Shown one piece after another: positions 1-64,000 of a DNA stretch of 64,000 nucleotides. Every line of letters begins with the position of its first letter. Position 1 is the first letter of the stretch. The notes under the pieces were generated by a model that saw only the letters and a program-made list of their open reading frames with translations, did not search any database and had not been told where the DNA came from. Position numbers and translations under genes: made by a program. The DNA comes from Peptococcaceae bacterium CEB3 (GTDB taxonomy: Bacteria; Bacillota; Desulfitobacteriia; Desulfitobacteriales; Desulfitobacteriaceae): NCBI GenBank assembly GCA_001029295.1, contig LDXJ01000064.1:496001-560000 (forward strand), given 5' to 3'.

Positions 1-281
1 CCTCGTGATACGACGCCGCGAAACTTACGGCGGCGCATCTTCACACCTTCCACACGACACGATTTCGTTGGTGGCACAACTGGCACGTAACTGCCGACTT
101 TCACCACGTCAACCAAACCGCCGAAAATGATCTGAGACGGCTCACCACCGGGCGCATACACCACATCCGCTATGCGGATACGCTCAGCGTTGGGGTGAAG
201 CCGGGTAGCTATGACTCTGCCAACAACAACGCCGACCGCGGTAAGCAGACTTTCTGGTGCAGTTGTGGCAATTTGTGGCAT
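1..281 (-). CDS. tRNA-binding (EMAP II / PheT N-terminal-like) domain protein, 3' end cut off by window
   Basis: Reading the minus strand from an ATG at 279-281 gives an open frame running off the window (93 codons visible). It carries the signature of the OB-fold tRNA-binding domain seen in PheT, MetG C-termini and YtpR: a GRVIATRLHPNAERIRIADV stretch around residues 21-40, then SQIIFGG, then VGSYVPVVPP, then KMRRRKFRGVVSRG at the cut end. In PheT the next residues would be a M-(L/I)-CS motif, outside the window. There is no Shine-Dalgarno. A TATAAT at 289-294 lies only 7 bases before the ATG with TTGGTC (minus strand) 16 bases further up, so the mRNA would be leaderless. Leaderless starts suit Actinobacteria or Saccharibacteria better than a Firmicute. 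It could be a free-standing tRNA-binding protein or the start of pheT. Confidence 0.6.
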   Translation of the reverse strand, partial: MPQIATTAPESLLTAVGVVVGRVIATRLHPNAERIRIADVVYAPGGEPSQIIFGGLVDVVKVGSYVPVVPPTKSCRVEGVKMRRRKFRGVVSR

Positions 282-288
282 GCTATCG

Positions 289-316
289 ATTATATCCTAG
301 GTATCTATTTGACCAA
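289..316 (-). promoter_or_regulatory. Leaderless-type promoter of the tRNA-binding gene
   Basis: On the minus strand TTGGTC (311-316) and TATAAT (289-294) are separated by 16 bases. The ATG of the tRNA-binding-domain gene begins 7 bases after the -10 box, so the predicted first transcribed base coincides with the start codon. Confidence 0.5.
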
Positions 317-408
317 GCATATAGATTCACGCGCGTTGTGTCCGGGCATTGCCTTGGGTGTGGATATCAGTGAAGCGTTGCGGTATGGCGTCTATCGACT
401 TCGGCGTC

Positions 409-1145
409 CTATGCCCCGTTCCACACATACTGGCTGATCAACGGGCCAGGATAGGCATCCGACCGGACCATGATTTCATCGAAGATCACGTCGTGGGTAG
501 TCGGCGACACCGGGTTAGACATGGGACCCCACTCCAGGTAGTCGATCAGGCCGGTGGCCATGGGCGCGGTGATCGTTTCGGTGGGTGTGGTCGAGGGCAG
601 GTTCGCACCCAGGTAGATGTTCAGCGTCTGCGTACCGGAGGAGCCCACCTTCCACTCCAGCCGGAACCACTGCCCGGCCGTCACTGCGGACACGTTTTGG
701 TGGCCTGGACGGTGTTGGACCCGTCCTCCAGCTCGAGATGACTGCCCCCGCTGGTGCTAGCGATCTGTACCCGGGCCAGGTGTGTACCGTTGATGCCACC
801 GTTCTTCGCCGTCAGGATCGGCACCGGGCTGGAAGCGAGTGTGGGAATCTGGACGTATTGCCGTACGTACGCCGTGGCAAGCGAGGATGGCAGGGCCTTG
901 CCCCAGAAGGCGTAGGCGCCAGTGCCCGCGGGCAACGCGATCTGACCGGCGCGGCCACCGTCCACACCGCCCGACACGAACGTTGCCGCCGATGAGGTGG
1001 TGTAGTTGTCGGAACCGTCACCGGGATTGTTCGTGAAGTTGGTGGTCGTCTTGTCCGCGACCGCCCCGACCGTGCCGTTGAACGACTCGGTGAACACCGC
1101 CGGCCCCAATGCCGTGACGATAGGGCTGAATAGAAACTTTCCCAA
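409..1145 (-). pseudogene. Concanavalin A/LamG-like structural protein, GC-rich, interrupted by one frameshift
   Basis: Two minus-strand frames join into one beta-rich protein: 681-1145 (154 aa) and 409-693 (94 aa in the next frame). The first frame reads to ...VQATKT and then into a stop. The second continues with SAVTAGQWFRLEWKVG. Restoring one base near 690-697 would give a continuous chain of roughly 240 residues. Content is Gly/Thr/Ser-rich with TFVSGG, YVRQYVQIP, LELEDGSNTVQ and DVIFDEIMVRSDAYPG, resembling LamG/polysaccharide-lyase-type beta-sandwich domains of actinobacteria or actinophage structural proteins. GC is much higher than the following genes. The N-terminus is probably artificial: the high-GC sequence ends near 1115-1145, where AT-rich Firmicute DNA begins. 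The function is not known. The frameshift may be a sequencing error or real decay. Confidence 0.45.
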
Positions 1146-1243
1146 TGAGTTTTCACTTGACTTATCACATAATTGGACTTAGTATAATATTAATCATAGG
1201 ATAAGATCTAGAATGATAAAATTGACTTAAGGGGAATATAGGA

Positions 1244-1837
1244 ATGAATAGAAGAGAACGCAAAAAAGAAGAAACGAGAAAAAACATCATATCTTGTGCG
1301 GTACGACTTTTCAAAGAGAAAAGTTTCCAGGAAACCCTCGTCGACGAAATTTCCGAAAACGCCGATGTGTCCAAAGGGACCCTGTATAACTATTTTCCGG
1401 ACAAAGAATCCATCTTAGTTGATTATTTTCAATTGATCATTGCCGACTATGGTAAGAGAATTAAAGAAAGCCTCATGGTAAAGAATGTCATAGAGGTAAA
1501 ACTGAATAAACTTCTCAATTTGATGAATGAAATATTCGCAAACGATCTTGAACTAACAACTGTTTACTTCAAATACAGGATGCAGAAGTTTTTCGATACC
1601 GATCCTTTTGACAATTCTCGCCGAAGCGGTCTGGAAAACCTTGTTCTTGCAATCATTAAGGATGCTCAGGATAACTATGAACTGAGGAGTGACATACCTG
1701 CCTTAGTCATAGCGCGCGCCTTTCTGATATTGACAATGGATTTTTTCATATTAAACCTAGCCAGAAAAGGATCTAATGAAACAGAAAATACGAATCGCCA
1801 GTTGCTGAACCTTTTTCTCGATGGGGCCAGGCCATAA
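1244..1837 (+). CDS. TetR/AcrR family transcriptional regulator
   Basis: A 197-aa one-domain regulator. The N-terminal TetR helix-turn-helix is clear: RKNIISCAVRLFKEKSF, then VDEISENADVSKGTLYNYFPDKESI (about residues 13-60). The remaining helical part is the variable ligand-binding domain, which I cannot match to a ligand. The ATG follows AAGGGG (1229-1234) with good spacing. The gene is AT-rich (lysine codons AAA, many ATA/TTA) relative to the window. It lies 40 bases upstream of the Rph/PEP-synthase-like gene on the same strand, so it probably controls itself and that gene. A possible promoter upstream is TTGACT at 1157 and TATAAT at 1183-1188 (20-base spacer, not ideal). CTTATC (1161) and GATAAG (1200) form a loose inverted repeat around the -10. 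Confidence 0.9.
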   Translation: MNRRERKKEETRKNIISCAVRLFKEKSFQETLVDEISENADVSKGTLYNYFPDKESILVDYFQLIIADYGKRIKESLMVKNVIEVKLNKLLNLMNEIFANDLELTTVYFKYRMQKFFDTDPFDNSRRSGLENLVLAIIKDAQDNYELRSDIPALVIARAFLILTMDFFILNLARKGSNETENTNRQLLNLFLDGARP

Positions 1838-1877
1838 TTGGTTTGGCAGCGTGTAAAAAATAATAGGGGGATTTAGC

Positions 1878-4535
1878 ATGGAGAAATATGTTCTCCAATT
1901 TCAGGCAATTGATAAATCTTCTCTGTTTTATGTCGGAGGGAAAGGCGCGAACCTTGGCGAGATGACCAAAGCGGGTTTTCCCGTTCCCAAAGGTTTTTGT
2001 GTGACAACTTGGGCTTACCGCTCTTTTATCGAAACGAGCCAAGAGATGGCTGCATTGTTTCAGCAGCTAGACTCGTTAGGCTATGACAGTTTGGAGCAAA
2101 TCAGTAAATTGGGGCAGCAGATACGTGGACACCTCAATTCGCTTCTCATGCTTGACAAGATCCAAATTGAGATCATGCAGGCGTGGGAAATAACAGGCAA
2201 GGATAAAGGCTATGCAGTCCGCTCCAGCGCGACCGCGGAGGACTTGCCGACAGCCTCTTTTGCCGGACAACAGGATACTTATTTAAATGTCTGTGGGCTG
2301 GAGCAACTTCTTAAGGCAGTACAAAATTGTTGGGCATCTCTCTTCACGGACCGAGCCATTTCCTATCGTGCTAAAAATGGTTTTGACCACCGATCGGTTT
2401 ATCTTTCGGTGGTGGTTCAAGAGATGGTCCTTCCGGAAGTATCTGGGATTATGTTTACGGCTGATCCTGTTACAGGCCGTCGGAAAACCGTCTCCATCGA
2501 CGCCAGCTTCGGCCTGGGTGAAGCTCTGGTCTCAGGGTTGGTCACAGCGGATTTGTACCAAGTCCGGTTCGGCAAAATCACCCAAAAAAGGATATCTTCT
2601 AAGAAAGTAGCTATCTATTCTGCTCCTGAAGGGGGAACAGTGACCCAGGAGCTTCCCCTGGAAAAACAGGAAGCGCAGGCATTGCCGGATGAGCAAATCC
2701 TGAACTTGGCGGCTCTGGGACAGAAGGTCGAAGCGCATTACGGATCTGAGCAAGACATTGAATGGGCTTTAGCCGATGGGCAATTATACATTTTACAAAG
2801 CCGCCCGATCACCTCATTGTATCCTTTGCCAAAAGTTTCCGAGGACAAATTTCATGTATATATTTCCGTTGGCCACATCCAAATGATGACAGACGTCCTA
2901 AAGCCTTTAGCCATATCCCTTTTTCAAAACCTGCTTGACTTTCTCAAGAAGGAGCCCATGATTTCAGAGAATTATTTTATCTGCAAAGCCGGTGGCAGAG
3001 TGTTTGCCGATGTGACCGGACCTCTTCTCCTGAAACCCGTCCGGAAGAGACTCCTGCGCGTGATGAAGGGAATGGATGAAATACTGGGGTCAGCCTTAGC
3101 TGAGGTAATTCAACGGGAAGATTTTAGGAATTTGTCTTTACCAAGAGCAGAAGTGAGGCGAACTGTTAGGAAATTAGTCCCCATCATTATCCCGGTTTTT
3201 TTAAAAGTAATTGACAACTTACTTTTCGCAGACCCGAGTAAAGCGAAAGACAAGCTGGCAATGCTAATGGAAAAAGCCGTGCAGGATAGTAAAGAGAAAA
3301 TACTTTGGGCTGCCGGAGCGGAGCGGATACGTCAGATCCAAAAAAGCACGGGAAATATCGTGCCGGATGTCATTTCCAAAGTTCCGGTTTATTGGATTGC
3401 GGGACTCCTGGCCGCCGGTTCCCTCGAAAAAAAGCTGAAAAGGCAGGTTGGTGAAAAACGTAGCGCTTATTTATTAAGCCAATTGAATAAGTCATTGCCG
3501 GGAAATGTTACGACAGAACTTGGTCTGAAGTTGGGAGATCTCGCCGATACAGCCAGAAAGTACCCTAAAGTCATTGATTATCTGGCCAGAGCCAGAAGGG
3601 AAACTTTTTATGAAGAACTATCCGAAATCAGGGGAGGAGCGGAATTTAAACGTGAGCTTGATCAATTCCTTGAGGAATACGGTATGCGCTGCACCGGGGA
3701 AATCGATATTACGAAACCGAGATGGTATGAAGACCCTACGCAACTGGTGTCTCCTATTCTTAGTCACATCCGTACGTCTGCGCCGGGGGGACACCGGGAA
3801 AAATTTAGGCAAGGGGAAATTGAAGCAGAACACGCGGCGAAGGAGATTCTCGCTCAGTTTGGTTTCTGGGAAAAGATTCGACTCTCCCGTTTGCTTAAGT
3901 TGTACCGGAATCTTATGGGAATGCGTGAACATCACAAATTTGCGGTGATTTTGCATTTAGGGATCTATAAACGGGCTATTATGGAAGAGGCGCAGAGCTT
4001 TGTCCAAAGGGGAATTTTTCGCTCCGAGGAAGATGTATTCTACCTTACGCTGGAAGAAATCATCGCCTTGGAAGAGGGCCGTTTCGCAGGCAACGTTGAG
4101 GAATATATTGCGGGCATTAAGAAACGATATGAGCAGTATGAAAAGCTTACGCCGCCTCGAGTTATGACCAGCGAAGGGGAAATTATTACCGGAAAGTTAA
4201 GGGATATACAGGCGCCGGAAGGTGCTCTCGTTGGTTTACCGGTTTCAGCAGGAATAGTTGAAGGCATTGCCAGAGTCGTGGTTAAGCTGGAAGATGCGAA
4301 GCTTAATCCAGGTGAAATACTAGTGGCTCCCTATACTGATCCTGGGTGGACACCTCTGTTTACTTCGGCGATTGGCTTAATCACAGAAATAGGCGGCATG
4401 ATGACCCACGGTTCGGTGGTGGCCCGTGAATATGGCATCCCGGCGGTAGTGGGCATTGACAAAGCTACGGAAATCATTAAAGATGGTGTTCGCGTAAGAG
4501 TAAACGGGACAGAGGGGTATGTTCAAATATTGTAA
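1878..4535 (+). CDS. Rifampin phosphotransferase (Rph)/PEP synthase-family enzyme
   Basis: 885 aa with the three-part layout of Rph and PEP synthase. The N-terminal ATP-grasp PEP/pyruvate-binding domain has GGKGANLGEM near residue 20, AVRSSATAEDLP near 112, and closes with QSRPIT near 308. The middle region (about 330-760) is divergent. The C-terminal swivelling phosphohistidine domain has GGMMTHGSVVAREYG, with the catalytic His at residue 844. In Rph enzymes ATP, water and rifampicin give 21-phosphorifampicin, AMP and Pi, with the phosphate carried by this His. PEP synthase uses pyruvate instead. Length and His position fit Rph-like proteins (about 860-890 aa) better than the roughly 800-aa PpsA, but the middle substrate domain cannot be assigned by eye. 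The neighbouring TetR suggests drug-inducible expression. Codon use is AT-richer than the core genes further right. Confidence 0.75.
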   Translation: MEKYVLQFQAIDKSSLFYVGGKGANLGEMTKAGFPVPKGFCVTTWAYRSFIETSQEMAALFQQLDSLGYDSLEQISKLGQQIRGHLNSLLMLDKIQIEIMQAWEITGKDKGYAVRSSATAEDLPTASFAGQQDTYLNVCGLEQLLKAVQNCWASLFTDRAISYRAKNGFDHRSVYLSVVVQEMVLPEVSGIMFTADPVTGRRKTVSIDASFGLGEALVSGLVTADLYQVRFGKITQKRISSKKVAIYSAPEGGTVTQELPLEKQEAQALPDEQILNLAALGQKVEAHYGSEQDIEWALADGQLYILQSRPITSLYPLPKVSEDKFHVYISVGHIQMMTDVLKPLAISLFQNLLDFLKKEPMISENYFICKAGGRVFADVTGPLLLKPVRKRLLRVMKGMDEILGSALAEVIQREDFRNLSLPRAEVRRTVRKLVPIIIPVFLKVIDNLLFADPSKAKDKLAMLMEKAVQDSKEKILWAAGAERIRQIQKSTGNIVPDVISKVPVYWIAGLLAAGSLEKKLKRQVGEKRSAYLLSQLNKSLPGNVTTELGLKLGDLADTARKYPKVIDYLARARRETFYEELSEIRGGAEFKRELDQFLEEYGMRCTGEIDITKPRWYEDPTQLVSPILSHIRTSAPGGHREKFRQGEIEAEHAAKEILAQFGFWEKIRLSRLLKLYRNLMGMREHHKFAVILHLGIYKRAIMEEAQSFVQRGIFRSEEDVFYLTLEEIIALEEGRFAGNVEEYIAGIKKRYEQYEKLTPPRVMTSEGEIITGKLRDIQAPEGALVGLPVSAGIVEGIARVVVKLEDAKLNPGEILVAPYTDPGWTPLFTSAIGLITEIGGMMTHGSVVAREYGIPAVVGIDKATEIIKDGVRVRVNGTEGYVQIL

Positions 4536-4710
4536 AGTCTCGGTAGCTATCAAAGCCTGCCCTCATTAGTTCGCCAGACCGTCGCGCAGCCTCCCGCTTC
4601 AGTTGCACACGTTTGGGAGCTTTATCGGCTGAAAATGCACTAAAAATGCATTATTATGGGTCATTCCACATTTCCTCCCGAACTGTTTCCAGTTCATTGA
4701 GGCCAGAGGC

Positions 4711-5542
4711 GGGGGAGTGGAGTATGCCGTATCGGCGGGCGGCCGAGGCGGTCGGGGCCCTAGTGACTCCTTTTTTCCTGGGGGGCGGAAGGATGGTCCA
4801 GCCTGCCCCTCCCGGAATCCGCCCGGGGGGCGGAGCGATTTGGTGAGGAGTGGCGCGGGCTTTTATCCGGACAGGACATCCTTTTCCTTTGCTCGCCGCA
4901 CAACCCCACCGGCACGCTGTTGAACCGCAAGCAGTTTGAAATTCTCCTCGAAGTCGCTCATACCTGCGACTGCCGGGTGATTTTCGACGAATCATTCATC
5001 GATTTCCTGCTGGATGAAAAGCGCTGGTCCGCCCGCGAGTACCTAGCCAGCTACTCCAACCTGACGGTCGTCTATTCTTTGACCAAGTTTTACAGCTTGC
5101 CCGGACTCCGCTTGGGAGCCGCCTTTGGCCCGGCCCGCGATCTTGAACGTTTCCAGGAGGCACGCGATCCCTGGTCGGTGAATGTCTTGGCTCAGGAGGC
5201 CGGTTTGGCCGCTTTGGAGAACCGAACTTACGCTGAGGATGTGCGGAAGAAGTTGACAGAATGCCGGCATTTCTTTTATTCGGAGTTTGAAGGACAAGAG
5301 TTTGGGAATTGGCGGCTCAGACCGACGTGCGTGAATTTCGCCCTGCTGGAGCTGAGAACAGGAAAATCCGACCGTTCAACAGAATCTTGGGGGAACGGGG
5401 TATCCTCGTCCGCGACTGTTCGAACTTTGCGGGATTAGAGGGGGAATTTGTCCGCATCGCCGTCAAGAAGGAGTCGGACATGGCGAAGCTGCTCTCGGCG
5501 CTCCGGGAAATAGAGGACGAAGGGAACTTTTTCAGAGTCTGA
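4711..5542 (+). pseudogene. cobD: cobD-like aminotransferase (threonine-phosphate decarboxylase), truncated and frameshifted
   Basis: Remnant of a fold-type I PLP enzyme of the CobD/HisC group, which makes (R)-1-amino-2-propanol phosphate for cobalamin. Three reading frames are needed. YRRAAEAVGA lies at about 4729-4760. From about 4780 another frame carries LFLCSPHNPTGTLLNR (about 4880-4930), then VIFDESFIDFL and SLTKFYSLPGLRLG, whose Schiff-base Lys codon is 5085-5087. After about 5370 a third frame gives NRILGERGILVRDCSNFAG and ends at 5542. About the first 80-100 residues are missing. With N-terminal loss and at least two internal frameshifts it cannot make a working enzyme. The intact-looking piece beginning with TTG at 4920 is not a real start: its frame is open upstream through the NPTG motif. 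No other cobalamin genes are nearby. Confidence 0.7.
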
Positions 5543-5575
5543 CGACGTTCAATGTATTTTGGCTTCATCGCTATC

Positions 5576-6004
5576 TCACTTGTGATTCATCAACACTAGT
5601 CCTATTACACTAAATCCGATTCCTATAATGTTTATAATATTTAACTTCTCTCTGAAAAGCATAGCTCCGACGGGAATTAGCAGAAGTGTTACTGCTACAC
5701 TCGAAAAGAGGGACGCACGATTGAGGTTCCACCCGGCACGATAAGCCAGTAAGAACCCAAACTCCAGTCCGACTATTGCAATACCTAGTGCATAACTGGC
5801 CCAGTTCAACTCTTTAAAGGATAGCAAAATAGATTGACCTTTCAGGTAAAATGGTAAGCAGATGGCGGAAAAAATTATAGCTGTCGAATATGTTATTATA
5901 AGTGAAACAAAGGGGTTAACTTGTGGTGAGATTGATTTTTGGAATAATTGATATAATACATTAGACAGAACCGTGAGCCCTATTGAAAAGAAATATAGTG
6001 CCAT
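5576..6004 (-). CDS. EamA/DMT-type membrane protein (half-size)
   Basis: 142 aa, very hydrophobic, with about five membrane segments (residues ~3-21, 33-55, 66-88, 98-117, 121-139) and a near-terminal helix ending LVLMNHK. This is the size and layout of a single EamA half, so a homodimer or heterodimer would be needed to transport anything. The substrate is unknown. AGGGAGG at 6011-6017 (minus strand) lies 6 bases before the ATG. The gene is AT-rich, like the radical SAM gene upstream, and both read in the same direction with a 296-base gap that contains a G-quadruplex motif. Confidence 0.7.
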   Translation of the reverse strand: MALYFFSIGLTVLSNVLYQLFQKSISPQVNPFVSLIITYSTAIIFSAICLPFYLKGQSILLSFKELNWASYALGIAIVGLEFGFLLAYRAGWNLNRASLFSSVAVTLLLIPVGAMLFREKLNIINIIGIGFSVIGLVLMNHK

Positions 6005-6300
6005 TAGTATCCTCCCTGGCGGGCGATTCGCCGCCCTAATTGGTTAGGTGGAGTGGAGGTGTTATAGTTATCCTCCCCGTCCAGATTAGGTAATCTGATG
6101 CATCGCGAGATGGTCAAGAAACGAGTTTGAGGCCGAGGAGAAGACTGGTCGGGGGTCGGGTCGGTCGGGGTCGGGGGTCACCCGAAAAGGGATGCTAGGC
6201 CCCAAAATCGATAGTATTCGCATCACCAGTATTCGATAGGGCACAGGAGAGGTGCAATTATCGCACGCGAGGACTCTGTGACAACGTTCTCCGTATTTTC
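6005..6300. other. Intergenic region with strong G-quadruplex motif
   Basis: No gene was found. On the plus strand 6151-6177 reads as runs of 5, 3, 4 and 5 guanines with short loops (TC, TCGGTC, TC), a textbook intramolecular G4. Because the flanking genes read leftward, the G-run would be in the non-template-equivalent strand of their transcript (C-rich in the RNA). The gap is GC-rich while its neighbours are AT-rich. Confidence 0.6.
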
Positions 6301-7458
6301 TTAGCTTGTTAATTTAGTCCTAACGGGCAAAAGTAGTTCGGAGATTAGGTATGAAATCCGTTCTTCCAGATCGATTTTAGCAATATGTTCGTTTTCTACC
6401 GACACTAGGGACTTAAAATCCCCATAGCATTGGCAAGATAAGGTAAGTATTCCACTTGGATCTTTTGTACTGTTATATAAATCGATGGCCTTATACAGTT
6501 TCTTATCACAATTAGGGCAATTGCTTATAAACTTTTCTGGGATAGGAAAAAATTCGAATCCTCCTATTCTAACTTCAAACGGAAGATTAATATTGCGCTT
6601 GGTCAATTCGATAAATAGCTCTTTAATTATCCATCCTTTTGGGGGCTGATATATTCCATTAGTAAATAAAAACTCAACCAAAGTCCCGCTTTGGACACTG
6701 ACGGGTTCCAAAGAAACTATATCAGTTAATCCATTAAGTTTTTCTAATGTAGATAGAGTATCCTCTATTGATTCCTGAATGGTTAAAAATAATGGCTTAA
6801 TACTTAGATATTTTAATGCCTTAATATTTCCATATCTCTTAATTTTATATATGGCTTCTTCATATTCTTTGAAAGTGAAACCTTTATTAATGCATAAATC
6901 CCTTATTGTTTCATTCATACTCTCTAAGCCTATGCCTATTTCTACCACTTGATCTTTGATAACACTTTGGATAAGATCTAACGTTTCGTCAGTAATATAC
7001 GCAGGACGGCTTTCTAGTACTATGGACTTGATATTTTTGTTGTCATTGATTTCCTTGAGGATTTGGTACAAGTCCTCTTGCGGGATCTCGTTTTCGTTTA
7101 AAATTGAACCCGCATTATAGATACAAAGCATGGGGTACTTTGAGAAATCGTATTTTCTATATTCCTGCATAAATTGAATATAAAAAGCTCCTTTAGGAAG
7201 TGGATTTCCTGTGGTGGTTCCGAAGTAATGACCACACATGAAACACCCTCCAGCTTCTGTAGTGCTCCATTCACATCCTTTGCTTCTAAGGAAGAAAATG
7301 ACTCTTTCTATCGATTCGCCATTTAAGAAACCTTTATTTACTGTTGAATGGGCAACTTTATAGCAATTGATAGTCCGTGATTTGATTCTTTCCCTGGACT
7401 TCAGACGTTCGTTTAACTGCGTTAATAGCCTTTTCTTGTGTGTTTTATTATCTAGCAT
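6301..7458 (-). CDS. Radical SAM protein related to archaeosine synthase subunit RaSEA (TIGR01210-like)
   Basis: 385 aa from the ATG at 7456-7458, which sits 7 bases after GGAGGAG (7466-7472, minus strand). A GTG two codons upstream is less well placed. The cluster motif is SKGCEWSTTEAGGCFMCGHY, a CX9CX2C pattern (about residues 62, 72, 75). This matches the GC-W-S...GGC-MCG signature of the RaSEA-like family rather than the usual CX3CX2C. Radical SAM features follow: YNAGSILNENEIP, VLESRPAYI, VEIGIGLES and SLEPVSVQSGT. A C-terminal CPNC...CQC cysteine set may bind zinc, as in RaSEA. In archaea RaSEA converts lysine-modified preQ0-tRNA to archaeosine; the bacterial substrate is unknown. GC is far below the window average and no queuosine genes are adjacent, which suggests transfer. 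Confidence 0.75.
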   Translation of the reverse strand: MLDNKTHKKRLLTQLNERLKSRERIKSRTINCYKVAHSTVNKGFLNGESIERVIFFLRSKGCEWSTTEAGGCFMCGHYFGTTTGNPLPKGAFYIQFMQEYRKYDFSKYPMLCIYNAGSILNENEIPQEDLYQILKEINDNKNIKSIVLESRPAYITDETLDLIQSVIKDQVVEIGIGLESMNETIRDLCINKGFTFKEYEEAIYKIKRYGNIKALKYLSIKPLFLTIQESIEDTLSTLEKLNGLTDIVSLEPVSVQSGTLVEFLFTNGIYQPPKGWIIKELFIELTKRNINLPFEVRIGGFEFFPIPEKFISNCPNCDKKLYKAIDLYNSTKDPSGILTLSCQCYGDFKSLVSVENEHIAKIDLEERISYLISELLLPVRTKLTS

Positions 7459-7563
7459 TGACACTCTCCTCCATTTTCGATAAAATCTGAAAGACAGAAA
7501 GATGTTTAAACCGCAGGCTAGCCAAATTTTCTATTCCCTCGCTATTTAATGTACCATAGGCCT

Positions 7564-7592
7564 AATCACCATAAAAGCGGATAATAGTGATT
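7564..7592. promoter_or_regulatory. Candidate LysR-regulator binding site
   Basis: AATCAC (7564-7569) and GTGATT (7587-7592) form an inverted repeat in the gap between the radical SAM gene and the divergent LysR gene, where such regulators usually bind. Confidence 0.3.
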
Positions 7593-7641
7593 GCATCAAT
7601 CATAAATAATGATGACTTAGGAATTGAGGGGGACGAGATAC

Positions 7642-8553
7642 ATGGAACTGCATCAATTAAGAATATTTTTGGCTGTAGCGGAAGAGAGTAGCTTTACACG
7701 GGCAGCCGAAAAACTGGGGTATGTGCAGTCAAATATTTCAGGTCAAGTCCGGGTGCTCGAAGGGGAACTAGACACAAAGCTGTTTGAACGTCTTGGCAAA
7801 CGGGTAGCACTTACGAGCGATGGAGAAAAGCTGGTACGTCATGCTAAAAAGCTTTTAAGGTATGCGGCGGAGACTAAAGAGGAGATGTCTAGATCATCGC
7901 TGCCAAATGGCACAATTAGGATAGGAATTGCCGAATCGTTGCTCGTTTTTAGATTGCCTTGGTTGTTTAGAGAATACGGTAGACTCTATCCCCAGGTTAA
8001 ATTGGTGATTCAGCAGGGCACCTCAGTTGATTTACGTCAATGGTTACGGGACAATACAATTGATGTTGCTTTTGAACTTGATAACGTAATTAACGACGCA
8101 GATCTCCTAGCCCAGATCCTGTGCGAAGAACAAATGGTGATTGTAGCAGGCCACGGGCATTGTCTGGTCAGAAAAGGAACTATCGAACCTGAAGACATTA
8201 GGAAGGAGTCGTTTATATTTACAGAGCAAGGGTGTAGCTACAGATCTGCAATGGAAGTACATCTTAGTAAATTGGATATACGTCCTTACTCGTCTTACGA
8301 AGTTGATAGTGTTGGGGCTATTAAGCAGCTTGTGGCTAGCCGTTTAGGGATAGCTCTGTTGCCTCGTGTTGCAGTAGAAACGGAATTAGTTAGCGAGAGA
8401 ATAATTGCTCTGGGCTGGAGTGGACCAAAGATAGAAATGTTTACTCAGGTTATTTATCACAAAAACAAGTGGATATCCCCCGCCTTGGCGTCACTACTAG
8501 ACTTAGTAGAGAAAGAATTTCCCTACCGCCAGTTTCCGAATTACTGCTTATAG
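7642..8553 (+). CDS. LysR family transcriptional regulator
   Basis: 303 aa. The N-terminal winged HTH is classic: MELHQLRIFLAVAEESSFT, RAAEKLGYVQSNISGQVRVLE, LFERLGKRVALT (residues 1-60). It is followed by two periplasmic-binding-like lobes that bind a co-inducer. I place the start at the ATG at 7642, because GAGGGGG (7625-7631) precedes it; the TTG at 7624 overlaps that ribosome site. It is divergent from the radical SAM gene, so it may control it. The effector cannot be inferred. A 14-bp perfect hairpin follows directly. Confidence 0.9.
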   Translation: MELHQLRIFLAVAEESSFTRAAEKLGYVQSNISGQVRVLEGELDTKLFERLGKRVALTSDGEKLVRHAKKLLRYAAETKEEMSRSSLPNGTIRIGIAESLLVFRLPWLFREYGRLYPQVKLVIQQGTSVDLRQWLRDNTIDVAFELDNVINDADLLAQILCEEQMVIVAGHGHCLVRKGTIEPEDIRKESFIFTEQGCSYRSAMEVHLSKLDIRPYSSYEVDSVGAIKQLVASRLGIALLPRVAVETELVSERIIALGWSGPKIEMFTQVIYHKNKWISPALASLLDLVEKEFPYRQFPNYCL

Positions 8554-8557
8554 AATC

Positions 8558-8588
8558 CCTTTCATCCTTGCGCTGCAAGGATGAAAGG
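8558..8588 (+). terminator. Perfect 14-bp hairpin after the LysR gene
   Basis: CCTTTCATCCTTGC (8558-8571), a 3-base loop and its exact complement (8575-8588). The hairpin begins 4 bases after the LysR stop. There is no T-tract, so termination efficiency is uncertain. Confidence 0.55.
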
Positions 8589-8808
8589 CTTCAAAGTGTA
8601 TTACCCTCCTGGTCTGTACCGATTGGGCATTCCCCTGCTTCAGTTTGGCGTGGGATGCCGCTGGGCGGCCATGATCCGCACCGGTTTCAGGCATTGCACA
8701 GGCTGCGGTGAGTGCTTCCGGGACAACCGTAACCCTGCTCTGGCTGGCCACCAGGGCTGATTTCTTGCAAGAACAGGGCTTCGATCTGCATTTGATTGAA
8801 AGGTCATC

Positions 8809-8846
8809 TTGACACAGTGGTGTACTTTGAATATAATAGTACCATA
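8809..8846 (+). promoter_or_regulatory. Consensus sigma-A promoter with overlapping operator
   Basis: TTGACA (8809-8814) and TATAAT (8832-8837) are separated by exactly 17 bases, a perfect housekeeping promoter. TGGTGTACT in the spacer and AGTACCA just after the -10 form an inverted repeat, so a repressor probably sits on it. Downstream are only a 21-codon ORF (8913-8978, ribosome site GAAAGGAG) and a zinc-ribbon gene fragment, so the original regulated gene seems to be lost. Confidence 0.6.
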
Positions 8847-8949
8847 CAATCGTTCCGAACTTTGCGAACGTCCCACACGATGCAAACGAGCGGAGAGAAA
8901 GGAGAGAATATAATGGTACAAATATCATTTGCTGAACTCCGTGAACTGC

Positions 8950-9020
8950 ATGGAGCCGTGCGAAGCCTGGCTCATTGAGCACGAGCAATGCCCGGTCTGT
9001 GGGAATAAAGTCCACGCTTC
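8950..9020 (+). pseudogene. Fragment of a cysteine-rich KTR-type zinc-ribbon protein
   Basis: The frame from the ATG at 8950 reads MEPCEAWLIEHEQCPVCGNK, matching from memory the beginning of short cysteine-rich KTR proteins (WLICPVCGNKTR...). After CGNKVH the similarity stops and the frame runs into the 3' end of the oppositely oriented TetR gene. The expected second CPxC pair is missing, so this looks like a gene cut by a rearrangement at about 9015. Confidence 0.35.
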
Positions 9021-9028
9021 ATTTCCTT

Positions 9029-9646
9029 CTACTGTTCTGTTCTGTTCTGTTCGCGGCTTCTCAGCGCTTCCAGCCCCGCGAAAAGCACCTGCAAACCATA
9101 TAAGAATTGTTCGTCGAAATTGCTTGGGATGCTGAGGAACAGCCTATCTTCTGGACATAGCATTTGCTCGAGTTCGTGTATCTTGTCCGGCGTCGTATTC
9201 TTGAAACGGCACTCGTCGGCCACGAAAGAAAGGACATAATTGTTAAAAAGGTTTGAGACGGTTGTCAGGGTTTCTTGTTTGACCCCCATTTTTAAAAATG
9301 CCTTAGACATGGCCCGGATAATTTCCATCCTGCGCGGCGTGTTGGGAATCGAATTCTCTAAGACTGAGACAGAATCCCTGGTCGAGAGAAGCATGGCTCG
9401 ATACGCTTTATAGCTTGAAATCAAATAATCTTTAGGGTCATCTGATTCCGCCGGCATTTCATAGCGTAAACACAAGTATTCCGCAATCGCACCGTACAAA
9501 TCAAGTTTCCCGCTAAAATGCCAGTAGAGCGAAGCCGCTTTGATATTTAATTCCTTGGCAATCGTCCGCATGGATAACCCTTCAATTCCCTTACAGTTTA
9601 ATATTTTTACGGAAGCTTCCACAATCGTTTCCTTTGAAACCGCCAT
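9029..9646 (-). CDS. TetR/AcrR family regulator (TetR-type C-terminal domain)
   Basis: 205 aa. The N-terminal HTH (TIVEASVKILNCKGIEGLS, MRTIAKELNIKAASLYWHF, residues 8-45) uses the SLYWHF recognition helix typical of TetR-class drug and metabolite repressors. The helical core that follows is consistent with a TetR_C dimer domain. It is transcribed away from a methyltransferase gene; the 138-base gap contains a perfect long operator (9683-9731) covering a consensus promoter, so it most likely represses that methyltransferase and itself. The 3' end contains four repeats of the pentamer ttctg/cagaa (near 9033-9050, coding EQNRTEQ). Confidence 0.9.
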   Translation of the reverse strand: MAVSKETIVEASVKILNCKGIEGLSMRTIAKELNIKAASLYWHFSGKLDLYGAIAEYLCLRYEMPAESDDPKDYLISSYKAYRAMLLSTRDSVSVLENSIPNTPRRMEIIRAMSKAFLKMGVKQETLTTVSNLFNNYVLSFVADECRFKNTTPDKIHELEQMLCPEDRLFLSIPSNFDEQFLYGLQVLFAGLEALRSREQNRTEQ

Positions 9647-9676
9647 TTCATCACCCCGAAACTTTCCATAGAACTC

Positions 9677-9731
9677 TTGACACTAACACCGTTAGACGCT
9701 ATACTTAACAGCGTTAGACTAACGGTGTTAG
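9677..9731 (+). promoter_or_regulatory. Promoter and perfect TetR-type operator of the methyltransferase gene
   Basis: TTGACA (9677-9682), a 17-base spacer and TATACT (9700-9705) make a near-consensus promoter reading toward the methyltransferase. CTAACACCGTTAG (9683-9695) and CTAACGGTGTTAG (9719-9731) are exact reverse complements, each itself a half-palindrome (CTAAC/GTTAG). One copy lies between -35 and -10 and the other at about +10 to +22, ideal for repression by the divergent TetR protein. Confidence 0.8.
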
Positions 9732-9784
9732 CTATCTTATGTTATCTCGGAAAGGTTTCAAAGTCAATGCGGGAGGAAACGAAA

Positions 9785-10456
9785 ATGTCTTTCATGAAAA
9801 ACGGCCGTCGCAAAAAGGATCTCGCAATAGAGGGCTGGATGGCAAAGTGGTACGACAAGAACACTCGCAAGTCACGTCTCGCGGAGATGGGCGAGATGGC
9901 CGACCTCGTGAGCCGCACAGCGCCCGCAGGGGGTAAAATATTGGAAGTAGCTCCCGGCCCGGGTTACTTGTCGATTGAACTGGCTTCGCGCGGGTTTTCC
10001 GTTACGGGTGTGGAACTCAGCCCGGACTTTGTGGAAATCGAGAGACGAAACGCTGAGGGCAAGGGTGTGAGCGTCGACTTCAAACAAGGTAACGCCTCCT
10101 CGTTGCCGTTACCGGACGGCAGCTTTGACTTCGTTATTTGTTCTGCCGCCTTCAAGAATTTCAGCAAGCCACTGGAGGCTATGCGGGAAATGTATCGCGT
10201 CCTCAAGCCCGGTGGTATCGCGCTAATTATGGACATGAATCGCAATTGCACGCAAGAGGACATTGAGGAGGAAATGGAAAAGACCGGCATGAAAGGCTTT
10301 GACCGTTGGTTTGTCAAGCTGTCGTTTCAGACTGTTCTTCGCAACGGCGCCTATACGAGCGAAGAATTCGAGGCACTTATAGCAGACACGGACTTCGCCG
10401 GCCACGAAATCAAAAAGGGCGGCATTGGCTTTCAGGTATGGATGTATACGAGATAG
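9785..10456 (+). CDS. Class I SAM-dependent methyltransferase
   Basis: 223 aa from the ATG at 9785, preceded by GGGAGG (9769-9774); the longer frame upstream would start inside the promoter. The Rossmann methyltransferase motifs are present: motif I ILEVAPGPGYLSIELA (about residues 50-65), acidic strand VTGVELSPDFVEIER, motif SLPLPDGSFDFVICSAAF and YRVLKPGGIALIMD. This is a Methyltransf_11/UbiE-like small-molecule or lipid methyltransferase. The substrate is unknown. The divergent TetR repressor suggests that expression responds to a small molecule, so detoxification of an antimicrobial compound is possible but unproven. Confidence 0.85.
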   Translation: MSFMKNGRRKKDLAIEGWMAKWYDKNTRKSRLAEMGEMADLVSRTAPAGGKILEVAPGPGYLSIELASRGFSVTGVELSPDFVEIERRNAEGKGVSVDFKQGNASSLPLPDGSFDFVICSAAFKNFSKPLEAMREMYRVLKPGGIALIMDMNRNCTQEDIEEEMEKTGMKGFDRWFVKLSFQTVLRNGAYTSEEFEALIADTDFAGHEIKKGGIGFQVWMYTR

Positions 10457-10501
10457 TATGTATGAGAAATGGTCCGCTTTGCCCATGAATGAGTATCAAA
10501 T

Positions 10502-10636
10502 ATTAAACCAATTTCGGATCTACGCAATTACAACGAAGTTTTACGCGATGTCGCCGTCGGCGAGCCCGTTTTTTTAACTAAAAACGGAAGAGGACGGTAT
10601 GCGCTGGTTGAGGCTTTTAGCATTTTACCGCATTGA
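10502..10636 (+). pseudogene. YefM/Phd-type antitoxin remnant
   Basis: The frame reads IKPISDLRNYNEVLRDV then GEPVFLTKNGRGRYALVE, which is the DNA-binding half of a YefM/Phd antitoxin. No usable start codon is present in this frame (a stop precedes at 10490-10492; the nearby ATG at 10489 is out of frame). After YALVE it switches to a few unrelated codons and stops at 10636, so the toxin-binding C-terminal half is missing. Confidence 0.65.
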
Positions 10637-10721
10637 CAGCACAAATGTGTTTATCGACCGTATCTTGTACGGCAGACGCGATTATTTGCATATCTTGTTT
10701 CAAAGCATACAGGAGAAATAG
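10611..10721 (+). pseudogene. RelE/ParE-type toxin C-terminal remnant
   Basis: Overlapping the antitoxin scrap in another frame, the sequence reads LLAFYRIDSTNVFIDRILYG then RRDYLHILF and stops at 10721. This is the characteristic end of RelE/ParE toxins (YRV...VYVxRVLYGxRDY). The N-terminal two thirds are missing. A single internal deletion that removed the end of the antitoxin and most of the toxin explains both fragments. Confidence 0.65.
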
Positions 10722-10765
10722 TGACACTCCACAACGGTTGAAGCCGTGAAGGAGATAATACTGAG

Positions 10766-10789
10766 GCTCAGCAGAAGCTGAGCTTCTTC
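10766..10789 (+). terminator. Hairpin, possible terminator
   Basis: GCTCAGC, AGAA loop, GCTGAGC, then TTCTTC. It lies after the toxin-antitoxin remnants. Confidence 0.5.
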
Positions 10790-10791
10790 GC

Positions 10792-10819
10792 TTGCGTAAT
10801 TACCCGTATGGGGTATAAT
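10792..10819 (+). promoter_or_regulatory. Promoter with CsoR/CstR-like operator
   Basis: TTGCGT (10792-10797), 16 bases, TATAAT (10814-10819). The spacer holds TACCC-GTATG-GGGTA (10801-10815), an inverted repeat of the same form as copper- or persulfide-sensing CsoR-family sites. No csoR gene is in the window. Confidence 0.4.
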
Positions 10820-11057
10820 ATTGATCAGGTTGGTCAAAAAGGGTTGCGTCCCTGGGGGCACCCCCAAAATAACTGAGACTATCGGATGGGCATAGGATGG
10901 GCATACGATTGGTATAGGATTAGAATTAACACCGGCTTGGCGACAGGGACTACGATCCGTAAAGCTTTCAGATGAGAACCGAGATTCCAGCGAGAACTGA
11001 GACAGGGATGAGAACTTAAATCAGGATGAGGATGAAGATGAGGAGGAGGAAGGACAG

Positions 11058-11723
11058 GTGAACGTTTTGCGAAAGCCTGACAGACAACCCATTCGGCGGT
11101 TTTTGGTCTTCTCCGGCCTGGCCGTATTACTCGTGGTGACCGGGTGTGGGACCCAGGCTCCGAACCAGGCCCAGACGACGAAAAACTCTCCGGGCCAGAG
11201 CAATGCCTCGGCCCAACCGGCTCCGGGCAAGACGGCGGGGTCATCCGGCACAAACGGCAGCGCCGCACCCGCGGGTCAGACCCAGGCGGCGGTTGTGGGC
11301 TTGGGTATTGGGAACCTGGCCCCGGACTTTTCCGTTCCCATGAGCGACGGCAACACACTGAAGCTGTCAAGCTTACGCGGCAAACCGGTTTTGCTCAACT
11401 TCTGGGCCACCTGGTGCCCGCCTTGCCGGATGGAGATGCCGGACATACAGAAGATTTTTAAAGAAAACTATCCGGTTCAGATCGTGGGAGTCAACCTGAA
11501 AGAGGAACCGATGACGGTGGAGGGTTTCCTTTCGCGAAACGGTTACACCTATCCGGTAGGTTTTGATTTGAAAGGTAAGATCGCGTCCCTCTACAATGTC
11601 AGTGGCATCCCCACATCTTACGCCATTGATGCTAAGGGGATTATCCGGCATGTTCAAACAGGTCCCTTAACCTATGCCGAGTTAAGTCAATGGTTTAGAG
11701 AATTAACCCAGAGCGCTAAATAG
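11058..11723 (+). CDS. TlpA/ResA-like thioredoxin-fold lipoprotein
   Basis: 221 aa starting at GTG after GGAGGAGGAAGG. A lipoprotein signal with a lipobox ending VVTGC (Cys30) anchors it outside the membrane. An Ala/Gly/Gln/Ser-rich linker (about 31-85) is followed by an AhpC/TSA-Redoxin domain: LAPDFSVP, GKPVLLNFWATWCPPC (active site Cys120 and Cys123), GVNLKEE and VSGIPTSYAID with the cis-Pro. It probably reduces disulfides of secreted proteins or apocytochromes, as ResA does. The Lgt-like gene starts 10 bases after its stop, so the two form an operon. The upstream CsoR-like operator suggests metal or sulfur stress control. Confidence 0.85.
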   Translation: MNVLRKPDRQPIRRFLVFSGLAVLLVVTGCGTQAPNQAQTTKNSPGQSNASAQPAPGKTAGSSGTNGSAAPAGQTQAAVVGLGIGNLAPDFSVPMSDGNTLKLSSLRGKPVLLNFWATWCPPCRMEMPDIQKIFKENYPVQIVGVNLKEEPMTVEGFLSRNGYTYPVGFDLKGKIASLYNVSGIPTSYAIDAKGIIRHVQTGPLTYAELSQWFRELTQSAK

Positions 11724-11733
11724 GAGCCGGGAT

Positions 11734-12477
11734 ATGAATCCAATCTTATTTCATTACGGCGGCTTTGCCATTCACTACAGCGAAGTCATCTTTGCGGGTT
11801 CCTTTTTCCTAAGCTATTTTCTGAGCTTCAGGCGGGCTCGCGCTTTGGGCTTTGCAGACCCGGAATGGGAACGGGCACTCCTTTACTATGCCGCGGCGGG
11901 CTTGCTGGGGAGCCGGGTGGGATACATTCTAGCTCATGTCAGAATGTTTGAAGGGCGCTGGGCCGAGGCTCTGACGCCCTGGCCCGGAGCTTTCACCTTG
12001 TGGGGAGCCTTGCTCGGTTTTTTGGCGGCTGCGCAAATCCTCCGGCATATTCAGCGATACGACTCCGGTCGGAGTTTGGACGTCCTCGCTCCTGTTTTTT
12101 CCTTGTTCTTGGGACTTGCCGAGTGGGGGCTCTTTACGGAAGGGGAGGGCTGGGGCCGAGCGGCCAAAGGATTATTGGCTTTGCAGGAGGGTGGGGTGGC
12201 CCGTTATCCGCTTTGGCTGGGATATTCCCTCTGGTTTTTGCTGACGGCCGGAGTGCTGGCTTTGCGTCCCCCCAAGCGCGAAGGGACAAGTTTTGCTTAC
12301 CTGAGTGCAAGCTTAGGCTTGGCGACCCTTGCCTTTAGCCCATTCACGCTTCTCTACGGAAATACAGCCGGCCGGTACGTCTGGGGCAGCCTGGCCGTCT
12401 GCGCGGGTCTGGGCTATGTCCTTTTTCAGGCGAAAAGGCCCACGGCCGCGGAGAGGGAAAGGAAGGAGCCCTCTTAG
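11734..12477 (+). CDS. Lgt-family membrane protein (prolipoprotein diacylglyceryl transferase paralogue)
   Basis: 247 aa, about seven membrane segments. The start MNPILFHYGGFAIHYSEVIF resembles Lgt, as does RVGYILAHVRMF. The mid-protein GAFTLWGALLGFLAA corresponds to the Lgt signature GGLVFYGGLIGG, but with altered glycines, and the conserved Arg/Asn/Glu block (R-x2-N-F-x-N-x-E) is not recognisable; GLAEWGLFTEGEGWGR occupies that area. It is therefore probably not the housekeeping transferase. Such paralogues are often paired with a thioredoxin-like protein, as here, and may act in membrane redox or protein maturation. The last helix is followed by a basic-acidic tail. Confidence 0.65.
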   Translation: MNPILFHYGGFAIHYSEVIFAGSFFLSYFLSFRRARALGFADPEWERALLYYAAAGLLGSRVGYILAHVRMFEGRWAEALTPWPGAFTLWGALLGFLAAAQILRHIQRYDSGRSLDVLAPVFSLFLGLAEWGLFTEGEGWGRAAKGLLALQEGGVARYPLWLGYSLWFLLTAGVLALRPPKREGTSFAYLSASLGLATLAFSPFTLLYGNTAGRYVWGSLAVCAGLGYVLFQAKRPTAAERERKEPS

Positions 12478-12509
12478 AACCTGTGCCCTACCAAAAACCT
12501 GTGCTCTAC
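12478..12509. repeat. 14-bp direct repeat after the Lgt-like gene
   Basis: AACCTGTGCCCTAC (12478-12491) is repeated with one mismatch at 12496-12509. Confidence 0.6.
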
Positions 12510-12559
12510 AAAGTGGAATCCAACCAATCCTACTCTTATAGTTCCCTTCTCCATGCCGA

Positions 12560-14092
12560 TTAAAGAGTATCGTTATCAGTCGTTTTCCGGGATTTTCTTT
12601 GGTGTAAAAATAAAGCGGAAATAATACCTAGCAATCCTAACATCGTGGAGATACCAAATGCATCCTGAAAAGCTGTTACAGAGGCTTGCTGTTGAAACAA
12701 GCTCACAACTTCATTTACACTCAATTGTCTTGATTGTGCCCATGTGTACCCGATGGATTGGAAATGAGCAGTCAGTTGTTGCAAAATAAGTGTGGTATCC
12801 GACCATGGGGTAGCCTTGTCCAGAAGGTTTTGCAGATAAACCGGGGTATACTGCTGAATTACACTGGTCAAAACAGAAACACCCAAGGCGCTGCCAAGTT
12901 GCCTTGCTAAGTTTAGAAAAGCAGAACCTTGGTTTACTAAGGGTTCGGGGAGAGAACCGTACGCTAAAGTTATTGACGGCATAATGCCTAGTCCCAGACC
13001 GCAGCCGATAATAAATAAATCCCTTTCGACCACATGAAGCTCTGTAAGAACCTGTATGTGGATTAAGGGATAAGACCCTAGCGACATAAGCAAAATCCCG
13101 ATGACTGTAAGTACAGATGCGCCGACTCGTGGGAGCACTACAGCGCTTACAGGAATGAATATTACGGCTCCAATAAACTCAGGTATCAATAGCATACCCG
13201 TTTCCACCGGTCCCAATGCTCTCAATTCTTGCATGAACAGAGGAATCAAAAACAAACTGCCGAACAAGGCTATCATGAAAAAAAACGTCGTAAAAATTGA
13301 GGCCACATAGATCCTGTTCCGGAAAATGTTTAAATTGAGGAGCGGCTCCGGATTTTGAGTCTCAACAATAAGAAACAGGGATAAAGAAATTCCCGCGACC
13401 AAGAGTAAAGAAACGATCTTAAAAGAACTCCATCCATCTGTGGGTCCGTTGGTAATGGCTAAGAATAAGGTGGCAAATCCTGTTCCGGAAAGAATAAATC
13501 CCCATAGGTCTAATTTTTTCTTAACGGTTGGGAATTCATTCAATAATATGTAGGAAAAGTATATTGCTAGTAATCCCAGCGGTAAATTGAGCCAGAATAT
13601 TCCCCGCCAATTTTGGTATTCAACCAGGTATCCCCCGACGGTTGGCCCTATGCTCGGTGCTAATAACAGAGGGATGCCCATCATTCCCATGGCCAAGGGC
13701 AGTTCTTTCTTGTCAAAGGTATTCTTGACAATTGATAAGGCTAACGGCATAATCATACCGCCGCCAATTGCCTGCAAAATTCGAAAAGAAATTAATGATT
13801 CAATGCTCCAGGCCAGCGCACTTGAAATGGAGCCGATTGTAAAAACCACAAGACTGATTAAATAAAGCTTTTTCATGCCATGAGTGTCTGCCCAATATGC
13901 TGTAATCGGTTCAAATAGCCCAATTGTGACCATATATGCCGTAACGATATATTGAGCGGAGTGAATATTTGCACCGAAGTCCATCATGATTTTGGGAATC
14001 GCGACATTAACAACCGTCATGTCTAACAGGTCCATGGATAGGCCCAAAGTAACAGCTATTAGAATCAGCCATTTCTGATATTTTACTAACAT
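12560..14092 (-). CDS. DHA2 family (EmrB/QacA) MFS drug exporter
   Basis: 510 aa with 14 predicted membrane helices, the DHA2 hallmark. Motif C-type and family signatures are visible: MDLLDMTVVNVAIPKI in TM1 (D-x3-vNvAlP), the loop motif A-like WADTHGMKKLYLI, FRILQAIGGGMIMP, and NWRGIFWLNLPLGLL. It exports hydrophobic cations or antimicrobials by proton exchange. AAGGAG lies 7 bases upstream of the ATG. It is a single gene, convergent with the Lgt-like gene; GC is lower than its right-hand neighbours, suggesting acquisition. Confidence 0.9.
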   Translation of the reverse strand: MLVKYQKWLILIAVTLGLSMDLLDMTVVNVAIPKIMMDFGANIHSAQYIVTAYMVTIGLFEPITAYWADTHGMKKLYLISLVVFTIGSISSALAWSIESLISFRILQAIGGGMIMPLALSIVKNTFDKKELPLAMGMMGIPLLLAPSIGPTVGGYLVEYQNWRGIFWLNLPLGLLAIYFSYILLNEFPTVKKKLDLWGFILSGTGFATLFLAITNGPTDGWSSFKIVSLLLVAGISLSLFLIVETQNPEPLLNLNIFRNRIYVASIFTTFFFMIALFGSLFLIPLFMQELRALGPVETGMLLIPEFIGAVIFIPVSAVVLPRVGASVLTVIGILLMSLGSYPLIHIQVLTELHVVERDLFIIGCGLGLGIMPSITLAYGSLPEPLVNQGSAFLNLARQLGSALGVSVLTSVIQQYTPVYLQNLLDKATPWSDTTLILQQLTAHFQSIGYTWAQSRQLSVNEVVSLFQQQASVTAFQDAFGISTMLGLLGIISALFLHQRKSRKTTDNDTL

Positions 14093-14194
14093 CGACTTTT
14101 CTCCTTGATAAAAAAATGAAATGTCCTATTAGCTCTGTGCTTGAGTTAAACCGCGATCGGTTGCAGAAATAGCATCATTACTCCGGACTGTTTC

Positions 14195-14701
14195 TCAACC
14201 GACATGGGGAAAAATCTCGTTATCCCATAAGCGGATTTCCGAACGGCCCCTGAGTTTAAGCCAGAGTTCCCCCACGGTGGCGACTTTGTCCGTGATGCAG
14301 ACCAAGAATGCCTCCAGGCTACGGGGCCAGCGGGGAGTTAACGGCCACATGTGGCTGAGAATAATGTCTTGTTCTTTCGTGGAAAGACAAAAACAGCGAT
14401 CAGCGTTTTGATACGCGGTGCGGGGATGACGAAGGCCATGCCAATGCTTGCCGTCAGGGCGTGGCAAATGCCAGTCATAGAGGAAAAAATCGTGGAGCAG
14501 TGCCCCCCGTGTAGCACTTCGGCTATCCAAAGAGGGCAGGACTTGCCTCAACCGTACTGAGCAAGTATAAGTCAACCAAGCTACATGAAGTGAGTGATCA
14601 TATACAGTAAACGGTTTATGATGGGGGAATGCGGTTAATTGCTTAAATTCCGGATGATCGAGAATATCTTGCACCAGTTCCTGAAAAGCCAAAGGACTCA
14701 C
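14195..14701 (-). CDS. HD-domain protein
   Basis: 168 aa. Metal-binding HD-superfamily residues are visible: VYDHSLHVA (residues ~33-41), the HD doublet in GALLHDFFLYDW (about 70), then GLRHPRTAYQNA and ILSHMWPLTP. This arrangement is typical of small HD phosphohydrolases that act on nucleotides or phosphoesters. It lies immediately after the CmpB-like membrane protein gene on the same strand, and the two are commonly paired in Firmicutes, so they may work together. The substrate is unknown. Confidence 0.75.
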   Translation of the reverse strand: MSPLAFQELVQDILDHPEFKQLTAFPHHKPFTVYDHSLHVAWLTYTCSVRLRQVLPSLDSRSATRGALLHDFFLYDWHLPRPDGKHWHGLRHPRTAYQNADRCFCLSTKEQDIILSHMWPLTPRWPRSLEAFLVCITDKVATVGELWLKLRGRSEIRLWDNEIFPHVG

Positions 14702-14782
14702 CTCAAACCTCCTGTATTGTCAAATATTGCTTGCTAAATTTCCCTTTTTTGATTGCTAGCCTTGTCGCTTAACGATATTGAA

Positions 14783-15481
14783 TCATGAATCATGTTTGGC
14801 TTGGATTAGGGAGATTATTTCGCTTACCGCATCTCGCAGCTTGGGATAACTGGAAAGTAAGCGGCGAAATGGACGAAGTATTAGTACCAAGCGCTCGTAA
14901 CTCCGATGTCCGTGATTCCGTTCGAAGGCAATTATGATTAGAGCTAAGCGGCGCAGGAGGAGGCTCGATTGGATCACATCCCATATAAGGTAAACGATGA
15001 AAATCAGCGATAGAACGAATCTTAGGGTAGACGGCATCCCCAGTAACGAAAAAGAAAATCGTGGTTGGATAACGCTGCTAAGGAAGATGCCTAGGGCTCC
15101 CCAGAGTAGAGAATAGGGAAGTGCGACCCGTCCCTGAAAGTTCAGCGGAGTGTTTTGGTAATCCCAAAGCCGCAAGTGGAAGAGATGCTCCAGACACAGT
15201 CCAGAAATATATTCTAAAGTTGTGCTCAAAACGACGAAGTAGAGGAATCGCCCTTCCCAGCCAAGAGCGGAGACCCACGGGCTAGTGAGCGTTGCTAAAA
15301 GTCCAAAGGAACCATAGAGGGGCAAAAAGGGACCCTTAAGAAAACCGGGATTAACGAGACGCTTTTCACTGAGGGAACGGTATAAGGTTTCCAATATCCA
15401 GCCAGCAAAAGCATAAGAAGCAAAGGTAAGAATTGCATATGAAAAGCCGTCAGGTCCAAGTAAAAGCAAACTGCTGGGCAT
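14783..15481 (-). CDS. Putative ABC-transporter type IV / CmpB-like membrane protein (PF06541-like)
   Basis: 232 aa with five or six membrane helices. The family signature is at the start: YAFAGWILETLYRSLSEKRL, then NPGFLKGPFLPLYGSFG (residues ~22-60), followed by EYISGLCLEHLFHLRLWDY. Despite the family name no ATPase gene is present. It has been seen next to HD-domain genes, as here (14195-14701). Its function is not established. It is divergent from the regulator gene at 15733. Confidence 0.75.
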   Translation of the reverse strand: MPSSLLLLGPDGFSYAILTFASYAFAGWILETLYRSLSEKRLVNPGFLKGPFLPLYGSFGLLATLTSPWVSALGWEGRFLYFVVLSTTLEYISGLCLEHLFHLRLWDYQNTPLNFQGRVALPYSLLWGALGIFLSSVIQPRFSFSLLGMPSTLRFVLSLIFIVYLIWDVIQSSLLLRRLALIIIAFERNHGHRSYERLVLILRPFRRLLSSYPKLRDAVSEIISLIQAKHDS

Positions 15482-15732
15482 TGCTAACTCCTTGAAGAGA
15501 ATGTACTTAGCAGGGGACGAAACCCAAAAGACCCAAGAAAGGCTCGAAAATAAGTCCCCATTGATAAGGGGTATACTTGCATTTTACGCAAGCTGGGCTT
15601 AGAATAGACCCAAAAGACCAAAAGCACCCAAAAGGCACAAAAGATAATATAACTGTAGTATTTTTTTCTGTGACTGTCAAGACGAACTTCATGAGTCGAG
15701 TAAACCGATGCGACAGAGGAGAAAGAAGCAGG

Positions 15733-16410
15733 ATGAGCTTAACTGAGAGACGAAAACAGTTTTTGCAGCAAATTATTAATCTCTATGAAAGAACGGGCTT
15801 GCCCGTGCATTATATAACTTTGGCCAATCAGATCGGAGTGAGTAAGTGGACAGCTTATGATATGTTAAAAGAGTTGGAGAAGAATGGTTTGCTGAAACGG
15901 GACTATACCATAAGCCCCCATGAACCGGGGCGGTCGATGATCGTTTTCGCCCCAACGCCTGCAGCCGAGGAACTTTTTGGCAAGACGAGGACTTCAATGT
16001 GCAGTGCAAGTGAACTGAAAGTGATGAAGAATTCCGTGCTGGGTTTGCTGAATGAGGTACGGACGTTTCGTCTTCAGCAAGCGGTCGATCTGTTTTTGGA
16101 GAAAATATCACACGTAAATATACAGGCCGAATTTTGTCTCTATATCCTCGGACTTTTGCTTCTGTATCTTAATGCACTGGGGAAAAAGCGCAAACAGATG
16201 ATTGAGCACTTGATCAATGTTTCGAATCGCCCGGAAATACAGATGACCATGTTCGTCGGCACGGTGATGGGAACGGCTGTACAGACCGTGGGAGATGAAC
16301 TTGGACCTGAAATCACGAAACTCATCGCTTTGTTTTTTAGCTATCTTGAAAAATTAAGTCCTGACGAGCTACAAACGCTGACTGATTTTATCCGGGAAGC
16401 CGTGGTCTAA
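15733..16410 (+). CDS. Winged-helix regulatory protein
   Basis: 225 aa from the ATG at 15733 (MSLTERRKQ); GAGGAG at 15716-15721 is the nearest ribosome site and the longer upstream frame has none. The N-terminus is a winged helix: RRKQFLQQIINLYERTGLPV, then ITLANQIGVSKWTAYDMLKELEKNGLLKRDY (residues ~3-55), similar to the LexA/MarR HTH fold. The C-terminal two thirds are helical and hydrophobic (LYILGLLLLYLNALG; MTMFVGTVMGTAVQTVG), possibly a ligand pocket or membrane-associated. The family is not recognised beyond the HTH. It is divergent from the CmpB-like gene and precedes plsY by about 100 bases. Confidence 0.65.
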   Translation: MSLTERRKQFLQQIINLYERTGLPVHYITLANQIGVSKWTAYDMLKELEKNGLLKRDYTISPHEPGRSMIVFAPTPAAEELFGKTRTSMCSASELKVMKNSVLGLLNEVRTFRLQQAVDLFLEKISHVNIQAEFCLYILGLLLLYLNALGKKRKQMIEHLINVSNRPEIQMTMFVGTVMGTAVQTVGDELGPEITKLIALFFSYLEKLSPDELQTLTDFIREAVV

Positions 16411-16510
16411 GCAGGTTCTTAGGTGGTAGGATCAGTTCCTCATGCGACGGTTGCAGAGGTCAAAGGTTACTAGACCCAGCTAGTTATGGGGAGTTATGGA
16501 GGAAAAACAC

Positions 16511-17101
16511 ATGCTCAAGTATGGCATATTTGTCCTAGCCTATCTTGCAGGGGCGATCCCATTTGCGTATTTTGCCGGTACGGTAAAGCAAGTGGATGTC
16601 TGTAAGTGCGGGAGCGGGAACATTGGAGCGACGAATGCCTTTCGCTTACTCGGACCGAAGTTGGGGTTGGCAGTTCTAGCCGGGGATAGCTTGAAAGGAG
16701 CTTTGGCAGCGTGGAGTTGCTACTACTTTTGGGGTCCTTGGGGTGGACTGATTGGTGGGATGCTAGCTGTCGCCGGACATAGTTGGAATCCTTTTTTCGG
16801 TTTTAGGCCGACGGGTAAAGGTGTTGCCACCGGATTAGGAATCCTTATCGCGTTGATGCCCAAAATTGCGCTGATCGTTGCGTTAGTTTTTATTCTAGTG
16901 GTTGTAACAACGCATTTGGTGTCCGCTGGCTCTGTGGTCGGGGCGATGATGACCATGGTAAGCTCACTGCTATTTCCCTTACCCTTGCCTTACCGATTGT
17001 TTTCTCTCGCTGTCGCCTCCATAGTCTTGCTGCGTCATCGTGCGAATCTGCAACGGATTATACTGGGGACTGAGCCGGAGTTTAGGATTAAATCGAAATA
17101 G
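16511..17101 (+). CDS. plsY: Glycerol-3-phosphate acyltransferase PlsY
   Basis: 196 aa polytopic membrane enzyme that transfers an acyl group from acyl-phosphate to glycerol-3-phosphate, the first step of phospholipid synthesis. All three PlsY motifs are present: SGNIGATNAFRLLG (about 37-50), GHSWNPFFGFRPTGKGVATG (about 92-111) and the C-terminal HRANLQRIILGTE (about 178-190). I prefer the ATG at 16511 because TGGAGG lies 8 bases ahead; the ATG at 16496 overlaps it. The loop residue set KCGSGNIG is canonical. It may be a second copy, since plsY is usually beside gpsA and not in this setting. Confidence 0.95.
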   Translation: MLKYGIFVLAYLAGAIPFAYFAGTVKQVDVCKCGSGNIGATNAFRLLGPKLGLAVLAGDSLKGALAAWSCYYFWGPWGGLIGGMLAVAGHSWNPFFGFRPTGKGVATGLGILIALMPKIALIVALVFILVVVTTHLVSAGSVVGAMMTMVSSLLFPLPLPYRLFSLAVASIVLLRHRANLQRIILGTEPEFRIKSK

Positions 17102-17195
17102 AGGAAGATTCCGTTTGTCATGGGGTTTTAGGATCGGGTCAACGGTGCCGTCCACTCAGGAACTGCGCCCCTGGAGTCTATCGCCTGGGTTCTAC

Positions 17196-17215
17196 CTGTA
17201 ACGAAATAATTACAG
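17196..17215. promoter_or_regulatory. Inverted repeat upstream of marR
   Basis: CTGTAA (17196-17201) and TTACAG (17210-17215), 8-base spacer. A second one follows: GGAACAGG and CCTGTTTCC around an ATA-rich core (17217-17241), directly upstream of the -35 box of the MarR-MFS operon. Confidence 0.45.
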
Positions 17216-17252
17216 TGGAACAGGAGTATAAACCTGTTTCCAGGAGCACGGC

Positions 17253-17281
17253 TTGACAAGAAACATTAGCCGCCTTATAAT
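17253..17281 (+). promoter_or_regulatory. Sigma-A promoter of the marR-MFS operon
   Basis: TTGACA (17253-17258), 17-base spacer, TATAAT (17276-17281): perfect consensus. The MarR start codon lies 25 bases downstream. Confidence 0.85.
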
Positions 17282-17305
17282 GAGGTTGCAAAGGAGATTT
17301 TGATA

Positions 17306-17818
17306 TTGTTTCAATTTGGCTTCAGGGATTTACCGGAAGAACAAACACTCCAAGAATACGCCCTGCGTTTCCAGGACCTGGACAAAGAAGCGGTCGTGGC
17401 AGCCTTGGCCTTGCTCAGGACGGCGTCCGACTTATCAAAAGAATTTGACTCGTTTTTTGCTTTTTTCGACATAACCTGGGGACGCTTTATCATCCTGATG
17501 CTGCTCTACCGGGAATATCCGGAGGCCTTAGATTTTGCCCTTCTCAGTGAACGGGCAGAAATTACGAAAGCAACGTTGACAGGGCTTATCGACGGGCTGG
17601 ATAAGCAAGGCTTTGTGGAACGCATTTCCCATCCAACAGACCGCAGGAAACAGTTGCTGTGCTTAACGGCTGATGGGTTGGCGCTGTTGGAACGCATGCT
17701 GCCTTCCCATTACCGGACGACCGCCCACTATATGTCCGGATTAAACAAGTCCCAACTTGTGGAATTGACTGAGCTCTTAAATCGTCTGCATGAAGTACTG
17801 GTAGATATAAGGGAGTGA
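17306..17818 (+). CDS. MarR family transcriptional regulator
   Basis: 170 aa from TTG at 17306, which has AAGGAG 9 bases ahead; the TTG at 17300 is too close to it. The winged helix is clear: FALLSERAEITKATLTGLIDGLDKQGFVERISHPTDRRKQLLCLTA (about 85-135), including the D-R-R wing motif. The N-terminal helices form the dimer interface. It is the first gene of an operon with the MFS exporter at 17904 and probably represses both, using the inverted repeats around its consensus promoter; the inducer would be the exported compound. Confidence 0.9.
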   Translation: MFQFGFRDLPEEQTLQEYALRFQDLDKEAVVAALALLRTASDLSKEFDSFFAFFDITWGRFIILMLLYREYPEALDFALLSERAEITKATLTGLIDGLDKQGFVERISHPTDRRKQLLCLTADGLALLERMLPSHYRTTAHYMSGLNKSQLVELTELLNRLHEVLVDIRE

Positions 17819-17903
17819 GGGGGGGCAGGCGCTGAACTTCGATATTATCTTTCATCGAATGGTTGGCCGGTGGAAAAGAGTTTTTTGGGGGAGGAATTTG
17901 TCC

Positions 17904-19079
17904 ATGCGTAGGTTTCCTGTGGCGGTAATCGCCACTGCTTTTGCTACTTTTATTGCCTTTATGGGTATTGGTGTGGTAGATCCATTACTGGCCTTGATCG
18001 GCAAAGCGATGGGGGCTACGCCGTCCCAGGTGGAATGGTTGTTTACCAGCTACATTGCCGTAATGGCCTTGGCCATGCTCGTATCCGGGGTACTGGCAAC
18101 GCGGATTGGCGGGCGGCGGACAATGTTGATCGGTCTGTCCGTGGTGGTGGTATTTGCCTTTTTGTCGGGTAAGGCACCAAGTATCGGTATACTGGCAGTC
18201 ATGCGTGCGGGCTGGGGACTCGGTAACGCTCTCTTTACTTCGACAGCTCTGTCTATCATTGTAGGTGCTTCAGGTGCTAGTATAGCATCTGCCATCACCT
18301 TATACGAAGCGGCCTTAGGTTTGGGTATCGCGTCGGGTCCCTTACTGGGGGGCTTTCTGGGCTCGTTGAGTTGGCGCTTTCCTTTCTTTGGTACTGCGGC
18401 TTTAATGTTAATCGCGTTGCTGGCAACTTTTTTCACAGTCAAAGAACCGCCGAAGCGTGAGCCGCCTCGTGCCGCCAAGGACGTGTTTATCGCCCTGCGT
18501 CATCCGGCTGTCCTGTTCAATGCCCTGGTTGGACTCTGTTACAGCTATGCTTTTTTTACCATTCTCGCTTATTCTCCCCTGACCCTAAATGGGCTTCCCC
18601 CCAGCCTGCTGGGATATACTTATTTTGCCTGGGGCATACTGGTAGCCCTGTCCTCGGTGGTGATTGTCAATTGGTTGCGCCCGCTCTTGGGGGTGGTGCG
18701 GCTGCTTTGGTTAAACCTGGTGGGTCTCATTGCAGTTTTTGTTCTGGCGGGTTTCATTCACGGATATGGGCTGCTCATCTTAATTGTTGTTTCGGGTTTA
18801 TTTTGCGGGATCGGGAATGCCCTGTTCACCACTCTGGCCATGGAGGTGTCGCCCTTTTCCCGTTCCATTTCCTCTGGTGCCTATAATTTTATGCGCTGGG
18901 CTGGTGCAGCGGTGGCACCTATTTTGTCGGGCTTTATCGGGGAAAAGTACGGGATGGGCATCCCGTTTTTGATGGCTGCTTTTTTATTGCTGGTTGGGTG
19001 GGTTGCTCTCTGGCGTTACGGCTTTATTCTGAATAATGCACTTAAGGCAAATCTGGTGGAAGAAAATGGGGTATCTTAA
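17904..19079 (+). CDS. MFS transporter (DHA1-like exporter)
   Basis: 391 aa with 12 membrane helices. I place the start at the ATG at 17904 after GGGGGAGG (17887-17894). TM1 reads FIAFMGIGVVDPLLALIGKAMGATPSQVEWLF. Motif A appears as LATRIGGRRTMLIG and motif C-like glycines as ALGLGIASGPLLGGFLGSLSWRFPF, both supporting a drug:proton antiporter. The central cytoplasmic loop is KEPPKREPPRAAKD. It lies 85 bases after marR on the same strand, with no terminator between, so it is the likely target of that regulator. Confidence 0.88.
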   Translation: MRRFPVAVIATAFATFIAFMGIGVVDPLLALIGKAMGATPSQVEWLFTSYIAVMALAMLVSGVLATRIGGRRTMLIGLSVVVVFAFLSGKAPSIGILAVMRAGWGLGNALFTSTALSIIVGASGASIASAITLYEAALGLGIASGPLLGGFLGSLSWRFPFFGTAALMLIALLATFFTVKEPPKREPPRAAKDVFIALRHPAVLFNALVGLCYSYAFFTILAYSPLTLNGLPPSLLGYTYFAWGILVALSSVVIVNWLRPLLGVVRLLWLNLVGLIAVFVLAGFIHGYGLLILIVVSGLFCGIGNALFTTLAMEVSPFSRSISSGAYNFMRWAGAAVAPILSGFIGEKYGMGIPFLMAAFLLLVGWVALWRYGFILNNALKANLVEENGVS

Positions 19080-19111
19080 GTGGAAAGCCTTATCCTGTAT
19101 CGCGGCTGGAA

Positions 19112-19258
19112 ATGACTATTGGCTGGGGTGATTGTGACTCGGCCGCGGAAGGGAAAAACCTCCATGCTTATATCGATGGTCGAAGCAAGCCTTTTGAACT
19201 CAAAAAGCGCCATCCGGACCTGTGGAACGAACTGTGCGCTGTTTTTGGCGCAGGGTAA
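19112..19258 (+). CDS. Possible 48-aa protein of unknown function
   Basis: The frame ATG (19112) to TAA (19256-19258) encodes a 48-aa, slightly basic peptide with HAYIDGRSKPFELKKRHPDL and WNELCAVFGAG. There is no strong ribosome site (GGCTGGAA only). It sits between the MFS gene and uspA. It may be a real small gene or the tail of a lost one. I do not recognise a family. Confidence 0.25.
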   Translation: MTIGWGDCDSAAEGKNLHAYIDGRSKPFELKKRHPDLWNELCAVFGAG

Positions 19259-19278
19259 GGAGAGAGGGAGGTATAACA

Positions 19279-19707
19279 ATGTTTAAAAAGATCTTGGTGC
19301 CGACAGATGCTTCGGAAAATTCCCGACGTGCCCTAAAAACGGCCTTAGAGCTCGCTAAGTTATTTCGGGCAGAACTTGAACTCCTCTTTGTCTCATACAT
19401 TCCGGAATCCTTTTGGACGTATAACGTAGATTACAGTTTTAGCCTTTCCCCAGAACAAATCGAACAAGGAGGAGAACAGGCCTTAAAGGCTACACTGGAA
19501 GGAATTGATGCGAGCAATGTCCCTTTGAGCCAAAAACAAGTTAAGGGACACCCAGCGACCATGATTGTGGCCGAAGTAAAGAAAGAGAACATAGAGCTAA
19601 TCGTCATGGGGAGCCGTGGGTATGGACCGATTACCGGTTCAATATTGGGTAGTGTTAGCCAGCGCGTACTACAGCAGGCCAAATGCCCTGTCCTTATTGT
19701 TAAGTAG
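19279..19707 (+). CDS. Universal stress protein UspA family
   Basis: 142 aa. The fold-defining pieces are present: FKKILVPTDASENSRRALKTALELA at the N-terminus, and the ATP-binding loop GSRGYGPITGSILGSVSQRVL followed by CPVLIVK at the C-terminus (G-x2-G-x9-G-S). It is therefore of the ATP-binding class. The start is ATG 19279 after GGGAGG (19267-19272). Such proteins are made under starvation, anaerobiosis or redox stress. A tiny membrane-peptide gene follows 19 bases after its stop. Confidence 0.9.
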   Translation: MFKKILVPTDASENSRRALKTALELAKLFRAELELLFVSYIPESFWTYNVDYSFSLSPEQIEQGGEQALKATLEGIDASNVPLSQKQVKGHPATMIVAEVKKENIELIVMGSRGYGPITGSILGSVSQRVLQQAKCPVLIVK

Positions 19708-19726
19708 GGGACAGGAGGGGAATTCT

Positions 19727-19810
19727 ATGTGGCTCCTGTTGCCAGTAACTGGTTTGGCCATCGGTATTCTTATTTTCCTGATAGGTGGCGGCGGAGGTGG
19801 TACAGCATGA
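19727..19810 (+). CDS. 27-aa single-span membrane peptide with polyglycine tail
   Basis: ATG 19727 with a strong ribosome site GGAGGGG (19714-19720). The peptide is MWLLLPVTGLAIGILIFLIG followed by five glycines, Thr and Ala. One hydrophobic helix (residues 2-19) plus a flexible Gly tail looks like the small membrane peptides that assist larger transporters or oxidases. It is probably co-transcribed with uspA. No family recognised. Confidence 0.55.
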   Translation: MWLLLPVTGLAIGILIFLIGGGGGGTA

Positions 19811-19946
19811 CCGAGTAGTGGATCCGGTTACAGGTGAGGACTTGCCCCCGGGTTCAAAAGGTGAGTTTGTTTGCCGGGGTAATTTCGTGAGCAAGGGTAC
19901 ATGGGCAGGTTGTCGTCAATATGAGCAATGCTGTCTTGAGGTGTAA
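19785..19946 (+). CDS. Possible 53-aa cysteine-containing protein overlapping the membrane peptide gene
   Basis: A second frame opens at GTG 19785 (inner GTGs at 19800 and 19815 are alternatives) and ends at TAA 19944-19946. It contains DPVTGEDLPPGSKGEFVCRG, then NFVSKGTWAGCRQYEQCCLE with a C-x11-C-x5-CC pattern. It overlaps the previous gene by 26 bases, so translation could be coupled. No clear ribosome site and no known family, but the composition looks protein-like. Confidence 0.35.
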   Translation: MAAEVVQHDRVVDPVTGEDLPPGSKGEFVCRGNFVSKGTWAGCRQYEQCCLEV

Positions 19947-20018
19947 TAATGCTACAGATACTCTTTAATGTTCATAAGTTGACGGTGTTAAATGTCCCAG
20001 CATAAACAGACAAACTGA

Positions 20019-20089
20019 CCAAAAACGAAGTTACGGACGGATATCCAAGCCGAAATAGCCGTTGGAGTCCGTCCGTAAGTCTGTATTGG
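20019..20089. repeat. Inverted repeat (possible MITE or strong hairpin)
   Basis: TTACGGACGGA (20031-20041) and TCCGTCCGTAA (20068-20078) are exact complements with a 26-base loop. Weaker complementarity extends outwards to CCAA (20019-20022) and TTGG (20086-20089). It lies between uspA-linked ORFs and the convergent zinc-ribbon gene. Confidence 0.6.
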
Positions 20090-20184
20090 ACAATAGAGTA
20101 GTTCGTGCAGTGGATGTGCATTCCGCAAGATAGAGCAGTAATCGTTCGGCTTTCCCGACCGGGAAGGCCTATAAAGGGATAATC

Positions 20185-20472
20185 TTAGAATCCCTTCATC
20201 TTCTGGTAGCACTCGCGACAGTACACCGGCTTGTCACCGGTAGGCCGGAAAGGCACTTGTGTCTCCACACCGCAATTGCTGCAAATGACTGTGAACATCT
20301 CCCGTTGGGGACGGTCTGAGCCGGCGCGCTGGCGACGGGCGGCACGGCAGGCCGGACAGCGGGAAGGCTCGTTTTCAAACCCCTTCTCAGCGAAGAATTC
20401 CTGTTCACCGGCGGAGAAAACAAACTCATTTCCGCAATCCCGGCAGACCAATATTTTGTCTTCAAAAGCCAT
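20185..20472 (-). CDS. Zinc-ribbon protein (zf-trcl / PF13451-like)
   Basis: 95 aa. Four zinc-binding pairs are visible: CRDCGNEF, CPACRAARR, CSNCGVET and CRECYQKM, with the conserved core FSAGEQEFFAEKGFENEPSR (residues ~19-38). This pattern is typical of the short double zinc-ribbon proteins common in Firmicutes and Chloroflexi whose role is unknown (nucleic-acid binding is a guess). AAAGGAGG lies about 11 bases before the ATG. Confidence 0.85.
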   Translation of the reverse strand: MAFEDKILVCRDCGNEFVFSAGEQEFFAEKGFENEPSRCPACRAARRQRAGSDRPQREMFTVICSNCGVETQVPFRPTGDKPVYCRECYQKMKGF

Positions 20473-20828
20473 GGGTCAACTACCTCCTTTTTCTCAGATT
20501 TGCCTTCTGAGTGGAAGCAGCGGCGAGCGTCAACCTGTGAGGGACACGACAAACGTACTTACACCGGAGGCATCTGTCTGAATTATAGCGTAGATCCCGC
20601 AGGTATAGCAATAGGCACTAAGCTCCTGACTGGCTTTAGATGAGGCTCTAGGCACGCTGTACGCGGTAAATTGAGGGAAACTCTCACGCGCATGGCTTCG
20701 CCGACACTGCAGCGCAGAGGACTGGCGGATAGAAACGTATCGTCAAAAGGAGGGAATCCCGCAGCAAAGAAGGATTTCGCCATACGAAGGTCGAATTTGT
20801 TTTGGCAAAAGGGGGAATCAATTGAATT
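20473..20828. other. Gap between divergent genes, nothing recognisable
   Basis: The 356 bases between the zinc-ribbon gene and the enoyl-CoA hydratase gene show no gene, tRNA or clear terminator. Only AAGGAGG at about 20749 and AGGGGG near 20810 (the latter the ribosome site of the hydratase) stand out. Confidence 0.4.
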
Positions 20829-21614
20829 ATGGCAGAGTACGAGAACATTGTGCTGGAGCGGCAAGAACACATTGCCATCCTCAAAATCAACCGTCCGAAA
20901 TCTCTTAACGCTCTCAACACCGTGACTCTGACGGAACTATCTCAGGCGCTGGCCGCTTTGGCTGAGGATCGGACGGTGCGGGTGATAGTTCTGACAGGCA
21001 GCGGGGAAAAAGCGTTTGTGGCCGGAGCTGACATCGCTGAAATGCGCGGGTTCAATCCCCAGCAAGCCCGGCGCTTCAGCCTTTTGGGACAGGGTGTGAT
21101 GAGCTTGATCGAGAGTCTGCCCCAACCCGTGATCGCAGCGGTCAACGGCTTCGCTTTGGGCGGAGGAACAGAACTGGCCCTGGCCTGTGATTTTCGCCTC
21201 GCCAGTGACAAGGCCAAATTCGGCCAACCGGAGGTGACGCTAGGCCTCTTGGCGGGATTTGGCGGGACCCAGCGCCTGCCTCGCCTTGTCGGCAGCGGTC
21301 GGGCAGCGGAGCTGCTCTTCACCGGCGACACGATTGACGCTGAGGAGGCTTACAGGATCGGCCTCGTTAACCATGTCTATCCCTCAAGCGACCTTCTCAG
21401 TGAAGCGCTGGCTCTGGCCGGGCGAATTGCCGTCAGGGGGCCGATAGCGGTTCAACTGACCAAGAGTGCCATTCAACACGGCAAAAATATGGATCTCGGC
21501 AGTGGCCAGGCATACGAAGCGGCTGTTTTCGCACAAACTTTCAGCACCGCGGATCAGACGGAAGGCTGCTCCGCCTTCCTGGAAAAGCGCAAAGCGCAAT
21601 TCAAAGGCGACTGA
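20829..21614 (+). CDS. Enoyl-CoA hydratase/crotonase family protein
   Basis: 261 aa, the normal length. Crotonase motifs: the oxyanion-hole segments GEKAFVAGADIAEM (about 58-71) and NGFALGGGTELALACD (about 103-118), then PEVTLGLLAGFGGTQRLPRLVG (about 135-157). Both catalytic glutamates of hydratases (in GGGTEL and PEVTLG) are present, so it should hydrate 2-enoyl-CoA to 3-hydroxyacyl-CoA. It stands alone, without thiolase or acyl-CoA dehydrogenase genes, followed 85 bases later by the flavodoxin-like gene. The natural chain length cannot be told; it may be annotated crt. Confidence 0.9.
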   Translation: MAEYENIVLERQEHIAILKINRPKSLNALNTVTLTELSQALAALAEDRTVRVIVLTGSGEKAFVAGADIAEMRGFNPQQARRFSLLGQGVMSLIESLPQPVIAAVNGFALGGGTELALACDFRLASDKAKFGQPEVTLGLLAGFGGTQRLPRLVGSGRAAELLFTGDTIDAEEAYRIGLVNHVYPSSDLLSEALALAGRIAVRGPIAVQLTKSAIQHGKNMDLGSGQAYEAAVFAQTFSTADQTEGCSAFLEKRKAQFKGD

Positions 21615-21699
21615 CATCTTCCCACGGCTAAAGCCGATTGAAGATCGTTTGCGTCTTTCGGTTACGTTTCTGTAATGGAAGTTTTGGAGGGCGATCGCC

Positions 21700-22557
21700 A
21701 TGAAAACGATTTTGGGCTTAGTGAGTTCCCAGAGGAAGCTGGCGAACGGTGAGATTTTAGTCAAAGCGGTCGCGGCCGCCGCCGGCGAAGAGTATTTGCT
21801 TAAGCTAATCCGGTTGCCTGATTTGAAGCTGGAGCCCTGCCGCGGGTGTTATACCTGTCTGGTGCCCGGCAAATCCTGCCCTATTAAAGACGACTTATAC
21901 TTTGTCGCCAACGCTATCAAAGAAGCCGATGGGATCATCCTGTCCGCTCCTTGCTATGCCTTGGGTCCCGCCGCGGTTACCAAACTTTTGGGGGACCGGG
22001 TCATCGCCTTGACCCAGATGATCAACGATTTCTGGGGTAAACCCTGCGTGATCATCGCCACGGCGGGTATCAAAGGCTGGGAGGGATATACCCTGTCCGC
22101 GCTCACGGGCGCTGCCCGTTTCCTCGGCTTCCGGGTCAAAGACGCCCACATGTTTGTCGGGGCTTTGCCCGGAGAATCGATTGAGCAGGAGGAAACCCTG
22201 GTCAGGGTGAAGGAAATGGGCCAAGCCCTCTTTGGCCGAGGGCGCGAGGCCCGGCCGGGAGAATGTCCCAACTGTTGGTCGGAGATTTGGAAGTTTCCGG
22301 AACCGGGTCGCGCTGTGTGCCCTTTCTGCGGGCAGGAAGCTTCTTTGACGGCGGAGAACGGAAGCATGCGCTGGGAGTTCGGCCCGCCCACATCCCGCTT
22401 CGGGCGGGAGCAGTTGGAAGAGCATTTTCATGACTGGTTGGGCGGAAAAGTTCAGGAGTATCTCCTCAGACGCAAAGAACTGGCGAAAGTCCGTGCTCCC
22501 TACAAGGGAGGGGATCTCTGGCTTTGGCCTGAGTCGGAGTCCGACCCAAACGCTTAG
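21700..22557 (+). CDS. Flavodoxin/NADPH-dependent FMN reductase-like protein with zinc ribbon
   Basis: 285 aa. The N-terminal flavodoxin-like domain starts MKTILGLVSSQRKLANGEIL with the phosphate-binding loop, and carries CRGCYTCLVPGKSCPIKDD (about 47-66), the C-x2-C-x2-C-x7-C-like set seen in iron-sulfur flavoproteins. SAPCYALGPAAVTKLLGDR follows. The C-terminal third adds a zinc-ribbon pair, CPNC and CPFCGQEA (about 188 and 207). It probably handles electrons with FMN and possibly a 4Fe-4S cluster, partner unknown. TTGGAGG precedes the ATG. The fused ribbon is not usual for small FMN reductases. Confidence 0.75.
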   Translation: MKTILGLVSSQRKLANGEILVKAVAAAAGEEYLLKLIRLPDLKLEPCRGCYTCLVPGKSCPIKDDLYFVANAIKEADGIILSAPCYALGPAAVTKLLGDRVIALTQMINDFWGKPCVIIATAGIKGWEGYTLSALTGAARFLGFRVKDAHMFVGALPGESIEQEETLVRVKEMGQALFGRGREARPGECPNCWSEIWKFPEPGRAVCPFCGQEASLTAENGSMRWEFGPPTSRFGREQLEEHFHDWLGGKVQEYLLRRKELAKVRAPYKGGDLWLWPESESDPNA

Positions 22558-22660
22558 CCGCATGCCCCAGATCTATCCGGCTTCAGCCATGAGTCCATCA
22601 TAGCGATTCTGTTCGCGGCAGAGCCTGGTGGAGGACGGGAACTTCTTACAGGTCTCCTCA

Positions 22661-22693
22661 AACTTGCAGACAAATTCTCTGCAAGTTTTTCTC
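22661..22693 (+). terminator. Rho-independent terminator
   Basis: AACTTGCAGA (22661-22670), 7-base loop, TCTGCAAGTT (22678-22687), then TTT and CTCTT. It separates the flavoprotein gene from the glycolysis operon. Confidence 0.85.
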
Positions 22694-22925
22694 TTCCTTG
22701 GGAACGCTAGTCACATGGAAACGTCAATCACTGGCCGTTTACGGTTGGGGAGCCAAAGCGGCTTAAAAAAGCTCGGCTTGTGGGCCGCGATGGTTTCGGT
22801 GGAGCAATCGAACGAAGACACAAGTCTAGGTTCCATTTGGGCACCAAATTGTTTCTGACCGGATAAAAAAGATTTATCTAAAGTACATTTCCCGGCAGGA
22901 ATCTGTGCGCTTGCGCAGAATACTA

Positions 22926-22939
22926 TGTTCATATGAACA
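22926..22939. promoter_or_regulatory. Palindromic operator candidate before gap-pyk-deoR
   Basis: TGTTCATATGAACA is a perfect 14-bp palindrome 72 bases upstream of the gap start. A plausible target of a sugar-phosphate-responsive repressor, perhaps the DeoR protein at the end of this operon. Confidence 0.45.
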
Positions 22940-23011
22940 AGAACCCGCCATAGGGACCTCTCATTACCCCAAAGGGAACAAAAATTGCTGGATTAAGGAG
23001 GAATTGTTTCA

Positions 23012-24022
23012 ATGACCATCAGAGTGGCAATCAATGGCTTCGGCCGCATCGGCAGACTGACTCTAAGGGCGGCATTAAAGAAGAAGACTCCCCTGGAGTT
23101 TGTGGCCGTCAACGATTTGGGCAGTCCGGACCTTCTCGCCCATCTTTTTAAGTATGACTCTATTCACGGCATTCTGGAGGATGACGTTAAAGTCGACGGC
23201 AACAACATGATCCTCAACGGCAAGACGGTGAAAATCCTGGCCGAAAAAGATCCGTCCAAACTCCCCTGGAAAGAGCTGGGCGTCGATATTGTGATCGAGT
23301 CGACCGGACGGTTTACCAAGAGAGAAGGGGCTAGCCAGCACCTGAGCGCGGGCGCGAAAAAAGTCATCATCTCCGCCCCGGCCAAGGAAGAAGACATCAC
23401 GGTCGTCATGGGGGTTAACGAAGAGAAATACAACCCGAAAGAGCACCATATCCTTTCCAACGCTTCCTGTACAACCAACTGTCTGTCCCCAGTGGCAAAA
23501 GTATTGCTGGAAGAGTATGGCATTGAGTACGGTATGATGACCACGACTCACTCTGTCACAAACGATCAGCGTATTCTGGACCTGGAACACAAGGATTGGC
23601 GTCGGGCCCGTGCCGCTTACCAATCCATGATTCCCACGACCACCGGAGCCGCCAGAGCTGTCGCTTTGGTTCTGCCCGAATTAAAAGGCCGTCTGAATGG
23701 CTTGGCCGTCCGCGTGCCGACCCCGAATGTCTCCTTGGTTGACTTGGTGGCCATTTTGAAAAAGCCCACCACCGCGGAAGACGTGAATGCCAAATTCCGG
23801 GAAGCCGCGGCGGGTAAGCTCCATGGGTATCTGGAATATACAGATCTCCCGCTCGTTTCCCACGATTTCAACGGCAACCAGGCGAGTTCCATCGTGGACG
23901 GCCTGTCCACCATTATGCTGGGAGACAAAATGGTCAAGGTCCTGGCCTGGTATGACAATGAATGGGGTTATTCCAACCGGGTGGTCGACCTTGCGGCCTA
24001 CGTGGCGGAACGGGGACTTTAA
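23012..24022 (+). CDS. gap: Glyceraldehyde-3-phosphate dehydrogenase, type I
   Basis: 336 aa. NAD-binding [10 protein letters not shown] (7-16), VNDL with the Asp that favours NAD, catalytic SNASCTTNC (Cys153), THSVTNDQ for phosphate binding, and the C-terminal [11 protein letters not shown] are all canonical. It oxidises glyceraldehyde-3-phosphate to 1,3-bisphosphoglycerate in the cytoplasm. GGAGGA lies before the ATG. Pyruvate kinase follows after 16 bases and a DeoR regulator after that, so this is a glycolytic operon lacking pgk, tpiA, pgm and eno, which usually follow gap in Firmicutes. That unusual content is notable. Confidence 0.97.
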
Positions 24023-24038
24023 ACCCGGGGAGGGTATG

Positions 24039-25772
24039 ATGAGAAGGACGAAGATCGTTTGTACGATAGGACCGGCCAGCGAATCAGCCGCCAAGGTGCA
24101 AGAACTCTTGGCGGCCGGTATGGATGTGGCCCGCTTGAATTTTTCCCACGGCACCCATGAGGAACACGGTGCGCGTATTTCTGTCCTCAAAGACGAGGCG
24201 GGGAAAATTGGGAAGCACCTGGCCTTAATCCTGGACACCAAAGGACCGGAAATCCGCACGGGTATCGTTCCCGATCCGGGTGTGGAGTTGGTCGACGGCT
24301 CCCCATATGTGCTGGATACGAATCTGACTCAAGTTGGAGACGCGGCAAGAGTAGGGATTACGTACACCAATCTCTGGCGTGAAGTGAAAGCAGGGGAACA
24401 CATCTTAATCGATGACGGGCAACTGGACTTGGAAGTTGTCAGTGCGAAAAATTCCGTCATCCAAACCGTCGTCCGCCATGGCGGTATTTTGAAGTCACAA
24501 AAAGGGGTCAATGTTCCGGAGAGCCCTATCGAACTCCCGGCGGTGACGGAACGGGACATTGACGATATCCGCTTCGGCATCCAACAGGGGGTTGACTTCA
24601 TCGCCGCCTCCTTCACCCGCAAAGCCGAGGACATCTTTGCCGTGAGGCGCATTTTGGAAGACAACGGGGCTCCGATCAAGATCATCGCCAAGATTGAAAG
24701 CCGCGAAGGGATCAAAAACCTGGATGCCATTTTGGAAGCCGCCGACGGGCTCATGGTGGCCAGGGGGGATTTGGGCGTCGAGATCCCGGTGGAAGAAGTC
24801 CCTCTTTATCAGAAAGAAATGATCCGCAAATGCAACCTGCAGGGCAAGCCGGTCATTGTCGCGACGCAAATGCTGGATTCGATGATTCGTCAACCCCGGC
24901 CTACCCGGGCCGAGGCCAGCGACGTCGCCAATGCTATCCTGGACGGTGCGGACGCCGTCATGCTTTCGGGTGAGACCGCTGCCGGGCGTTTTCCCACCGA
25001 GGCCGTGCGGATGATGGATAAGATTGCCCGCAAAACGGAGGGAGCGCACTGGCAAAACCGTTCCAGCCGGCATCCTCAACTCAATGTAGCCGAGGCCATC
25101 AGCTATGCCAGTTATACCATTGCCGAGGATCTGGAGGCAGCCGCCATTCTCACGCCGACTCAATCCGGTTTGACCCCGCGCATGATTTCCAAATATCGGC
25201 CCAAAGCCGTGGTTCTGGGGGCCACTCCTTTCCCCAGGGTAGCTCGCCAACTCAGTTTGCAATGGGGAGTCTATCCCCTGGTTGTAAGCCAGAGTTCCGG
25301 GACCGACCAACTGTTGTCTATTTCTCTCAACGCCGCTTTGGAGAAAGACTGGGTCCGCAGCGGAGACGTCGTTGTGGTCACGGCCGGAGTTCCAGTCGGG
25401 AAGGCCGGGACGACCAACATGGTGAAAGTGCAGGTCGTAGGCAATGTCTTGGCCAAAGGAGTCGGCTTGGGGCGCAAAGCTTACTCCGCTAAGGCTCGCC
25501 TGGTGGTTCATCCGCAGGATGATTTCGGCGACGGGGAAATACTCGTGACCAGAATGACTGACGCCACTTTGATTCCTTTGATTGCCAGAGCGGGAGCTGT
25601 GGTAGTGGAGGAGGGGGGACTCACTTCACACGCCGCGATAGCCGCCCTGCAGTACGGGATACCGGCGATCGTCGGGGCCAAAGGCATCTTGCGAACCGTC
25701 AAGTCAGGGGAACCTTTGACGGTGGACGCCTTGGCCGGAGTAGTCTACGAGGGAACCGTCAGCATTTTGTAA
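24039..25772 (+). CDS. pyk: Pyruvate kinase with C-terminal PEP-utilising (phosphohistidine-like) domain
   Basis: 577 aa. Start: ATG at 24039 (a second ATG at 24036 is closer to the ribosome site GGGGAGGG). MRRTKIVCTIGPASES, RLNFSHGTHEEH, LDTKGPEIRTG, the signature KIESREGIKNLDAILEAADG and MVARGDLGVEIPVEEVP (about 215-260) identify pyruvate kinase, which converts PEP and ADP to pyruvate and ATP. After about residue 475 comes an extra domain, ARLVVHPQDDFGDGEILVT and GGLTSHAAIAALQYGIPAIVGA (His near 530), as in Bacillus and Geobacillus enzymes of similar length. It overlaps nothing and lies 16 bases after gap. Confidence 0.96.
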   Translation: MRRTKIVCTIGPASESAAKVQELLAAGMDVARLNFSHGTHEEHGARISVLKDEAGKIGKHLALILDTKGPEIRTGIVPDPGVELVDGSPYVLDTNLTQVGDAARVGITYTNLWREVKAGEHILIDDGQLDLEVVSAKNSVIQTVVRHGGILKSQKGVNVPESPIELPAVTERDIDDIRFGIQQGVDFIAASFTRKAEDIFAVRRILEDNGAPIKIIAKIESREGIKNLDAILEAADGLMVARGDLGVEIPVEEVPLYQKEMIRKCNLQGKPVIVATQMLDSMIRQPRPTRAEASDVANAILDGADAVMLSGETAAGRFPTEAVRMMDKIARKTEGAHWQNRSSRHPQLNVAEAISYASYTIAEDLEAAAILTPTQSGLTPRMISKYRPKAVVLGATPFPRVARQLSLQWGVYPLVVSQSSGTDQLLSISLNAALEKDWVRSGDVVVVTAGVPVGKAGTTNMVKVQVVGNVLAKGVGLGRKAYSAKARLVVHPQDDFGDGEILVTRMTDATLIPLIARAGAVVVEEGGLTSHAAIAALQYGIPAIVGAKGILRTVKSGEPLTVDALAGVVYEGTVSIL

Positions 25773-25808
25773 AGAGCGGAACTTTGAATCTTTGGGAGCG
25801 AAGGTTGT

Positions 25809-26588
25809 ATGACAAATGAGCGGCAGGAAGAGATACGCCTCTTGCTGCAACAGCACGGACATTTGACAGTGGCGGAATTGGCCAAGAGCTTCGGAGTCTC
25901 CGATATGACGATCCGTCGTGACCTCAAACATCTGGCAGGCTTGGGACTGGTTCGCCGCGAACACGGCAAAGCTTCCTACCTGCAGTCTGTCGGCCCGGAT
26001 ACCCTCTTCCTCAACCGTTTGGGCGAATTCGAACGGGAGAAAACGGCCATAGGCGCCATGGCTGCTTCCCTCATCGCCGAAGGGGAGCCGGTTATCTTTG
26101 ATGCGGGGACGACCACTCTGGCGGTGGCTCAGTTTGTCAGCGCCGGTTGTGTGGCCATCACCAATTCTCTGCCCATTGCTGGGGTATTGGGTGAGCGAGT
26201 GGGAGTTACTGTTTTTGTGACAGGGGGGGAATTGAGGGGTACCACCTTTGCCCTGGTGGGTCCGCTCACACGCTCGACGGTTTCCGGTTTTAACGCGGAA
26301 AAACTGTTCCTGGCCGCGTCCGGAATGGACTTGGAACGCGGCCTATCGACGACCAGCATGTTGGAATCCGAGGTCAAACAGGAGATGCTGAGCTCTGCCA
26401 AGAAAGTCATTCTAGTCGCTCATAGTCAAAAAATGGGACGGGTGTATTACCACACGTTTGCCCACTGGGATCGGGTGGATATCCTGGTTACGGATAGCGG
26501 TCTGACCGAACCGGCCCGGCGATCTTTGGCCGATCGCGGAGTTGAGGTCCTCATTGCGAACCCCGCCCGGCGGACCTTACCGACATGA
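25809..26588 (+). CDS. DeoR family transcriptional regulator
   Basis: 259 aa. N-terminal HTH: RQEEIRLLLQQHGHLTVAELAKSFGVSDMTIRRDLKHLAGLGLVRREHG (about 5-55), the DeoR signature. The C-terminal DeoRC sugar-phosphate sensor has EKTAIGAMAASLI, FDAGTTT, TNSLP, VTGGELR and LFLAASGMD. It follows pyk by 36 bases and is probably the last gene of the gap-pyk operon, making it a candidate to sense a glycolytic sugar phosphate and control this operon. Confidence 0.9.
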   Translation: MTNERQEEIRLLLQQHGHLTVAELAKSFGVSDMTIRRDLKHLAGLGLVRREHGKASYLQSVGPDTLFLNRLGEFEREKTAIGAMAASLIAEGEPVIFDAGTTTLAVAQFVSAGCVAITNSLPIAGVLGERVGVTVFVTGGELRGTTFALVGPLTRSTVSGFNAEKLFLAASGMDLERGLSTTSMLESEVKQEMLSSAKKVILVAHSQKMGRVYYHTFAHWDRVDILVTDSGLTEPARRSLADRGVEVLIANPARRTLPT

Positions 26589-26693
26589 CCTTACCGACGT
26601 CAACTACCCCCACTTAACGCCCAGCAGCATTTGAAGTGGGGGCTTGGGGAAACGTGTCTGCGGAGCATTGCTAAAAAATGCTGCTAAAAGATT

Positions 26694-26720
26694 GGGGCCC
26701 GGTTTTACTACCGGGCCCCC
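26694..26720. terminator. Bidirectional GC-rich hairpin between convergent genes
   Basis: GGGGCCCGG (26694-26702), 8-base loop, CCGGGCCCC (26711-26719). It separates deoR (plus) from the small minus-strand gene. A further stem, CCCCCACTT and AAGTGGGGG, lies upstream near 26608-26641. Confidence 0.7.
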
Positions 26721-26723
26721 TGT

Positions 26724-26936
26724 TCACAGTTGGTCATCCACCGTATCCCGGTCTATCGTGCTCTGATCCCGCCCTTCAAGCAGCTTAATCAAGCCGGCCT
26801 GCCGCAGTTCCGTGGCGATTTCGAACAAGGAATCTTTCCTGTCTTCGGGTAGGTTTTGGACAAAACGGTTAATCTTAACGGGGGGAACCATGTTACGTAT
26901 CTTAGCCCCACCAAATTTGAGCACCCGTTCCGGCAA
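26724..26936 (-). CDS. Small conserved-looking 70-aa protein
   Basis: Starts at TTG (26934-26936) preceded on the minus strand by AAGGAGGAG at ideal distance, which makes it a convincing gene despite the rare start. Sequence features: KFGGAKIRNMVPPVKINRFV in the first half, then a helical FEIATELRQAGLIKLLEG. No domain is recognised; it is soluble and charged. It is convergent with deoR and separated from it by a strong hairpin. The function is unknown. Confidence 0.65.
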   Translation of the reverse strand: MPERVLKFGGAKIRNMVPPVKINRFVQNLPEDRKDSLFEIATELRQAGLIKLLEGRDQSTIDRDTVDDQL

Positions 26937-27086
26937 CGTTATCTCCTCCTTTTGCTGCCCCCTATCGGTTGTTTCGGCACATATCCCTGGGTCGCCGGGA
27001 CAGAGCCACCTCAGTGCGCCCCGTTTTCCAGGGTCCGGATTTAGTATGTACCTGAGAGACAGTTAAACATGCGCGGTTCGGAAAAA

Positions 27087-27118
27087 CCGGTGAAAAACCA
27101 GTGAAAAACGGTGAAAGA
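27087..27118. repeat. 11-bp tandem repeats
   Basis: CCGGTGAAAAA, CCAGTGAAAAA and CGGTGAAAGA in tandem upstream of the MBL-fold gene. Confidence 0.5.
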
Positions 27119-27216
27119 CAACGCGGGTGCGAGAAGTGAGCAGGAATTCTGTTTGGCGTTGTCGAATTACGCGATGAGCGATAACAGTATCACTTAATCC
27201 CGTCAAAGGAGAACAC

Positions 27217-27861
27217 ATGCTGATTACAGATGAAGTGCATCTGGTGGACGGAGTCAAAGGTGCCCATGTTTACTTGGTGGCGAGTCAGGAACCGTTCCTG
27301 GTCGACACCGGGATGCCTGGGCAGGAAAGAAGAATTATCGAATACATCCGGAGTGTCGGACTGAACCCCCGCCATCTGACGGGGATCATTCTGACTCATT
27401 TTGATGTCGACCACGTCGGTAGTGTGCGAAATTTAGCTTCAGCCCTGGAGTGTCCTGTTTACGCGCACGAGACCGAGGTCCCTTATATCCGGGGGCAGAA
27501 ACCGAGACCCGGGATGAAACGCTTCCTGCCCCATCTTGTTTCGCCCGTCTACGGCCTTTTGCGCCCGCCGGAAGAACTGCGGCCGTGCGCCGATATGTTT
27601 CACGACTGGGAGGTGTTGCCGACCCCGGGGCATACACCCGGCCATATCGTTCTCTATCGCAACGGAATTGCCATCGTCGGTGATCTCTTGCAGGGAGGCA
27701 GAATTCGCCCGGCTCCCCCGTATCTCACCTGGAATTCCGGAGAGCTCAAAGAATCGATCCGCCAACTGATCTCGCGTCCCTTGCGCTGGATTTTACCGGG
27801 TCACGGTCCCGCGACTCCCGCTTCGAACCACTGGCTGGACCGGTTGGAACGGAGCTTGTAG
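27217..27861 (+). CDS. Metallo-beta-lactamase-fold hydrolase
   Basis: 214 aa. Metal site: ILTHFDVDHVGS (about 55-66, H-x-D-x-D-H, i.e. the second His of the usual HxHxDH is Asp), then LPTPGHTPGHIVLY (about 131-144), a late Asp in VGDLLQGG and His in LPGHGPAT. This is the glyoxalase II-like subgroup acting on thioesters, phosphodiesters or lactones; the substrate cannot be told. AAAGGAG precedes the ATG. It appears to be a single-gene unit. Confidence 0.85.
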   Translation: MLITDEVHLVDGVKGAHVYLVASQEPFLVDTGMPGQERRIIEYIRSVGLNPRHLTGIILTHFDVDHVGSVRNLASALECPVYAHETEVPYIRGQKPRPGMKRFLPHLVSPVYGLLRPPEELRPCADMFHDWEVLPTPGHTPGHIVLYRNGIAIVGDLLQGGRIRPAPPYLTWNSGELKESIRQLISRPLRWILPGHGPATPASNHWLDRLERSL

Positions 27862-27908
27862 CTTTGACAACGCCGCTCGTTGAAATCTCAAAAGTTTATC
27901 CGAGTCGA

Positions 27909-27937
27909 TTGAAGCGCGAAGTTGCCTGTGGTATAAT
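27909..27937 (+). promoter_or_regulatory. Promoter of the 41-aa gene
   Basis: TTGAAG (27909-27914), 17 bases, TATAAT (27932-27937). Confidence 0.65.
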
Positions 27938-28001
27938 GTATACAAAGAACAGTTTGCAATGATCGTATGCATTTATCACGAGGGAAGGGAAGGTGGCTTC
28001 T

Positions 28002-28127
28002 ATGTTTCTCGTCACTTGGATCGAAGGAGAAGAAGTCAAATACCGGCTGGTCAACGATGTTGAAGCTTTACGGCCTCTGGTTTTTTCCCTGGGACAACAC
28101 GTGATAGTCCAAGCTCTTGAGTCCTGA
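28002..28127 (+). CDS. Small 41-aa protein with its own promoter and terminator
   Basis: ATG 28002 (or GTG 27993, in frame) to TGA 28125-28127, with GAGGGAAGGGAAGG ahead. The peptide starts MFLVTWIEGEEVKYRLVNDV and ends with a hydrophobic FSLGQHVIVQALES. A 17-spaced promoter lies 65 bases before it and a good terminator 33 bases after it, so this is an independent transcript. No family known. It is too short for default gene finding. Confidence 0.6.
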   Translation: MFLVTWIEGEEVKYRLVNDVEALRPLVFSLGQHVIVQALES

Positions 28128-28159
28128 TCCCCTGCCTTTCACGGTTTGCCTTTATCTGA

Positions 28160-28187
28160 CAGCAGTTTTAAACTGCTGTTTTTGTTT
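28160..28187 (+). terminator. Rho-independent terminator
   Basis: CAGCAGTT and AACTGCTG form an 8-bp stem around a tiny loop (28160-28178), followed by TTTTTGTTT. Confidence 0.85.
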
Positions 28188-28280
28188 GGCATTTTTTATT
28201 TTCCGCCACCGCATACTAGCAGGAGAAAGAGAAGTTGTCCCCGAATAAATAAACATACACACTGTTGAGGAGGGTGGAAG

Positions 28281-29138
28281 ATGTCACTGGTCATCCTGGT
28301 CGACAGTTCAGCCGACATTCCCAGGGAAAGCGCTGAGGCGGCCGGTGTTGAGGTCGTGCCGATGCCGGTAACCATCGGCGGTAGGACGTTTTTCGAAGGA
28401 GTAGACATATCCGCGGCGGAATTTTACGCCCAATTCCGGGCTCTGCCGGAGTTGCCCAAGACTTCTCAGCCCAATCCGCAAGTCCTGCTGGAACAGTATA
28501 ACAAAATTTTGGCGCGGGGCGACGAAGTCGTGGCCATTCATCTTTCTTCCCAGCTGAGTTCAACGTACAACACCGCCTTGATGGTGAAGGAAATGACGGC
28601 TTCACCTGACAAAGTGCACATCGTCGACAGCCGGGGGGCATCCTTCGGTTACGGACTAGTGGCCTTGCTGGCCGCCGAGAAGGCCAAGGCCTGCCTGACC
28701 TGGGAGGAGCTGGAGCCTCAGGTTCTCGATCCGAGAAACCGCATGCGTTATATATTTACACCTGACACGTTGGAATTCCTAGTCAAAGGAGGGCGTGTCA
28801 GCCGGGCTGCCGGGATGGTGGGAAATCTGCTGGACTTGAAGCCTCTCCTGCGGGTGACGGCGGCGGGAAGCATCGAACCGTTCGCCAAAGTGCGAACCCG
28901 GCGGGCGGCCCTGCAGCGCCTGGTACAAGTCATGGAACAGGAATCTGAACACCGGGAAGAACAGGTCATCGGGATCTCTCATTCCGACTGTCGCGGGGAT
29001 GCGGAGTTCCTGGCTGACGAAGTCCGCAAGCGCCTTCCCATCAAGGATATCCGGTTCAGCGACATTGGCTGCGTCATAGGCAGTCACACCGGTCCGGGAA
29101 CTTTGGCGCTTTTTTACTTGAGCAATCCGAACAACTGA
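28281..29138 (+). CDS. DegV family fatty-acid-binding protein
   Basis: 285 aa. DegV hallmarks: VILVDSSADIP (3-13), PMPVTIGGRTFFEGVDIS, the TSQPNPQ segment that contacts the fatty-acid carboxylate, IHLSSQLSSTYNTA (about 92-105), VDSRGAS, and FLVKGGRVSRAAGMVGNLLDLKPLL. Such proteins (FakB) present fatty acids to the kinase FakA; no fakA is in the window. GGAGGGTGG precedes the ATG. The next gene begins 7 bases after its stop, so it is transcribed with the carboxypeptidase and the YtvI-like gene. Confidence 0.93.
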   Translation: MSLVILVDSSADIPRESAEAAGVEVVPMPVTIGGRTFFEGVDISAAEFYAQFRALPELPKTSQPNPQVLLEQYNKILARGDEVVAIHLSSQLSSTYNTALMVKEMTASPDKVHIVDSRGASFGYGLVALLAAEKAKACLTWEELEPQVLDPRNRMRYIFTPDTLEFLVKGGRVSRAAGMVGNLLDLKPLLRVTAAGSIEPFAKVRTRRAALQRLVQVMEQESEHREEQVIGISHSDCRGDAEFLADEVRKRLPIKDIRFSDIGCVIGSHTGPGTLALFYLSNPNN

Positions 29139-29145
29139 GAGGGGG

Positions 29146-30435
29146 ATGGCTTTCAGCAGAAGCATGAGACATCAAACAAAGACATCAAAACTCATCGCCA
29201 TAACCATACTCGTACTGACCTTACTTGCCGCAAACTCCGGGTCTCCTGTCTCTGCCCAAACCGCCAATATCCCGCCCCAGGTACAAGGGGAAGCGGCTTA
29301 CCTGATGGACATGCAGTCGGGACAGGTTTTGTATGCCAAAAATCCGGATGAGAAATTGGCCCCCGCCAGCACGACTAAGATAATGACGGCCCTTTTGGCC
29401 CTCCAGCTAGGTAACCTCAATGATAGGGTCACCGCCAGTAAGACGATGCTGAAGCGGAAAATCGTCTATGGCACCCAGATCTATCTGACACCGGGAGAAA
29501 CGATGCCCCTGAAGGACCTGCTCTATGCGATCCTGCTCAATTCGGCCAATGATGCGGCGGTGGACGTAGCGGAATACGTCGGCGGCGACGTGCCGCACTT
29601 CGTAGACTTGATGAACGAGAAGGCCAAAGAAATCGGGATGGTCAACACGCATTTTATGAATCCAACCGGGCTGACGGAAGAAGGTCATTTTACGACGGCC
29701 CACGATTTAGCTATTCTCGCTCGGGTTGCTTACCAGAATCCGGTTTTTCGCCGCTACATAGCGACAAAAACTCACACCATTCCCCGGGCACAGGCTAATG
29801 TTCCCAAGTTGATGGTCAACGAGAATAAACTCTTATGGCGCGATCCCGATGTGAACGGGATGAAGACCGGATATACCGCCGCGGCGGGTAACTGTTTGGT
29901 CGCCACCGCCGAGCGGGGAGGGCGGCAGCTTGTGGGCGTCATTTTGAAATCTCCGGGTGGGGAAATGTTCGGCGATATGGAGAAGCTCCTGAACTACGGT
30001 TTTTCCTCCTCCACGACCACGGCCTACCGGCCGGCGGGTGCCGCCGTGGCCACCACCACGGTCGGACAGCAGCAAGTAAATCTGGTTCTGGCCCAACCCA
30101 TCTATGTCACCCAAAAGAGCGGCGAACCGATGCCGGCCCTGCGCTTGACCCTGGCCCACAGCAAACAGGGGTTGAAATCTGTGCGTAAAGGGGAAATCCT
30201 GGCTCAACTGGAGGTGTGGGACGGTACGGATTTGTTAGATACAATCAATCTTTTGGCCGAGCGTTCGGTCGTGCCGCCCGCTCCGGCCGAGGTTCCCGCC
30301 GCGGCAGGCTACATCTATTTCACCGCCCTGGGAATCTTGTCTTTATTCGTCCTCTACCTTGGCACCCGTTGGGCACAGATGGTTAGGACGGAAAGAAAAC
30401 GAGACGCTCACAGAAGAAGGGAGTCCAACCCGTGA
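29146..30435 (+). CDS. D-alanyl-D-alanine carboxypeptidase (DacF/DacB-like PBP)
   Basis: 429 aa. A signal peptide (hydrophobic ITILVLTLLAANSGSPVSA, about 20-37) is followed by the PBP5-like peptidase. The catalytic triad motifs are S75-T-T-K78 in PASTTKIM, S133-A-N135 and K240-T-G. A PBP5_C-like domain follows, and a C-terminal membrane helix (about 387-406) before a basic tail. It trims the terminal D-Ala of peptidoglycan stem peptides. The DegV gene is 7 bases upstream and the YtvI-like gene overlaps its end by 4 bases, consistent with a sporulation/cell-wall operon. The start ATG sits very close to GAGAGGGGG, so the exact start is a little uncertain. Confidence 0.93.
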   Translation: MAFSRSMRHQTKTSKLIAITILVLTLLAANSGSPVSAQTANIPPQVQGEAAYLMDMQSGQVLYAKNPDEKLAPASTTKIMTALLALQLGNLNDRVTASKTMLKRKIVYGTQIYLTPGETMPLKDLLYAILLNSANDAAVDVAEYVGGDVPHFVDLMNEKAKEIGMVNTHFMNPTGLTEEGHFTTAHDLAILARVAYQNPVFRRYIATKTHTIPRAQANVPKLMVNENKLLWRDPDVNGMKTGYTAAAGNCLVATAERGGRQLVGVILKSPGGEMFGDMEKLLNYGFSSSTTTAYRPAGAAVATTTVGQQQVNLVLAQPIYVTQKSGEPMPALRLTLAHSKQGLKSVRKGEILAQLEVWDGTDLLDTINLLAERSVVPPAPAEVPAAAGYIYFTALGILSLFVLYLGTRWAQMVRTERKRDAHRRRESNP

Positions 30436-31481
30436 ACGCTGTCACGAAGAACTTTCTTGTCCGGAGCCTGAAGTTTATCGGGTTCTGGATCGTCATCGGA
30501 CTTCTTATCTATTTGGTAGGAAAATTTTCCTATTTGTTTTTACCCTTTATCTTGGCTTTCATCTTTACCTCCACCATCAACCCTTTGAAAAAGTTTTTGA
30601 TTCGCCATTTGCACTGTCCCCCAACCGTCGCTGTTCTCGCGTCCATGGTGGCCGAGATAGGCGCCTTTGCTTTATTGGTGGCCTTTCTCATCACCAGGGC
30701 CGTGCGGGAAGCCCACGATATCATTGTCCACTGGCCCTTTTACAGCGAGTTGTTCGAACGCGTCTTTTCCCATTGGCTCAATACCGTGCAGACCGCTTAC
30801 TTCAACCTTCCCGGCAATTACACAGGCTACCTCAGCAACGCGTTAAATGGCTTGCTCAAACCCGTACCGAGCCTGTTGACGCGTGGTTTTTCGTTGGCGG
30901 CCGCGGTTCCCGAATGGATGATCATCATCGTGGTGAGCCTTGTGGCCACTTTCTTTATGTCCAAAAACAGTCAACGCTATATTTCCGCCTTCGTCCGCAT
31001 TTTTCCCTGGGAATGGCAAGATAGCCTGCGCGCGCTGGGCCGCGATTTCGCGGGCGCTTTCAGCGGTTTCATTAAGGCGGAGTTCATCGTTTTCCTGCTG
31101 ATTCTTGTCATGTCGGTCGGCGGCTTGCTCCTGATCCACGCTCGTTACGCCATTGTTCTCGGTACGGTCACCGGCATAGTCGGTATCCTGCCGGTTTTGG
31201 GCGTCGGACTGGTCCTCGTGCCTTGGGCGGCCGTGTCTTTACTCACGGGGCACACTTGGTTTGCCGTTGAGCTCATCCTGCTTACGACCGCCGTTACGAT
31301 TATGCGCCACATTGTTGAACCCAAAATACTCGGAGATAACGTGGGACTTGATCCCCTCTTGGTTCTCATCAGCATGTATGTCGGCCTGGCGGCGACGGGG
31401 ATTATTGGTTTGATTCTGGGCCCGTTTATCCTCATCGCTTATAATTCTCTAAAAAGAGCGGGCGTCTTCCGCAACCTCTGA
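30432..31481 (+). CDS. ytvI: YtvI-like sporulation membrane protein (AI-2E transporter family)
   Basis: 349 aa with about seven to eight membrane helices: N-terminal pair (15-60), a further helix at about 73-92, then a soluble middle, and a C-terminal bundle containing FFMSKNSQRYISAF, then ILPVLGVGLVLVPWA and RHIVEPKILGDNVGLDPLLVL. This matches the AI-2E/PerM family and particularly Firmicute YtvI. Starts with GTG overlapping the carboxypeptidase stop by 4 bases, so translation is coupled. Its transport activity is unknown; YtvI homologues are expressed in sporulation. A hairpin follows at 31529. Confidence 0.8.
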   Translation: MNAVTKNFLVRSLKFIGFWIVIGLLIYLVGKFSYLFLPFILAFIFTSTINPLKKFLIRHLHCPPTVAVLASMVAEIGAFALLVAFLITRAVREAHDIIVHWPFYSELFERVFSHWLNTVQTAYFNLPGNYTGYLSNALNGLLKPVPSLLTRGFSLAAAVPEWMIIIVVSLVATFFMSKNSQRYISAFVRIFPWEWQDSLRALGRDFAGAFSGFIKAEFIVFLLILVMSVGGLLLIHARYAIVLGTVTGIVGILPVLGVGLVLVPWAAVSLLTGHTWFAVELILLTTAVTIMRHIVEPKILGDNVGLDPLLVLISMYVGLAATGIIGLILGPFILIAYNSLKRAGVFRNL

Positions 31482-31528
31482 AAGAAGATACTGCCTGTCC
31501 GGCTAGCCCGTGAGCGTGATATACTGAA

Positions 31529-31554
31529 AAGCCGAAGACTCGCGTCTCCGGCTT
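31529..31554 (+). terminator. Hairpin terminator after the ytvI-like gene
   Basis: AAGCCG-A-AGAC, TCGC loop, GTCT-C-CGGCTT. A ten-pair stem with one mismatch; the tail is CCTCAT, so the U-tract is poor. It also lies at the 3' end of the opposite DUF1540 gene. Confidence 0.65.
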
Positions 31555-31581
31555 CCTCATGTCCAGCCAGCCTCTGTCTAG

Positions 31582-31737
31582 TTAGCCTCTGGACCTGAAC
31601 GTACCACAGTCAGTCGCTTCGACCGAAGCGACGTCCGCATGGTGCCGGGTAATTTGGATACTGTCTGCTTTGCAGATCTTGGCCTCCTCGTTGTAGACAC
31701 AGTCTGTCACATTGCAGCGGACTTCCGGATTTTCCAT
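31582..31737 (-). CDS. DUF1540 small cysteine protein
   Basis: 51 aa on the minus strand from ATG (31735-31737) to TAA (31582-31584), with GGAGGTGA 7 bases ahead. The sequence starts MENPEVRCNVTDCVYNEEAK, continues with ICKADSIQIT, and ends ATDCGTF plus a short tail: the exact Cys pattern of DUF1540 (C-x4-C-x8-C...C-G-T-F). These small, probably metal-binding proteins are frequent in spore-forming Clostridia; the role is unknown. It is convergent with the ytvI-like gene. Confidence 0.85.
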   Translation of the reverse strand: MENPEVRCNVTDCVYNEEAKICKADSIQITRHHADVASVEATDCGTFRSRG

Positions 31738-32135
31738 TGCGCTCTCACCTCCGGCTTTATGTTTCCCGCAGAGGGGAAGTTTATCCTCTCGTGAAACGGT
31801 ATGCCGACAGTGAAACTTCTCCCGCAGGAGTTGGGATTTAGTCAGGTGTACGTTTTCCCGTCGGATAGATTGTCCTCATGTTTGTCCTCATGGTTTGTTC
31901 TCACGGACAAAATCCGCTATAATAAAGCCTGGCACGGAACGGCGGACCCGCTAAGCCCGCGGGTGCCGGAGCAGCGACCGGACCAAAGGATAAGGCGGAT
32001 AAGCAGCGAGCGGATGAGGCAGCCAAGCTCCCAAGCCGGTCAACCCGCGCGCTGCCGCAGCGGCCCAGCGGACAAGGGGATGCGGCACTGAAGCAGCAGG
32101 CTCCGCACTTTGAGAAACGGTGGGGATGAAGAAAC
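31738..32135. other. Gap upstream of miaB: inverted repeat and weak promoter
   Basis: No gene is supported. An imperfect hairpin spans 31761-31797 (GTTTC...AGAGG / CCTCT...GAAAC) near the DUF1540 promoter side. A TATAAT at 31918-31923 with a weak TTGTTC 17 bases upstream may start the miaB transcript, giving a GC-rich leader of about 200 bases. Confidence 0.4.
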
Positions 32136-33461
32136 GTGAGCGCTATGGATAAGAAAGTGGTAACTCTGGTCTACGGCTGTCAGATGTCGGAGCGCGACGC
32201 GCAAACGTTGAGTGAGATCTCCGGCCGTGAGGGGTATGAGCGCTCGGAAGATCCCAATACAGCTGACCTGATTATTATCAACACTTGCTGTGTCAGGGAG
32301 AGCGCTGAGAACAAGATACTCGGCAAAATCGGGGAATTGAAAAAGCTGAAAGAGAAAAACCCCGAACTTAAGATAGCGGTCACCGGTTGCATGGTCCAGC
32401 AGCCGGGGGCCTTGGAGCGTTTGCGGAAACGCGCTCCGCACGTGGATATTTGGGCCGGGACGCACAACCTGCACGATTTCGCCCGTCAATTGAAAACAGC
32501 GCAGCGTTCAGGCAAGTCCGCCGAGGTTTGGCCTGAAGCCAGAGGGATAACCGAGTCCGTACCTTTGGCGGAAAAAGGCAAGCTCAAAGCCAACGTGAAC
32601 ATCATGTACGGATGTGACAATTACTGCACTTACTGCATTGTTCCCTATGTGCGGGGAAGGGAACGCAGCCGGCCCGCGGGGGAGATCCTGGCGGAAATAG
32701 AGGCTTTGGCGGAGAGTGGCTGCCGCGAAGTGACCTTGTTGGGACAGAATGTTAACTCCTATGGCGAAGACCTATCCGCCGGCTCGGATTTCCCCGCTTT
32801 ATTGAGGGAAGTGGACCAGATTCCCGGCTTACTCAGAGTCCGTTTCACCACCTCACACCCCAAAGATCTCTCCGATCAATTGATTGACACCCTGGCGGGC
32901 GGGCGGCATCTCTGCCACCATATCCATCTGCCGGTACAGGCGGGAAGCGACAAGATTTTGCGGCGCATGAACCGCAAATATACCAGGGAATACTACTTAA
33001 ACAGGGTGCGGGCGATCAGGGAGCGGCTGCCGGCAAGCAGCATCACCACTGACATCATCGTGGGATTTCCGGGAGAGACGGAGGAGGATTTCAGCCAGAC
33101 CTTGGCGGTGGTGCGTCAGGTCCATTACAGCCAAGCTTTTACCTTTATGTTTTCCCGGCGTTCCGGGACTCCCGCCTTCGCTCTGCCCGATCAGGTTCCC
33201 CTCGAAGTTAAAAAGCGCCGCTTGCAGGAGTTGATGCAAGTCCAAAATGAGGAAAGCCTGAAGTGGCGGCAAAACATGCTGGACAAAACCTGGGAAGTCT
33301 TGGTCGAAGGGCCCAGTAAATCAAACCCGGAGCGCCTGATGGGGCGGACGCGGGGCAATGAGGTGGTGGTTTTTTCCGGCACCCAAGACCTGAGCGGACA
33401 ACCGGTTGCCGTGAAAGCACAGGAGGCGAATTCCTGGACCCTCTTCGGGGAACTGGCCTGA
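32136..33461 (+). CDS. miaB: tRNA-2-methylthio-N6-dimethylallyladenosine synthase MiaB
   Basis: 441 aa, GTG start after GGGGATGAAG. The N-terminal UPF0004 domain has Cys15 (VYGCQM), Cys51 (NTCCVRESAE) and Cys85 (TGCMVQ) for one 4Fe-4S cluster. The radical SAM motif is Cys160-x3-Cys164-x2-Cys167 (CDNYCTYC), followed by a C-terminal TRAM domain ending WTLFGEL. VRESAENKI and the PYVRGRERSR segment distinguish MiaB from MtaB/RimO. It adds a methylthio group to the i6A37 base made by MiaA, whose gene is in the same cluster. Confidence 0.96.
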   Translation: MSAMDKKVVTLVYGCQMSERDAQTLSEISGREGYERSEDPNTADLIIINTCCVRESAENKILGKIGELKKLKEKNPELKIAVTGCMVQQPGALERLRKRAPHVDIWAGTHNLHDFARQLKTAQRSGKSAEVWPEARGITESVPLAEKGKLKANVNIMYGCDNYCTYCIVPYVRGRERSRPAGEILAEIEALAESGCREVTLLGQNVNSYGEDLSAGSDFPALLREVDQIPGLLRVRFTTSHPKDLSDQLIDTLAGGRHLCHHIHLPVQAGSDKILRRMNRKYTREYYLNRVRAIRERLPASSITTDIIVGFPGETEEDFSQTLAVVRQVHYSQAFTFMFSRRSGTPAFALPDQVPLEVKKRRLQELMQVQNEESLKWRQNMLDKTWEVLVEGPSKSNPERLMGRTRGNEVVVFSGTQDLSGQPVAVKAQEANSWTLFGELA

Positions 33462-33645
33462 GTACCGGCGTCGCATAGTCGAAGTGATGCCCGCCGAAGA
33501 ATCGCCGTCGGGACTCGCCTTGAAGACCGTTAGCGGGCAATGAGTACACACGTCGATAGGTCAGGGCGGGAAGCGGCAAAAATCCTGGAGAAAAGGATGG
33601 AAGGAATCAAAGAATTGGTGTAGAATCTAGTAGGTGTGGTTCGCC

Positions 33646-33663
33646 AGCCGGAGACATCCGGCT
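33646..33663 (+). promoter_or_regulatory. Hairpin just before the ylbF-like start
   Basis: AGCCGGA, GACA loop, TCCGGCT, ending 17 bases before the GTG. It may shape translation initiation or end miaB transcription. Confidence 0.4.
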
Positions 33664-33679
33664 GAGAGAAGGGCAGGAG

Positions 33680-34093
33680 GTGTTAAACATCGACGCAGAA
33701 ATCTATGACAGAGCTCAAAGCCTAGCCGATGCTATAGGCGCCAGTTCGGAACTCCGTGATCTCAGGGAAACCGAGCGCATTATGCTGACTAATGAAGAAG
33801 CTCAAAAAATCATTGCCGAGTTTCAAAGTATGCAGCACCGTTTGACGGAGCGTCAGGAACAAGGCCAGGAGATCTCCGAAGAGGATAAAAAAGCGGTGGA
33901 GCTTATTGAGGAAACCGTGGAAAAAAATCCTTTTATTTCTCCTTATCTGCAGGCCCAAGACAAATTCACTCAGATGCTCGATTCAGTGAATTCGATTTTG
34001 GCGGGCGCAATCGCTTCCGGGGATGCCGAAGCGGATGATGGCTGTGCTTCATGTGGTACGGGCGGCTGCAGCAGCTGCCAGGGTGGTTGTTAG
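33680..34093 (+). CDS. YlbF/YmcA family protein with Cys-rich tail
   Basis: 137 aa. The Com_YlbF helical domain spans about 5-110 (IYDRAQSLADAIGASSELRD, EEAQKIIAEFQ, NPFISPYLQAQDKF). The last 17 residues are GCASCGTGGCSSCQGGC, five cysteines. In Bacillus, YlbF with YmcA and YaaT forms a complex with 4Fe-4S clusters that promotes RNase Y-dependent mRNA processing; a Cys tail fits such a cluster. The start is ambiguous: GTG 33680 overlaps the strong AGGAGG (33675-33680), and no usual start codon follows at normal distance, so GTG with the weaker AGAAGGG upstream is assumed. Located between miaB and mutS. Confidence 0.8.
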   Translation: MLNIDAEIYDRAQSLADAIGASSELRDLRETERIMLTNEEAQKIIAEFQSMQHRLTERQEQGQEISEEDKKAVELIEETVEKNPFISPYLQAQDKFTQMLDSVNSILAGAIASGDAEADDGCASCGTGGCSSCQGGC

Positions 34094-34195
34094 GCTGCGA
34101 CGACAAACCATGCATCCGGACTCGGGAAGGAAGAGCTCGCAAACAGGCTCTTCCTTTTTGCAAGGAAGGTTTGACGGAAAAGGGGATATTTCGCT

Positions 34196-36742
34196 ATGAG
34201 TACTCCCATGATGCAACAGTATCAAGAAATCAAGGCCCAGGTCGGGGATGCGATTCTTTTCTTCCGTCTTGGCGATTTTTATGAGATGTTTGGGGCGGAT
34301 GCCGAACTGGCGGCACCCATCCTGGAAATTGCGCTCACCGGGCGGGAAGCCGGGGAGGCGCGGCGCATTCCTATGTGTGGGGTACCTTATCACTCCGTCG
34401 AGCACTACCTGCCGAAGCTGGTCGCCGCCGGCCATAAAGTGGCCATATGTGAACAGGTGGAAGATCCGAAGCTGGCCAAGGGGATCGTGAAAAGGGAGAT
34501 TATCCGGATAGTTTCTCCGGGCACACTGACAGACGGTTTGCTCTCCGGTCAGGACAACAATTTCCTGGCCGGCGTCTGGCACGACGGCGCCTGGGGACTG
34601 TCTTTTCTCGATGTGACGACCGGCGAGTTCACCATCTTTGAGACAGAGTCCTTAGACAGCCTGCAGGCTGAGCTGGCTCATGTCCGGCCGGCCGAACTGC
34701 TCTTGCCTAAAGAACTCCTTAAGCAGGCCAAGCCTTGGCAGCCTTATTACTGCACGGTGCGGGAACGCCGCGATTACGTCGACACGGAAGCTTTGCGCGA
34801 ACACTTTGCCGGGCAAGCCGCTCTCTTGGAAGACCATCCGGTGGCCGCGGGAGCCGCCTCAGCCCTCTGGCGCTATTTTTTGGCCAGCGTGCCGGGCATG
34901 ACACCCTCTAATGTTCTGGAAATCAAGCTCTATAATCAGGACCGCTGGATGATCCTTGACTCCTGGACCCGGCGGAATCTGGAACTCAGCGAGAGTCTGC
35001 GCGGGAAAGGGAAGAAAGGAACCCTGCTTTCCGTGTTGGATTTGACAAAAACCGCGGCCGGGGCCAGGCTTCTCAAGCGTTGGCTGGAACAGCCGCTCCT
35101 TTCCGTCTCTGAGATTGAAACGCGTTTAGCCGCCGTCGAGGAACTCTACCGGGACGAATTTCTGCGTTCGGATGTGCAAAAACTGTTGGATGAAGTCTAT
35201 GACCTCGAGCGTCTGATGGGAAAAGTCTCCTACGGAAGTGCCCAAGCCAGGGATCTTCTGGCTCTGGCCCAGACGCTGGATGTTCCTCCTTTACTGCGCG
35301 CTTTGTTGGCTCCCCAGGCCGAACCGCTAGCAAGCTACTTGAGACAGGAAGGCGAACTCGCCGTCCTGAAAGAAAAATTGACGGATGCGCTCAACCCGGA
35401 CATTGTGACCGGTTCCGCTCAGACCAACCTCATCCGGGCCGGCTACTCGGCCGAAGTCGATGAACTTAGAGCGGTCGCTTCAGGCGGACGGGATTGGATG
35501 GCCGCTTTGGAAACCTCTGAAAAGGAAAGAACGGGAATTCGTTCCCTTAAGATCGGCTACAACAAAGTCTTCGGTTATTATATTGAGGTCACCCACGCCA
35601 ACGCCGGACTCATCCCGGGGGACTATCAGCGCAAGCAAACCCTGGCCAACGCGGAACGTTTCGTGACCCCGGAACTGAAGGAATACGAGGAGAAAATTCT
35701 GACGGCAGAAACCCGTCTCGGGCAGTTGGAGTATGACATCTTTGTGGCTTTGCGCGAGGAAGTGCGCCGCCACACAGAGGAGATTCTCAAACTGGCTCAA
35801 GAACTGGCGCAGATTGACGTCTTCGCCGGCCTGGCCGAAGCCGCCGTCCGATATAATTATGTCCGCCCGGAAATTTCAACCGCCGGAGAGATCCGGATCA
35901 GCGAGGGCAGGCATCCGGTGGTGGAACAGATGCTGGGAACACAGGCCTTTGTTCCGAACGATACGTCTTTAACCGCGGACAACCACCTTGGCATCATTAC
36001 AGGTCCCAACATGGCCGGGAAATCGACCTACATGAGACAAGTGGCATTGATCGTCCTCATGGCCCAGATGGGTTCCTTTGTCCCGGCCCAAAAGGCCAAA
36101 ATCTCCCTGGTGGACCGGATTTTCACGCGGGTCGGAGCGGCCGACGATCTGGCCGCGGGACAGAGCACTTTCATGGTGGAAATGCAAGAGGTCGCTTACA
36201 TCCTGCGCCATGCCACCTCCGCAAGCCTGGTCATTTTCGATGAAGTAGGGCGCGGAACAGCCACTTTCGACGGTTTGAGCATCGCTTGGGCCTTGGTGGA
36301 ACATCTGCAGCAACATCCGGCCCTGAAGCCCAAAACTCTCTTCGCCACTCATTACCACGAACTGACCCAGTTGGGAGAATTACCCGGATCCTTCAACCTG
36401 CATGTCGGTGTGAAGGAAAAAGGGGAAGACATCGTCTTTCTGCACAAGATTCTGCCCGGCAAAGCGGACCGCAGCTACGGCATCCAAGTAGCTCGCCTGG
36501 CCGGTGTCCCGGCGGAGCTCTTGCAAAGGGCAAAAGTCCTTCTCCACACCCTGGAAGAGTCCTCTCAGCAGGAAACGCTCATGGAGGCGGCGGCTGTCAC
36601 CCAGTTGGCCCTCTTTGAAGAACCGGAAACTCATCCTCTGCTCGACGAAATCGGCGCCTTGCCGCTCGAAGATATGAGCCCGCGTCAAGCCCTTGAGTAT
36701 TTGTTCGACCTCCGGACCAGACTCAAGACGATGGATGCTTAG
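34196..36742 (+). CDS. mutS: DNA mismatch repair protein MutS
   Basis: 848 aa, ordinary MutS1 length. The mismatch-reading Phe-x-Glu motif is at the N-terminus: LGDFYEMFGADAELA (about 23-37). Middle domains include GVPYHSVEHYLPKL and ISEGRHPVVEQML. The ATPase has Walker A ITGPNMAGKSTYMRQ (about 601-615), FTRVGAADDLAAGQSTFMVEM, Walker B VIFDEVGRGTATFDG and the C-terminal helix-turn-helix. It recognises mispairs and recruits MutL, encoded downstream in the same cluster. GGAAAAGGGG lies before the ATG. Confidence 0.97.
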   Translation: MSTPMMQQYQEIKAQVGDAILFFRLGDFYEMFGADAELAAPILEIALTGREAGEARRIPMCGVPYHSVEHYLPKLVAAGHKVAICEQVEDPKLAKGIVKREIIRIVSPGTLTDGLLSGQDNNFLAGVWHDGAWGLSFLDVTTGEFTIFETESLDSLQAELAHVRPAELLLPKELLKQAKPWQPYYCTVRERRDYVDTEALREHFAGQAALLEDHPVAAGAASALWRYFLASVPGMTPSNVLEIKLYNQDRWMILDSWTRRNLELSESLRGKGKKGTLLSVLDLTKTAAGARLLKRWLEQPLLSVSEIETRLAAVEELYRDEFLRSDVQKLLDEVYDLERLMGKVSYGSAQARDLLALAQTLDVPPLLRALLAPQAEPLASYLRQEGELAVLKEKLTDALNPDIVTGSAQTNLIRAGYSAEVDELRAVASGGRDWMAALETSEKERTGIRSLKIGYNKVFGYYIEVTHANAGLIPGDYQRKQTLANAERFVTPELKEYEEKILTAETRLGQLEYDIFVALREEVRRHTEEILKLAQELAQIDVFAGLAEAAVRYNYVRPEISTAGEIRISEGRHPVVEQMLGTQAFVPNDTSLTADNHLGIITGPNMAGKSTYMRQVALIVLMAQMGSFVPAQKAKISLVDRIFTRVGAADDLAAGQSTFMVEMQEVAYILRHATSASLVIFDEVGRGTATFDGLSIAWALVEHLQQHPALKPKTLFATHYHELTQLGELPGSFNLHVGVKEKGEDIVFLHKILPGKADRSYGIQVARLAGVPAELLQRAKVLLHTLEESSQQETLMEAAAVTQLALFEEPETHPLLDEIGALPLEDMSPRQALEYLFDLRTRLKTMDA

Positions 36743-36774
36743 GCCTGTTCAGCTGAAAAATGGGAGGGGATATC

Positions 36775-38478
36775 TTGCGCAGACATGTCGGAATTGATGT
36801 GGGGGGGACATTTACGGATGCGGTCGTAATCAATGAAGAGGAGATTGAGAAGAAAGCCAAGGTCCCAACCGATCAGGACAATCTTCTCCAGACCCTGCTC
36901 AGCGCGCTTGATCGTCTGGGTCTTGACGGGGGTAACCCCGTCGATGAGATCACGGTCAGCACAACCTTGGTCACCAACTCTATTCTGCAAGGGCGTTTTC
37001 CACCGGTTGAGCTCTATCTCCTGCCGGGCGGAGGTATGAAACTGGAGTCTCTGTCTTGGCCCGTTCCGTACAAAATCATGTCCGGGACTATCGACTACCG
37101 CGGCCGGGAGATTCTGCCGCCCGATGAACTGCAGTGGCGACGGATCCTGCAGGAGCGGAGGCAGAACCCGTTAAAGTCGGATCATGTGGCCATCGTAGGG
37201 AAATTCTCCCACCGAAACAAACTGCACGAAGATCAGTTAGCCGCTTATTGGCGGCTGGCCGAGCCCGAAGTACACCTTGCTCTCGGGCACGAATGGGGCC
37301 AGGCCAATTTTTACCGGCGCAGCCTTACGACCTATCTCAACTTGGCCAGTCAGGATCTCTGGCTGGAATTTGCTCGGGAACTTGAACGAGCCGTTGGCGA
37401 GCGCGGCTGTCATGCTCCGATCAAAGTGCTGAAAACAGACGGGGGAGTTTTGCCGCTCGACCAAGTCCGGCCTGTGGAAACCATTTATTCCGGGCCGACA
37501 GCCGGGGTGCTCGGGGCTATGGCTCAAAACCCGGATGCCTCGTACGTCGTGGTTGACATCGGAGGAACGACCACCGATCTGGGAATCGTCTTGTCCGGTT
37601 CCCCGCTCGTGAGCGCTCGCGGCGCCAAAATCGGTCCCTACAAGACCCTGGTTCGCTCCTTGGCGGTCCGTTCCGTTGCGGTGGGGGCCGACTCCGCCAT
37701 TGTGCGGGAAGCGGACGGGCTGTCTTTGGCGCGCTATCGCCTCGGCCCCGCCTATTGCCTGGGCGGTCCTGCTCCGACACCCACGGACGCCATGTGTTAC
37801 CTGGGAGTGGTGCCGTACGGCGACAGGGTTCGGGCCGAAGAAGCTTTGGCTTCACTCCTGCCGGATGAACATCATTTGCCGGCGGACTTGACCGGGCTGG
37901 CGGAATCCCTGCTCGAAGAGATGGCCGGCCGGCTGGCGGCCGAAATAAGAGCCATGGAACAAGAGTGGCAAGATGAGCCCGCCTACAAGATTTGGGGGGT
38001 CCTGCATCCCCACGAAGCGCGGCAGTTTTATGTCTGGGTCAGTGGGGGCGGGGCCCGGGGACTGCGGGACTTCCTGCAAAAGCAACTGCGTGTCGAAGTG
38101 CGCGTGGGCCGGTTTCCGGAAGTCTCCAACGCGGTGGGAGCCGCCCTGGCCAGGCCGACTTTTTCCTGCACCCTCCATCTCGATACGGTGCTGGGGAGAT
38201 TCAGCCTGGAAGAGAGCGGTGAACAGGGAAAATGGCAGGGATCGATACGGCCGCACGCGGAAGTGGACGCCTTTCTGGAAAAGAGTGCCGAGCGCCTGGC
38301 TGCCGCCAAGGGTATTGATCTTACCGGGACGGAAAAAGAGCCGTTTGACTTTTTCCCCATTGTTCAAGGATATCGGACTGTCGGGCAGATCGTGCGCGGC
38401 CGTCTCTACGTCCCCCCGGGTGTACGTGGGCACCTGAACCAGAGGCCGGAGGTCGGAAGCCGGAGGTCGGAGACGTGA
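36775..38478 (+). CDS. Hydantoinase/oxoprolinase (HyuA-like) family protein
   Basis: 567 aa starting at TTG 36775, chosen because GGGAGGGG (36762-36769) fits; the ATG at 36760 lies before it. N-terminal GIDVGGTFTDAVVI is the HyuA/ASKHA phosphate-1 motif, with VSTTLVTNSILQG, later ETIYSGPTAGVLGAM and VVVDIGGTTTDLGIV. This gives the full hydantoinase A N and core domains, but without the HyuB partner, and at 567 aa it is shorter than oxoprolinases. ATP-dependent ring opening or activation of a small acid or ketone is the family chemistry. Its place between mutS and mutL is odd, and its true role is unknown. Confidence 0.8.
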   Translation: MRRHVGIDVGGTFTDAVVINEEEIEKKAKVPTDQDNLLQTLLSALDRLGLDGGNPVDEITVSTTLVTNSILQGRFPPVELYLLPGGGMKLESLSWPVPYKIMSGTIDYRGREILPPDELQWRRILQERRQNPLKSDHVAIVGKFSHRNKLHEDQLAAYWRLAEPEVHLALGHEWGQANFYRRSLTTYLNLASQDLWLEFARELERAVGERGCHAPIKVLKTDGGVLPLDQVRPVETIYSGPTAGVLGAMAQNPDASYVVVDIGGTTTDLGIVLSGSPLVSARGAKIGPYKTLVRSLAVRSVAVGADSAIVREADGLSLARYRLGPAYCLGGPAPTPTDAMCYLGVVPYGDRVRAEEALASLLPDEHHLPADLTGLAESLLEEMAGRLAAEIRAMEQEWQDEPAYKIWGVLHPHEARQFYVWVSGGGARGLRDFLQKQLRVEVRVGRFPEVSNAVGAALARPTFSCTLHLDTVLGRFSLEESGEQGKWQGSIRPHAEVDAFLEKSAERLAAAKGIDLTGTEKEPFDFFPIVQGYRTVGQIVRGRLYVPPGVRGHLNQRPEVGSRRSET

Positions 38479-38652
38479 GTATCCGGTGTCCTGGCTCTCC
38501 TGACACGGCAGGGGGTGGCTCCGCGGGAGGGGGACCGGCCCGTTTGTCCCGTCCCGGCTCTGCCGCTGGCGCCGTGCGGATCCGGAACCGGGGGCCGGTG
38601 GGCGGAGGTCAGATGCCGGATATCAGAGGCCAGAGACGTGAGTATCCGGTGT
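38470..38652. repeat. 20-bp direct repeat pair flanking a GC-rich spacer
   Basis: GAGACGTGAGTATCCGGTGT occurs at 38470-38489 and again exactly at 38633-38652. The first copy contains the hydantoinase stop codon (38476-38478). Smaller repeats (GCCGGAGGTCGGA twice, 38443-38470) precede it. Confidence 0.75.
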
Positions 38653-38719
38653 TTTAGGATAGCAACATGGGGATGTATCGTGCGGGCAGACGGCGCACGT
38701 GGGAAGGAGGTGACAGCCA

Positions 38720-40054
38720 GTGAACAAGACAGGTATTTTGTTTTTCCCGGCTTTCGACTGGTCATTGGGTGAAACTCACCCCGAGAGGGAAGAACGCCTG
38801 CTTTACACCCAAGAGCAGCTGTTTGAGGAGGGGGTTTTCGATCTCCCGCAAATCAGGCAGTTTGCACCGGGCATGGCTCCTTTAGGCAAAGCGCTCCTCA
38901 CTCAGGGGATCTTTCCGCATCCGGCCAAGCATGACCTGACAGCCCATCTCATCGCTGCCGGGAGTACCCTCGTTCTCGGTGAGGCTCTGGCCGAAGGACA
39001 GATTCAGAACGGTTTCGCCCTGGTGCGTCCGCCCGGACATCACGCGGGAGCGACCGTCCTGGGCAACCGGGGCTTTTGTACCTTGAACAACGAAGCGATT
39101 CTCATCAACCACTTGCGCAGCAAATACGGGGTTAAGAAAATTGCCGTGGTCGACACCGATGTTCACCATGGCGACGGAACCCAGGACATCTTTTACCATG
39201 ATCCCGGCGTTTTGTTTATCTCTTTGCACCAAGACGGGAGAACTCTCTATCCGGGAACAGGGTTTGCCTCAGAAAAAGGAGGCCCCAACGCCTGGGGGAT
39301 GAATTTGGACATTCCTCTTCCGCCCGGCACGGGTGACGACGGGATTCACTACGTTCTGGAAAACTGGGTTTTGCCGCGCTTGGACGAATTCAAGCCCGAT
39401 ATCGTTATTAACTCCGCCGGGCAAGACAACCATTTCAGTGACCCCCTGGCTTCTATGAACGTCACCGCGCGGGGTTACGGCCGAATCACAGAATTGGTGA
39501 AACCGGATCTCGCCGTTCTCGAGGGCGGATATTCCATTGAAGCCGCCTTGCCCTATGTCAACCTGGCCATTCTGCTCGCCTTGGCCGGAGAGGATTATGA
39601 CGGAGTTGTGGAGGCGGAAAAGCCCACTCGTCCGCAGGTGAGCTTCACGAGCTTGGTTTCCCGGGTCAAGGAATTGAAAGCGGAATACGCGCAGGCCCAA
39701 CCCAATTGGGTCTGGCGGCCGGAACCTTATTTGCCGGACGGCACATGGGCTTACATCCCGCGCATGATTTATTACGATACCGAGGGTTTCCAGGAAGTTC
39801 GCTTCGACCGGGTGCGCAAGTGTGCGCACTGCGGGGGGACCGTTTTCATTGAAAGCCGGCGTCCCCCTTCTCGGGGCCGCTATGCCCTGGTCCGAATTCC
39901 TTTCGGGGCTTGCCCTCAATGCAGCCAGGCGGGATATGACCTCTGGGAATACCTGATCGGACGCGTGGAGACGGTGCAGCTGCAAGACCAAGCGGGCGCC
40001 CAAGTTCTCTTTTGGCACCTGGACGAAGGTGTCACCCACTTTTCGACATCGTAG
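38720..40054 (+). CDS. Histone deacetylase-family protein with C-terminal zinc ribbon
   Basis: 444 aa, GTG start with a perfect GGAAGGAGGTGA ahead. The arginase/deacetylase fold is intact: RPPGHHAG (His107/His108), VVDTDVHHGDGTQ (Asp147, His149 as zinc ligands), ISLHQDGRTLYPGTG, NSAGQDNHFSDPLA with the third zinc Asp, and LEGGYS. Beyond about residue 330 an extra domain has CAHCGG and CPQCSQAG, a treble-clef or ribbon zinc site. Bacterial members deacetylate acetoin-utilisation enzymes, polyamines or acetyl-lysine proteins. The neighbours are mutS/hydantoinase and mutL; the association suggests an old conserved cluster, not a known pathway. Confidence 0.88.
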   Translation: MNKTGILFFPAFDWSLGETHPEREERLLYTQEQLFEEGVFDLPQIRQFAPGMAPLGKALLTQGIFPHPAKHDLTAHLIAAGSTLVLGEALAEGQIQNGFALVRPPGHHAGATVLGNRGFCTLNNEAILINHLRSKYGVKKIAVVDTDVHHGDGTQDIFYHDPGVLFISLHQDGRTLYPGTGFASEKGGPNAWGMNLDIPLPPGTGDDGIHYVLENWVLPRLDEFKPDIVINSAGQDNHFSDPLASMNVTARGYGRITELVKPDLAVLEGGYSIEAALPYVNLAILLALAGEDYDGVVEAEKPTRPQVSFTSLVSRVKELKAEYAQAQPNWVWRPEPYLPDGTWAYIPRMIYYDTEGFQEVRFDRVRKCAHCGGTVFIESRRPPSRGRYALVRIPFGACPQCSQAGYDLWEYLIGRVETVQLQDQAGAQVLFWHLDEGVTHFSTS

Positions 40055-40083
40055 GAGTGAACGGTTTGAAGGAGTGACACGGT

Positions 40084-42057
40084 TTGGCCTCTCTGATCCG
40101 GGTCCTTGATCCACAGTCTGCCAACCGGATCGCGGCCGGCGAGGTGGTGGAAAGGCCTGTCTCTGTCATCAAAGAATTGGTGGAAAACTCCCTGGACGCG
40201 GGGGCCAGGCATATTGAGATCGCGGTGGAAGGAAGGGGTACCTCCCTCATCAGGGTGCAGGACGACGGCTCGGGTATCCCCGCGGCCGAAATGCCGCTGG
40301 CCGTCTTACGGCACGCGACGAGCAAAATCCGCCGAGTGGAGGATTTGGATACACTCGGTACTTTGGGCTTTCGGGGGGAGGCCCTGCCCAGCATTGCTTC
40401 AGTTTCGCGCATGGCGTTAACCTCGCGGCCCCAAGGAGAAATCAGCGGCAGGGTCTTGCGCCTCGAGGGCGGAGAACGCGTGAGTTTTGACGAGATCGGG
40501 GCCCCTGTCGGCACCACGGTTTCTGTGGAAAATCTTTTTTATAACGCCCCCGCCAGGCTGAAGTTTCTGCGCTCGGATAACACGGAATTCGGTTTGATCA
40601 GCGATGTGGTGGGCAGAATAGCTTTGGCCCACCCAGAGGTCGCTTTCAAATTAACCCATCCCGAGCAGACAGTGCTGCAGACGGCAGGCCGGGGTCAGTT
40701 GCTGGAAAGCATCGGAACGGTCTTGGGCAAAGAACTGGCCAGACAGCTTCTGCCCCTCACCGTCGAGCAAGGGATCTGGTCGTTGGCAGGATACTTAAGC
40801 CCCGCGGATTTGGTCCGCTCCTCGCGCCAAGCCATAACCTTTATTGTCAATGGGCGCTACGTTCGCTCCCCGGTCTTGGTACGAGCCCTTGAGGAAGGTT
40901 ACCATACTCTGATCCCCGCAAAGCTGCATCCGTTGGCGATCTTACACCTGAAGCTGCCGGCTTCGGAATATGACGTGAATGTCCACCCTGCCAAGATGGA
41001 AGTGAAATTCGCCCATGAGCAGGCTCTGGCCGCTTTTCTCGCCGCCGCGGTGCGCCGGACCCTGCTGGAGGCGGGCCGGGGCTGGCGGAATTCCCAACAA
41101 CCACACCCCCCGGCTGCAGTGGCGGCCGCCGGCGAATCGCGGAACCTCCCAGCCGCACAGGCGACCGCTGCCGAACAACAAAAGACCCAGGTCGTTGCTA
41201 TAGCCACTGCGGAAGCGCAGAAGGCCCCGTCTGAGGATACGGCGGCAGGTTCCGAACAACCCGGCCCTTCCCCCCTTGAGGTTTCTTTCCGAGATAATGA
41301 TTCGGACCTTCGCGGGACGGCTCGGGGTGCGGACACAGTCGCGGAAACCGTCCGACCCCAAACGAGCCAACTTCCGACTGAGCCCGACCCAATGCCCCGG
41401 CCCGTCGCTTTCCTGTCCGAGCCGACAGAGGATCCGTCCCAGACTCCCGCCTTGTTCGCCGAGGCGACGGGGCTGACCGGTTCCAATCTCTGGCCCCTGG
41501 CTCAGGTCTTGAACACGTATATTTTGGCCACTGACGGTCGCAACCTGGTCATCGTCGACCAGCACGCGGCTCACGAACGCATTAATTATGAGCGTCTTCT
41601 GGGCGAGGTCCGCGGCAGACGAACTGTCAGCCAATCCCTCCTGGTGCCCGTTTCTTTGGAACTCAGTTTGCGGGAAGAACAGGCGCTCTTGGAGCATCTT
41701 TTGGACTTGGCAAAGATCGGTTTTATCCTGGAGTATTTCGGACCGCAAACCTATTTGCTCAGGGCCGTTCCTGCCGAGGCCCCGCCGGATGCTGCCGAAC
41801 ACCTTTTGCGCCGCTTTCTGGAAGAGATCCTGCAGACCCGTGTCCAACTCAGTTACGAGCGGTTGTTTGAAGCCTGGATTTATCTCTTGGCTTGCCGGGA
41901 ATCGGTCAAAGCCCGGGAAAGTTTGTCTATCCCGGAAATGGAGCAGCTTTTGGCGCGATTGGCGGAGACGGAGAATCCTCACACTTGCCCCCACGGACGT
42001 CCGACGATGATCCAAATCAGCCGCGGCGAGTTGGAACGTCGCTTTTACCGCCGCTGA
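40084..42057 (+). CDS. mutL: DNA mismatch repair endonuclease MutL
   Basis: 657 aa, TTG start. The GHKL ATPase has NRIAAGEVVERPVSVIKELV (about 15-35), ENSLDAGARHIE, DDGSGI and LGFRGEALPSI. A long Ala/Pro/Glu-rich linker (about 335-460) precedes the dimer domain. The endonuclease motif DQHAAHERINYE (about 491-502), with ACRESVKARESL and the C-terminal CPHGRPT, shows it is the nicking type used by bacteria without MutH. It follows the histone-deacetylase-like gene by 29 bases. Confidence 0.97.
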   Translation: MASLIRVLDPQSANRIAAGEVVERPVSVIKELVENSLDAGARHIEIAVEGRGTSLIRVQDDGSGIPAAEMPLAVLRHATSKIRRVEDLDTLGTLGFRGEALPSIASVSRMALTSRPQGEISGRVLRLEGGERVSFDEIGAPVGTTVSVENLFYNAPARLKFLRSDNTEFGLISDVVGRIALAHPEVAFKLTHPEQTVLQTAGRGQLLESIGTVLGKELARQLLPLTVEQGIWSLAGYLSPADLVRSSRQAITFIVNGRYVRSPVLVRALEEGYHTLIPAKLHPLAILHLKLPASEYDVNVHPAKMEVKFAHEQALAAFLAAAVRRTLLEAGRGWRNSQQPHPPAAVAAAGESRNLPAAQATAAEQQKTQVVAIATAEAQKAPSEDTAAGSEQPGPSPLEVSFRDNDSDLRGTARGADTVAETVRPQTSQLPTEPDPMPRPVAFLSEPTEDPSQTPALFAEATGLTGSNLWPLAQVLNTYILATDGRNLVIVDQHAAHERINYERLLGEVRGRRTVSQSLLVPVSLELSLREEQALLEHLLDLAKIGFILEYFGPQTYLLRAVPAEAPPDAAEHLLRRFLEEILQTRVQLSYERLFEAWIYLLACRESVKARESLSIPEMEQLLARLAETENPHTCPHGRPTMIQISRGELERRFYRR

Positions 42058-42139
42058 ACGGCGTCGGCAAGGATGCTCAAAATCTTTAGCCTGCCTTGGC
42101 CAAGGGGAGGTTCAGGATAGGTGGAGGAGTGAAGCGGGC

Positions 42140-43012
42140 GTGACCCCGGAAGAAATATCCGTGCTGATTCATACCGTACATCCGGACCAAAGACTTGCGG
42201 AAAAAGCCCGCTGGTTTCAAAGGCAACCCGGAATCCGCTGGCTGGAGCCTCCCGCCCGGAGGGCAGAGAGCGCGGGACTTGCGGCTGTGCCGGGGGCATT
42301 TCCGTCGGGCCCGGGGGAAACTCCGTCTGGCCCGGGGGAGCTGAAAATTACCCGGAGCGGAGTTTTTCTGACAGTGTCGGGAGAAAGTCTGTATTTCCAT
42401 CCCAGTATGGCTTTGCTTCGTCTGTTGAACATCGGACGGGGTGAGCCGGATCGCTTTCTTGAAGCCTGCGGCCTGAGGACAGGGGATTCTCTCTTTGACG
42501 CGACTCTGGGCCTGGGCAGTGACGCCCTGGTCGGGGCTTGGGCCGTCGGCAGTACGGGTTCGGTCCGGGCCGTGGAGCGCTCCGGCATTTTAGCCGCCCT
42601 GGTCGGGGACGGCCTCAATGACTTAAGAAGAACAACGGCAGGAATGGGAAAAAATCCCGAGAAAGAACGGGCCTGGGACCGTCTGCGAGAAGCGGCGGGC
42701 AGGATTGAGGTGCTCTGGGGAGACCACCTGGAAGTATTGCGCAATATGCCGGACCGAGCGGTCGACGTCGTGTATTTCGATCCGATGTTTCGCCATACCC
42801 GCAGCCGTTCGGCGGCTATCCAGCCCTTACAGCGCTGGGCCGAAAAAGAGCCTCTCAGCCGCGAAAGTGTGCGGGAAGCCTGCCGCGCAGCCCGGAAAAG
42901 AGTCGTCATGAAAGAGCGGAAAGGGAGTCCGGAGTTTGATCGCCTCGGTTTTGAGGTTTTCTCCGGTGGCAGGTATAGTTCCGTGGATTTTGGCATCGTG
43001 GATTTGAGGTGA
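42140..43012 (+). CDS. Class I SAM methyltransferase (RsmJ/YpiP-like)
   Basis: 290 aa, GTG start. After a Pro/Gly-rich insert (PGAFPSGPGETPSGPGE, about 53-69) the SAM domain has SLFDATLGLGSDALVGAWAV (motif I), a VRAVERS acidic strand and DVVYFDPMFRHTRSRS (about 211-226), resembling the D-P-M-F catalytic motif of RsmJ-type rRNA guanine methyltransferases. It fits an RNA- or DNA-modifying role in a cluster of tRNA and repair genes. Its stop overlaps the miaA GTG start by 4 bases. Confidence 0.8.
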   Translation: MTPEEISVLIHTVHPDQRLAEKARWFQRQPGIRWLEPPARRAESAGLAAVPGAFPSGPGETPSGPGELKITRSGVFLTVSGESLYFHPSMALLRLLNIGRGEPDRFLEACGLRTGDSLFDATLGLGSDALVGAWAVGSTGSVRAVERSGILAALVGDGLNDLRRTTAGMGKNPEKERAWDRLREAAGRIEVLWGDHLEVLRNMPDRAVDVVYFDPMFRHTRSRSAAIQPLQRWAEKEPLSRESVREACRAARKRVVMKERKGSPEFDRLGFEVFSGGRYSSVDFGIVDLR

Positions 43013-43962
43013 AAGCAGTGCGCCCATTTGTGGTCATCGTCGGACCGACGGCCGTCGGAAAATCCGCCCTGGGTTTGGACTTGGCCCGGGCTGTCCGAGG
43101 AGAGATCATCTCGGGGGACTCCGTCCAGGTCTACAGAAAACTGGACATCGGCTCCGCCAAGACACCTCCGAGCGAAAGGGAAGGGGTCCCCCATCACCTG
43201 TTTGACTTCCTGGACCCCCACGAACCTTATACTGTCGCTCAATTTCAGGCAGCGGCCTCCCGGCTGGTCTCAGAAATCCGGGCCCGGGACCACGTCCCCA
43301 TCCTGGTCGGGGGTACGGGACTCTATGTGCGTTCCCTTCTGGACCCTTATCGTTTCAGCGAAAAAGGCTCGGAAGCAATCCGCCAAAAGTGGCTTGATTT
43401 CCTGACACAAGAAGGGAAAGAGACTCTTCACCGGGCTTTAGAGGAACGCGACCCGCTGACCGCGGCCCGGCTCCATGTCAATGACCGGGTCCGGGTCATC
43501 CGCGCCCTGGAAGTGTTTGAGTTAACCGGGCAGCCCCTCTCCGAGACGAGAACCGCCTCAGACAAGGTATACGCCCCACTGGATCCCCACACGGTCTACA
43601 TCGGTCTGGAAGCGCCGCGAGAGACGCTTTACAGCCGCATTGATGAGCGCTGCGCGGAAATGATCCGGGACGGGTTGATTGAGGAGGTGGCAGAGCTCTT
43701 ACATAGCGGCTATAGTCCGAAACTCAAACCCCTGCAGAGTCTGGGTTACCGGCAGGTCTTCTGGTACCTCCGGGGGCTGGCCACCCAGGCCGAAGCGTTG
43801 CGCTTCATGCAAAGGGATACCAGGCATTTCGCCAAACGTCAATTTACCTGGTTTCGGCGCGATCCGCGCATCACTTGGTATGACATCTCACGCCTCTCGC
43901 CAAACCGTATTCTCGAAGACGTGATCTGCACTTGCAGAGCTCTGGAAACTCGTGTAGAATAA
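43009..43962 (+). CDS. miaA: tRNA dimethylallyltransferase MiaA
   Basis: 317 aa, GTG start overlapping the methyltransferase stop. P-loop [12 protein letters not shown] (10-21), [18 protein letters not shown] (about 35-52), [24 protein letters not shown] and the C-terminal QSLGYRQ...[17 protein letters not shown]. It transfers dimethylallyl to A37 of tRNAs reading UNN codons, the substrate of MiaB. hfq follows 47 bases downstream. Confidence 0.97.
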
Positions 43963-44009
43963 ATATGTGGGACAGCGATTTAGTAAACAATGGTGATGGA
44001 GGGAGAAAG

Positions 44010-44276
44010 ATGAATAAGTCGTCCATCAATTTGCAGGATGGTTTTCTCAATCAGGTGCGCAAAGAAAACTTGCCCGTGACGATTTACCTCGTCAACGGAT
44101 TTCAGCTGAAGGGAATCGTGCGCGGATTTGATAATTTTACGGTCGTCATAGAATTCGAGGGAAAACAGCAGATGGTCTACAAACATGCCATTTCCACGGT
44201 AATGCCGATTCGCCCGATCAATTTAGCTCAAGCTACCGCTCAACCCGCGGCTCACCCTGAGGAGCCTCACGAATAG
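44010..44276 (+). CDS. hfq: RNA chaperone Hfq
   Basis: 88 aa from the ATG at 44010 after GGAGGGAG. The Sm1 motif ([20 protein letters not shown]) and Sm2 motif ([12 protein letters not shown]) are complete, with N-terminal [26 protein letters not shown] is the proximal-face variant of YKHA. A short Ala/Pro/Glu tail follows residue 73. The gene lies in the usual mutL-miaA-hfq order and is ended by a strong terminator at 44291. Confidence 0.97.
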
Positions 44277-44290
44277 GGACCTTAGCTTAG

Positions 44291-44320
44291 AAAATCCGGC
44301 CGTTGGCCGGATTTTCTTCT
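44291..44320 (+). terminator. Rho-independent terminator after hfq
   Basis: AAAATCCGGCC, GTT loop, GGCCGGATTTT, then CTTCT: an 11-bp perfect stem with a T-rich tail. Confidence 0.92.
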
Positions 44321-44385
44321 GGGCAAGGTTCCCTCAAAGCCATTCTAGTAGCGATGTGCTGTGGAAAAGTAGCAGGCTATTTTTG

Positions 44386-44414
44386 TTGACGCGCTTACGG
44401 GGAAGCTCTATATT
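44386..44414 (+). promoter_or_regulatory. Promoter upstream of typA
   Basis: TTGACG (44386-44391), 17 bases, TATATT (44409-44414). It would give a leader of about 215 bases. Confidence 0.65.
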
Positions 44415-44443
44415 GTCAACTTAAAGAATATGCTTAGCGAGAT

Positions 44444-44475
44444 AGGAGAGGAACTTACAAAAGATATCCTCTCCT
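44444..44475 (+). promoter_or_regulatory. Leader hairpin of typA (possible attenuator)
   Basis: AGGAGAGGA (44444-44452) and TCCTCTCCT (44467-44475) are perfect complements with a 14-base AT-rich loop, about 30 bases after the predicted transcription start; CTTATTTGTG follows. It may be an attenuator or a processed leader structure. Confidence 0.45.
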
Positions 44476-44638
44476 CTTATTTGTGTCGAAAGAACTCAGA
44501 TGTAGAATATTTCCCACTCAACGTTTCCCTGTTTTTGGGCAAACTGTTATTGCCATTCGGCGTTCCGTATAATATAATGAAAGGTAGTGCATTTTTGCAT
44601 GGAAAGGCACAGCATAACCGAGAAGAAGGGGAAATTCA

Positions 44639-46462
<1,824 letters not shown>

Positions 46463-46538
46463 CACAGCAAATTTTATGGCACCTTTCGCCTGATCCGTGC
46501 GTATAGTAGTAAGGATGGGAGGGAGGTGCCCCTTTTTT

Positions 46539-47525
46539 ATGCCAATACGTGTCACTTTTCGGCCCGACCGGCAAGCCCCTCCGGTGGTGGAGTCTCCTCA
46601 ACCCTCGGAGACGCACCCACAAGGAGCACCCCCGCTGCGCAAGGGCTCAGGCGCCGCTCCCGGGAAAAGCCCCGCTTCGTTCGGCAAAAGCGCGGCTCAA
46701 GCGACGGAAAAAGAGCGCGTCAATGAGATCCTCAGTGAATTGGATGAACTCATCGGACTTGTTTCGGTTAAACGTTTGATTCGGGAACTGCAAGCTTATG
46801 TGGAAATCCAAAAAAGGCGCACACGAGAAAAGCTCGTGGCGGAACCTTTAGTCCTACATATGATCTTCCGGGGAAATCCCGGAACCGGGAAAACCACCGT
46901 GGCCCGCATCCTCGGCAGACTTTTTAAAGAAATGGGCGTCCTGCAGAAAGGACATATCATCGAATGCGAGCGGGCAGACCTGGTGGGAGAATACATCGGC
47001 CACACAGCGCAAAAAACCCGGGAACAGGTCAAGAAGGCTTTGGGTGGCGTCCTTTTTATCGATGAAGCTTACTCTCTGGCCAGAGGCGGGGAAAAAGATT
47101 TTGGCAAAGAAGCGATCGACGCCCTGGTTAAAGCGATGGAAGACCAAAAAGATAGCCTCATTCTCATCCTGGCCGGATACCGTCAGGAAATGGAATGGTT
47201 TTTGCAAACCAATCCAGGGCTACGTTCCCGTTTCCCCATTCATATCGATTTTCCGGATTATTCTTTGGAAGAACTTTTGGCCATCGGCCGAAGTATGTTT
47301 AGCCAACGTCAGTATACTTTGACTCCGGAGGCGCAGGAGTCCCTGCGGCGGATCCTGCAAGGGCTTTTGCACCTCCATCCCTACGCGGGCAACGCCCGCC
47401 TGATTCGCAACCTGGTGGAGCGGACCATCCGTAAACAGGCCGTCCGCCTTTTCCGCAATGCCTCTTCCACCCGTGAGGAGCTGATGGAGATTCTGGCGGC
47501 GGACCTGGATTGGGACGAGGTTTAG
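46539..47525 (+). CDS. spoVK: SpoVK/CbxX-type AAA ATPase
   Basis: 328 aa from ATG 46539; GGGAGGGAGGTG lies about 12 bases ahead. After a Pro/Ala/Lys-rich N-terminal segment of about 60 residues comes the CbxX/CfxQ AAA domain: LIGLVSVKRLIRELQAYVEIQ, Walker A RGNPGTGKTTVAR, ADLVGEYIGHTAQKT pore-loop segment, Walker B VLFIDEAYSLARGG, sensor 1 LILAGYR and NPGLRSRFP. These are the features of stage V sporulation protein K, needed for spore maturation, and of related Rubisco activases; no carbon-fixation gene is near. Confidence 0.85.
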   Translation: MPIRVTFRPDRQAPPVVESPQPSETHPQGAPPLRKGSGAAPGKSPASFGKSAAQATEKERVNEILSELDELIGLVSVKRLIRELQAYVEIQKRRTREKLVAEPLVLHMIFRGNPGTGKTTVARILGRLFKEMGVLQKGHIIECERADLVGEYIGHTAQKTREQVKKALGGVLFIDEAYSLARGGEKDFGKEAIDALVKAMEDQKDSLILILAGYRQEMEWFLQTNPGLRSRFPIHIDFPDYSLEELLAIGRSMFSQRQYTLTPEAQESLRRILQGLLHLHPYAGNARLIRNLVERTIRKQAVRLFRNASSTREELMEILAADLDWDEV

Positions 47526-47628
47526 GGAGTTTAGGGACACTTCAGTTGCCAACTGCCGCCCGGCAGGAGTATACTAGCAGAAGTATGTGGACGGGTATTA
47601 TTACATGTGGCTTGAGGGGGCTCAGGTA

Positions 47629-48921
47629 TTGACATCCCAGGTAGTGACATCCGAGGTATTGTTAACCCAAGAAGAGTTACCGGAAAGAATCCGCAAGGCG
47701 CTGGTCGCGGCTGAGAGTAAACTGCGGGAACAGCTGGAAGTCCTGCAAGAAGGTTTCGAACATAATCACGCTAAGGTCCTTAGGGCCTTTCAGGCGGAGA
47801 AGGTCTCATCTTATCACCTGCAGGGTTCAAACGGTTACGGTTTAGGTGACGCCGGCCGTGAAACTCTGGATCGCGTCATGGCCAGAATACTGGGGACGGA
47901 AGCCGCCCTGGTCAGAGGGCAGCTTGTCTCCGGCACCCATGCCATTGCCGTCGCCCTTTTCGCTGTCCTGCGTCCGGGAGACCACCTCCTTTCTGTCACC
48001 GGAGACCCCTATGATACTCTGGAGGAGGTCATTGGCCTCCGAGGCCGGGGCCAGGGGAGCCTGCTCGACTTCGGCATCCGTTACTCCTCTATTCCTCTCG
48101 GCCCGGGGGGGATGATACAGTATGATCTACTGGAGCGGGAGATCCGGCCGGAAACCCGCCTGCTCCTGGTTCAGCGTTCTCGGGGGTACGCCTGGCGGGA
48201 CGCCTTAAGTATCGCCCAGATTTCGGAACTGACGGACTACATTCATAGGCTCCATCCCGGTATCTTGGTCTTCGTAGACAATTGCTATGGAGAACTGGTG
48301 GAAACACGCGAACCCGGCGACGTCGGGGCCGACCTCCTGGCCGGTTCACTGATCAAGAATCTGGGCGGAAGCTTGGCCTCCACCGGAGGGTATATCGCCG
48401 GTCGCCGCGAGTTGGTGGAGCTGGCCGGACAGCGCCTGACGGCACCCGGTATCGGGGGGGAAGTGGGGGCCACCTTGGAATGGCAGCGTCTTTTCTTCCA
48501 GGGACTCTTCTTCAGCCCACTTACGGTCAGCGAGGCCTTGAAAGGTGCGATCTTTGCCGCGGCCTTTTGGCAGACCTTGGGGTTCGAGGTCCATCCCCTC
48601 CCGGAGTCGGCGCGTTCAGACCTCATCCAGGCGGTCAAATTAAGATCGAAAGAAAAGATGATTGCTTTTTGCCAGGGACTGCAGAAAGGATCCCCTTTGG
48701 ATGCGCACGTTCTGCCGATTCCTGCCGGCATGCCCGGTTATGGGGACGAAGTGATTATGGCCGGAGGGACTTTTGTGCAAGGAGCGACCAGTGAATTCTC
48801 CGCGGACGGGCCTTTGCGCGAACCGTACATTGCCTACCAGCAAGGCGGCATATCTTACGCCTACGTGAAACTGGGAAACATTCTGGCGGCTTGGCAATTA
48901 TGGCAAGACGGCCTCCTGTAA
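47629..48921 (+). CDS. Aluminium resistance / methionine gamma-lyase family PLP protein (YnbB-like)
   Basis: 430 aa from TTG 47629, chosen because GAGGGGG (47614-47620) is 8 bases ahead; GTG 47587 lacks a ribosome site and lies right after a -10-like TATACT. Fold-type I PLP features: SSYHLQGSNGYGLGDAGRETLD, RGQLVSGTHAIAVALFAVLRPGD, and Lys in AGSLIKNLGGSLASTGGY as the Schiff base. The Firmicute YnbB family usually lies between spoVK and glnR or lexA, as here. The enzyme activity (Cys/Met lyase) is inferred from family names only. The first codons carry a 15-bp in-phase repeat (VVTSE / LTSQ). Confidence 0.87.
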   Translation: MTSQVVTSEVLLTQEELPERIRKALVAAESKLREQLEVLQEGFEHNHAKVLRAFQAEKVSSYHLQGSNGYGLGDAGRETLDRVMARILGTEAALVRGQLVSGTHAIAVALFAVLRPGDHLLSVTGDPYDTLEEVIGLRGRGQGSLLDFGIRYSSIPLGPGGMIQYDLLEREIRPETRLLLVQRSRGYAWRDALSIAQISELTDYIHRLHPGILVFVDNCYGELVETREPGDVGADLLAGSLIKNLGGSLASTGGYIAGRRELVELAGQRLTAPGIGGEVGATLEWQRLFFQGLFFSPLTVSEALKGAIFAAAFWQTLGFEVHPLPESARSDLIQAVKLRSKEKMIAFCQGLQKGSPLDAHVLPIPAGMPGYGDEVIMAGGTFVQGATSEFSADGPLREPYIAYQQGGISYAYVKLGNILAAWQLWQDGLL

Positions 48922-48969
48922 ACGGCTTCTTTTACAACGAATATCTATGCAGCAAGGAAGGTGGAAAAT

Positions 48970-49530
48970 GTGGACGAGCCGCAGATGAATGTCGAGGAAC
49001 CGCGCAAAAGCGGCGGACGCTTCCTGTTGGAACTGGTGGAAATTGTCCTCATCGCTTTTGTCCTTTCCTGGGCTATCAGGACCTATGTGATCGAGGCGCG
49101 GGTTATCCCCACGGGATCAATGTTGCCGACCATCCAACTTCAGGACCGGGTTATCGTGGACAAGTTCTTCTTCAAGTATTTTGATCACATCCGCAGGGGC
49201 GACATCATTGTCTTTCGTCCGCCCGCGGCAGCCCATTCCCAGGAGGATTTTATCAAGCGGGTCATTGGTTTGCCCGGGGACAAGATACAGATTAAAGATC
49301 ATAAAACCTATGTCAACGGCAAAGTTCTCTATGAACCCTACCTGCTCGCTCCCGAACGGGGAAGCTTCGGACCTGTGGTCGTACCCCCGGGGGATCTTTT
49401 CGTGATGGGGGACAACCGCAATGACAGCGAGGACTCCAGGTATTGGGGCTTTTTGCCCATAAAAAATGTCACCGGCCGGGCCTTGTTCCGCTACTGGCCG
49501 CTGAACCGATTCGGGCCGCTTGCAAAGTGA
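48970..49530 (+). CDS. lepB: Signal peptidase I
   Basis: 186 aa. GTG 48970 is preferred because AAGGAAGGTGG lies at the right distance; GTG 48961 overlaps it. One N-terminal membrane helix (LVEIVLIAFVLSWAIRTYV), the catalytic Ser50 in PTGSMLPT, Lys96 in DFIKRVIGLPGD and the boxes PPGDLFVMGDNRNDSEDSRYWGF (about 135-157). It cleaves secretory signal peptides at the outer membrane face. Located 48 bases after the YnbB-like gene. Confidence 0.95.
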   Translation: MDEPQMNVEEPRKSGGRFLLELVEIVLIAFVLSWAIRTYVIEARVIPTGSMLPTIQLQDRVIVDKFFFKYFDHIRRGDIIVFRPPAAAHSQEDFIKRVIGLPGDKIQIKDHKTYVNGKVLYEPYLLAPERGSFGPVVVPPGDLFVMGDNRNDSEDSRYWGFLPIKNVTGRALFRYWPLNRFGPLAK

Positions 49531-49565
49531 GCCGCTTGGCAGTTTTGGCAAGACGTCCTGTTTAA

Positions 49566-49602
49566 AAACGTGAAGGTCTGCTTAGAAACGTGAAGGTTTG
49601 CT
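49566..49602. repeat. 17-bp direct repeat pair upstream of ddl
   Basis: AAACGTGAAGGTCTGCT (49566-49582) and AAACGTGAAGGTTTGCT (49586-49602), 20-bp period, one mismatch. Confidence 0.7.
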
Positions 49603-49678
49603 CCGACTTCGGGGTATGATACTGATACATTCCGCGTAAATATATAAAGTCAACTACCGGTGAGAGGGAGTGGATAGC

Positions 49679-50800
49679 TTGCAAGATACGTCCTTGCGCG
49701 TCGTTTTATTGTTCGGCGGCCAATCCGGAGAACACGAGGTATCCGTTAACTCTGCCAAGTCCGTTCTTCAGGCCATTGATCGCCGCAAGTACAGCGTTGA
49801 AACCGTGTGGATCGCCCAGAACGGACGCTGGTATTGGGGAATCACACCGGACCAAGTTCTCAAGCAGGGTGCCGGGACTTCCGCCCCCGAAGACTTCGGA
49901 CCGGAGCCGGTACAGGTGACCTTGGTTCACGACCCGGAAAACCCGCATTTTATGGCTGTGGATCGCCGGGAACTTCCCAACGAGGGCCGAGTTGACCTCA
50001 TCTTTCCGGTTTTGCATGGCCCGTTTGGGGAAGACGGCACTCTGCAGGGTCTCTTGGAGATGGCCAATCTTCCCTACGTAGGTTCGGGAGTCTTGGGTTC
50101 GGCACTCGGCATGGATAAAGACCGGATGAAAGCTGTCTTTGCCCGGGCAGGTTTGCCTTTGGCTCGCTATCTGACGTTTTTGCGCGCCGAAATACGCCGC
50201 GATGCGGAAGGCTGCATCAACCGGATCGCTGAAAACCTAGGATATCCTTGTTTTGTGAAACCCGCGAATCTGGGTTCCAGCGTCGGTATCAGCAAGGCTC
50301 ATGACGACCTTGAACTCAGGCGTTCCTTAGAAGTGGCGGCTGTTTATGATCGGAAGATAGTGGTTGAAGAAAATATCCGCGGGCGCGAAATAGAAGTCAG
50401 CGTCTTGGGCAACGAAGAAGCTCGGGCCTCGCTGCCCGGCGAGATCCTGCCTGCCCGGGAATTTTACGATTACGAAGCCAAGTATCAGGATTCCGCCTCC
50501 CGCCTTCTCATTCCGGCTCCGCTCAGTCCCGCGCTTCAAGCTGGGTTACAGGCGACCGCCGTCAAAGCGTTTCGAGCCGTAGATGCCTCCGGACTGGGCC
50601 GGGTCGATTTCTTTGTCACGGCGGATGACCAAATCATACTCAACGAGATCAATACCATGCCGGGCTTTACCCAGATTTCCATGTACGCCAAGTTGTGGGA
50701 AGCCTCCGGGATCCCGTACGGGGAACTCGTCGACCGTCTCATCACCCTTGGCTTGGAACGGTTCCGGGACACCCGGGATCGGAAAATAGCCAGGGGATGA
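49679..50800 (+). CDS. ddl: D-alanine--D-alanine ligase
   Basis: 373 aa from TTG 49679, 9 bases after GAGAGGGAG; GTG 49670 abuts it. LLFGGQSGEHEVSVNSAK, FPVLHGPFGEDGTLQGLLEM, GSSVGISKA, the omega-loop YEAKYQD with the Tyr typical of D-Ala:D-Ala rather than D-Ala:D-Lac ligases, and NEINTMPGFTQISMY. It joins two D-Ala with ATP for peptidoglycan. Monocistronic, with a long hairpin after it. Confidence 0.96.
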   Translation: MQDTSLRVVLLFGGQSGEHEVSVNSAKSVLQAIDRRKYSVETVWIAQNGRWYWGITPDQVLKQGAGTSAPEDFGPEPVQVTLVHDPENPHFMAVDRRELPNEGRVDLIFPVLHGPFGEDGTLQGLLEMANLPYVGSGVLGSALGMDKDRMKAVFARAGLPLARYLTFLRAEIRRDAEGCINRIAENLGYPCFVKPANLGSSVGISKAHDDLELRRSLEVAAVYDRKIVVEENIRGREIEVSVLGNEEARASLPGEILPAREFYDYEAKYQDSASRLLIPAPLSPALQAGLQATAVKAFRAVDASGLGRVDFFVTADDQIILNEINTMPGFTQISMYAKLWEASGIPYGELVDRLITLGLERFRDTRDRKIARG

Positions 50801-50864
50801 CTTCCTCCCCGCGAACCGAACCGCAAATGCAGCCCAAATACTGAGTGCGGGCTGTGTCTGTTGG

Positions 50865-50890
50865 CCCAAGCAGATCACCCAAGCAGATCA
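50865..50890. repeat. Exact 13-bp tandem repeat
   Basis: CCCAAGCAGATCA twice head to tail, just before the terminator between ddl and lexA. Confidence 0.75.
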
Positions 50891-50893
50891 AGT

Positions 50894-50928
50894 AGAAAAG
50901 GAAGAGCGTACTTCGCTCTTCCTTTTCT
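50894..50928. terminator. Bidirectional terminator between ddl and lexA
   Basis: AGAAAAGGAAGAGCG (50894-50908), 5-base loop, exact complement (50914-50928). A 15-bp stem whose outer A/T part gives a U-run in both directions, serving the convergent ddl and lexA. Confidence 0.9.
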
Positions 50929-51035
50929 AACCCCATCCAACCCCAGCGTCTGAGAAATGGTTCTGCCAACCGTATAAGAAATTTTGCCGATTCGAATGCC
51001 TGCTCATTGGAAAACCAGCTCCTTCGAATGCTTGC

Positions 51036-51653
51036 TCAATGGATGTAGCGAAAGACCCCTATGACTTTACCCAAAATAACCGCATCTTGGGTGAAAATAG
51101 GATCCATGGCCGAATTTTCGGGCTGAAGGCGAATCAAGTTCTTTTCTTTGAAAAAGCGTTTGACAGTCGCTTCCTCGCCGATCATCGCCACCACAATTTC
51201 CCCGTTCCGAGCTGAGTTCTGCTGCCTCACCACGATATAATCCCCATCCAGTATTCCGACCTCTATCATGCTGTCACCCTGCACCTTCAGCATAAATACG
51301 GAATCGTCGTGAACAAAATCGGCCGGAAGGGGAAAGTAGTCCTCAATGTTTTGCAGAGCCAGAATGGGTTTACCGGCTGTTACGCGGCCCACCACCGGCA
51401 CGTGAACCAGGCGCTTCTTCGGGTCCTCGTCACTGGCACTGCTCAATATCTCAATGGCACGGGGTTTCGTTGGGTCTCTGCGGATATACCCTCTCTCTTC
51501 CAGGGTTTGCAGATGACCGTGTACTGTCGAACTGGAGGCGAGTCCTACCGCGTCTCCAATTTCGCGCACAGAGGGGGGATACCCCTTTCTCCGGATTTCG
51601 CTTTTGATAAAGTCGAGGATGGCCGTTTGGCGTTGAGATAAATCAGGATACAT
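51036..51653 (-). CDS. lexA: SOS repressor LexA
   Basis: 205 aa from ATG (51651-51653), which has AGGGGTGA ahead; GTG 51662 is the longer alternative. N-terminal w[23 protein letters not shown] and [29 protein letters not shown]. The self-cleavage site is Ala93-Gly94 (VTAGKP), with Ser128 (GDSM) and Lys165 (TVKRFF) as the catalytic dyad. A Gram-positive-type SOS box lies about 130 bases upstream (51782-51795). Confidence 0.96.
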
Positions 51654-51716
51654 ACATTTCACCCCTAATCATTTTTTTGTCCAATATGTACGCGCCACAT
51701 ACGTCCCAACAGCTTC

Positions 51717-51757
51717 GAATTATTGACACTACAACAGCGATGAATTATTAACACTAC
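51717..51757. repeat. 16-bp direct repeat in the lexA upstream region
   Basis: GAATTATTGACACTAC (51717-51732) and GAATTATTAACACTAC (51742-51757), 25-bp period, one mismatch. The copies contain TTGACA / TTAACA. Confidence 0.7.
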
Positions 51758-51781
51758 TTTACCACATCTTTCTTCATATTG

Positions 51782-51795
51782 CAAACAGATGTTCG
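51782..51795. promoter_or_regulatory. LexA (DinR-type) box
   Basis: CAAACAGATGTTCG matches the Gram-positive SOS consensus CGAACATATGTTCG at 12 of 14 positions. It lies between divergent lexA and the M23 peptidase gene, 67 bases from the latter's start, so both could be damage-inducible. Confidence 0.65.
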
Positions 51796-51862
51796 CAGCA
51801 TGAACTCTTCTTTTTCCAACACTTTATCCATAGTTTAGGGTATAGGGAAAGGAGAGACAGAA

Positions 51863-52642
51863 ATGCCAAAGACCCACCGCTACCGCGAAATCGTGCTGCT
51901 CCCCCTGCTTCTTATTTTGGGCATGGTCGCGTGGACCACCTTGCATCACCTTCCCAGAAATCAACTCGATGATTGGTCATATCTTACGTCTTTGCCCGCT
52001 CCGTTGGTACTGCAGGCACAAAAAGAGGGAGAATTGATTTCTCCCGGAGCCTGGGCCGACATACTCGCCCTGCGTTCAACCTTGCCGGGCACTTGTGCCC
52101 CGTTGATTGCCCAGCTGAAAGGGGGCAGGAAATTCGCCCGCCTCAACTGGGCGGGTATCGCCAAAAGTGAGGCAAAAACGGTCGCCTATCGAAGAACGCT
52201 GCTGCTAAAGCACCCCGTTTTTCAAATTGGCGCCTATACTTTCCCGGTCCACGGCAGGTATTGGTATGAGGATACTTTTGGCGCCGGACGGGAAGGGGGA
52301 AAACGGCGACACGAAGGCACCGATGTTTTCGGCAGTGAAGGAACCCCGATTGTCAGTGTCTGTTCCGGCAAAGTCGAACAGCTTGGCTGGAATCGCTTGG
52401 GGGGAGAGAGGGTCGGAGTTCGCGGAGACGATGGGAATTATTATTATTATGCTCACCTGCAAAAGATCTCGTCCGGACTTCGGCGGGGAGAGAAAGTTGA
52501 CAGGGGAGAAACCTTGGGGACAATGGGGCACACCGGGGACGCCCTCACTACTCCCGACCACCTGCACTTTGGCATAGAGATTCCGGATGGCCAATGGATT
52601 AACCCCTATCAGTTCTTGCGGGTTTGGGAGGCAAATTCTTAG
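51863..52642 (+). CDS. M23 family metallopeptidase, membrane-anchored
   Basis: 259 aa. N-terminal membrane helix (IVLLPLLLILGMVAWTTL, 10-27), a helical region to about 125, then the LytM/M23 domain: RRHEGTDVFGSEGTPIVSV with the H-x3-D zinc pair (about 148-153), YYYYAHL, GETLGTMGHTGDA and PDHLHFGIEI with the H-x-H pair. It should cut peptidoglycan cross-links outside the cell, possibly in sporulation or division. GGAAAGGAGAGA precedes the ATG. Divergent from lexA, sharing the SOS-box region. Confidence 0.88.
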   Translation: MPKTHRYREIVLLPLLLILGMVAWTTLHHLPRNQLDDWSYLTSLPAPLVLQAQKEGELISPGAWADILALRSTLPGTCAPLIAQLKGGRKFARLNWAGIAKSEAKTVAYRRTLLLKHPVFQIGAYTFPVHGRYWYEDTFGAGREGGKRRHEGTDVFGSEGTPIVSVCSGKVEQLGWNRLGGERVGVRGDDGNYYYYAHLQKISSGLRRGEKVDRGETLGTMGHTGDALTTPDHLHFGIEIPDGQWINPYQFLRVWEANS

Positions 52643-52901
52643 CCGTTAAAGCTTAAGTTCTTGAGCCGTTGACCTCTAGGCGTTGAAGCCTCGAGGAGAG
52701 GGCAATGCCATGGGGCTTATGCGGGTGACGCTTCTGTCAAAACCACGGGGCTGCTGGGCTGCGGCGGGCGCGCTTCGGCCGAAAGGTTGACGCGATCAGG
52801 TATTTGGCGCTATACTTGCCCTGATGGAATCTTATCCAAAAGCCCCCATGACTTCAGCTTGGCTTTAGTGATGGGGAGATTCAGAGGATGGGCAGGGCAA
52901 A

Positions 52902-53138
52902 ATGCGTAAAGCCGGAGAACCATGTATTTTGGAATACAGGATTTGCACCGAGTGCGGGGAATGCGACCGCTGTGAATTGAATCCGGACAAGATTTGTGAC
53001 AACTGTTGTGAGTGTCTGGACGAGGGAGCGGATTACCTCGAAGTGAAAATAGACGATATTCTCATCTCCGAAGAGAAACCCAAGCACCGAGGCGGCAGGC
53101 ACACTTACCGTTTCAGAAACCGGCCTGGACGTCAGTAA
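52902..53138 (+). CDS. Cysteine-rich small protein, unknown function
   Basis: 78 aa. Ten cysteines between residues 8 and 38: CILEYRICTECGECDRCELN, then CDNCCECLDEG. The C-x2-C-x2-C-x2-C run followed by C-x2-CC-x-C suggests a metal (zinc or Fe-S) site. The second half is charged with a basic tail KPKHRGGRHTYRFRNRPGRQ. The ribosome site is weak (GGGCAGGG). No family is named with confidence. Confidence 0.6.
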   Translation: MRKAGEPCILEYRICTECGECDRCELNPDKICDNCCECLDEGADYLEVKIDDILISEEKPKHRGGRHTYRFRNRPGRQ

Positions 53139-53655
53139 GCCCCGGGCCATTTAAAATTACGATTTTACAAAAGCTGTAGGTGGTTTTAGAATAGGGCTAA
53201 GGAACCTGCCTGCCTTCACGTTCCCACAAGGCAATTGTGAGAGGAGGGAGCAAATACCAATTTTCCTACTGCCAGGCTTGGTTGGGATACATGACTCTGA
53301 TGCAGACGATTACGTTACAGCAGGATCTTCGGTTCACCACAGGAAAATTGGACAGTCGAAAGTAGAACGGAGGGGGCGCGAAAACACGCTCATATTGTGA
53401 AAGTTTACACTTTCTGAATAATGCGGGAACGAAAAAAATTTGGCAGTTAGGCAGGTTTCAGCACGTCGGGGGGCTTTGAGACGTGGCGTGTAACAAGCCG
53501 GCGGGTCCCTTGGGGTCGGCAGACGACAGCGAGACGAAAGTAGCTTAGATTAGTAGATTACAGGAAGCGGAAGTTGTCGGGGTCAATGAGACCGGAAAGA
53601 AAAAGAAACAAAAAAAGAAGACAGAAGAGTGAGCACTTAACAAGGAGGATGGCTA
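53139..53655. other. 517-base gene-free region before the YeiH-family gene
   Basis: No ORF, tRNA or familiar riboswitch was seen. An inverted repeat GAAAGT-TTAC-ACTTTC is at 53399-53414. From about 53440 the sequence is GC-rich with complementary blocks, so the last 200 bases may be a structured leader of the transporter. Purine-rich GAAAGAAAAAGAAAC precedes the AACAAGGAGGA ribosome site. Confidence 0.4.
53399..53414. promoter_or_regulatory. Inverted repeat upstream of the YeiH-family gene
   Basis: GAAAGT, TTAC, ACTTTC: perfect 6-bp arms; candidate operator. Confidence 0.4.
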
Positions 53656-55011
53656 ATGAGTAACATCTCCCTGGTCACGAAGAGCACCCCCGGAACCCAG
53701 GGAAGCGGTTGGGGACTCTTCAAGAAAGAAGACTATTGGGCTGTTTGGATCGGTTTGGGGACCGTTGTCCTGTCCATTATTCTTTGGGCCGCCGGCAGCA
53801 AAGTCATGCCGGCTCTCGCCATCAGCTTCCCGGCCTGGGACAAATTCAGCAAGGTCTCTATCTATTTTCAGGCGCACTGGGGCGGAATCGCAGCGCTCTG
53901 GTTCTGCTTCTTGGCCGTATTTTCCATGGCTGTAAAAGTACTGGGCCATGATCTGAAAACTTTTATTCCCGGATTCACGATCTTGTTCATTCTTGGCGTC
54001 ATTGTCTCGATATTGGGTGCTTCGTCCTTGGCCAAGAAATGGAGTCTGGAGCCGCCACTGATGGCCCTCTTGGTCGGATTAATTCTCGGCAATGTGGTCC
54101 CTTTGCCCAAATGGCTGGATTCCGCTTTCCGCACAGAATTCTACGTCAAGACGGGGATCGTCTTGATGGGAGCCACCCTTCCATTCACTCTCATTTTACA
54201 GTCAGGCCCTATGGCTTTTCTGCAGGCAACTGTTGTGGCTGTTTCGACATTTCTCACCATTTACTGGGTAGGAACAAGACTTTTCCATTTAGACAAGCGC
54301 TTTTCCACAGCGCTCGCAGCAGGCGGCTCAATTTGCGGAGTCTCCGCCGCCATTGCCATTGGAGGCTCGGTCAAGGCCGAAAAAAATCACGTTTCCGTAG
54401 CCATTTCTTTGGTTGTGGTTTGGGCCATTATCATGGTTTTTGCCCTGCCCATCGTGATTAAAGCCTTGGGCATCTCTCCCGGGCCCGGTGGGGCTTGGAT
54501 CGGAACTTCCGAATTCGCTGACGCGGCTGGGATAGCGGCGGCGGCTTCCATCAGTGAGCAAGCGATCAAGACCTTCACCCTTATGAAAGTCGTCGGCAGG
54601 GATATGTTTGTCGGTATTTGGTGTTTCATCATGGCCCTGATCGCCGTGACCAAGTGGGAACGCCGTGAGGATGGCCGGAAGCCCAGTGGCAAGGAGATCT
54701 GGTTCCGTTTCCCCAAATTTGTCCTTGGTTTTTTCGCTGCCTCGATCATTGTTACCTTGCTCATGGCTTTGGTCGACGCCCCTACCGCCAAAACGGTATC
54801 CGCCAATATTGTCGGCCCGATCTCTATGATTCGGCTCTGGGCCTTCATCTTTACCTTTCTCTGCATCGGCTTGACCACGCGTTTCAAAGAACTTGCCTCG
54901 GTGGGTTGGCGGCCTTTTGCGGCTTTTACCGCGGGGGTCATCGTAAACGTTCCACTTGGCTACATTTTGTCTGTCCTCGTCCTCGGGGGGTACTGGACAA
55001 TGGTAAAATGA
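53656..55011 (+). CDS. YeiH family (PF03601) putative sulfate/sulfonate exporter
   Basis: 451 aa, longer than the roughly 340-aa E. coli YeiH because of about 100 extra N-terminal residues with added helices. About 10-12 membrane segments. Family motifs: MALLVGLILGNVVPLP, YVKTGIVLMGATLPF, LAAGGSICGVSAAIAIG (about 217-233), GTSEFADAAGIAAAASISEQA and LWAFIFTFLCIGLTTRFKEL. The long form occurs in anaerobes that process sulfur compounds; the exported ion (sulfate, sulfite or similar) is an inference. AAGGAGGA is ideally placed. A hairpin follows at 55091. Confidence 0.85.
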   Translation: MSNISLVTKSTPGTQGSGWGLFKKEDYWAVWIGLGTVVLSIILWAAGSKVMPALAISFPAWDKFSKVSIYFQAHWGGIAALWFCFLAVFSMAVKVLGHDLKTFIPGFTILFILGVIVSILGASSLAKKWSLEPPLMALLVGLILGNVVPLPKWLDSAFRTEFYVKTGIVLMGATLPFTLILQSGPMAFLQATVVAVSTFLTIYWVGTRLFHLDKRFSTALAAGGSICGVSAAIAIGGSVKAEKNHVSVAISLVVVWAIIMVFALPIVIKALGISPGPGGAWIGTSEFADAAGIAAAASISEQAIKTFTLMKVVGRDMFVGIWCFIMALIAVTKWERREDGRKPSGKEIWFRFPKFVLGFFAASIIVTLLMALVDAPTAKTVSANIVGPISMIRLWAFIFTFLCIGLTTRFKELASVGWRPFAAFTAGVIVNVPLGYILSVLVLGGYWTMVK

Positions 55012-55090
55012 GAATCTCTGTGATTGCTAGACATATCACTACTTGGTAACGGCGGTGTGTGCAGCCGTTGCGAAAATAACGCGACGGACC

Positions 55091-55115
55091 GGGGTCCCCC
55101 TCGCCGGGGGACCCC
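55091..55115 (+). terminator. GC-rich hairpin after the YeiH-family gene
   Basis: GGGGTCCCCC, TCGCC loop, GGGGGACCCC: 10-bp perfect stem. No U-tract follows, so it may be an attenuator or mRNA stabiliser. Confidence 0.6.
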
Positions 55116-55156
55116 GCCTTGCCGGAAAACAGGACGGGAAAGCTGAGGTGAATTTC

Positions 55157-55522
55157 ATGCGCCCCGAAAACGAAACCTGCATCCAAAAAGTCCAACTCGA
55201 TTTTCCTTTCTTTTCTGATTGCGGTTGGGACCAAGGAACCACTCCTTGGCAAAGGTTGACCAAGGCCCGGGAGATCACTCCCGACACGCTGCGGCAAGGG
55301 CAGAAGTTTATTATGTGGCGTCTGGAAAGAATCGCCTTAATGATGGAGACATTAATGGACATCCATGAGGATTGGCGGTTGATCGGCCAGAAAGACCGGA
55401 TTCTAATGGAAACTGATAGCCTGGACTTTAATCGAGTTCTTCAGGCCCTCAGGCAAAACGGATTTTCCGATCGGGAATTTGTTCTTACCGTAGAGTACAT
55501 ACGCAAATGGGGTATGCTCTGA
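55157..55522 (+). CDS. Hypothetical 121-aa protein
   Basis: Start ATG 55157, with GAGGTGAAT 7 bases ahead. Highly charged and helical: TPDTLRQGQKFIMWRLERIA, then LMMETLMDIHEDWRLIGQK and DFNRVLQALRQNGFSDREFV. No membrane segment or signal. No family recognised; the two-helix core suggests a binding or adaptor protein. Between the YeiH and CPBP genes on the same strand, but separated from each by more than 140 bases. Confidence 0.6.
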   Translation: MRPENETCIQKVQLDFPFFSDCGWDQGTTPWQRLTKAREITPDTLRQGQKFIMWRLERIALMMETLMDIHEDWRLIGQKDRILMETDSLDFNRVLQALRQNGFSDREFVLTVEYIRKWGML

Positions 55523-55702
55523 GCAGCGGAGTAAACCGGCGCATGCCCCTGCGCGGAACGAACCGACCTGAGACCGCAAGGAACGATTGCCGCGGTCGTG
55601 ACTATTGCTTTTCTCTTACCTTAAAGGCTCAGGTTCAAAGCGCGTGAAGATCGAGGTGACTAAACGGACAAATCCGCAGTTTGAAAAAGAGGTGGTGTTG
55701 GG

Positions 55703-56404
55703 ATGAACAGACTGATCAAATTGTTCAGAACGGACCGATCTTATCGAGAAGAGGTTTCCAAGTATGGTATCAGCGACGGACTTCTCGCCTTGGGAGTTTT
55801 CGCCGCTCTCATGGTTCTTTATTATTTTGCGGGAGTGTATCAGGCAACCAAAAAAATCTACCTCGGCGTTCCAGTGAACCTGCTTTTTATCGCCCTGTGC
55901 GTCTTCCTGGCGGTCATTAGGAAAGACGGTATAAGAAGTCTGGGGTTCAAAAGAAAGCAGGCCGCTAAGTCGGTGCTAACAGGACTGGCCTTGGGAATTT
56001 TAATCGTTTTGGTTGACGCGGTCGTCAGTTTAGCCCACGGAAGCAGGCTTGCGCCTTTTGGAACGATCGTATGGAGATTCTTCTACTACCTGATGATCAT
56101 CGCCTTAATGGAGGAAGTCGTTTTCCGGGGATATATTCAGTCCAGACTTTTCGGACTTGTTCGTAACAACGTGGCCGCGACTATTCTGGCGGCCATTATG
56201 TTTGTGTTGATGCATATCCCGTATCAAATGGGTGCGGCCGGGGTAAATTGGCTCACATTTTGCCAAAATAACGGAATTTGGTTCGTGTTCCTGTTTATGT
56301 GGCATATGGTCTTCACCTATTTGTTCAGAAAGTATAACTCAGTTTTTGCGCCGACGTTAATGCACGCCTTGATGGACTGGGGCAATATTTTATTTATCGG
56401 ATAG
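55703..56404 (+). CDS. CPBP family intramembrane metalloprotease
   Basis: 233 aa with about six to seven membrane helices. Motif 1 LMEEVVFRGYIQSRLF (E-E-x3-R, about 136-151), motif 2 FVLMHIP (F-x3-H) and motif 3 LMHALMDWGNI (H-x3-D) are complete, so it is probably active as a CAAX/ABI-type protease. The bacterial targets are unknown; some members process or protect against bacteriocins. AAGAGGTGGTG precedes the ATG. Confidence 0.87.
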   Translation: MNRLIKLFRTDRSYREEVSKYGISDGLLALGVFAALMVLYYFAGVYQATKKIYLGVPVNLLFIALCVFLAVIRKDGIRSLGFKRKQAAKSVLTGLALGILIVLVDAVVSLAHGSRLAPFGTIVWRFFYYLMIIALMEEVVFRGYIQSRLFGLVRNNVAATILAAIMFVLMHIPYQMGAAGVNWLTFCQNNGIWFVFLFMWHMVFTYLFRKYNSVFAPTLMHALMDWGNILFIG

Positions 56405-56473
56405 AAGCGGTTGCAAGGTTCAATGGGTGCGGTTACAAGCTTCATGGGGTACCGTCAATAGCCAAGGTGATTT

Positions 56474-56498
56474 GGTCTTGTTTCACAGACCTTTTTTT
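56474..56498 (+). terminator. Rho-independent terminator
   Basis: GGTCT, 8-base loop, AGACC, then seven T: follows the CPBP gene. Confidence 0.75.
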
Positions 56499-56538
56499 GT
56501 TCGGCAGTAGTCAAGAGGGAAGCGCTCGGCGCTCTTAT

Positions 56539-56563
56539 CCCCGGAATTAAGTTCCGGGGTTTT
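56539..56563 (+). terminator. Second terminator-like hairpin
   Basis: CCCCGGAA, 5-base loop, TTCCGGGG, TTTT. Insulates the sugar locus that follows. Confidence 0.8.
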
Positions 56564-56593
56564 CCTGTGTATGCTGTGTGCATGCCATCATGC

Positions 56594-56649
56594 TATAATG
56601 AACTTATAAAAAGCCATAATGAAAGTAAATGAACTGAAACAAAAGAAAG
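56594..56649 (+). promoter_or_regulatory. -10 box and repeat-type operator before the DUF4432 gene
   Basis: TATAAT at 56594-56599 (weak -35), then GAAAG / GAAAC / GAAAG repeats at 56621, 56636 and 56645, resembling DeoR-family operators and similar to those before the deoR gene at 57958. Confidence 0.4.
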
Positions 56650-56674
56650 CAAAATGGAGAAAGGATGAGCACAA

Positions 56675-57748
56675 ATGCCTCAGCTATGGGGACGATCCCT
56701 GACGAAAGAGGAGTTGCGCCGTTACTGCGGCAGGATGGAACAACTGGCAGGCGTACGAAAACTGACGTATACCGAAGGCAAAGCGGCAGGGCTGGAAGGT
56801 GTTGAAGTGCGGACGGGGGGTGGTTTGCGCTTTGTGGTCCTGCCCGGTCGGGGTTTGGACATCGGCTCGGCGGAATTCAAGGGGGTGCCGCTCAGCTTCA
56901 TGACTCCGCTGGGGGAAGCGGGCGCCCAATATTTCGGAGCGGATGAAGAGGGCTTCGCGCGTAATTTTGGGGGAGGATTGCTGGTTACCTGTGGCTTAAC
57001 ACAGGTGGGTTCCCCAAATGAAGATGAAGGCAGGAAGCTGGGGCAGCATGGCGTAATCTCCAACACACCGGCGGAAAGAGTGTCCAGCGGAGCGCACTGG
57101 GAGGGGGAGGATTATATTCTGAGTGTCGGGGGCGAGGTAAGGGAAACATCCCTGTTCGAACCAAACCTCTTGCTCCGGCGCAGGATCTGGACGCGCTTAG
57201 GCGAAAATCGCCTATTCCTCGAAGATCAGGTCATCAATGAAAGTTTCTACCGGGTACCGCTGATGCTCTTGTACCATATCAATATCGGTTTTCCCATCTT
57301 GGACAAAGATTCTGTGTTGCTCGCGCCCAGCCGGGCCGTTGAACCCAGGGACGAGGCGGCCGCCCGGCTGCTGGAAAACCACAGAATTTATCGGCAACCC
57401 ACGCCGCATTTTCCTGATACGGTCTATTATCACGATCTGCGGGCCGACCCAGACGGTTGGGTTCGGGCGGCACTGGTCAATGAACGCTTAAGCATGGGTC
57501 TCTATGTTCGCTATGAACAGCATAACCTGCCTTATTTCGTACAATGGAAGTATACCAACCTCGGTAATTACGTGGCTGCTTTGGAACCGGCCAATTGCCA
57601 TGTGGAAGGCAGAGCTCGGGAGAGAGAACGAGGTACGTTGAGCTTCCTCGATCCTTGGGAGGAGAGAAAATTCCGTCTGGAAATAGGGGTGCTGGATTCA
57701 GAGCAGGCAATTCGGGCTTTTTTCCAGGGGAGTTCTTTTTCGCTATAG
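56675..57748 (+). CDS. DUF4432 / aldose 1-epimerase-like protein
   Basis: 357 aa. The galactose-mutarotase-like beta fold is indicated by VLPGRGLDIGSAEFKGVPLS (about 51-70), GGGLLVTCGLTQVGSPNEDEG, QHGVISNTPAERV, LYHINIGFPILDKDS and the late ALEPANCHVEGRARER (catalytic Glu in the E-P-x-N motif). These DUF4432 proteins are found in sugar-degradation loci and probably interconvert anomers of a sugar or sugar acid. GAAAGGATGA precedes the ATG. It is followed by a DeoR regulator. Confidence 0.85.
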   Translation: MPQLWGRSLTKEELRRYCGRMEQLAGVRKLTYTEGKAAGLEGVEVRTGGGLRFVVLPGRGLDIGSAEFKGVPLSFMTPLGEAGAQYFGADEEGFARNFGGGLLVTCGLTQVGSPNEDEGRKLGQHGVISNTPAERVSSGAHWEGEDYILSVGGEVRETSLFEPNLLLRRRIWTRLGENRLFLEDQVINESFYRVPLMLLYHINIGFPILDKDSVLLAPSRAVEPRDEAAARLLENHRIYRQPTPHFPDTVYYHDLRADPDGWVRAALVNERLSMGLYVRYEQHNLPYFVQWKYTNLGNYVAALEPANCHVEGRARERERGTLSFLDPWEERKFRLEIGVLDSEQAIRAFFQGSSFSL

Positions 57749-57819
57749 GGCCCGGGCGCAGGAAACTTTGCGTCCAATCGCCGACTTATTCGTATTTAAA
57801 TATTTTTCTAAAAAAACTA

Positions 57820-57900
57820 TTGACACAGAAACGTAAAAGACATAGAATAAACGAAACCAACCGAAACACCATTTACCGCAGATACGAACATAAACGAAAT
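57820..57900 (+). promoter_or_regulatory. Promoter and phased CGAAA repeats before deoR
   Basis: TTGACA (57820-57825), 17 bases, TAGAAT (57843-57848). CGAAAC occurs at 57852-57857 and 57862-57867, then CGAACA at 57885-57890 and CGAAAT at 57895-57900: two pairs each with 10-bp spacing, typical of DeoR-type operators on one face of the helix. Confidence 0.65.
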
Positions 57901-57957
57901 ACGCGCGTAGGCCCCAATGTGCGTATTCTCAATGGTAAAGGAGAAAGCAGGATATCG

Positions 57958-58731
57958 ATGTTATTCGCAAACGAACGGAAACAAAAGATCGTGGAGATCC
58001 TCGAACAGACTCCCTCCGTGAAAGTGGCGGAGTTGAGCAATCTTTTTCAGGTGTCTGAAGTCACGATTCGCCGGGATCTCCAAGAGTTGGACGAAGCGGG
58101 TGTGGTGAAGCGCATTCACGGAGGGGCCGTCAACTTGAGTTTGGCTTCGTTTGAACCCACTTTGACGGAAAAAGAAGAAGAATACATCGACGAGAAAAAG
58201 GCGATAGCCTCTGCCGCCTTGAAGTTGGTTGAGGAAGGGGACACAATTCTCCTGGACGCGGGTTCGACGACTTTTCAATTGGCCTGTCATTTGTCGACAA
58301 GCCTTTTCAAACAGCTTACGGTGGTGACCAACGCACTCAACATCGCCTGGGAGCTGGCCCGAATCGAGCATATAGATTTAATTCTTACCGGAGGTCAGGT
58401 TCGACACAATACATTGTCGTCCGTGGGCCCCATCGTAGGAAATACTTTACAGAGCCTGAATGTGGACAAGGTCTTCCTCGCCACCAACGGCCTGGATTGG
58501 GAAAAGGGTTTAACGACTCCGAACCTCTATGAGGCTCAGGCTAAGAAAGAAATGTTAAAAAGGGGGCGAAAAAGGATTGTCTTAGCCGATCACTCCAAGT
58601 TCGGACGGGCGTCTTTGGGCTGGATTTGCTCTCTGACCGATATCGATTGTGTCGTTACCGACACTGCTACAACTCCCCAACAAGTAACACGCCTAAGGGA
58701 TCTGGGGGTTGAGGTTATCGTCGCGGATTAG
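57958..58731 (+). CDS. DeoR family regulator of the sugar locus
   Basis: 257 aa from ATG 57958, the usual DeoR start; the long upstream frame is not used. HTH: RKQKIVEILEQTPSVKVAELSNLFQVSEVTIRRDLQELDEAGVVKRIHGGA (about 7-57). Sensor domain: EKKAIASAAL, LLDAGSTT, TNALN, LTGGQVR, FLATNGLD and ADHSKFGR. It probably binds the phased CGAAA repeats in its own promoter and is released by a phosphorylated sugar. The 1-phosphofructokinase-like gene follows after 49 bases. Confidence 0.92.
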   Translation: MLFANERKQKIVEILEQTPSVKVAELSNLFQVSEVTIRRDLQELDEAGVVKRIHGGAVNLSLASFEPTLTEKEEEYIDEKKAIASAALKLVEEGDTILLDAGSTTFQLACHLSTSLFKQLTVVTNALNIAWELARIEHIDLILTGGQVRHNTLSSVGPIVGNTLQSLNVDKVFLATNGLDWEKGLTTPNLYEAQAKKEMLKRGRKRIVLADHSKFGRASLGWICSLTDIDCVVTDTATTPQQVTRLRDLGVEVIVAD

Positions 58732-58772
58732 TTTTGAGCAGATTTTAGTTTCGAGCAGATTAGTTTTGAGGA
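58726..58772. repeat. Three tandem repeats at the deoR-kinase junction
   Basis: GATTAGTTTTGAGCA (58726-58740), GATTTTAGTTTCGAGCA (58741-58757) and GATTAGTTTTGAGGA (58758-58772). The first copy contains the deoR stop; the last supplies the GAGGAGG ribosome site of the next gene. Confidence 0.7.
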
Positions 58773-58780
58773 GGATTATC

Positions 58781-59722
58781 TTGGCAGCACCTACTGAACC
58801 TTTTGTCACAGTAACGCTAAATCCTGCTCTGGACAAAACTGTCCTTATTGAGAATTTCACCGTGGCCAGGACGAACCGTTCCCGCCTTCTTTCCAGTGAG
58901 CCGGGAGGAAAAGGGATCAACGTGGCCAAGATGCTGCATTCCCTGGCTTCTTCCGTCCTGGCCACCGGCTTTATCGCAGGCGCAAATGGCAAACGGATTA
59001 TCGCTGCTTTGGAGCAGAGGGGGGTGAGAACCGACTTTGTGGAGGTACCGGGCGAGACTCGAGTTAATCTCAAAATCGTGGACCCGGCTACGGGACATGA
59101 GACCGAGATCAATGAACCGGGTTTCACGGTCGCTCTGAGTCACATGCAAGCTATTGAGCAAAAACTGCGTCAACTGCTCCCGCGTGCCGAATTACTGGTT
59201 CTTTCCGGGAGTTTACCCCCGGGAGTAGGGCCAGACTTTTACGCAAACCTCATCCATTTAGCCCACGGCTTCGGCGTAAAGACCATTTTGGACACCGAGG
59301 GACAGGCGCTTAGGCTTGGCTTAGCGGCTCATCCCCTTTTGGTCAAACCGAATAAATACGAGGCGGAAATGCTCTTGGGCGAACCGATCGCAACTCCGGA
59401 AGCGGGGATGGGAGCGGCAATAAAGATTCTGGCCCTGGGAGCAGAGAACGCGGTGGTTTCTTTAGGGTCGCAGGGGGCGGTGGCAGCCAACGCCAAGGGC
59501 AGTGTCTATGCCTCTCCTCCCCAAATTGTAGTTCATAACAGCGTGGGGGCGGGAGATGCCATGGTGGGAATCTTGGCTAAGGCCATCGGTGAAGGCAAAG
59601 ATGTGCTTGAGGTGCTTCCGCAGGCTGTGGCCGCTGTCGCCGCCTTCCTGACAGCCCGCCGGGGCGAGGAGCGAGAAGAGCAGGAGCCAGTCAGAGAGAT
59701 TCACCCTATATTAGGGGTATGA
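58781..59722 (+). CDS. 1-phosphofructokinase/tagatose-6-phosphate kinase (PfkB family, FruK/LacC type)
   Basis: 313 aa from TTG 58781 with GAGGAGG ahead. FVTVTLNPALDKTVLIENF at the start, SEPGGKGINVAKMLHSL (about 39-55), LSGSLPPGVG, KPNKYEAEMLLGEP and the catalytic NSVGAGDAMVGI (Asp near 257) mark the hexose-phosphate kinase branch of PfkB. It phosphorylates fructose-1-P, tagatose-6-P or a similar ketose phosphate. Its position after deoR fits a fru/gat-like operon, but no PTS gene is adjacent; an ABC binding protein lies downstream instead. Confidence 0.88.
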   Translation: MAAPTEPFVTVTLNPALDKTVLIENFTVARTNRSRLLSSEPGGKGINVAKMLHSLASSVLATGFIAGANGKRIIAALEQRGVRTDFVEVPGETRVNLKIVDPATGHETEINEPGFTVALSHMQAIEQKLRQLLPRAELLVLSGSLPPGVGPDFYANLIHLAHGFGVKTILDTEGQALRLGLAAHPLLVKPNKYEAEMLLGEPIATPEAGMGAAIKILALGAENAVVSLGSQGAVAANAKGSVYASPPQIVVHNSVGAGDAMVGILAKAIGEGKDVLEVLPQAVAAVAAFLTARRGEEREEQEPVREIHPILGV

Positions 59723-59743
59723 CCGCATATCCGGCAGATTAGC

Positions 59744-59880
59744 CACATGGCAGAGAGGCTAATCATGCGTCGGGAAGATCAATCATATGTCAGAGAGGCT
59801 GATCATGTAATTGGGAAGAGCAATCATGTGTCAGACAGGCTGATCATGTTACGGGAATATTGGTCGTATGTCAGAGGGAT
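59744..59880. repeat. 40-41-bp tandem repeats (3 full copies and a partial fourth)
   Basis: Copies begin at 59744, 59784, 59825 and 59865. Each has a CATATGTCAGAGAGG-like head, GCTGATCATG (palindromic TGATCA) and a GGGAAGA tail. Units 1-3 differ at about 5-10 positions; unit 4 stops after GTCAGAGGGAT. The block sits between the kinase and the UroD-family operon, directly upstream of the latter, where regulators bind. It is not a CRISPR: no spacers differ from the repeats. Confidence 0.85.
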
Positions 59881-59954
59881 TCCGCAGATCTAAGGGGCTG
59901 CCTATTAATGCGAATAACTGACCTTCTTAGCGTTGGTCGGAGGGGGATGAAAAG

Positions 59955-60992
59955 GTGAATTCATACGAGCGTGCACTACTGACTTTGAATGGGGAAATAC
60001 CGGATCGGGTACCGACCTTTGAGCTGATGATCGACCCCGTCGTGCGGAGAGCATTATTGGGTGACAGCGAAGACTATGCCGACTTCTGCGAACAGGTGGG
60101 CCTGGATTTGGTGCTGACAGACACTCCATCCAAGCTTTATGCCGAGAAAGTTGTGGATGCGGCCAGCCGCACCATCGTTAACGAATGGGGTATTGTCCGC
60201 CGTTATAACGAGCAGATTGTCTCCGTGCCGCTGGAAGGACCGATTAAAGAAGCGGCTGATCTGAAAACATACAGGGCGCCCGACCCTTATGACGAAAGGC
60301 GTTACAGCCAGCTCAAGTCATTGCTCAAACGCTTTAAAGGTAAGAAACTGGTAGGGATGCACCTGCATGATTCTTTTAATTACCCGGCATACCTGAGAGG
60401 GATGGAACAACTCTTCATGGATCTGATCCTCGACCCGGACCTGGTACGGGGTTTGGTACGGATCTCCGTAGAGCATAACATTGCCATTGCGGAACGAGCT
60501 ATCGAATTGGGTGCAGACTTCATCATCCTGGGAGATGATTACGGCAGCAGCACAAGCACCCTCGTCTCACCCCAACACTTCCGGGAGTTTTTCATCCCGG
60601 GGCTGCAAGAGGTGGTAAGCGCAGTCAAGGCTAAGGGCGCCTTTTGTTTGAAACATTGCTGCGGTAATATCAACGGCATCCTCGACGACATGGTCGCTAC
60701 CGGCTTGGACGGCCTTCACCCCCTGGATCCCAGCGCAGGCATGGACATGGTGGCGGTTAAACAACGCTATCCCAATCTTACCGTCATGGGGGGAATTAAC
60801 TGTGCCGAACCTTTGACTGATTACAGCGCAGCGGAGCTCAGAGCCATGGCGCGTGACGTCATCGAGCGCACTGCGCCCGGCGGTCACTTCATCCTGGCTT
60901 CCAGCAATTCGATTCACAGCCAAGTCAAGCTGGAAAACTTCCTGGCTATGCAGGAGACGGTTCGCGAGTTCGGTAAGTATGACAATGGATGA
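59955..60992 (+). CDS. Uroporphyrinogen decarboxylase (URO-D) superfamily protein, probable methyltransferase-like
   Basis: 345 aa, GTG start with GGAGGGGGATG ahead. URO-D/MtaA-like TIM barrel: SYERALLTLNGEIPDRVPTFE (3-23), LGADFIILGDDYGSSTSTLVSP, the metal motif FCLKHCCGNI (H-x-C-G, about 233-242), GLDGLHPLD and GGHFILASSNSIHS. True HemE has a different N-terminus and lacks the HxCG, so this belongs with cobalamin/CoM-type methyltransferases; however, the third Cys ligand of MtaA seems replaced by Ser in ASSNSIHS. It is co-directional with a PfkB kinase and a class II aldolase, so it probably acts on a sugar or polyol derivative. Specific function unknown. Confidence 0.75.
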   Translation: MNSYERALLTLNGEIPDRVPTFELMIDPVVRRALLGDSEDYADFCEQVGLDLVLTDTPSKLYAEKVVDAASRTIVNEWGIVRRYNEQIVSVPLEGPIKEAADLKTYRAPDPYDERRYSQLKSLLKRFKGKKLVGMHLHDSFNYPAYLRGMEQLFMDLILDPDLVRGLVRISVEHNIAIAERAIELGADFIILGDDYGSSTSTLVSPQHFREFFIPGLQEVVSAVKAKGAFCLKHCCGNINGILDDMVATGLDGLHPLDPSAGMDMVAVKQRYPNLTVMGGINCAEPLTDYSAAELRAMARDVIERTAPGGHFILASSNSIHSQVKLENFLAMQETVREFGKYDNG

Positions 60993-61009
60993 TGGAGGAG
61001 AAAACCGTT

Positions 61010-61957
61010 ATGCCACAAGTAATGTCTTTTGGTATCTTGGTTGCGGATTTGCTGGCTTTTCCAGTCGATAAATATCCGGAAAGGGGCAAGTTGGTACTGG
61101 CCGACGAGATGCACATGTCCACGGGTGGAGGCGCACTAAACACCGCCCTGGCTCTGAAAAAGTTGGGCTTCAACTCAGCCGTAACCGGGCGGGTGGGTAG
61201 AGACGGCCCGGGCGATTATATTGTTGAGGCGTTGACGACAGCGGGGGTTGACGTGCAGGGGATTAAGCGTGACAAGGAAGCGGCAACGTCCAGTTGTATG
61301 GTCTTTGCGCACAGAGATGGCGAACGCAGTTTTATCTATTCTCATGGGGCCAATGCCCGCTTGATGGCAAAGGATGTAGATTTTGACGTTCTGGAGGAAT
61401 GCGAGGTCTTTCACGTCGGTTACGCGCTCGTTTTGCCGAAGGTGGACGGGCAGGCGGCAGCTGAGTTGTTGCAGCAGGTGAAGAAACGCGGCTGTGTGAC
61501 GGTGGTTGATACCGCGTGGGATCACGGGGGTAGGTGGATGGAAAGCATGGCGCCTTACTTGCCGTACACAGACATATTCTTACCCAGCCTCAACGAAGCC
61601 GAGACATTGAGTAAGAGAGCGGATCCGAGGGAAATTGCGAAATATTTTCTTGGATATGGGGTTAAGACAGTAGGTATTAAACTGGGCTCGCGCGGCTCCT
61701 ATGTTACGGACGGTAAGGAAGAGTTTCTTGTACCTCCCTTCAGTGCTGCTAGCGTCGACGGTACCGGTGCGGGTGATTCATATGTGGCAGGCTTTATCGC
61801 TGCTACCCTCAAAGGCTGGCCCCTGGATAAGGTGGCTACGTTTGCCAATGCGGTCGGTGCTCTGGCCACGACAGAGTTAGGTGCGACGGCCGGAGTAAGG
61901 GATATGGGGGCGACTTTAAAATTCATGGAAACGGCTGGGATGAGTGTGATCAAATAA
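61010..61957 (+). CDS. PfkB family carbohydrate kinase (ribokinase-like)
   Basis: 315 aa from ATG 61010, 8 bases after GGAGGAG; the ATGs at 60989-60992 overlap the UroD stop. STGGGALNTALALKKLGF (about 34-51), GRVGRDGPGDYIVEAL, LPSLNEAE and the C-terminal DGTGAGDSYVAGFIAA (catalytic Asp near 253) define a sugar kinase. It is more ribokinase/adenosine-kinase-like than the FruK-type at 58781, so the locus has two kinases that could act in succession. It overlaps the frame of, and follows, the UroD-like gene and precedes the aldolase by 17 bases. Confidence 0.9.
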   Translation: MPQVMSFGILVADLLAFPVDKYPERGKLVLADEMHMSTGGGALNTALALKKLGFNSAVTGRVGRDGPGDYIVEALTTAGVDVQGIKRDKEAATSSCMVFAHRDGERSFIYSHGANARLMAKDVDFDVLEECEVFHVGYALVLPKVDGQAAAELLQQVKKRGCVTVVDTAWDHGGRWMESMAPYLPYTDIFLPSLNEAETLSKRADPREIAKYFLGYGVKTVGIKLGSRGSYVTDGKEEFLVPPFSAASVDGTGAGDSYVAGFIAATLKGWPLDKVATFANAVGALATTELGATAGVRDMGATLKFMETAGMSVIK

Positions 61958-61974
61958 CGAAGGGATGATTAGTC

Positions 61975-62826
61975 ATGCCATTGGTATCGTTGGATCAAAT
62001 TGTGAAAACGCCGGGCCAGGGTTGGGCGGTGGGCGCTTTCATAACCTTCAACATGGAAACTACGGAGGCCATATTTGAAGCAGCCGAAGAAGAACGTTCG
62101 CCGTTAGTCATTATGATGTATTTGCCCTTCTTCCTCCGTCACGGTAAAGGGCTGGTGCCAATGGTCAAGGCTCTGGCTCAGGACGTCACGGTGCCTGTTT
62201 GCCTTCACTTGGACCATGGACAGAGTTTGGAACACTTGGAGCAAGCAATTAAGATGGGCTTTTCATCAGTGATGATTGACGGTTCGGCCCTGCCGGTGGG
62301 AGAGAATATTACGCTAACAAAAAAGGCAGTTGAGCTTGCCCACAGTTTCGGAGTGTCCGTTGAAGCGGAGTTGGGTCATGTCCCAGGTGGTGAGCAGTAT
62401 CTGGGTCAGGGGCAAATCGGCGAGCAGAAGTCTGATCCTGAGGTTGCAGGTCGTTTCTGCCAGGAAACGGGAGTTGATGCCTTGGCCGTAGCCGTGGGCA
62501 ATTTGCAAGGAGGGAAAGCTGGTTCAGCCCGCCTGGATTTTAACACGCTAACCGCCATCCGTAAGAGTATACCAAGTTTACTCGTGTTGCACGGGGGCAC
62601 CGCCCTTAATCCAGATGAAGTTCGCCAGGCTTTGGAAATCGGGGTCGATAAAATCAACTATTTCACGGAACTGCGTCGCGCTTATTCTAGGGGCTTACTA
62701 GACGGTATTGCCGGAGATCCGGAAACCACGGAGCCGGAGGCCTTGATGGCAAAAGCCGAATTATATGTAAAAAACGTGGTTAGGGAAAGAATTAGAGTGT
62801 TTGGAAGTTCTGGGAAAGCGGGGTGA
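61975..62826 (+). CDS. Class II fructose/tagatose-bisphosphate aldolase family protein
   Basis: 283 aa. Zinc and catalytic motifs: VCLHLDHGQSLE (Asp and His, about 79-86), MIDGSALPVGENI, VEAELGHVPGGE (about 134-145), ALAVAVGN, LVLHGGTALN with the C-terminal zinc His, and GVDKINYFTELR. It is a full-length member of the GatY/KbaY/Fba/IolJ group, splitting a ketose-1-phosphate or bisphosphate into DHAP and an aldehyde. The conserved QH-type neighbourhood of IolJ is not decisive, so substrate is open. Last enzyme of the UroD-PfkB-aldolase unit. Confidence 0.9.
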   Translation: MPLVSLDQIVKTPGQGWAVGAFITFNMETTEAIFEAAEEERSPLVIMMYLPFFLRHGKGLVPMVKALAQDVTVPVCLHLDHGQSLEHLEQAIKMGFSSVMIDGSALPVGENITLTKKAVELAHSFGVSVEAELGHVPGGEQYLGQGQIGEQKSDPEVAGRFCQETGVDALAVAVGNLQGGKAGSARLDFNTLTAIRKSIPSLLVLHGGTALNPDEVRQALEIGVDKINYFTELRRAYSRGLLDGIAGDPETTEPEALMAKAELYVKNVVRERIRVFGSSGKAG

Positions 62827-62876
62827 TATCGGATTAAGAAAGCCTATTGTACGCCGTTATCACAGGAGGTGGCTCG

Positions 62877-62900
62877 ATGAGTAATTTTATGTTTGTCTAG
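62877..62900 (+). CDS. Seven-codon leader ORF
   Basis: ATG AGT AAT TTT ATG TTT GTC TAG with an excellent ribosome site CACAGGAGGTGG 6 bases ahead. It sits 41 bases before the ABC binding protein start. It may be a translated leader or a leftover of a deleted gene. Confidence 0.3.
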   Translation: MSNFMFV

Positions 62901-62940
62901 TCGTATCGCGTATTTAATTTAAAAAGGGGGAGCACACATA

Positions 62941-64000
62941 ATGAAATTAAAGTGGAAGAAGGTTTTGTCCGTCGCAATCCTTCCAGTGCTTATGCTTTCT
63001 CTTGCGGGTTGCGGGGGAGCAAATACCGATTCAAGTGCATCTACTGCTAAACAGGTTACTATTCACGTGGCCTGTCAAGAACATCCCGATGTTGATGCCC
63101 TTAAAGAATTACTACCGTCGTTTGAAAAGCAATACGGTGTCAAGGTTGACCTTAATGTACTTCCTCAGCAACAATTAAACACCAAGGTTGAGATAGCTTT
63201 AGCATCGAACTCCAGCGACTATGATGTTATTATGATGGATGACATGCAGACAGCTCAATACGCTAAAGCAGGTTGGATTGTACCTTTGGATACTTTCATC
63301 AACAATACAAGTCTTACAAATAAAAGCAAATTTAATGAAAGTGACTTTCTAAAGGGGTTCCTCAAGGTATTAGCCGTAAACGGAACGCAGTATGCGCTTC
63401 CATTCTATGGTGAAAGTACAATGCTGTTCTACAACAAGGAGATGTTCTCAAAGGCTGGCATTTCGGCACCTCCCCAGAATATGCAGGAACTTGAGGCCGA
63501 TGCAGCCAAGCTCACGGGCAACGGGGTGTACGGAATTGCCCTGCGGGGTTCCAGGGACATCAACTGGTACCCATGGGCAGGCTTCTTGTTCGCCTTTGGT
63601 GGACACTGGCTTGATGCTAACGGAAAGCCGACATTGAATTCACCTGCTGCCGTACAAGCCACGCAACTCTATGGCAAGCTGATTTCAAAATACGGTCCTC
63701 CCGGAGGAGCGAGCTTTGATTGGAATCAGGTTCAACTATCTATGCAACAGGGTAAGGCGGCCATGATTATTGATGCAAGTAACTTTGGCCCTCGGCTCGA
63801 GGATCCGAAAGAATCTAAAATTGTTGGCAAGGTAGGGTTTGCTATGGTCCCGGCAGGTCCGGCAGGTCGTTTCCCCAGTGTTTATACAGCGGGCCTGGCA
63901 ATACCAAAAGGATCTAAACATCAGGCTGATGCGTGGAAGTTTATCGAGTGGGCAACGAGCAAACAAACCCAGTTGGAATCGGCCATGAAGGTTTCCCGTG
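62941..64000 (+). CDS. Sugar ABC transporter substrate-binding lipoprotein (family 1), partial
   Basis: 353 codons visible; the 3' end is beyond the window. Lipoprotein signal MKLKWKKVLSVAILPVLMLS followed by lipobox LAGC (Cys24). The solute-binding fold of the MalE/UgpB type is shown by YDVIMMDDMQTAQYAKAG, PLDTFI, YALPFYGESTMLFYNKEMF (about 153-171), WYPWAGFLFAFGG, GKAAMIIDASNFG and FIEWATSKQTQ. Ribosome site AAAGGGGGAG is 8 bases ahead. It should deliver the sugar or polyol used by the upstream kinases and aldolase; membrane components are expected just outside. Codon use is AT-richer than the aldolase. Confidence 0.92.
   Translation, partial: MKLKWKKVLSVAILPVLMLSLAGCGGANTDSSASTAKQVTIHVACQEHPDVDALKELLPSFEKQYGVKVDLNVLPQQQLNTKVEIALASNSSDYDVIMMDDMQTAQYAKAGWIVPLDTFINNTSLTNKSKFNESDFLKGFLKVLAVNGTQYALPFYGESTMLFYNKEMFSKAGISAPPQNMQELEADAAKLTGNGVYGIALRGSRDINWYPWAGFLFAFGGHWLDANGKPTLNSPAAVQATQLYGKLISKYGPPGGASFDWNQVQLSMQQGKAAMIIDASNFGPRLEDPKESKIVGKVGFAMVPAGPAGRFPSVYTAGLAIPKGSKHQADAWKFIEWATSKQTQLESAMKVSR

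Follow-up and report, generated by a model that had tools for sequence, protein, structure and literature searches.

A UroD-superfamily protein in a sugar operon of Peptococcaceae bacterium CEB3, a candidate methyl-sugar:corrinoid O-demethylase component

The UroD-superfamily protein encoded in a sugar kinase/aldolase operon of Peptococcaceae bacterium CEB3 is probably a methyl-sugar:corrinoid-protein methyltransferase, i.e. component I of an O-demethylase, acting ahead of the kinase/aldolase breakdown of its substrate. Direct observation covers the gene content of the operon, the family membership of its products, the statistics of their co-location and the presence in the genome of an acetyl-CoA synthase, of the reductive activase of corrinoid proteins (RACE) and of a pterin methyltransferase candidate. 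Methylated sugars occur widely in the polysaccharides of plants and microbes; no enzyme for their anaerobic demethylation was found in the open-access literature searched, and priority is not certain.

Gene content of the operon

The window, i.e. the whole stretch of 64,000 nucleotides analysed (C64:496001-560000), belongs to a genome of 5.3 Mb; the gene run extends about 5.4 kb beyond its edge and was followed in a stretch reaching past it (L009, in which window positions 57820..57848 are 1820-1848). The seven genes named by the sequence-only reading are all present, all on the + strand and all strongly matched by their families in a profile search with curated cut-offs, with slight corrections to the starts of the DeoR and FruK genes. 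The features are as follows; the matches from consensus scans do not in themselves indicate function.

5' of the DUF4432 gene: strong terminator-like stem (consensus scan only)
56675..57748, +: DUF4432 protein (PF14486, 333 bits), aldose-epimerase-like according to the sequence-only reading
57820..57848, +: strong promoter-like match TTGACA-17-TAGAAT before the DeoR gene (consensus scan only, 11/12)
57958..58731, +: DeoR-family regulator (PF00455, 175 bits; PF08220, 70 bits), likely start ATG 57958
58781..59722, +: FruK-type 1-phosphofructokinase (TIGR03828, 303.2 bits, above the cut-off of 292), likely start TTG 58781
59955..60992, +: UroD-superfamily protein, proposed component I (PF01208, 107 bits against a cut-off of 23.9)
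60989..61957, +: second PfkB sugar kinase (PF00294, 204 bits; no equivalog cut-off reached)
61975..62826, +: class II ketose-bisphosphate aldolase (PF01116, 264 bits; above the TIGR00167 cut-off)
62941..64000, continuing to L009:8245, +: ABC sugar-binding lipoprotein (PF01547, 191 bits)
L009 8293-9249 and 9332-10186, beyond the window edge: two sugar-ABC permeases
L009 10349-11416 and 11553-12602, beyond the window edge: two Zn-dependent dehydrogenases
L009 about 12794-13413, last in the gene run: frameshifted corrinoid-binding ORF

To judge from spacing and orientation, the gene run is likely one operon, in which the UroD and PfkB genes overlap by 4 bases; the opposite-strand genes that follow the corrinoid ORF resemble, by inspection, citrate lyase subunits. 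Literature searches returned nothing relevant on the function of DUF4432, whose gene also adjoins UroD genes in Moorella.

The search for nearby corrinoid proteins suggested by the sequence-only reading returned one, which closes the gene run at a distance of 7.9 kb from the UroD gene. The initial portion of this ORF lies in a different frame, and alignment with paralogues places the fault in a G run near L009:12874, which is one base short (GGG, against GGGG in L054); this deletion may be real or may be an artefact of the assembly. The nearest relatives of the ORF, 88-92% identical, are corrinoid proteins encoded elsewhere in the genome, in three further UroD clusters, and in the paralogous clusters the corrinoid genes are intact. 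Because of the deletion, the partner of the UroD protein would be either the product of the operon's own corrinoid gene, if the assembly is at fault, or one of these close paralogues. The distance between the two genes is not significant on its own; chance pairing is rejected only genome-wide, and it is therefore the wider pattern that carries the argument.

Pairing of UroD and corrinoid genes in the host genome

The host genome yields 41 URO-D matches and 35 matches to the corrinoid domain (B12-binding_2), these being matches and not genes, since a few genes yield more than one; for 32 of the 41 URO-D matches a corrinoid match is no more than 5 kb away, against 2.3 expected, and chance co-location is thus rejected at the scale of the genome. 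Many of these clusters read, by inspection, as sugar pathways, and the families have been confirmed for several: together with UroD and corrinoid genes are found an L-rhamnose isomerase and a rhamnulokinase-like gene (L047), a galactonate dehydratase and a member of the KDPG-aldolase family (L045), and a tagaturonate reductase with a TRAP permease (L055). The genome also holds the set required by a three-component system, namely acetyl-CoA synthase (one match), RACE (eight matches) and a pterin-binding methyltransferase candidate.

Some clusters, here and in other genomes, deserve separate mention. UroD genes occur in L-rhamnose clusters (isomerase, rhamnulokinase-like, mutarotase-like and aldolase genes) at L036, L047, L044, L076 and L080, and the UroD proteins of these five loci are the best candidates for substrate assignment. 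In two different genera (L055 1583-19477 and L038 1-8903), a TRAP transporter, tagaturonate reductase and altronate/galactarate-dehydratase-like genes accompany paired UroD genes, a gene set that represents a possible O-methyl-uronate route. Two near-identical pairs of UroD and corrinoid genes (L052 7196-9194 and L053 7139-9217), about 13 kb apart on one contig and with different neighbours, are a recent duplication. MttB-like proteins with corrinoid and RACE genes (L072 and L073, G000:C39) make up, by inspection, a separate methyltransferase set of quaternary-amine type in the same genome.

Distribution among Bacillota

With a profile built from 18 sugar-type UroD proteins and a threshold of E 1e-75 or better, the UroD clade was found in 44 of a sample of 398 Bacillota genomes. 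Of the 40 loci examined, 29 have the UroD gene no more than 5 kb from a gene for a sugar transporter, a kinase or an aldolase-type protein, a count that stands without a matched background and uses approximate gene classes, assigned by similarity to seeds; a corrinoid gene lies within 10 kb at only 10 of the 40. The UroD-PfkB-aldolase triad, whose recurrence the sequence-only reading had proposed to survey, does recur, in one other genome only (G354, at L091), where it is accompanied by ABC genes, a dehydrogenase and an intact corrinoid gene.

All 43 of the other carrier genomes contain a B12-binding_2 domain, against 317 of the 398 genomes in the sample, the latter figure including methionine synthases; its presence in 44 of 44 carriers has a chance probability of 2e-5 when relatedness is ignored. 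In 11 carriers the domain is matched a single time, and in all 11 a gene for RACE, a pterin methyltransferase or a UroD protein is no more than 5 kb away from it; RACE is the neighbour in eight, in four of them together with FolD (Pfam confirms FolD in L114 and L120; in L115 and L118 it was recognised by inspection). The arrangement of a sole corrinoid gene beside RACE and FolD looks as if it were a shared C1 hub; UroD genes without a linked corrinoid gene may share such a central one, which could explain why most of them are found unlinked. Among the loci read, the sole corrinoid-domain gene adjoins RACE in L114, L115, L118, L119, L120 and L121, four of which also have FolD and two NfnAB-like genes.

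The same figures bear on a different explanation, according to which the UroD protein works on the sugar without a corrinoid partner, e.g. as a decarboxylase, lyase or isomerase built on the same fold. Such an activity would suit the lack of a linked corrinoid gene at most surveyed loci and at all loci of direct orthologues, and HemE, which has this fold, needs no cofactor. Against it stand the occurrence of the corrinoid domain in every other carrier, the position of the single corrinoid genes and the genome-wide pairing in the host; moreover, the protein is far from HemE itself, scoring 22 bits against the TIGR01464 cut-off of 303. The N-terminal signature of HemE contains RQAG, and this is absent from the UroD protein; HemE identity, which the sequence-only reading had named as one outcome that would refute it, is therefore excluded. 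We regard a corrinoid-independent activity as unlikely.

Relationship of the UroD protein to MtaA

Membership of the URO-D superfamily is supported both by the PF01208 score and by the predicted model (pLDDT 91.9), which superposes on MtaA and HemE structures with Z of 31-33; the nearest is MtaA (PDB 4ay7; Z 33.2, 24% identity), with HemE at about Z 32. The MtaA and CmuA family cut-offs are missed (TIGR01463, 71.6 against 235 bits; NF040654, 59.5 against 400 bits). The columns of the MtaA His-x-Cys...Cys zinc triad align to H234, C236 and N318: the third Cys ligand is not replaced by Ser, as had been read from the sequence, the aligned residue being Asn318, which lies between Ser317 and Ser319. 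Cys236 itself is retained in the direct orthologues only, its place being taken by Asp in the nearest paralogues (L036 and L037). Across 18 related proteins D195, H234, G237, P256, G279 and G310 are invariant, and K269 is almost invariant. In a tree of 58 proteins (MtvB, OdmB, VdmB and MtoB not among them), the window protein and its orthologues cluster with the rhamnose-type proteins L036 and L037 (support 100/97), within a clade of 25 rows (96/99); the proteins with a complete His-x-Cys...Cys fall in a different clade. With its zinc triad incomplete, its scores below cut-off and its position in a separate clade, the protein is rejected as an MtaA-type thiol methyltransferase, and the earlier suggestion that its chemistry may differ from that of MtaA is supported.

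The same comparison weighs on the proposal that the UroD protein is a second-step methyltransferase, which, in the manner of MtaA, passes the methyl group of methyl-corrinoid on to a thiol or some other acceptor, while a separate protein demethylates the sugar. MtaA is indeed its nearest solved structure, the His-x-Cys pair is present, and several sugar clusters contain one MtaA-type and one sugar-type UroD. The Asn in place of the third ligand, the Asp of the nearest paralogues, the missed cut-offs and the separate clade of the complete proteins all argue against such a role, as does the window operon, whose single UroD gene is accompanied by no other candidate demethylase; the proposal is accorded a rather small probability.

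Orthologues and related loci

Only four direct orthologues were found, in Moorella stamsii and G421 (79% identity), in G061 (67%) and in an Oscillospiraceae MAG (54%). The Moorella orthologue has as neighbours DeoR, FruK, LacI, PfkB, a phosphomannose-isomerase-like gene, ABC genes, a second UroD of MtaA type and DUF4432; a DeoR-type gene adjoins the orthologue in Moorella and in L020, and FruK adjoins it in Moorella. No corrinoid gene was found within about 8-10 kb in the Moorella, G421 and G061 stretches, and none was evident among the ORFs of the Oscillospiraceae stretch. That the UroD gene is a passenger or a decaying remnant in an ordinary ketose or hexitol operon is very improbable: the corrinoid gene is frameshifted, and FruK and the aldolase would suit an ordinary ketose route, but the UroD frame is intact and overlaps the PfkB gene, and three other lineages have kept the protein, at 54-79% identity, beside these FruK and DeoR-type genes.

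Among more distant relatives, a paralogue of 34% identity in a Moorella-like genome (L036) is flanked by a rhamnose isomerase gene and a rhamnulokinase-like gene, the L037 cluster includes an intact corrinoid gene, and in Alkalibacter (L028) UroD genes adjoin a corrinoid gene; around distant matches in Lokiarchaea and other phyla (L021-L027), no sugar or corrinoid cluster is evident in the parts that were read. In the Moorella orthologue clusters the second UroD, with the full His-x-Cys...Cys, adjoins DUF4432 (L019 9976-11100 and L034 16532-17620), and one MtaA-type together with one sugar-type UroD is found in several clusters. In G061 the orthologue is followed by a family 31 glycoside hydrolase and an FGGY-type kinase (L035 14433-17876), hinting at a glycoside-bound substrate in that organism.

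Proposed pathway

For the window operon we infer the reaction, the partner protein, the order of the steps and the class of substrate as follows. The operon would serve to take up and degrade a sugar or sugar alcohol that is O-methylated; the UroD protein would bind the methylated sugar and offer its methyl ether to a Co(I) corrinoid protein, yielding the free sugar and methyl-corrinoid, from which a second methyltransferase would move the methyl group to tetrahydrofolate (the Wood-Ljungdahl route), while RACE would restore corrinoid that has become oxidised. The demethylated sugar would be oxidised by the dehydrogenases, phosphorylated by PfkB and then by FruK at the other end of the molecule, and cleaved, as a doubly phosphorylated sugar, by the class II aldolase. 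The presence of FruK suggests that a ketose-1-phosphate is an intermediate, and the second PfkB may therefore phosphorylate C1.

The sequence-only reading had left open whether a substituted sugar is demethylated or decarboxylated before cleavage: demethylation fits the corrinoid gene in the operon, frameshifted as it is, the genome-wide pairing in sugar clusters and the triad in another genome, while decarboxylation gains no support. Counting against component I are the frameshift in the operon's own corrinoid ORF and the lack of a linked corrinoid gene at the orthologue loci and at 30 of the 40 survey loci; in addition, the known enzymes act on aryl ethers, whereas a sugar ether, being an alkyl ether, has a poorer leaving group.

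Comparison with known systems

The UroD-superfamily O-demethylases MtvB, OdmB, VdmB and MtoB act on aryl ethers, and CdmB is a chloromethane methyltransferase that does not need zinc (PMC13222342). These proteins share with the system proposed here the superfamily, a corrinoid partner and the link to RACE, a pterin methyltransferase and the Wood-Ljungdahl route, and CdmB gives a profile match (E 1.7e-9). The system proposed here is set apart by its location in sugar operons, by a predicted substrate of the alkyl (sugar) ether type and by a corrinoid gene that in many cases is not linked. MtaA (PDB 4ay7) has the nearest fold and shares the His-x-Cys of the window protein; the latter, however, has Asn318 for the third zinc ligand, belongs to a clade that does not conserve Cys236 and scores below the family cut-offs. 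The Mlp clusters of anaerobic Firmicutes likewise combine UroD-superfamily and corrinoid proteins with RACE; Mlp proteins, however, are MtaA-like and act on methyl-sulfur or methyl-selenium compounds (PMC10418091), whereas the neighbours here are sugar transport and catabolism genes. With fructose (fruRK) and hexitol operons the window operon has in common the FruK equivalog, the ketose-bisphosphate aldolase and the DeoR-type regulator; it differs from them in the extra UroD and corrinoid genes, the second PfkB, the two dehydrogenases and uptake by an ABC system instead of a PTS.

Implications

As a tentative generalization, somewhat short of an even chance, the UroD clade across anaerobic Bacillota may consist of sugar-specific O-demethylases placed in ordinary sugar operons, all of them delivering to a corrinoid protein and activase that they share (one such protein may serve many UroD proteins in some genomes); this would be a modular, oxygen-free counterpart of the oxidative demethylation of methyl sugars, with a single molecule supplying glycolysis as well as C1 metabolism. 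If this is true, dozens of genes per genome labelled 'uroporphyrinogen decarboxylase' would acquire a testable function, corrinoid-dependent O-demethylation would extend beyond aryl ethers to those of sugars, and the substrate of each UroD protein would be predictable from the sugar pathway that surrounds its gene, e.g. O-methyl-rhamnose for L047 and L036.
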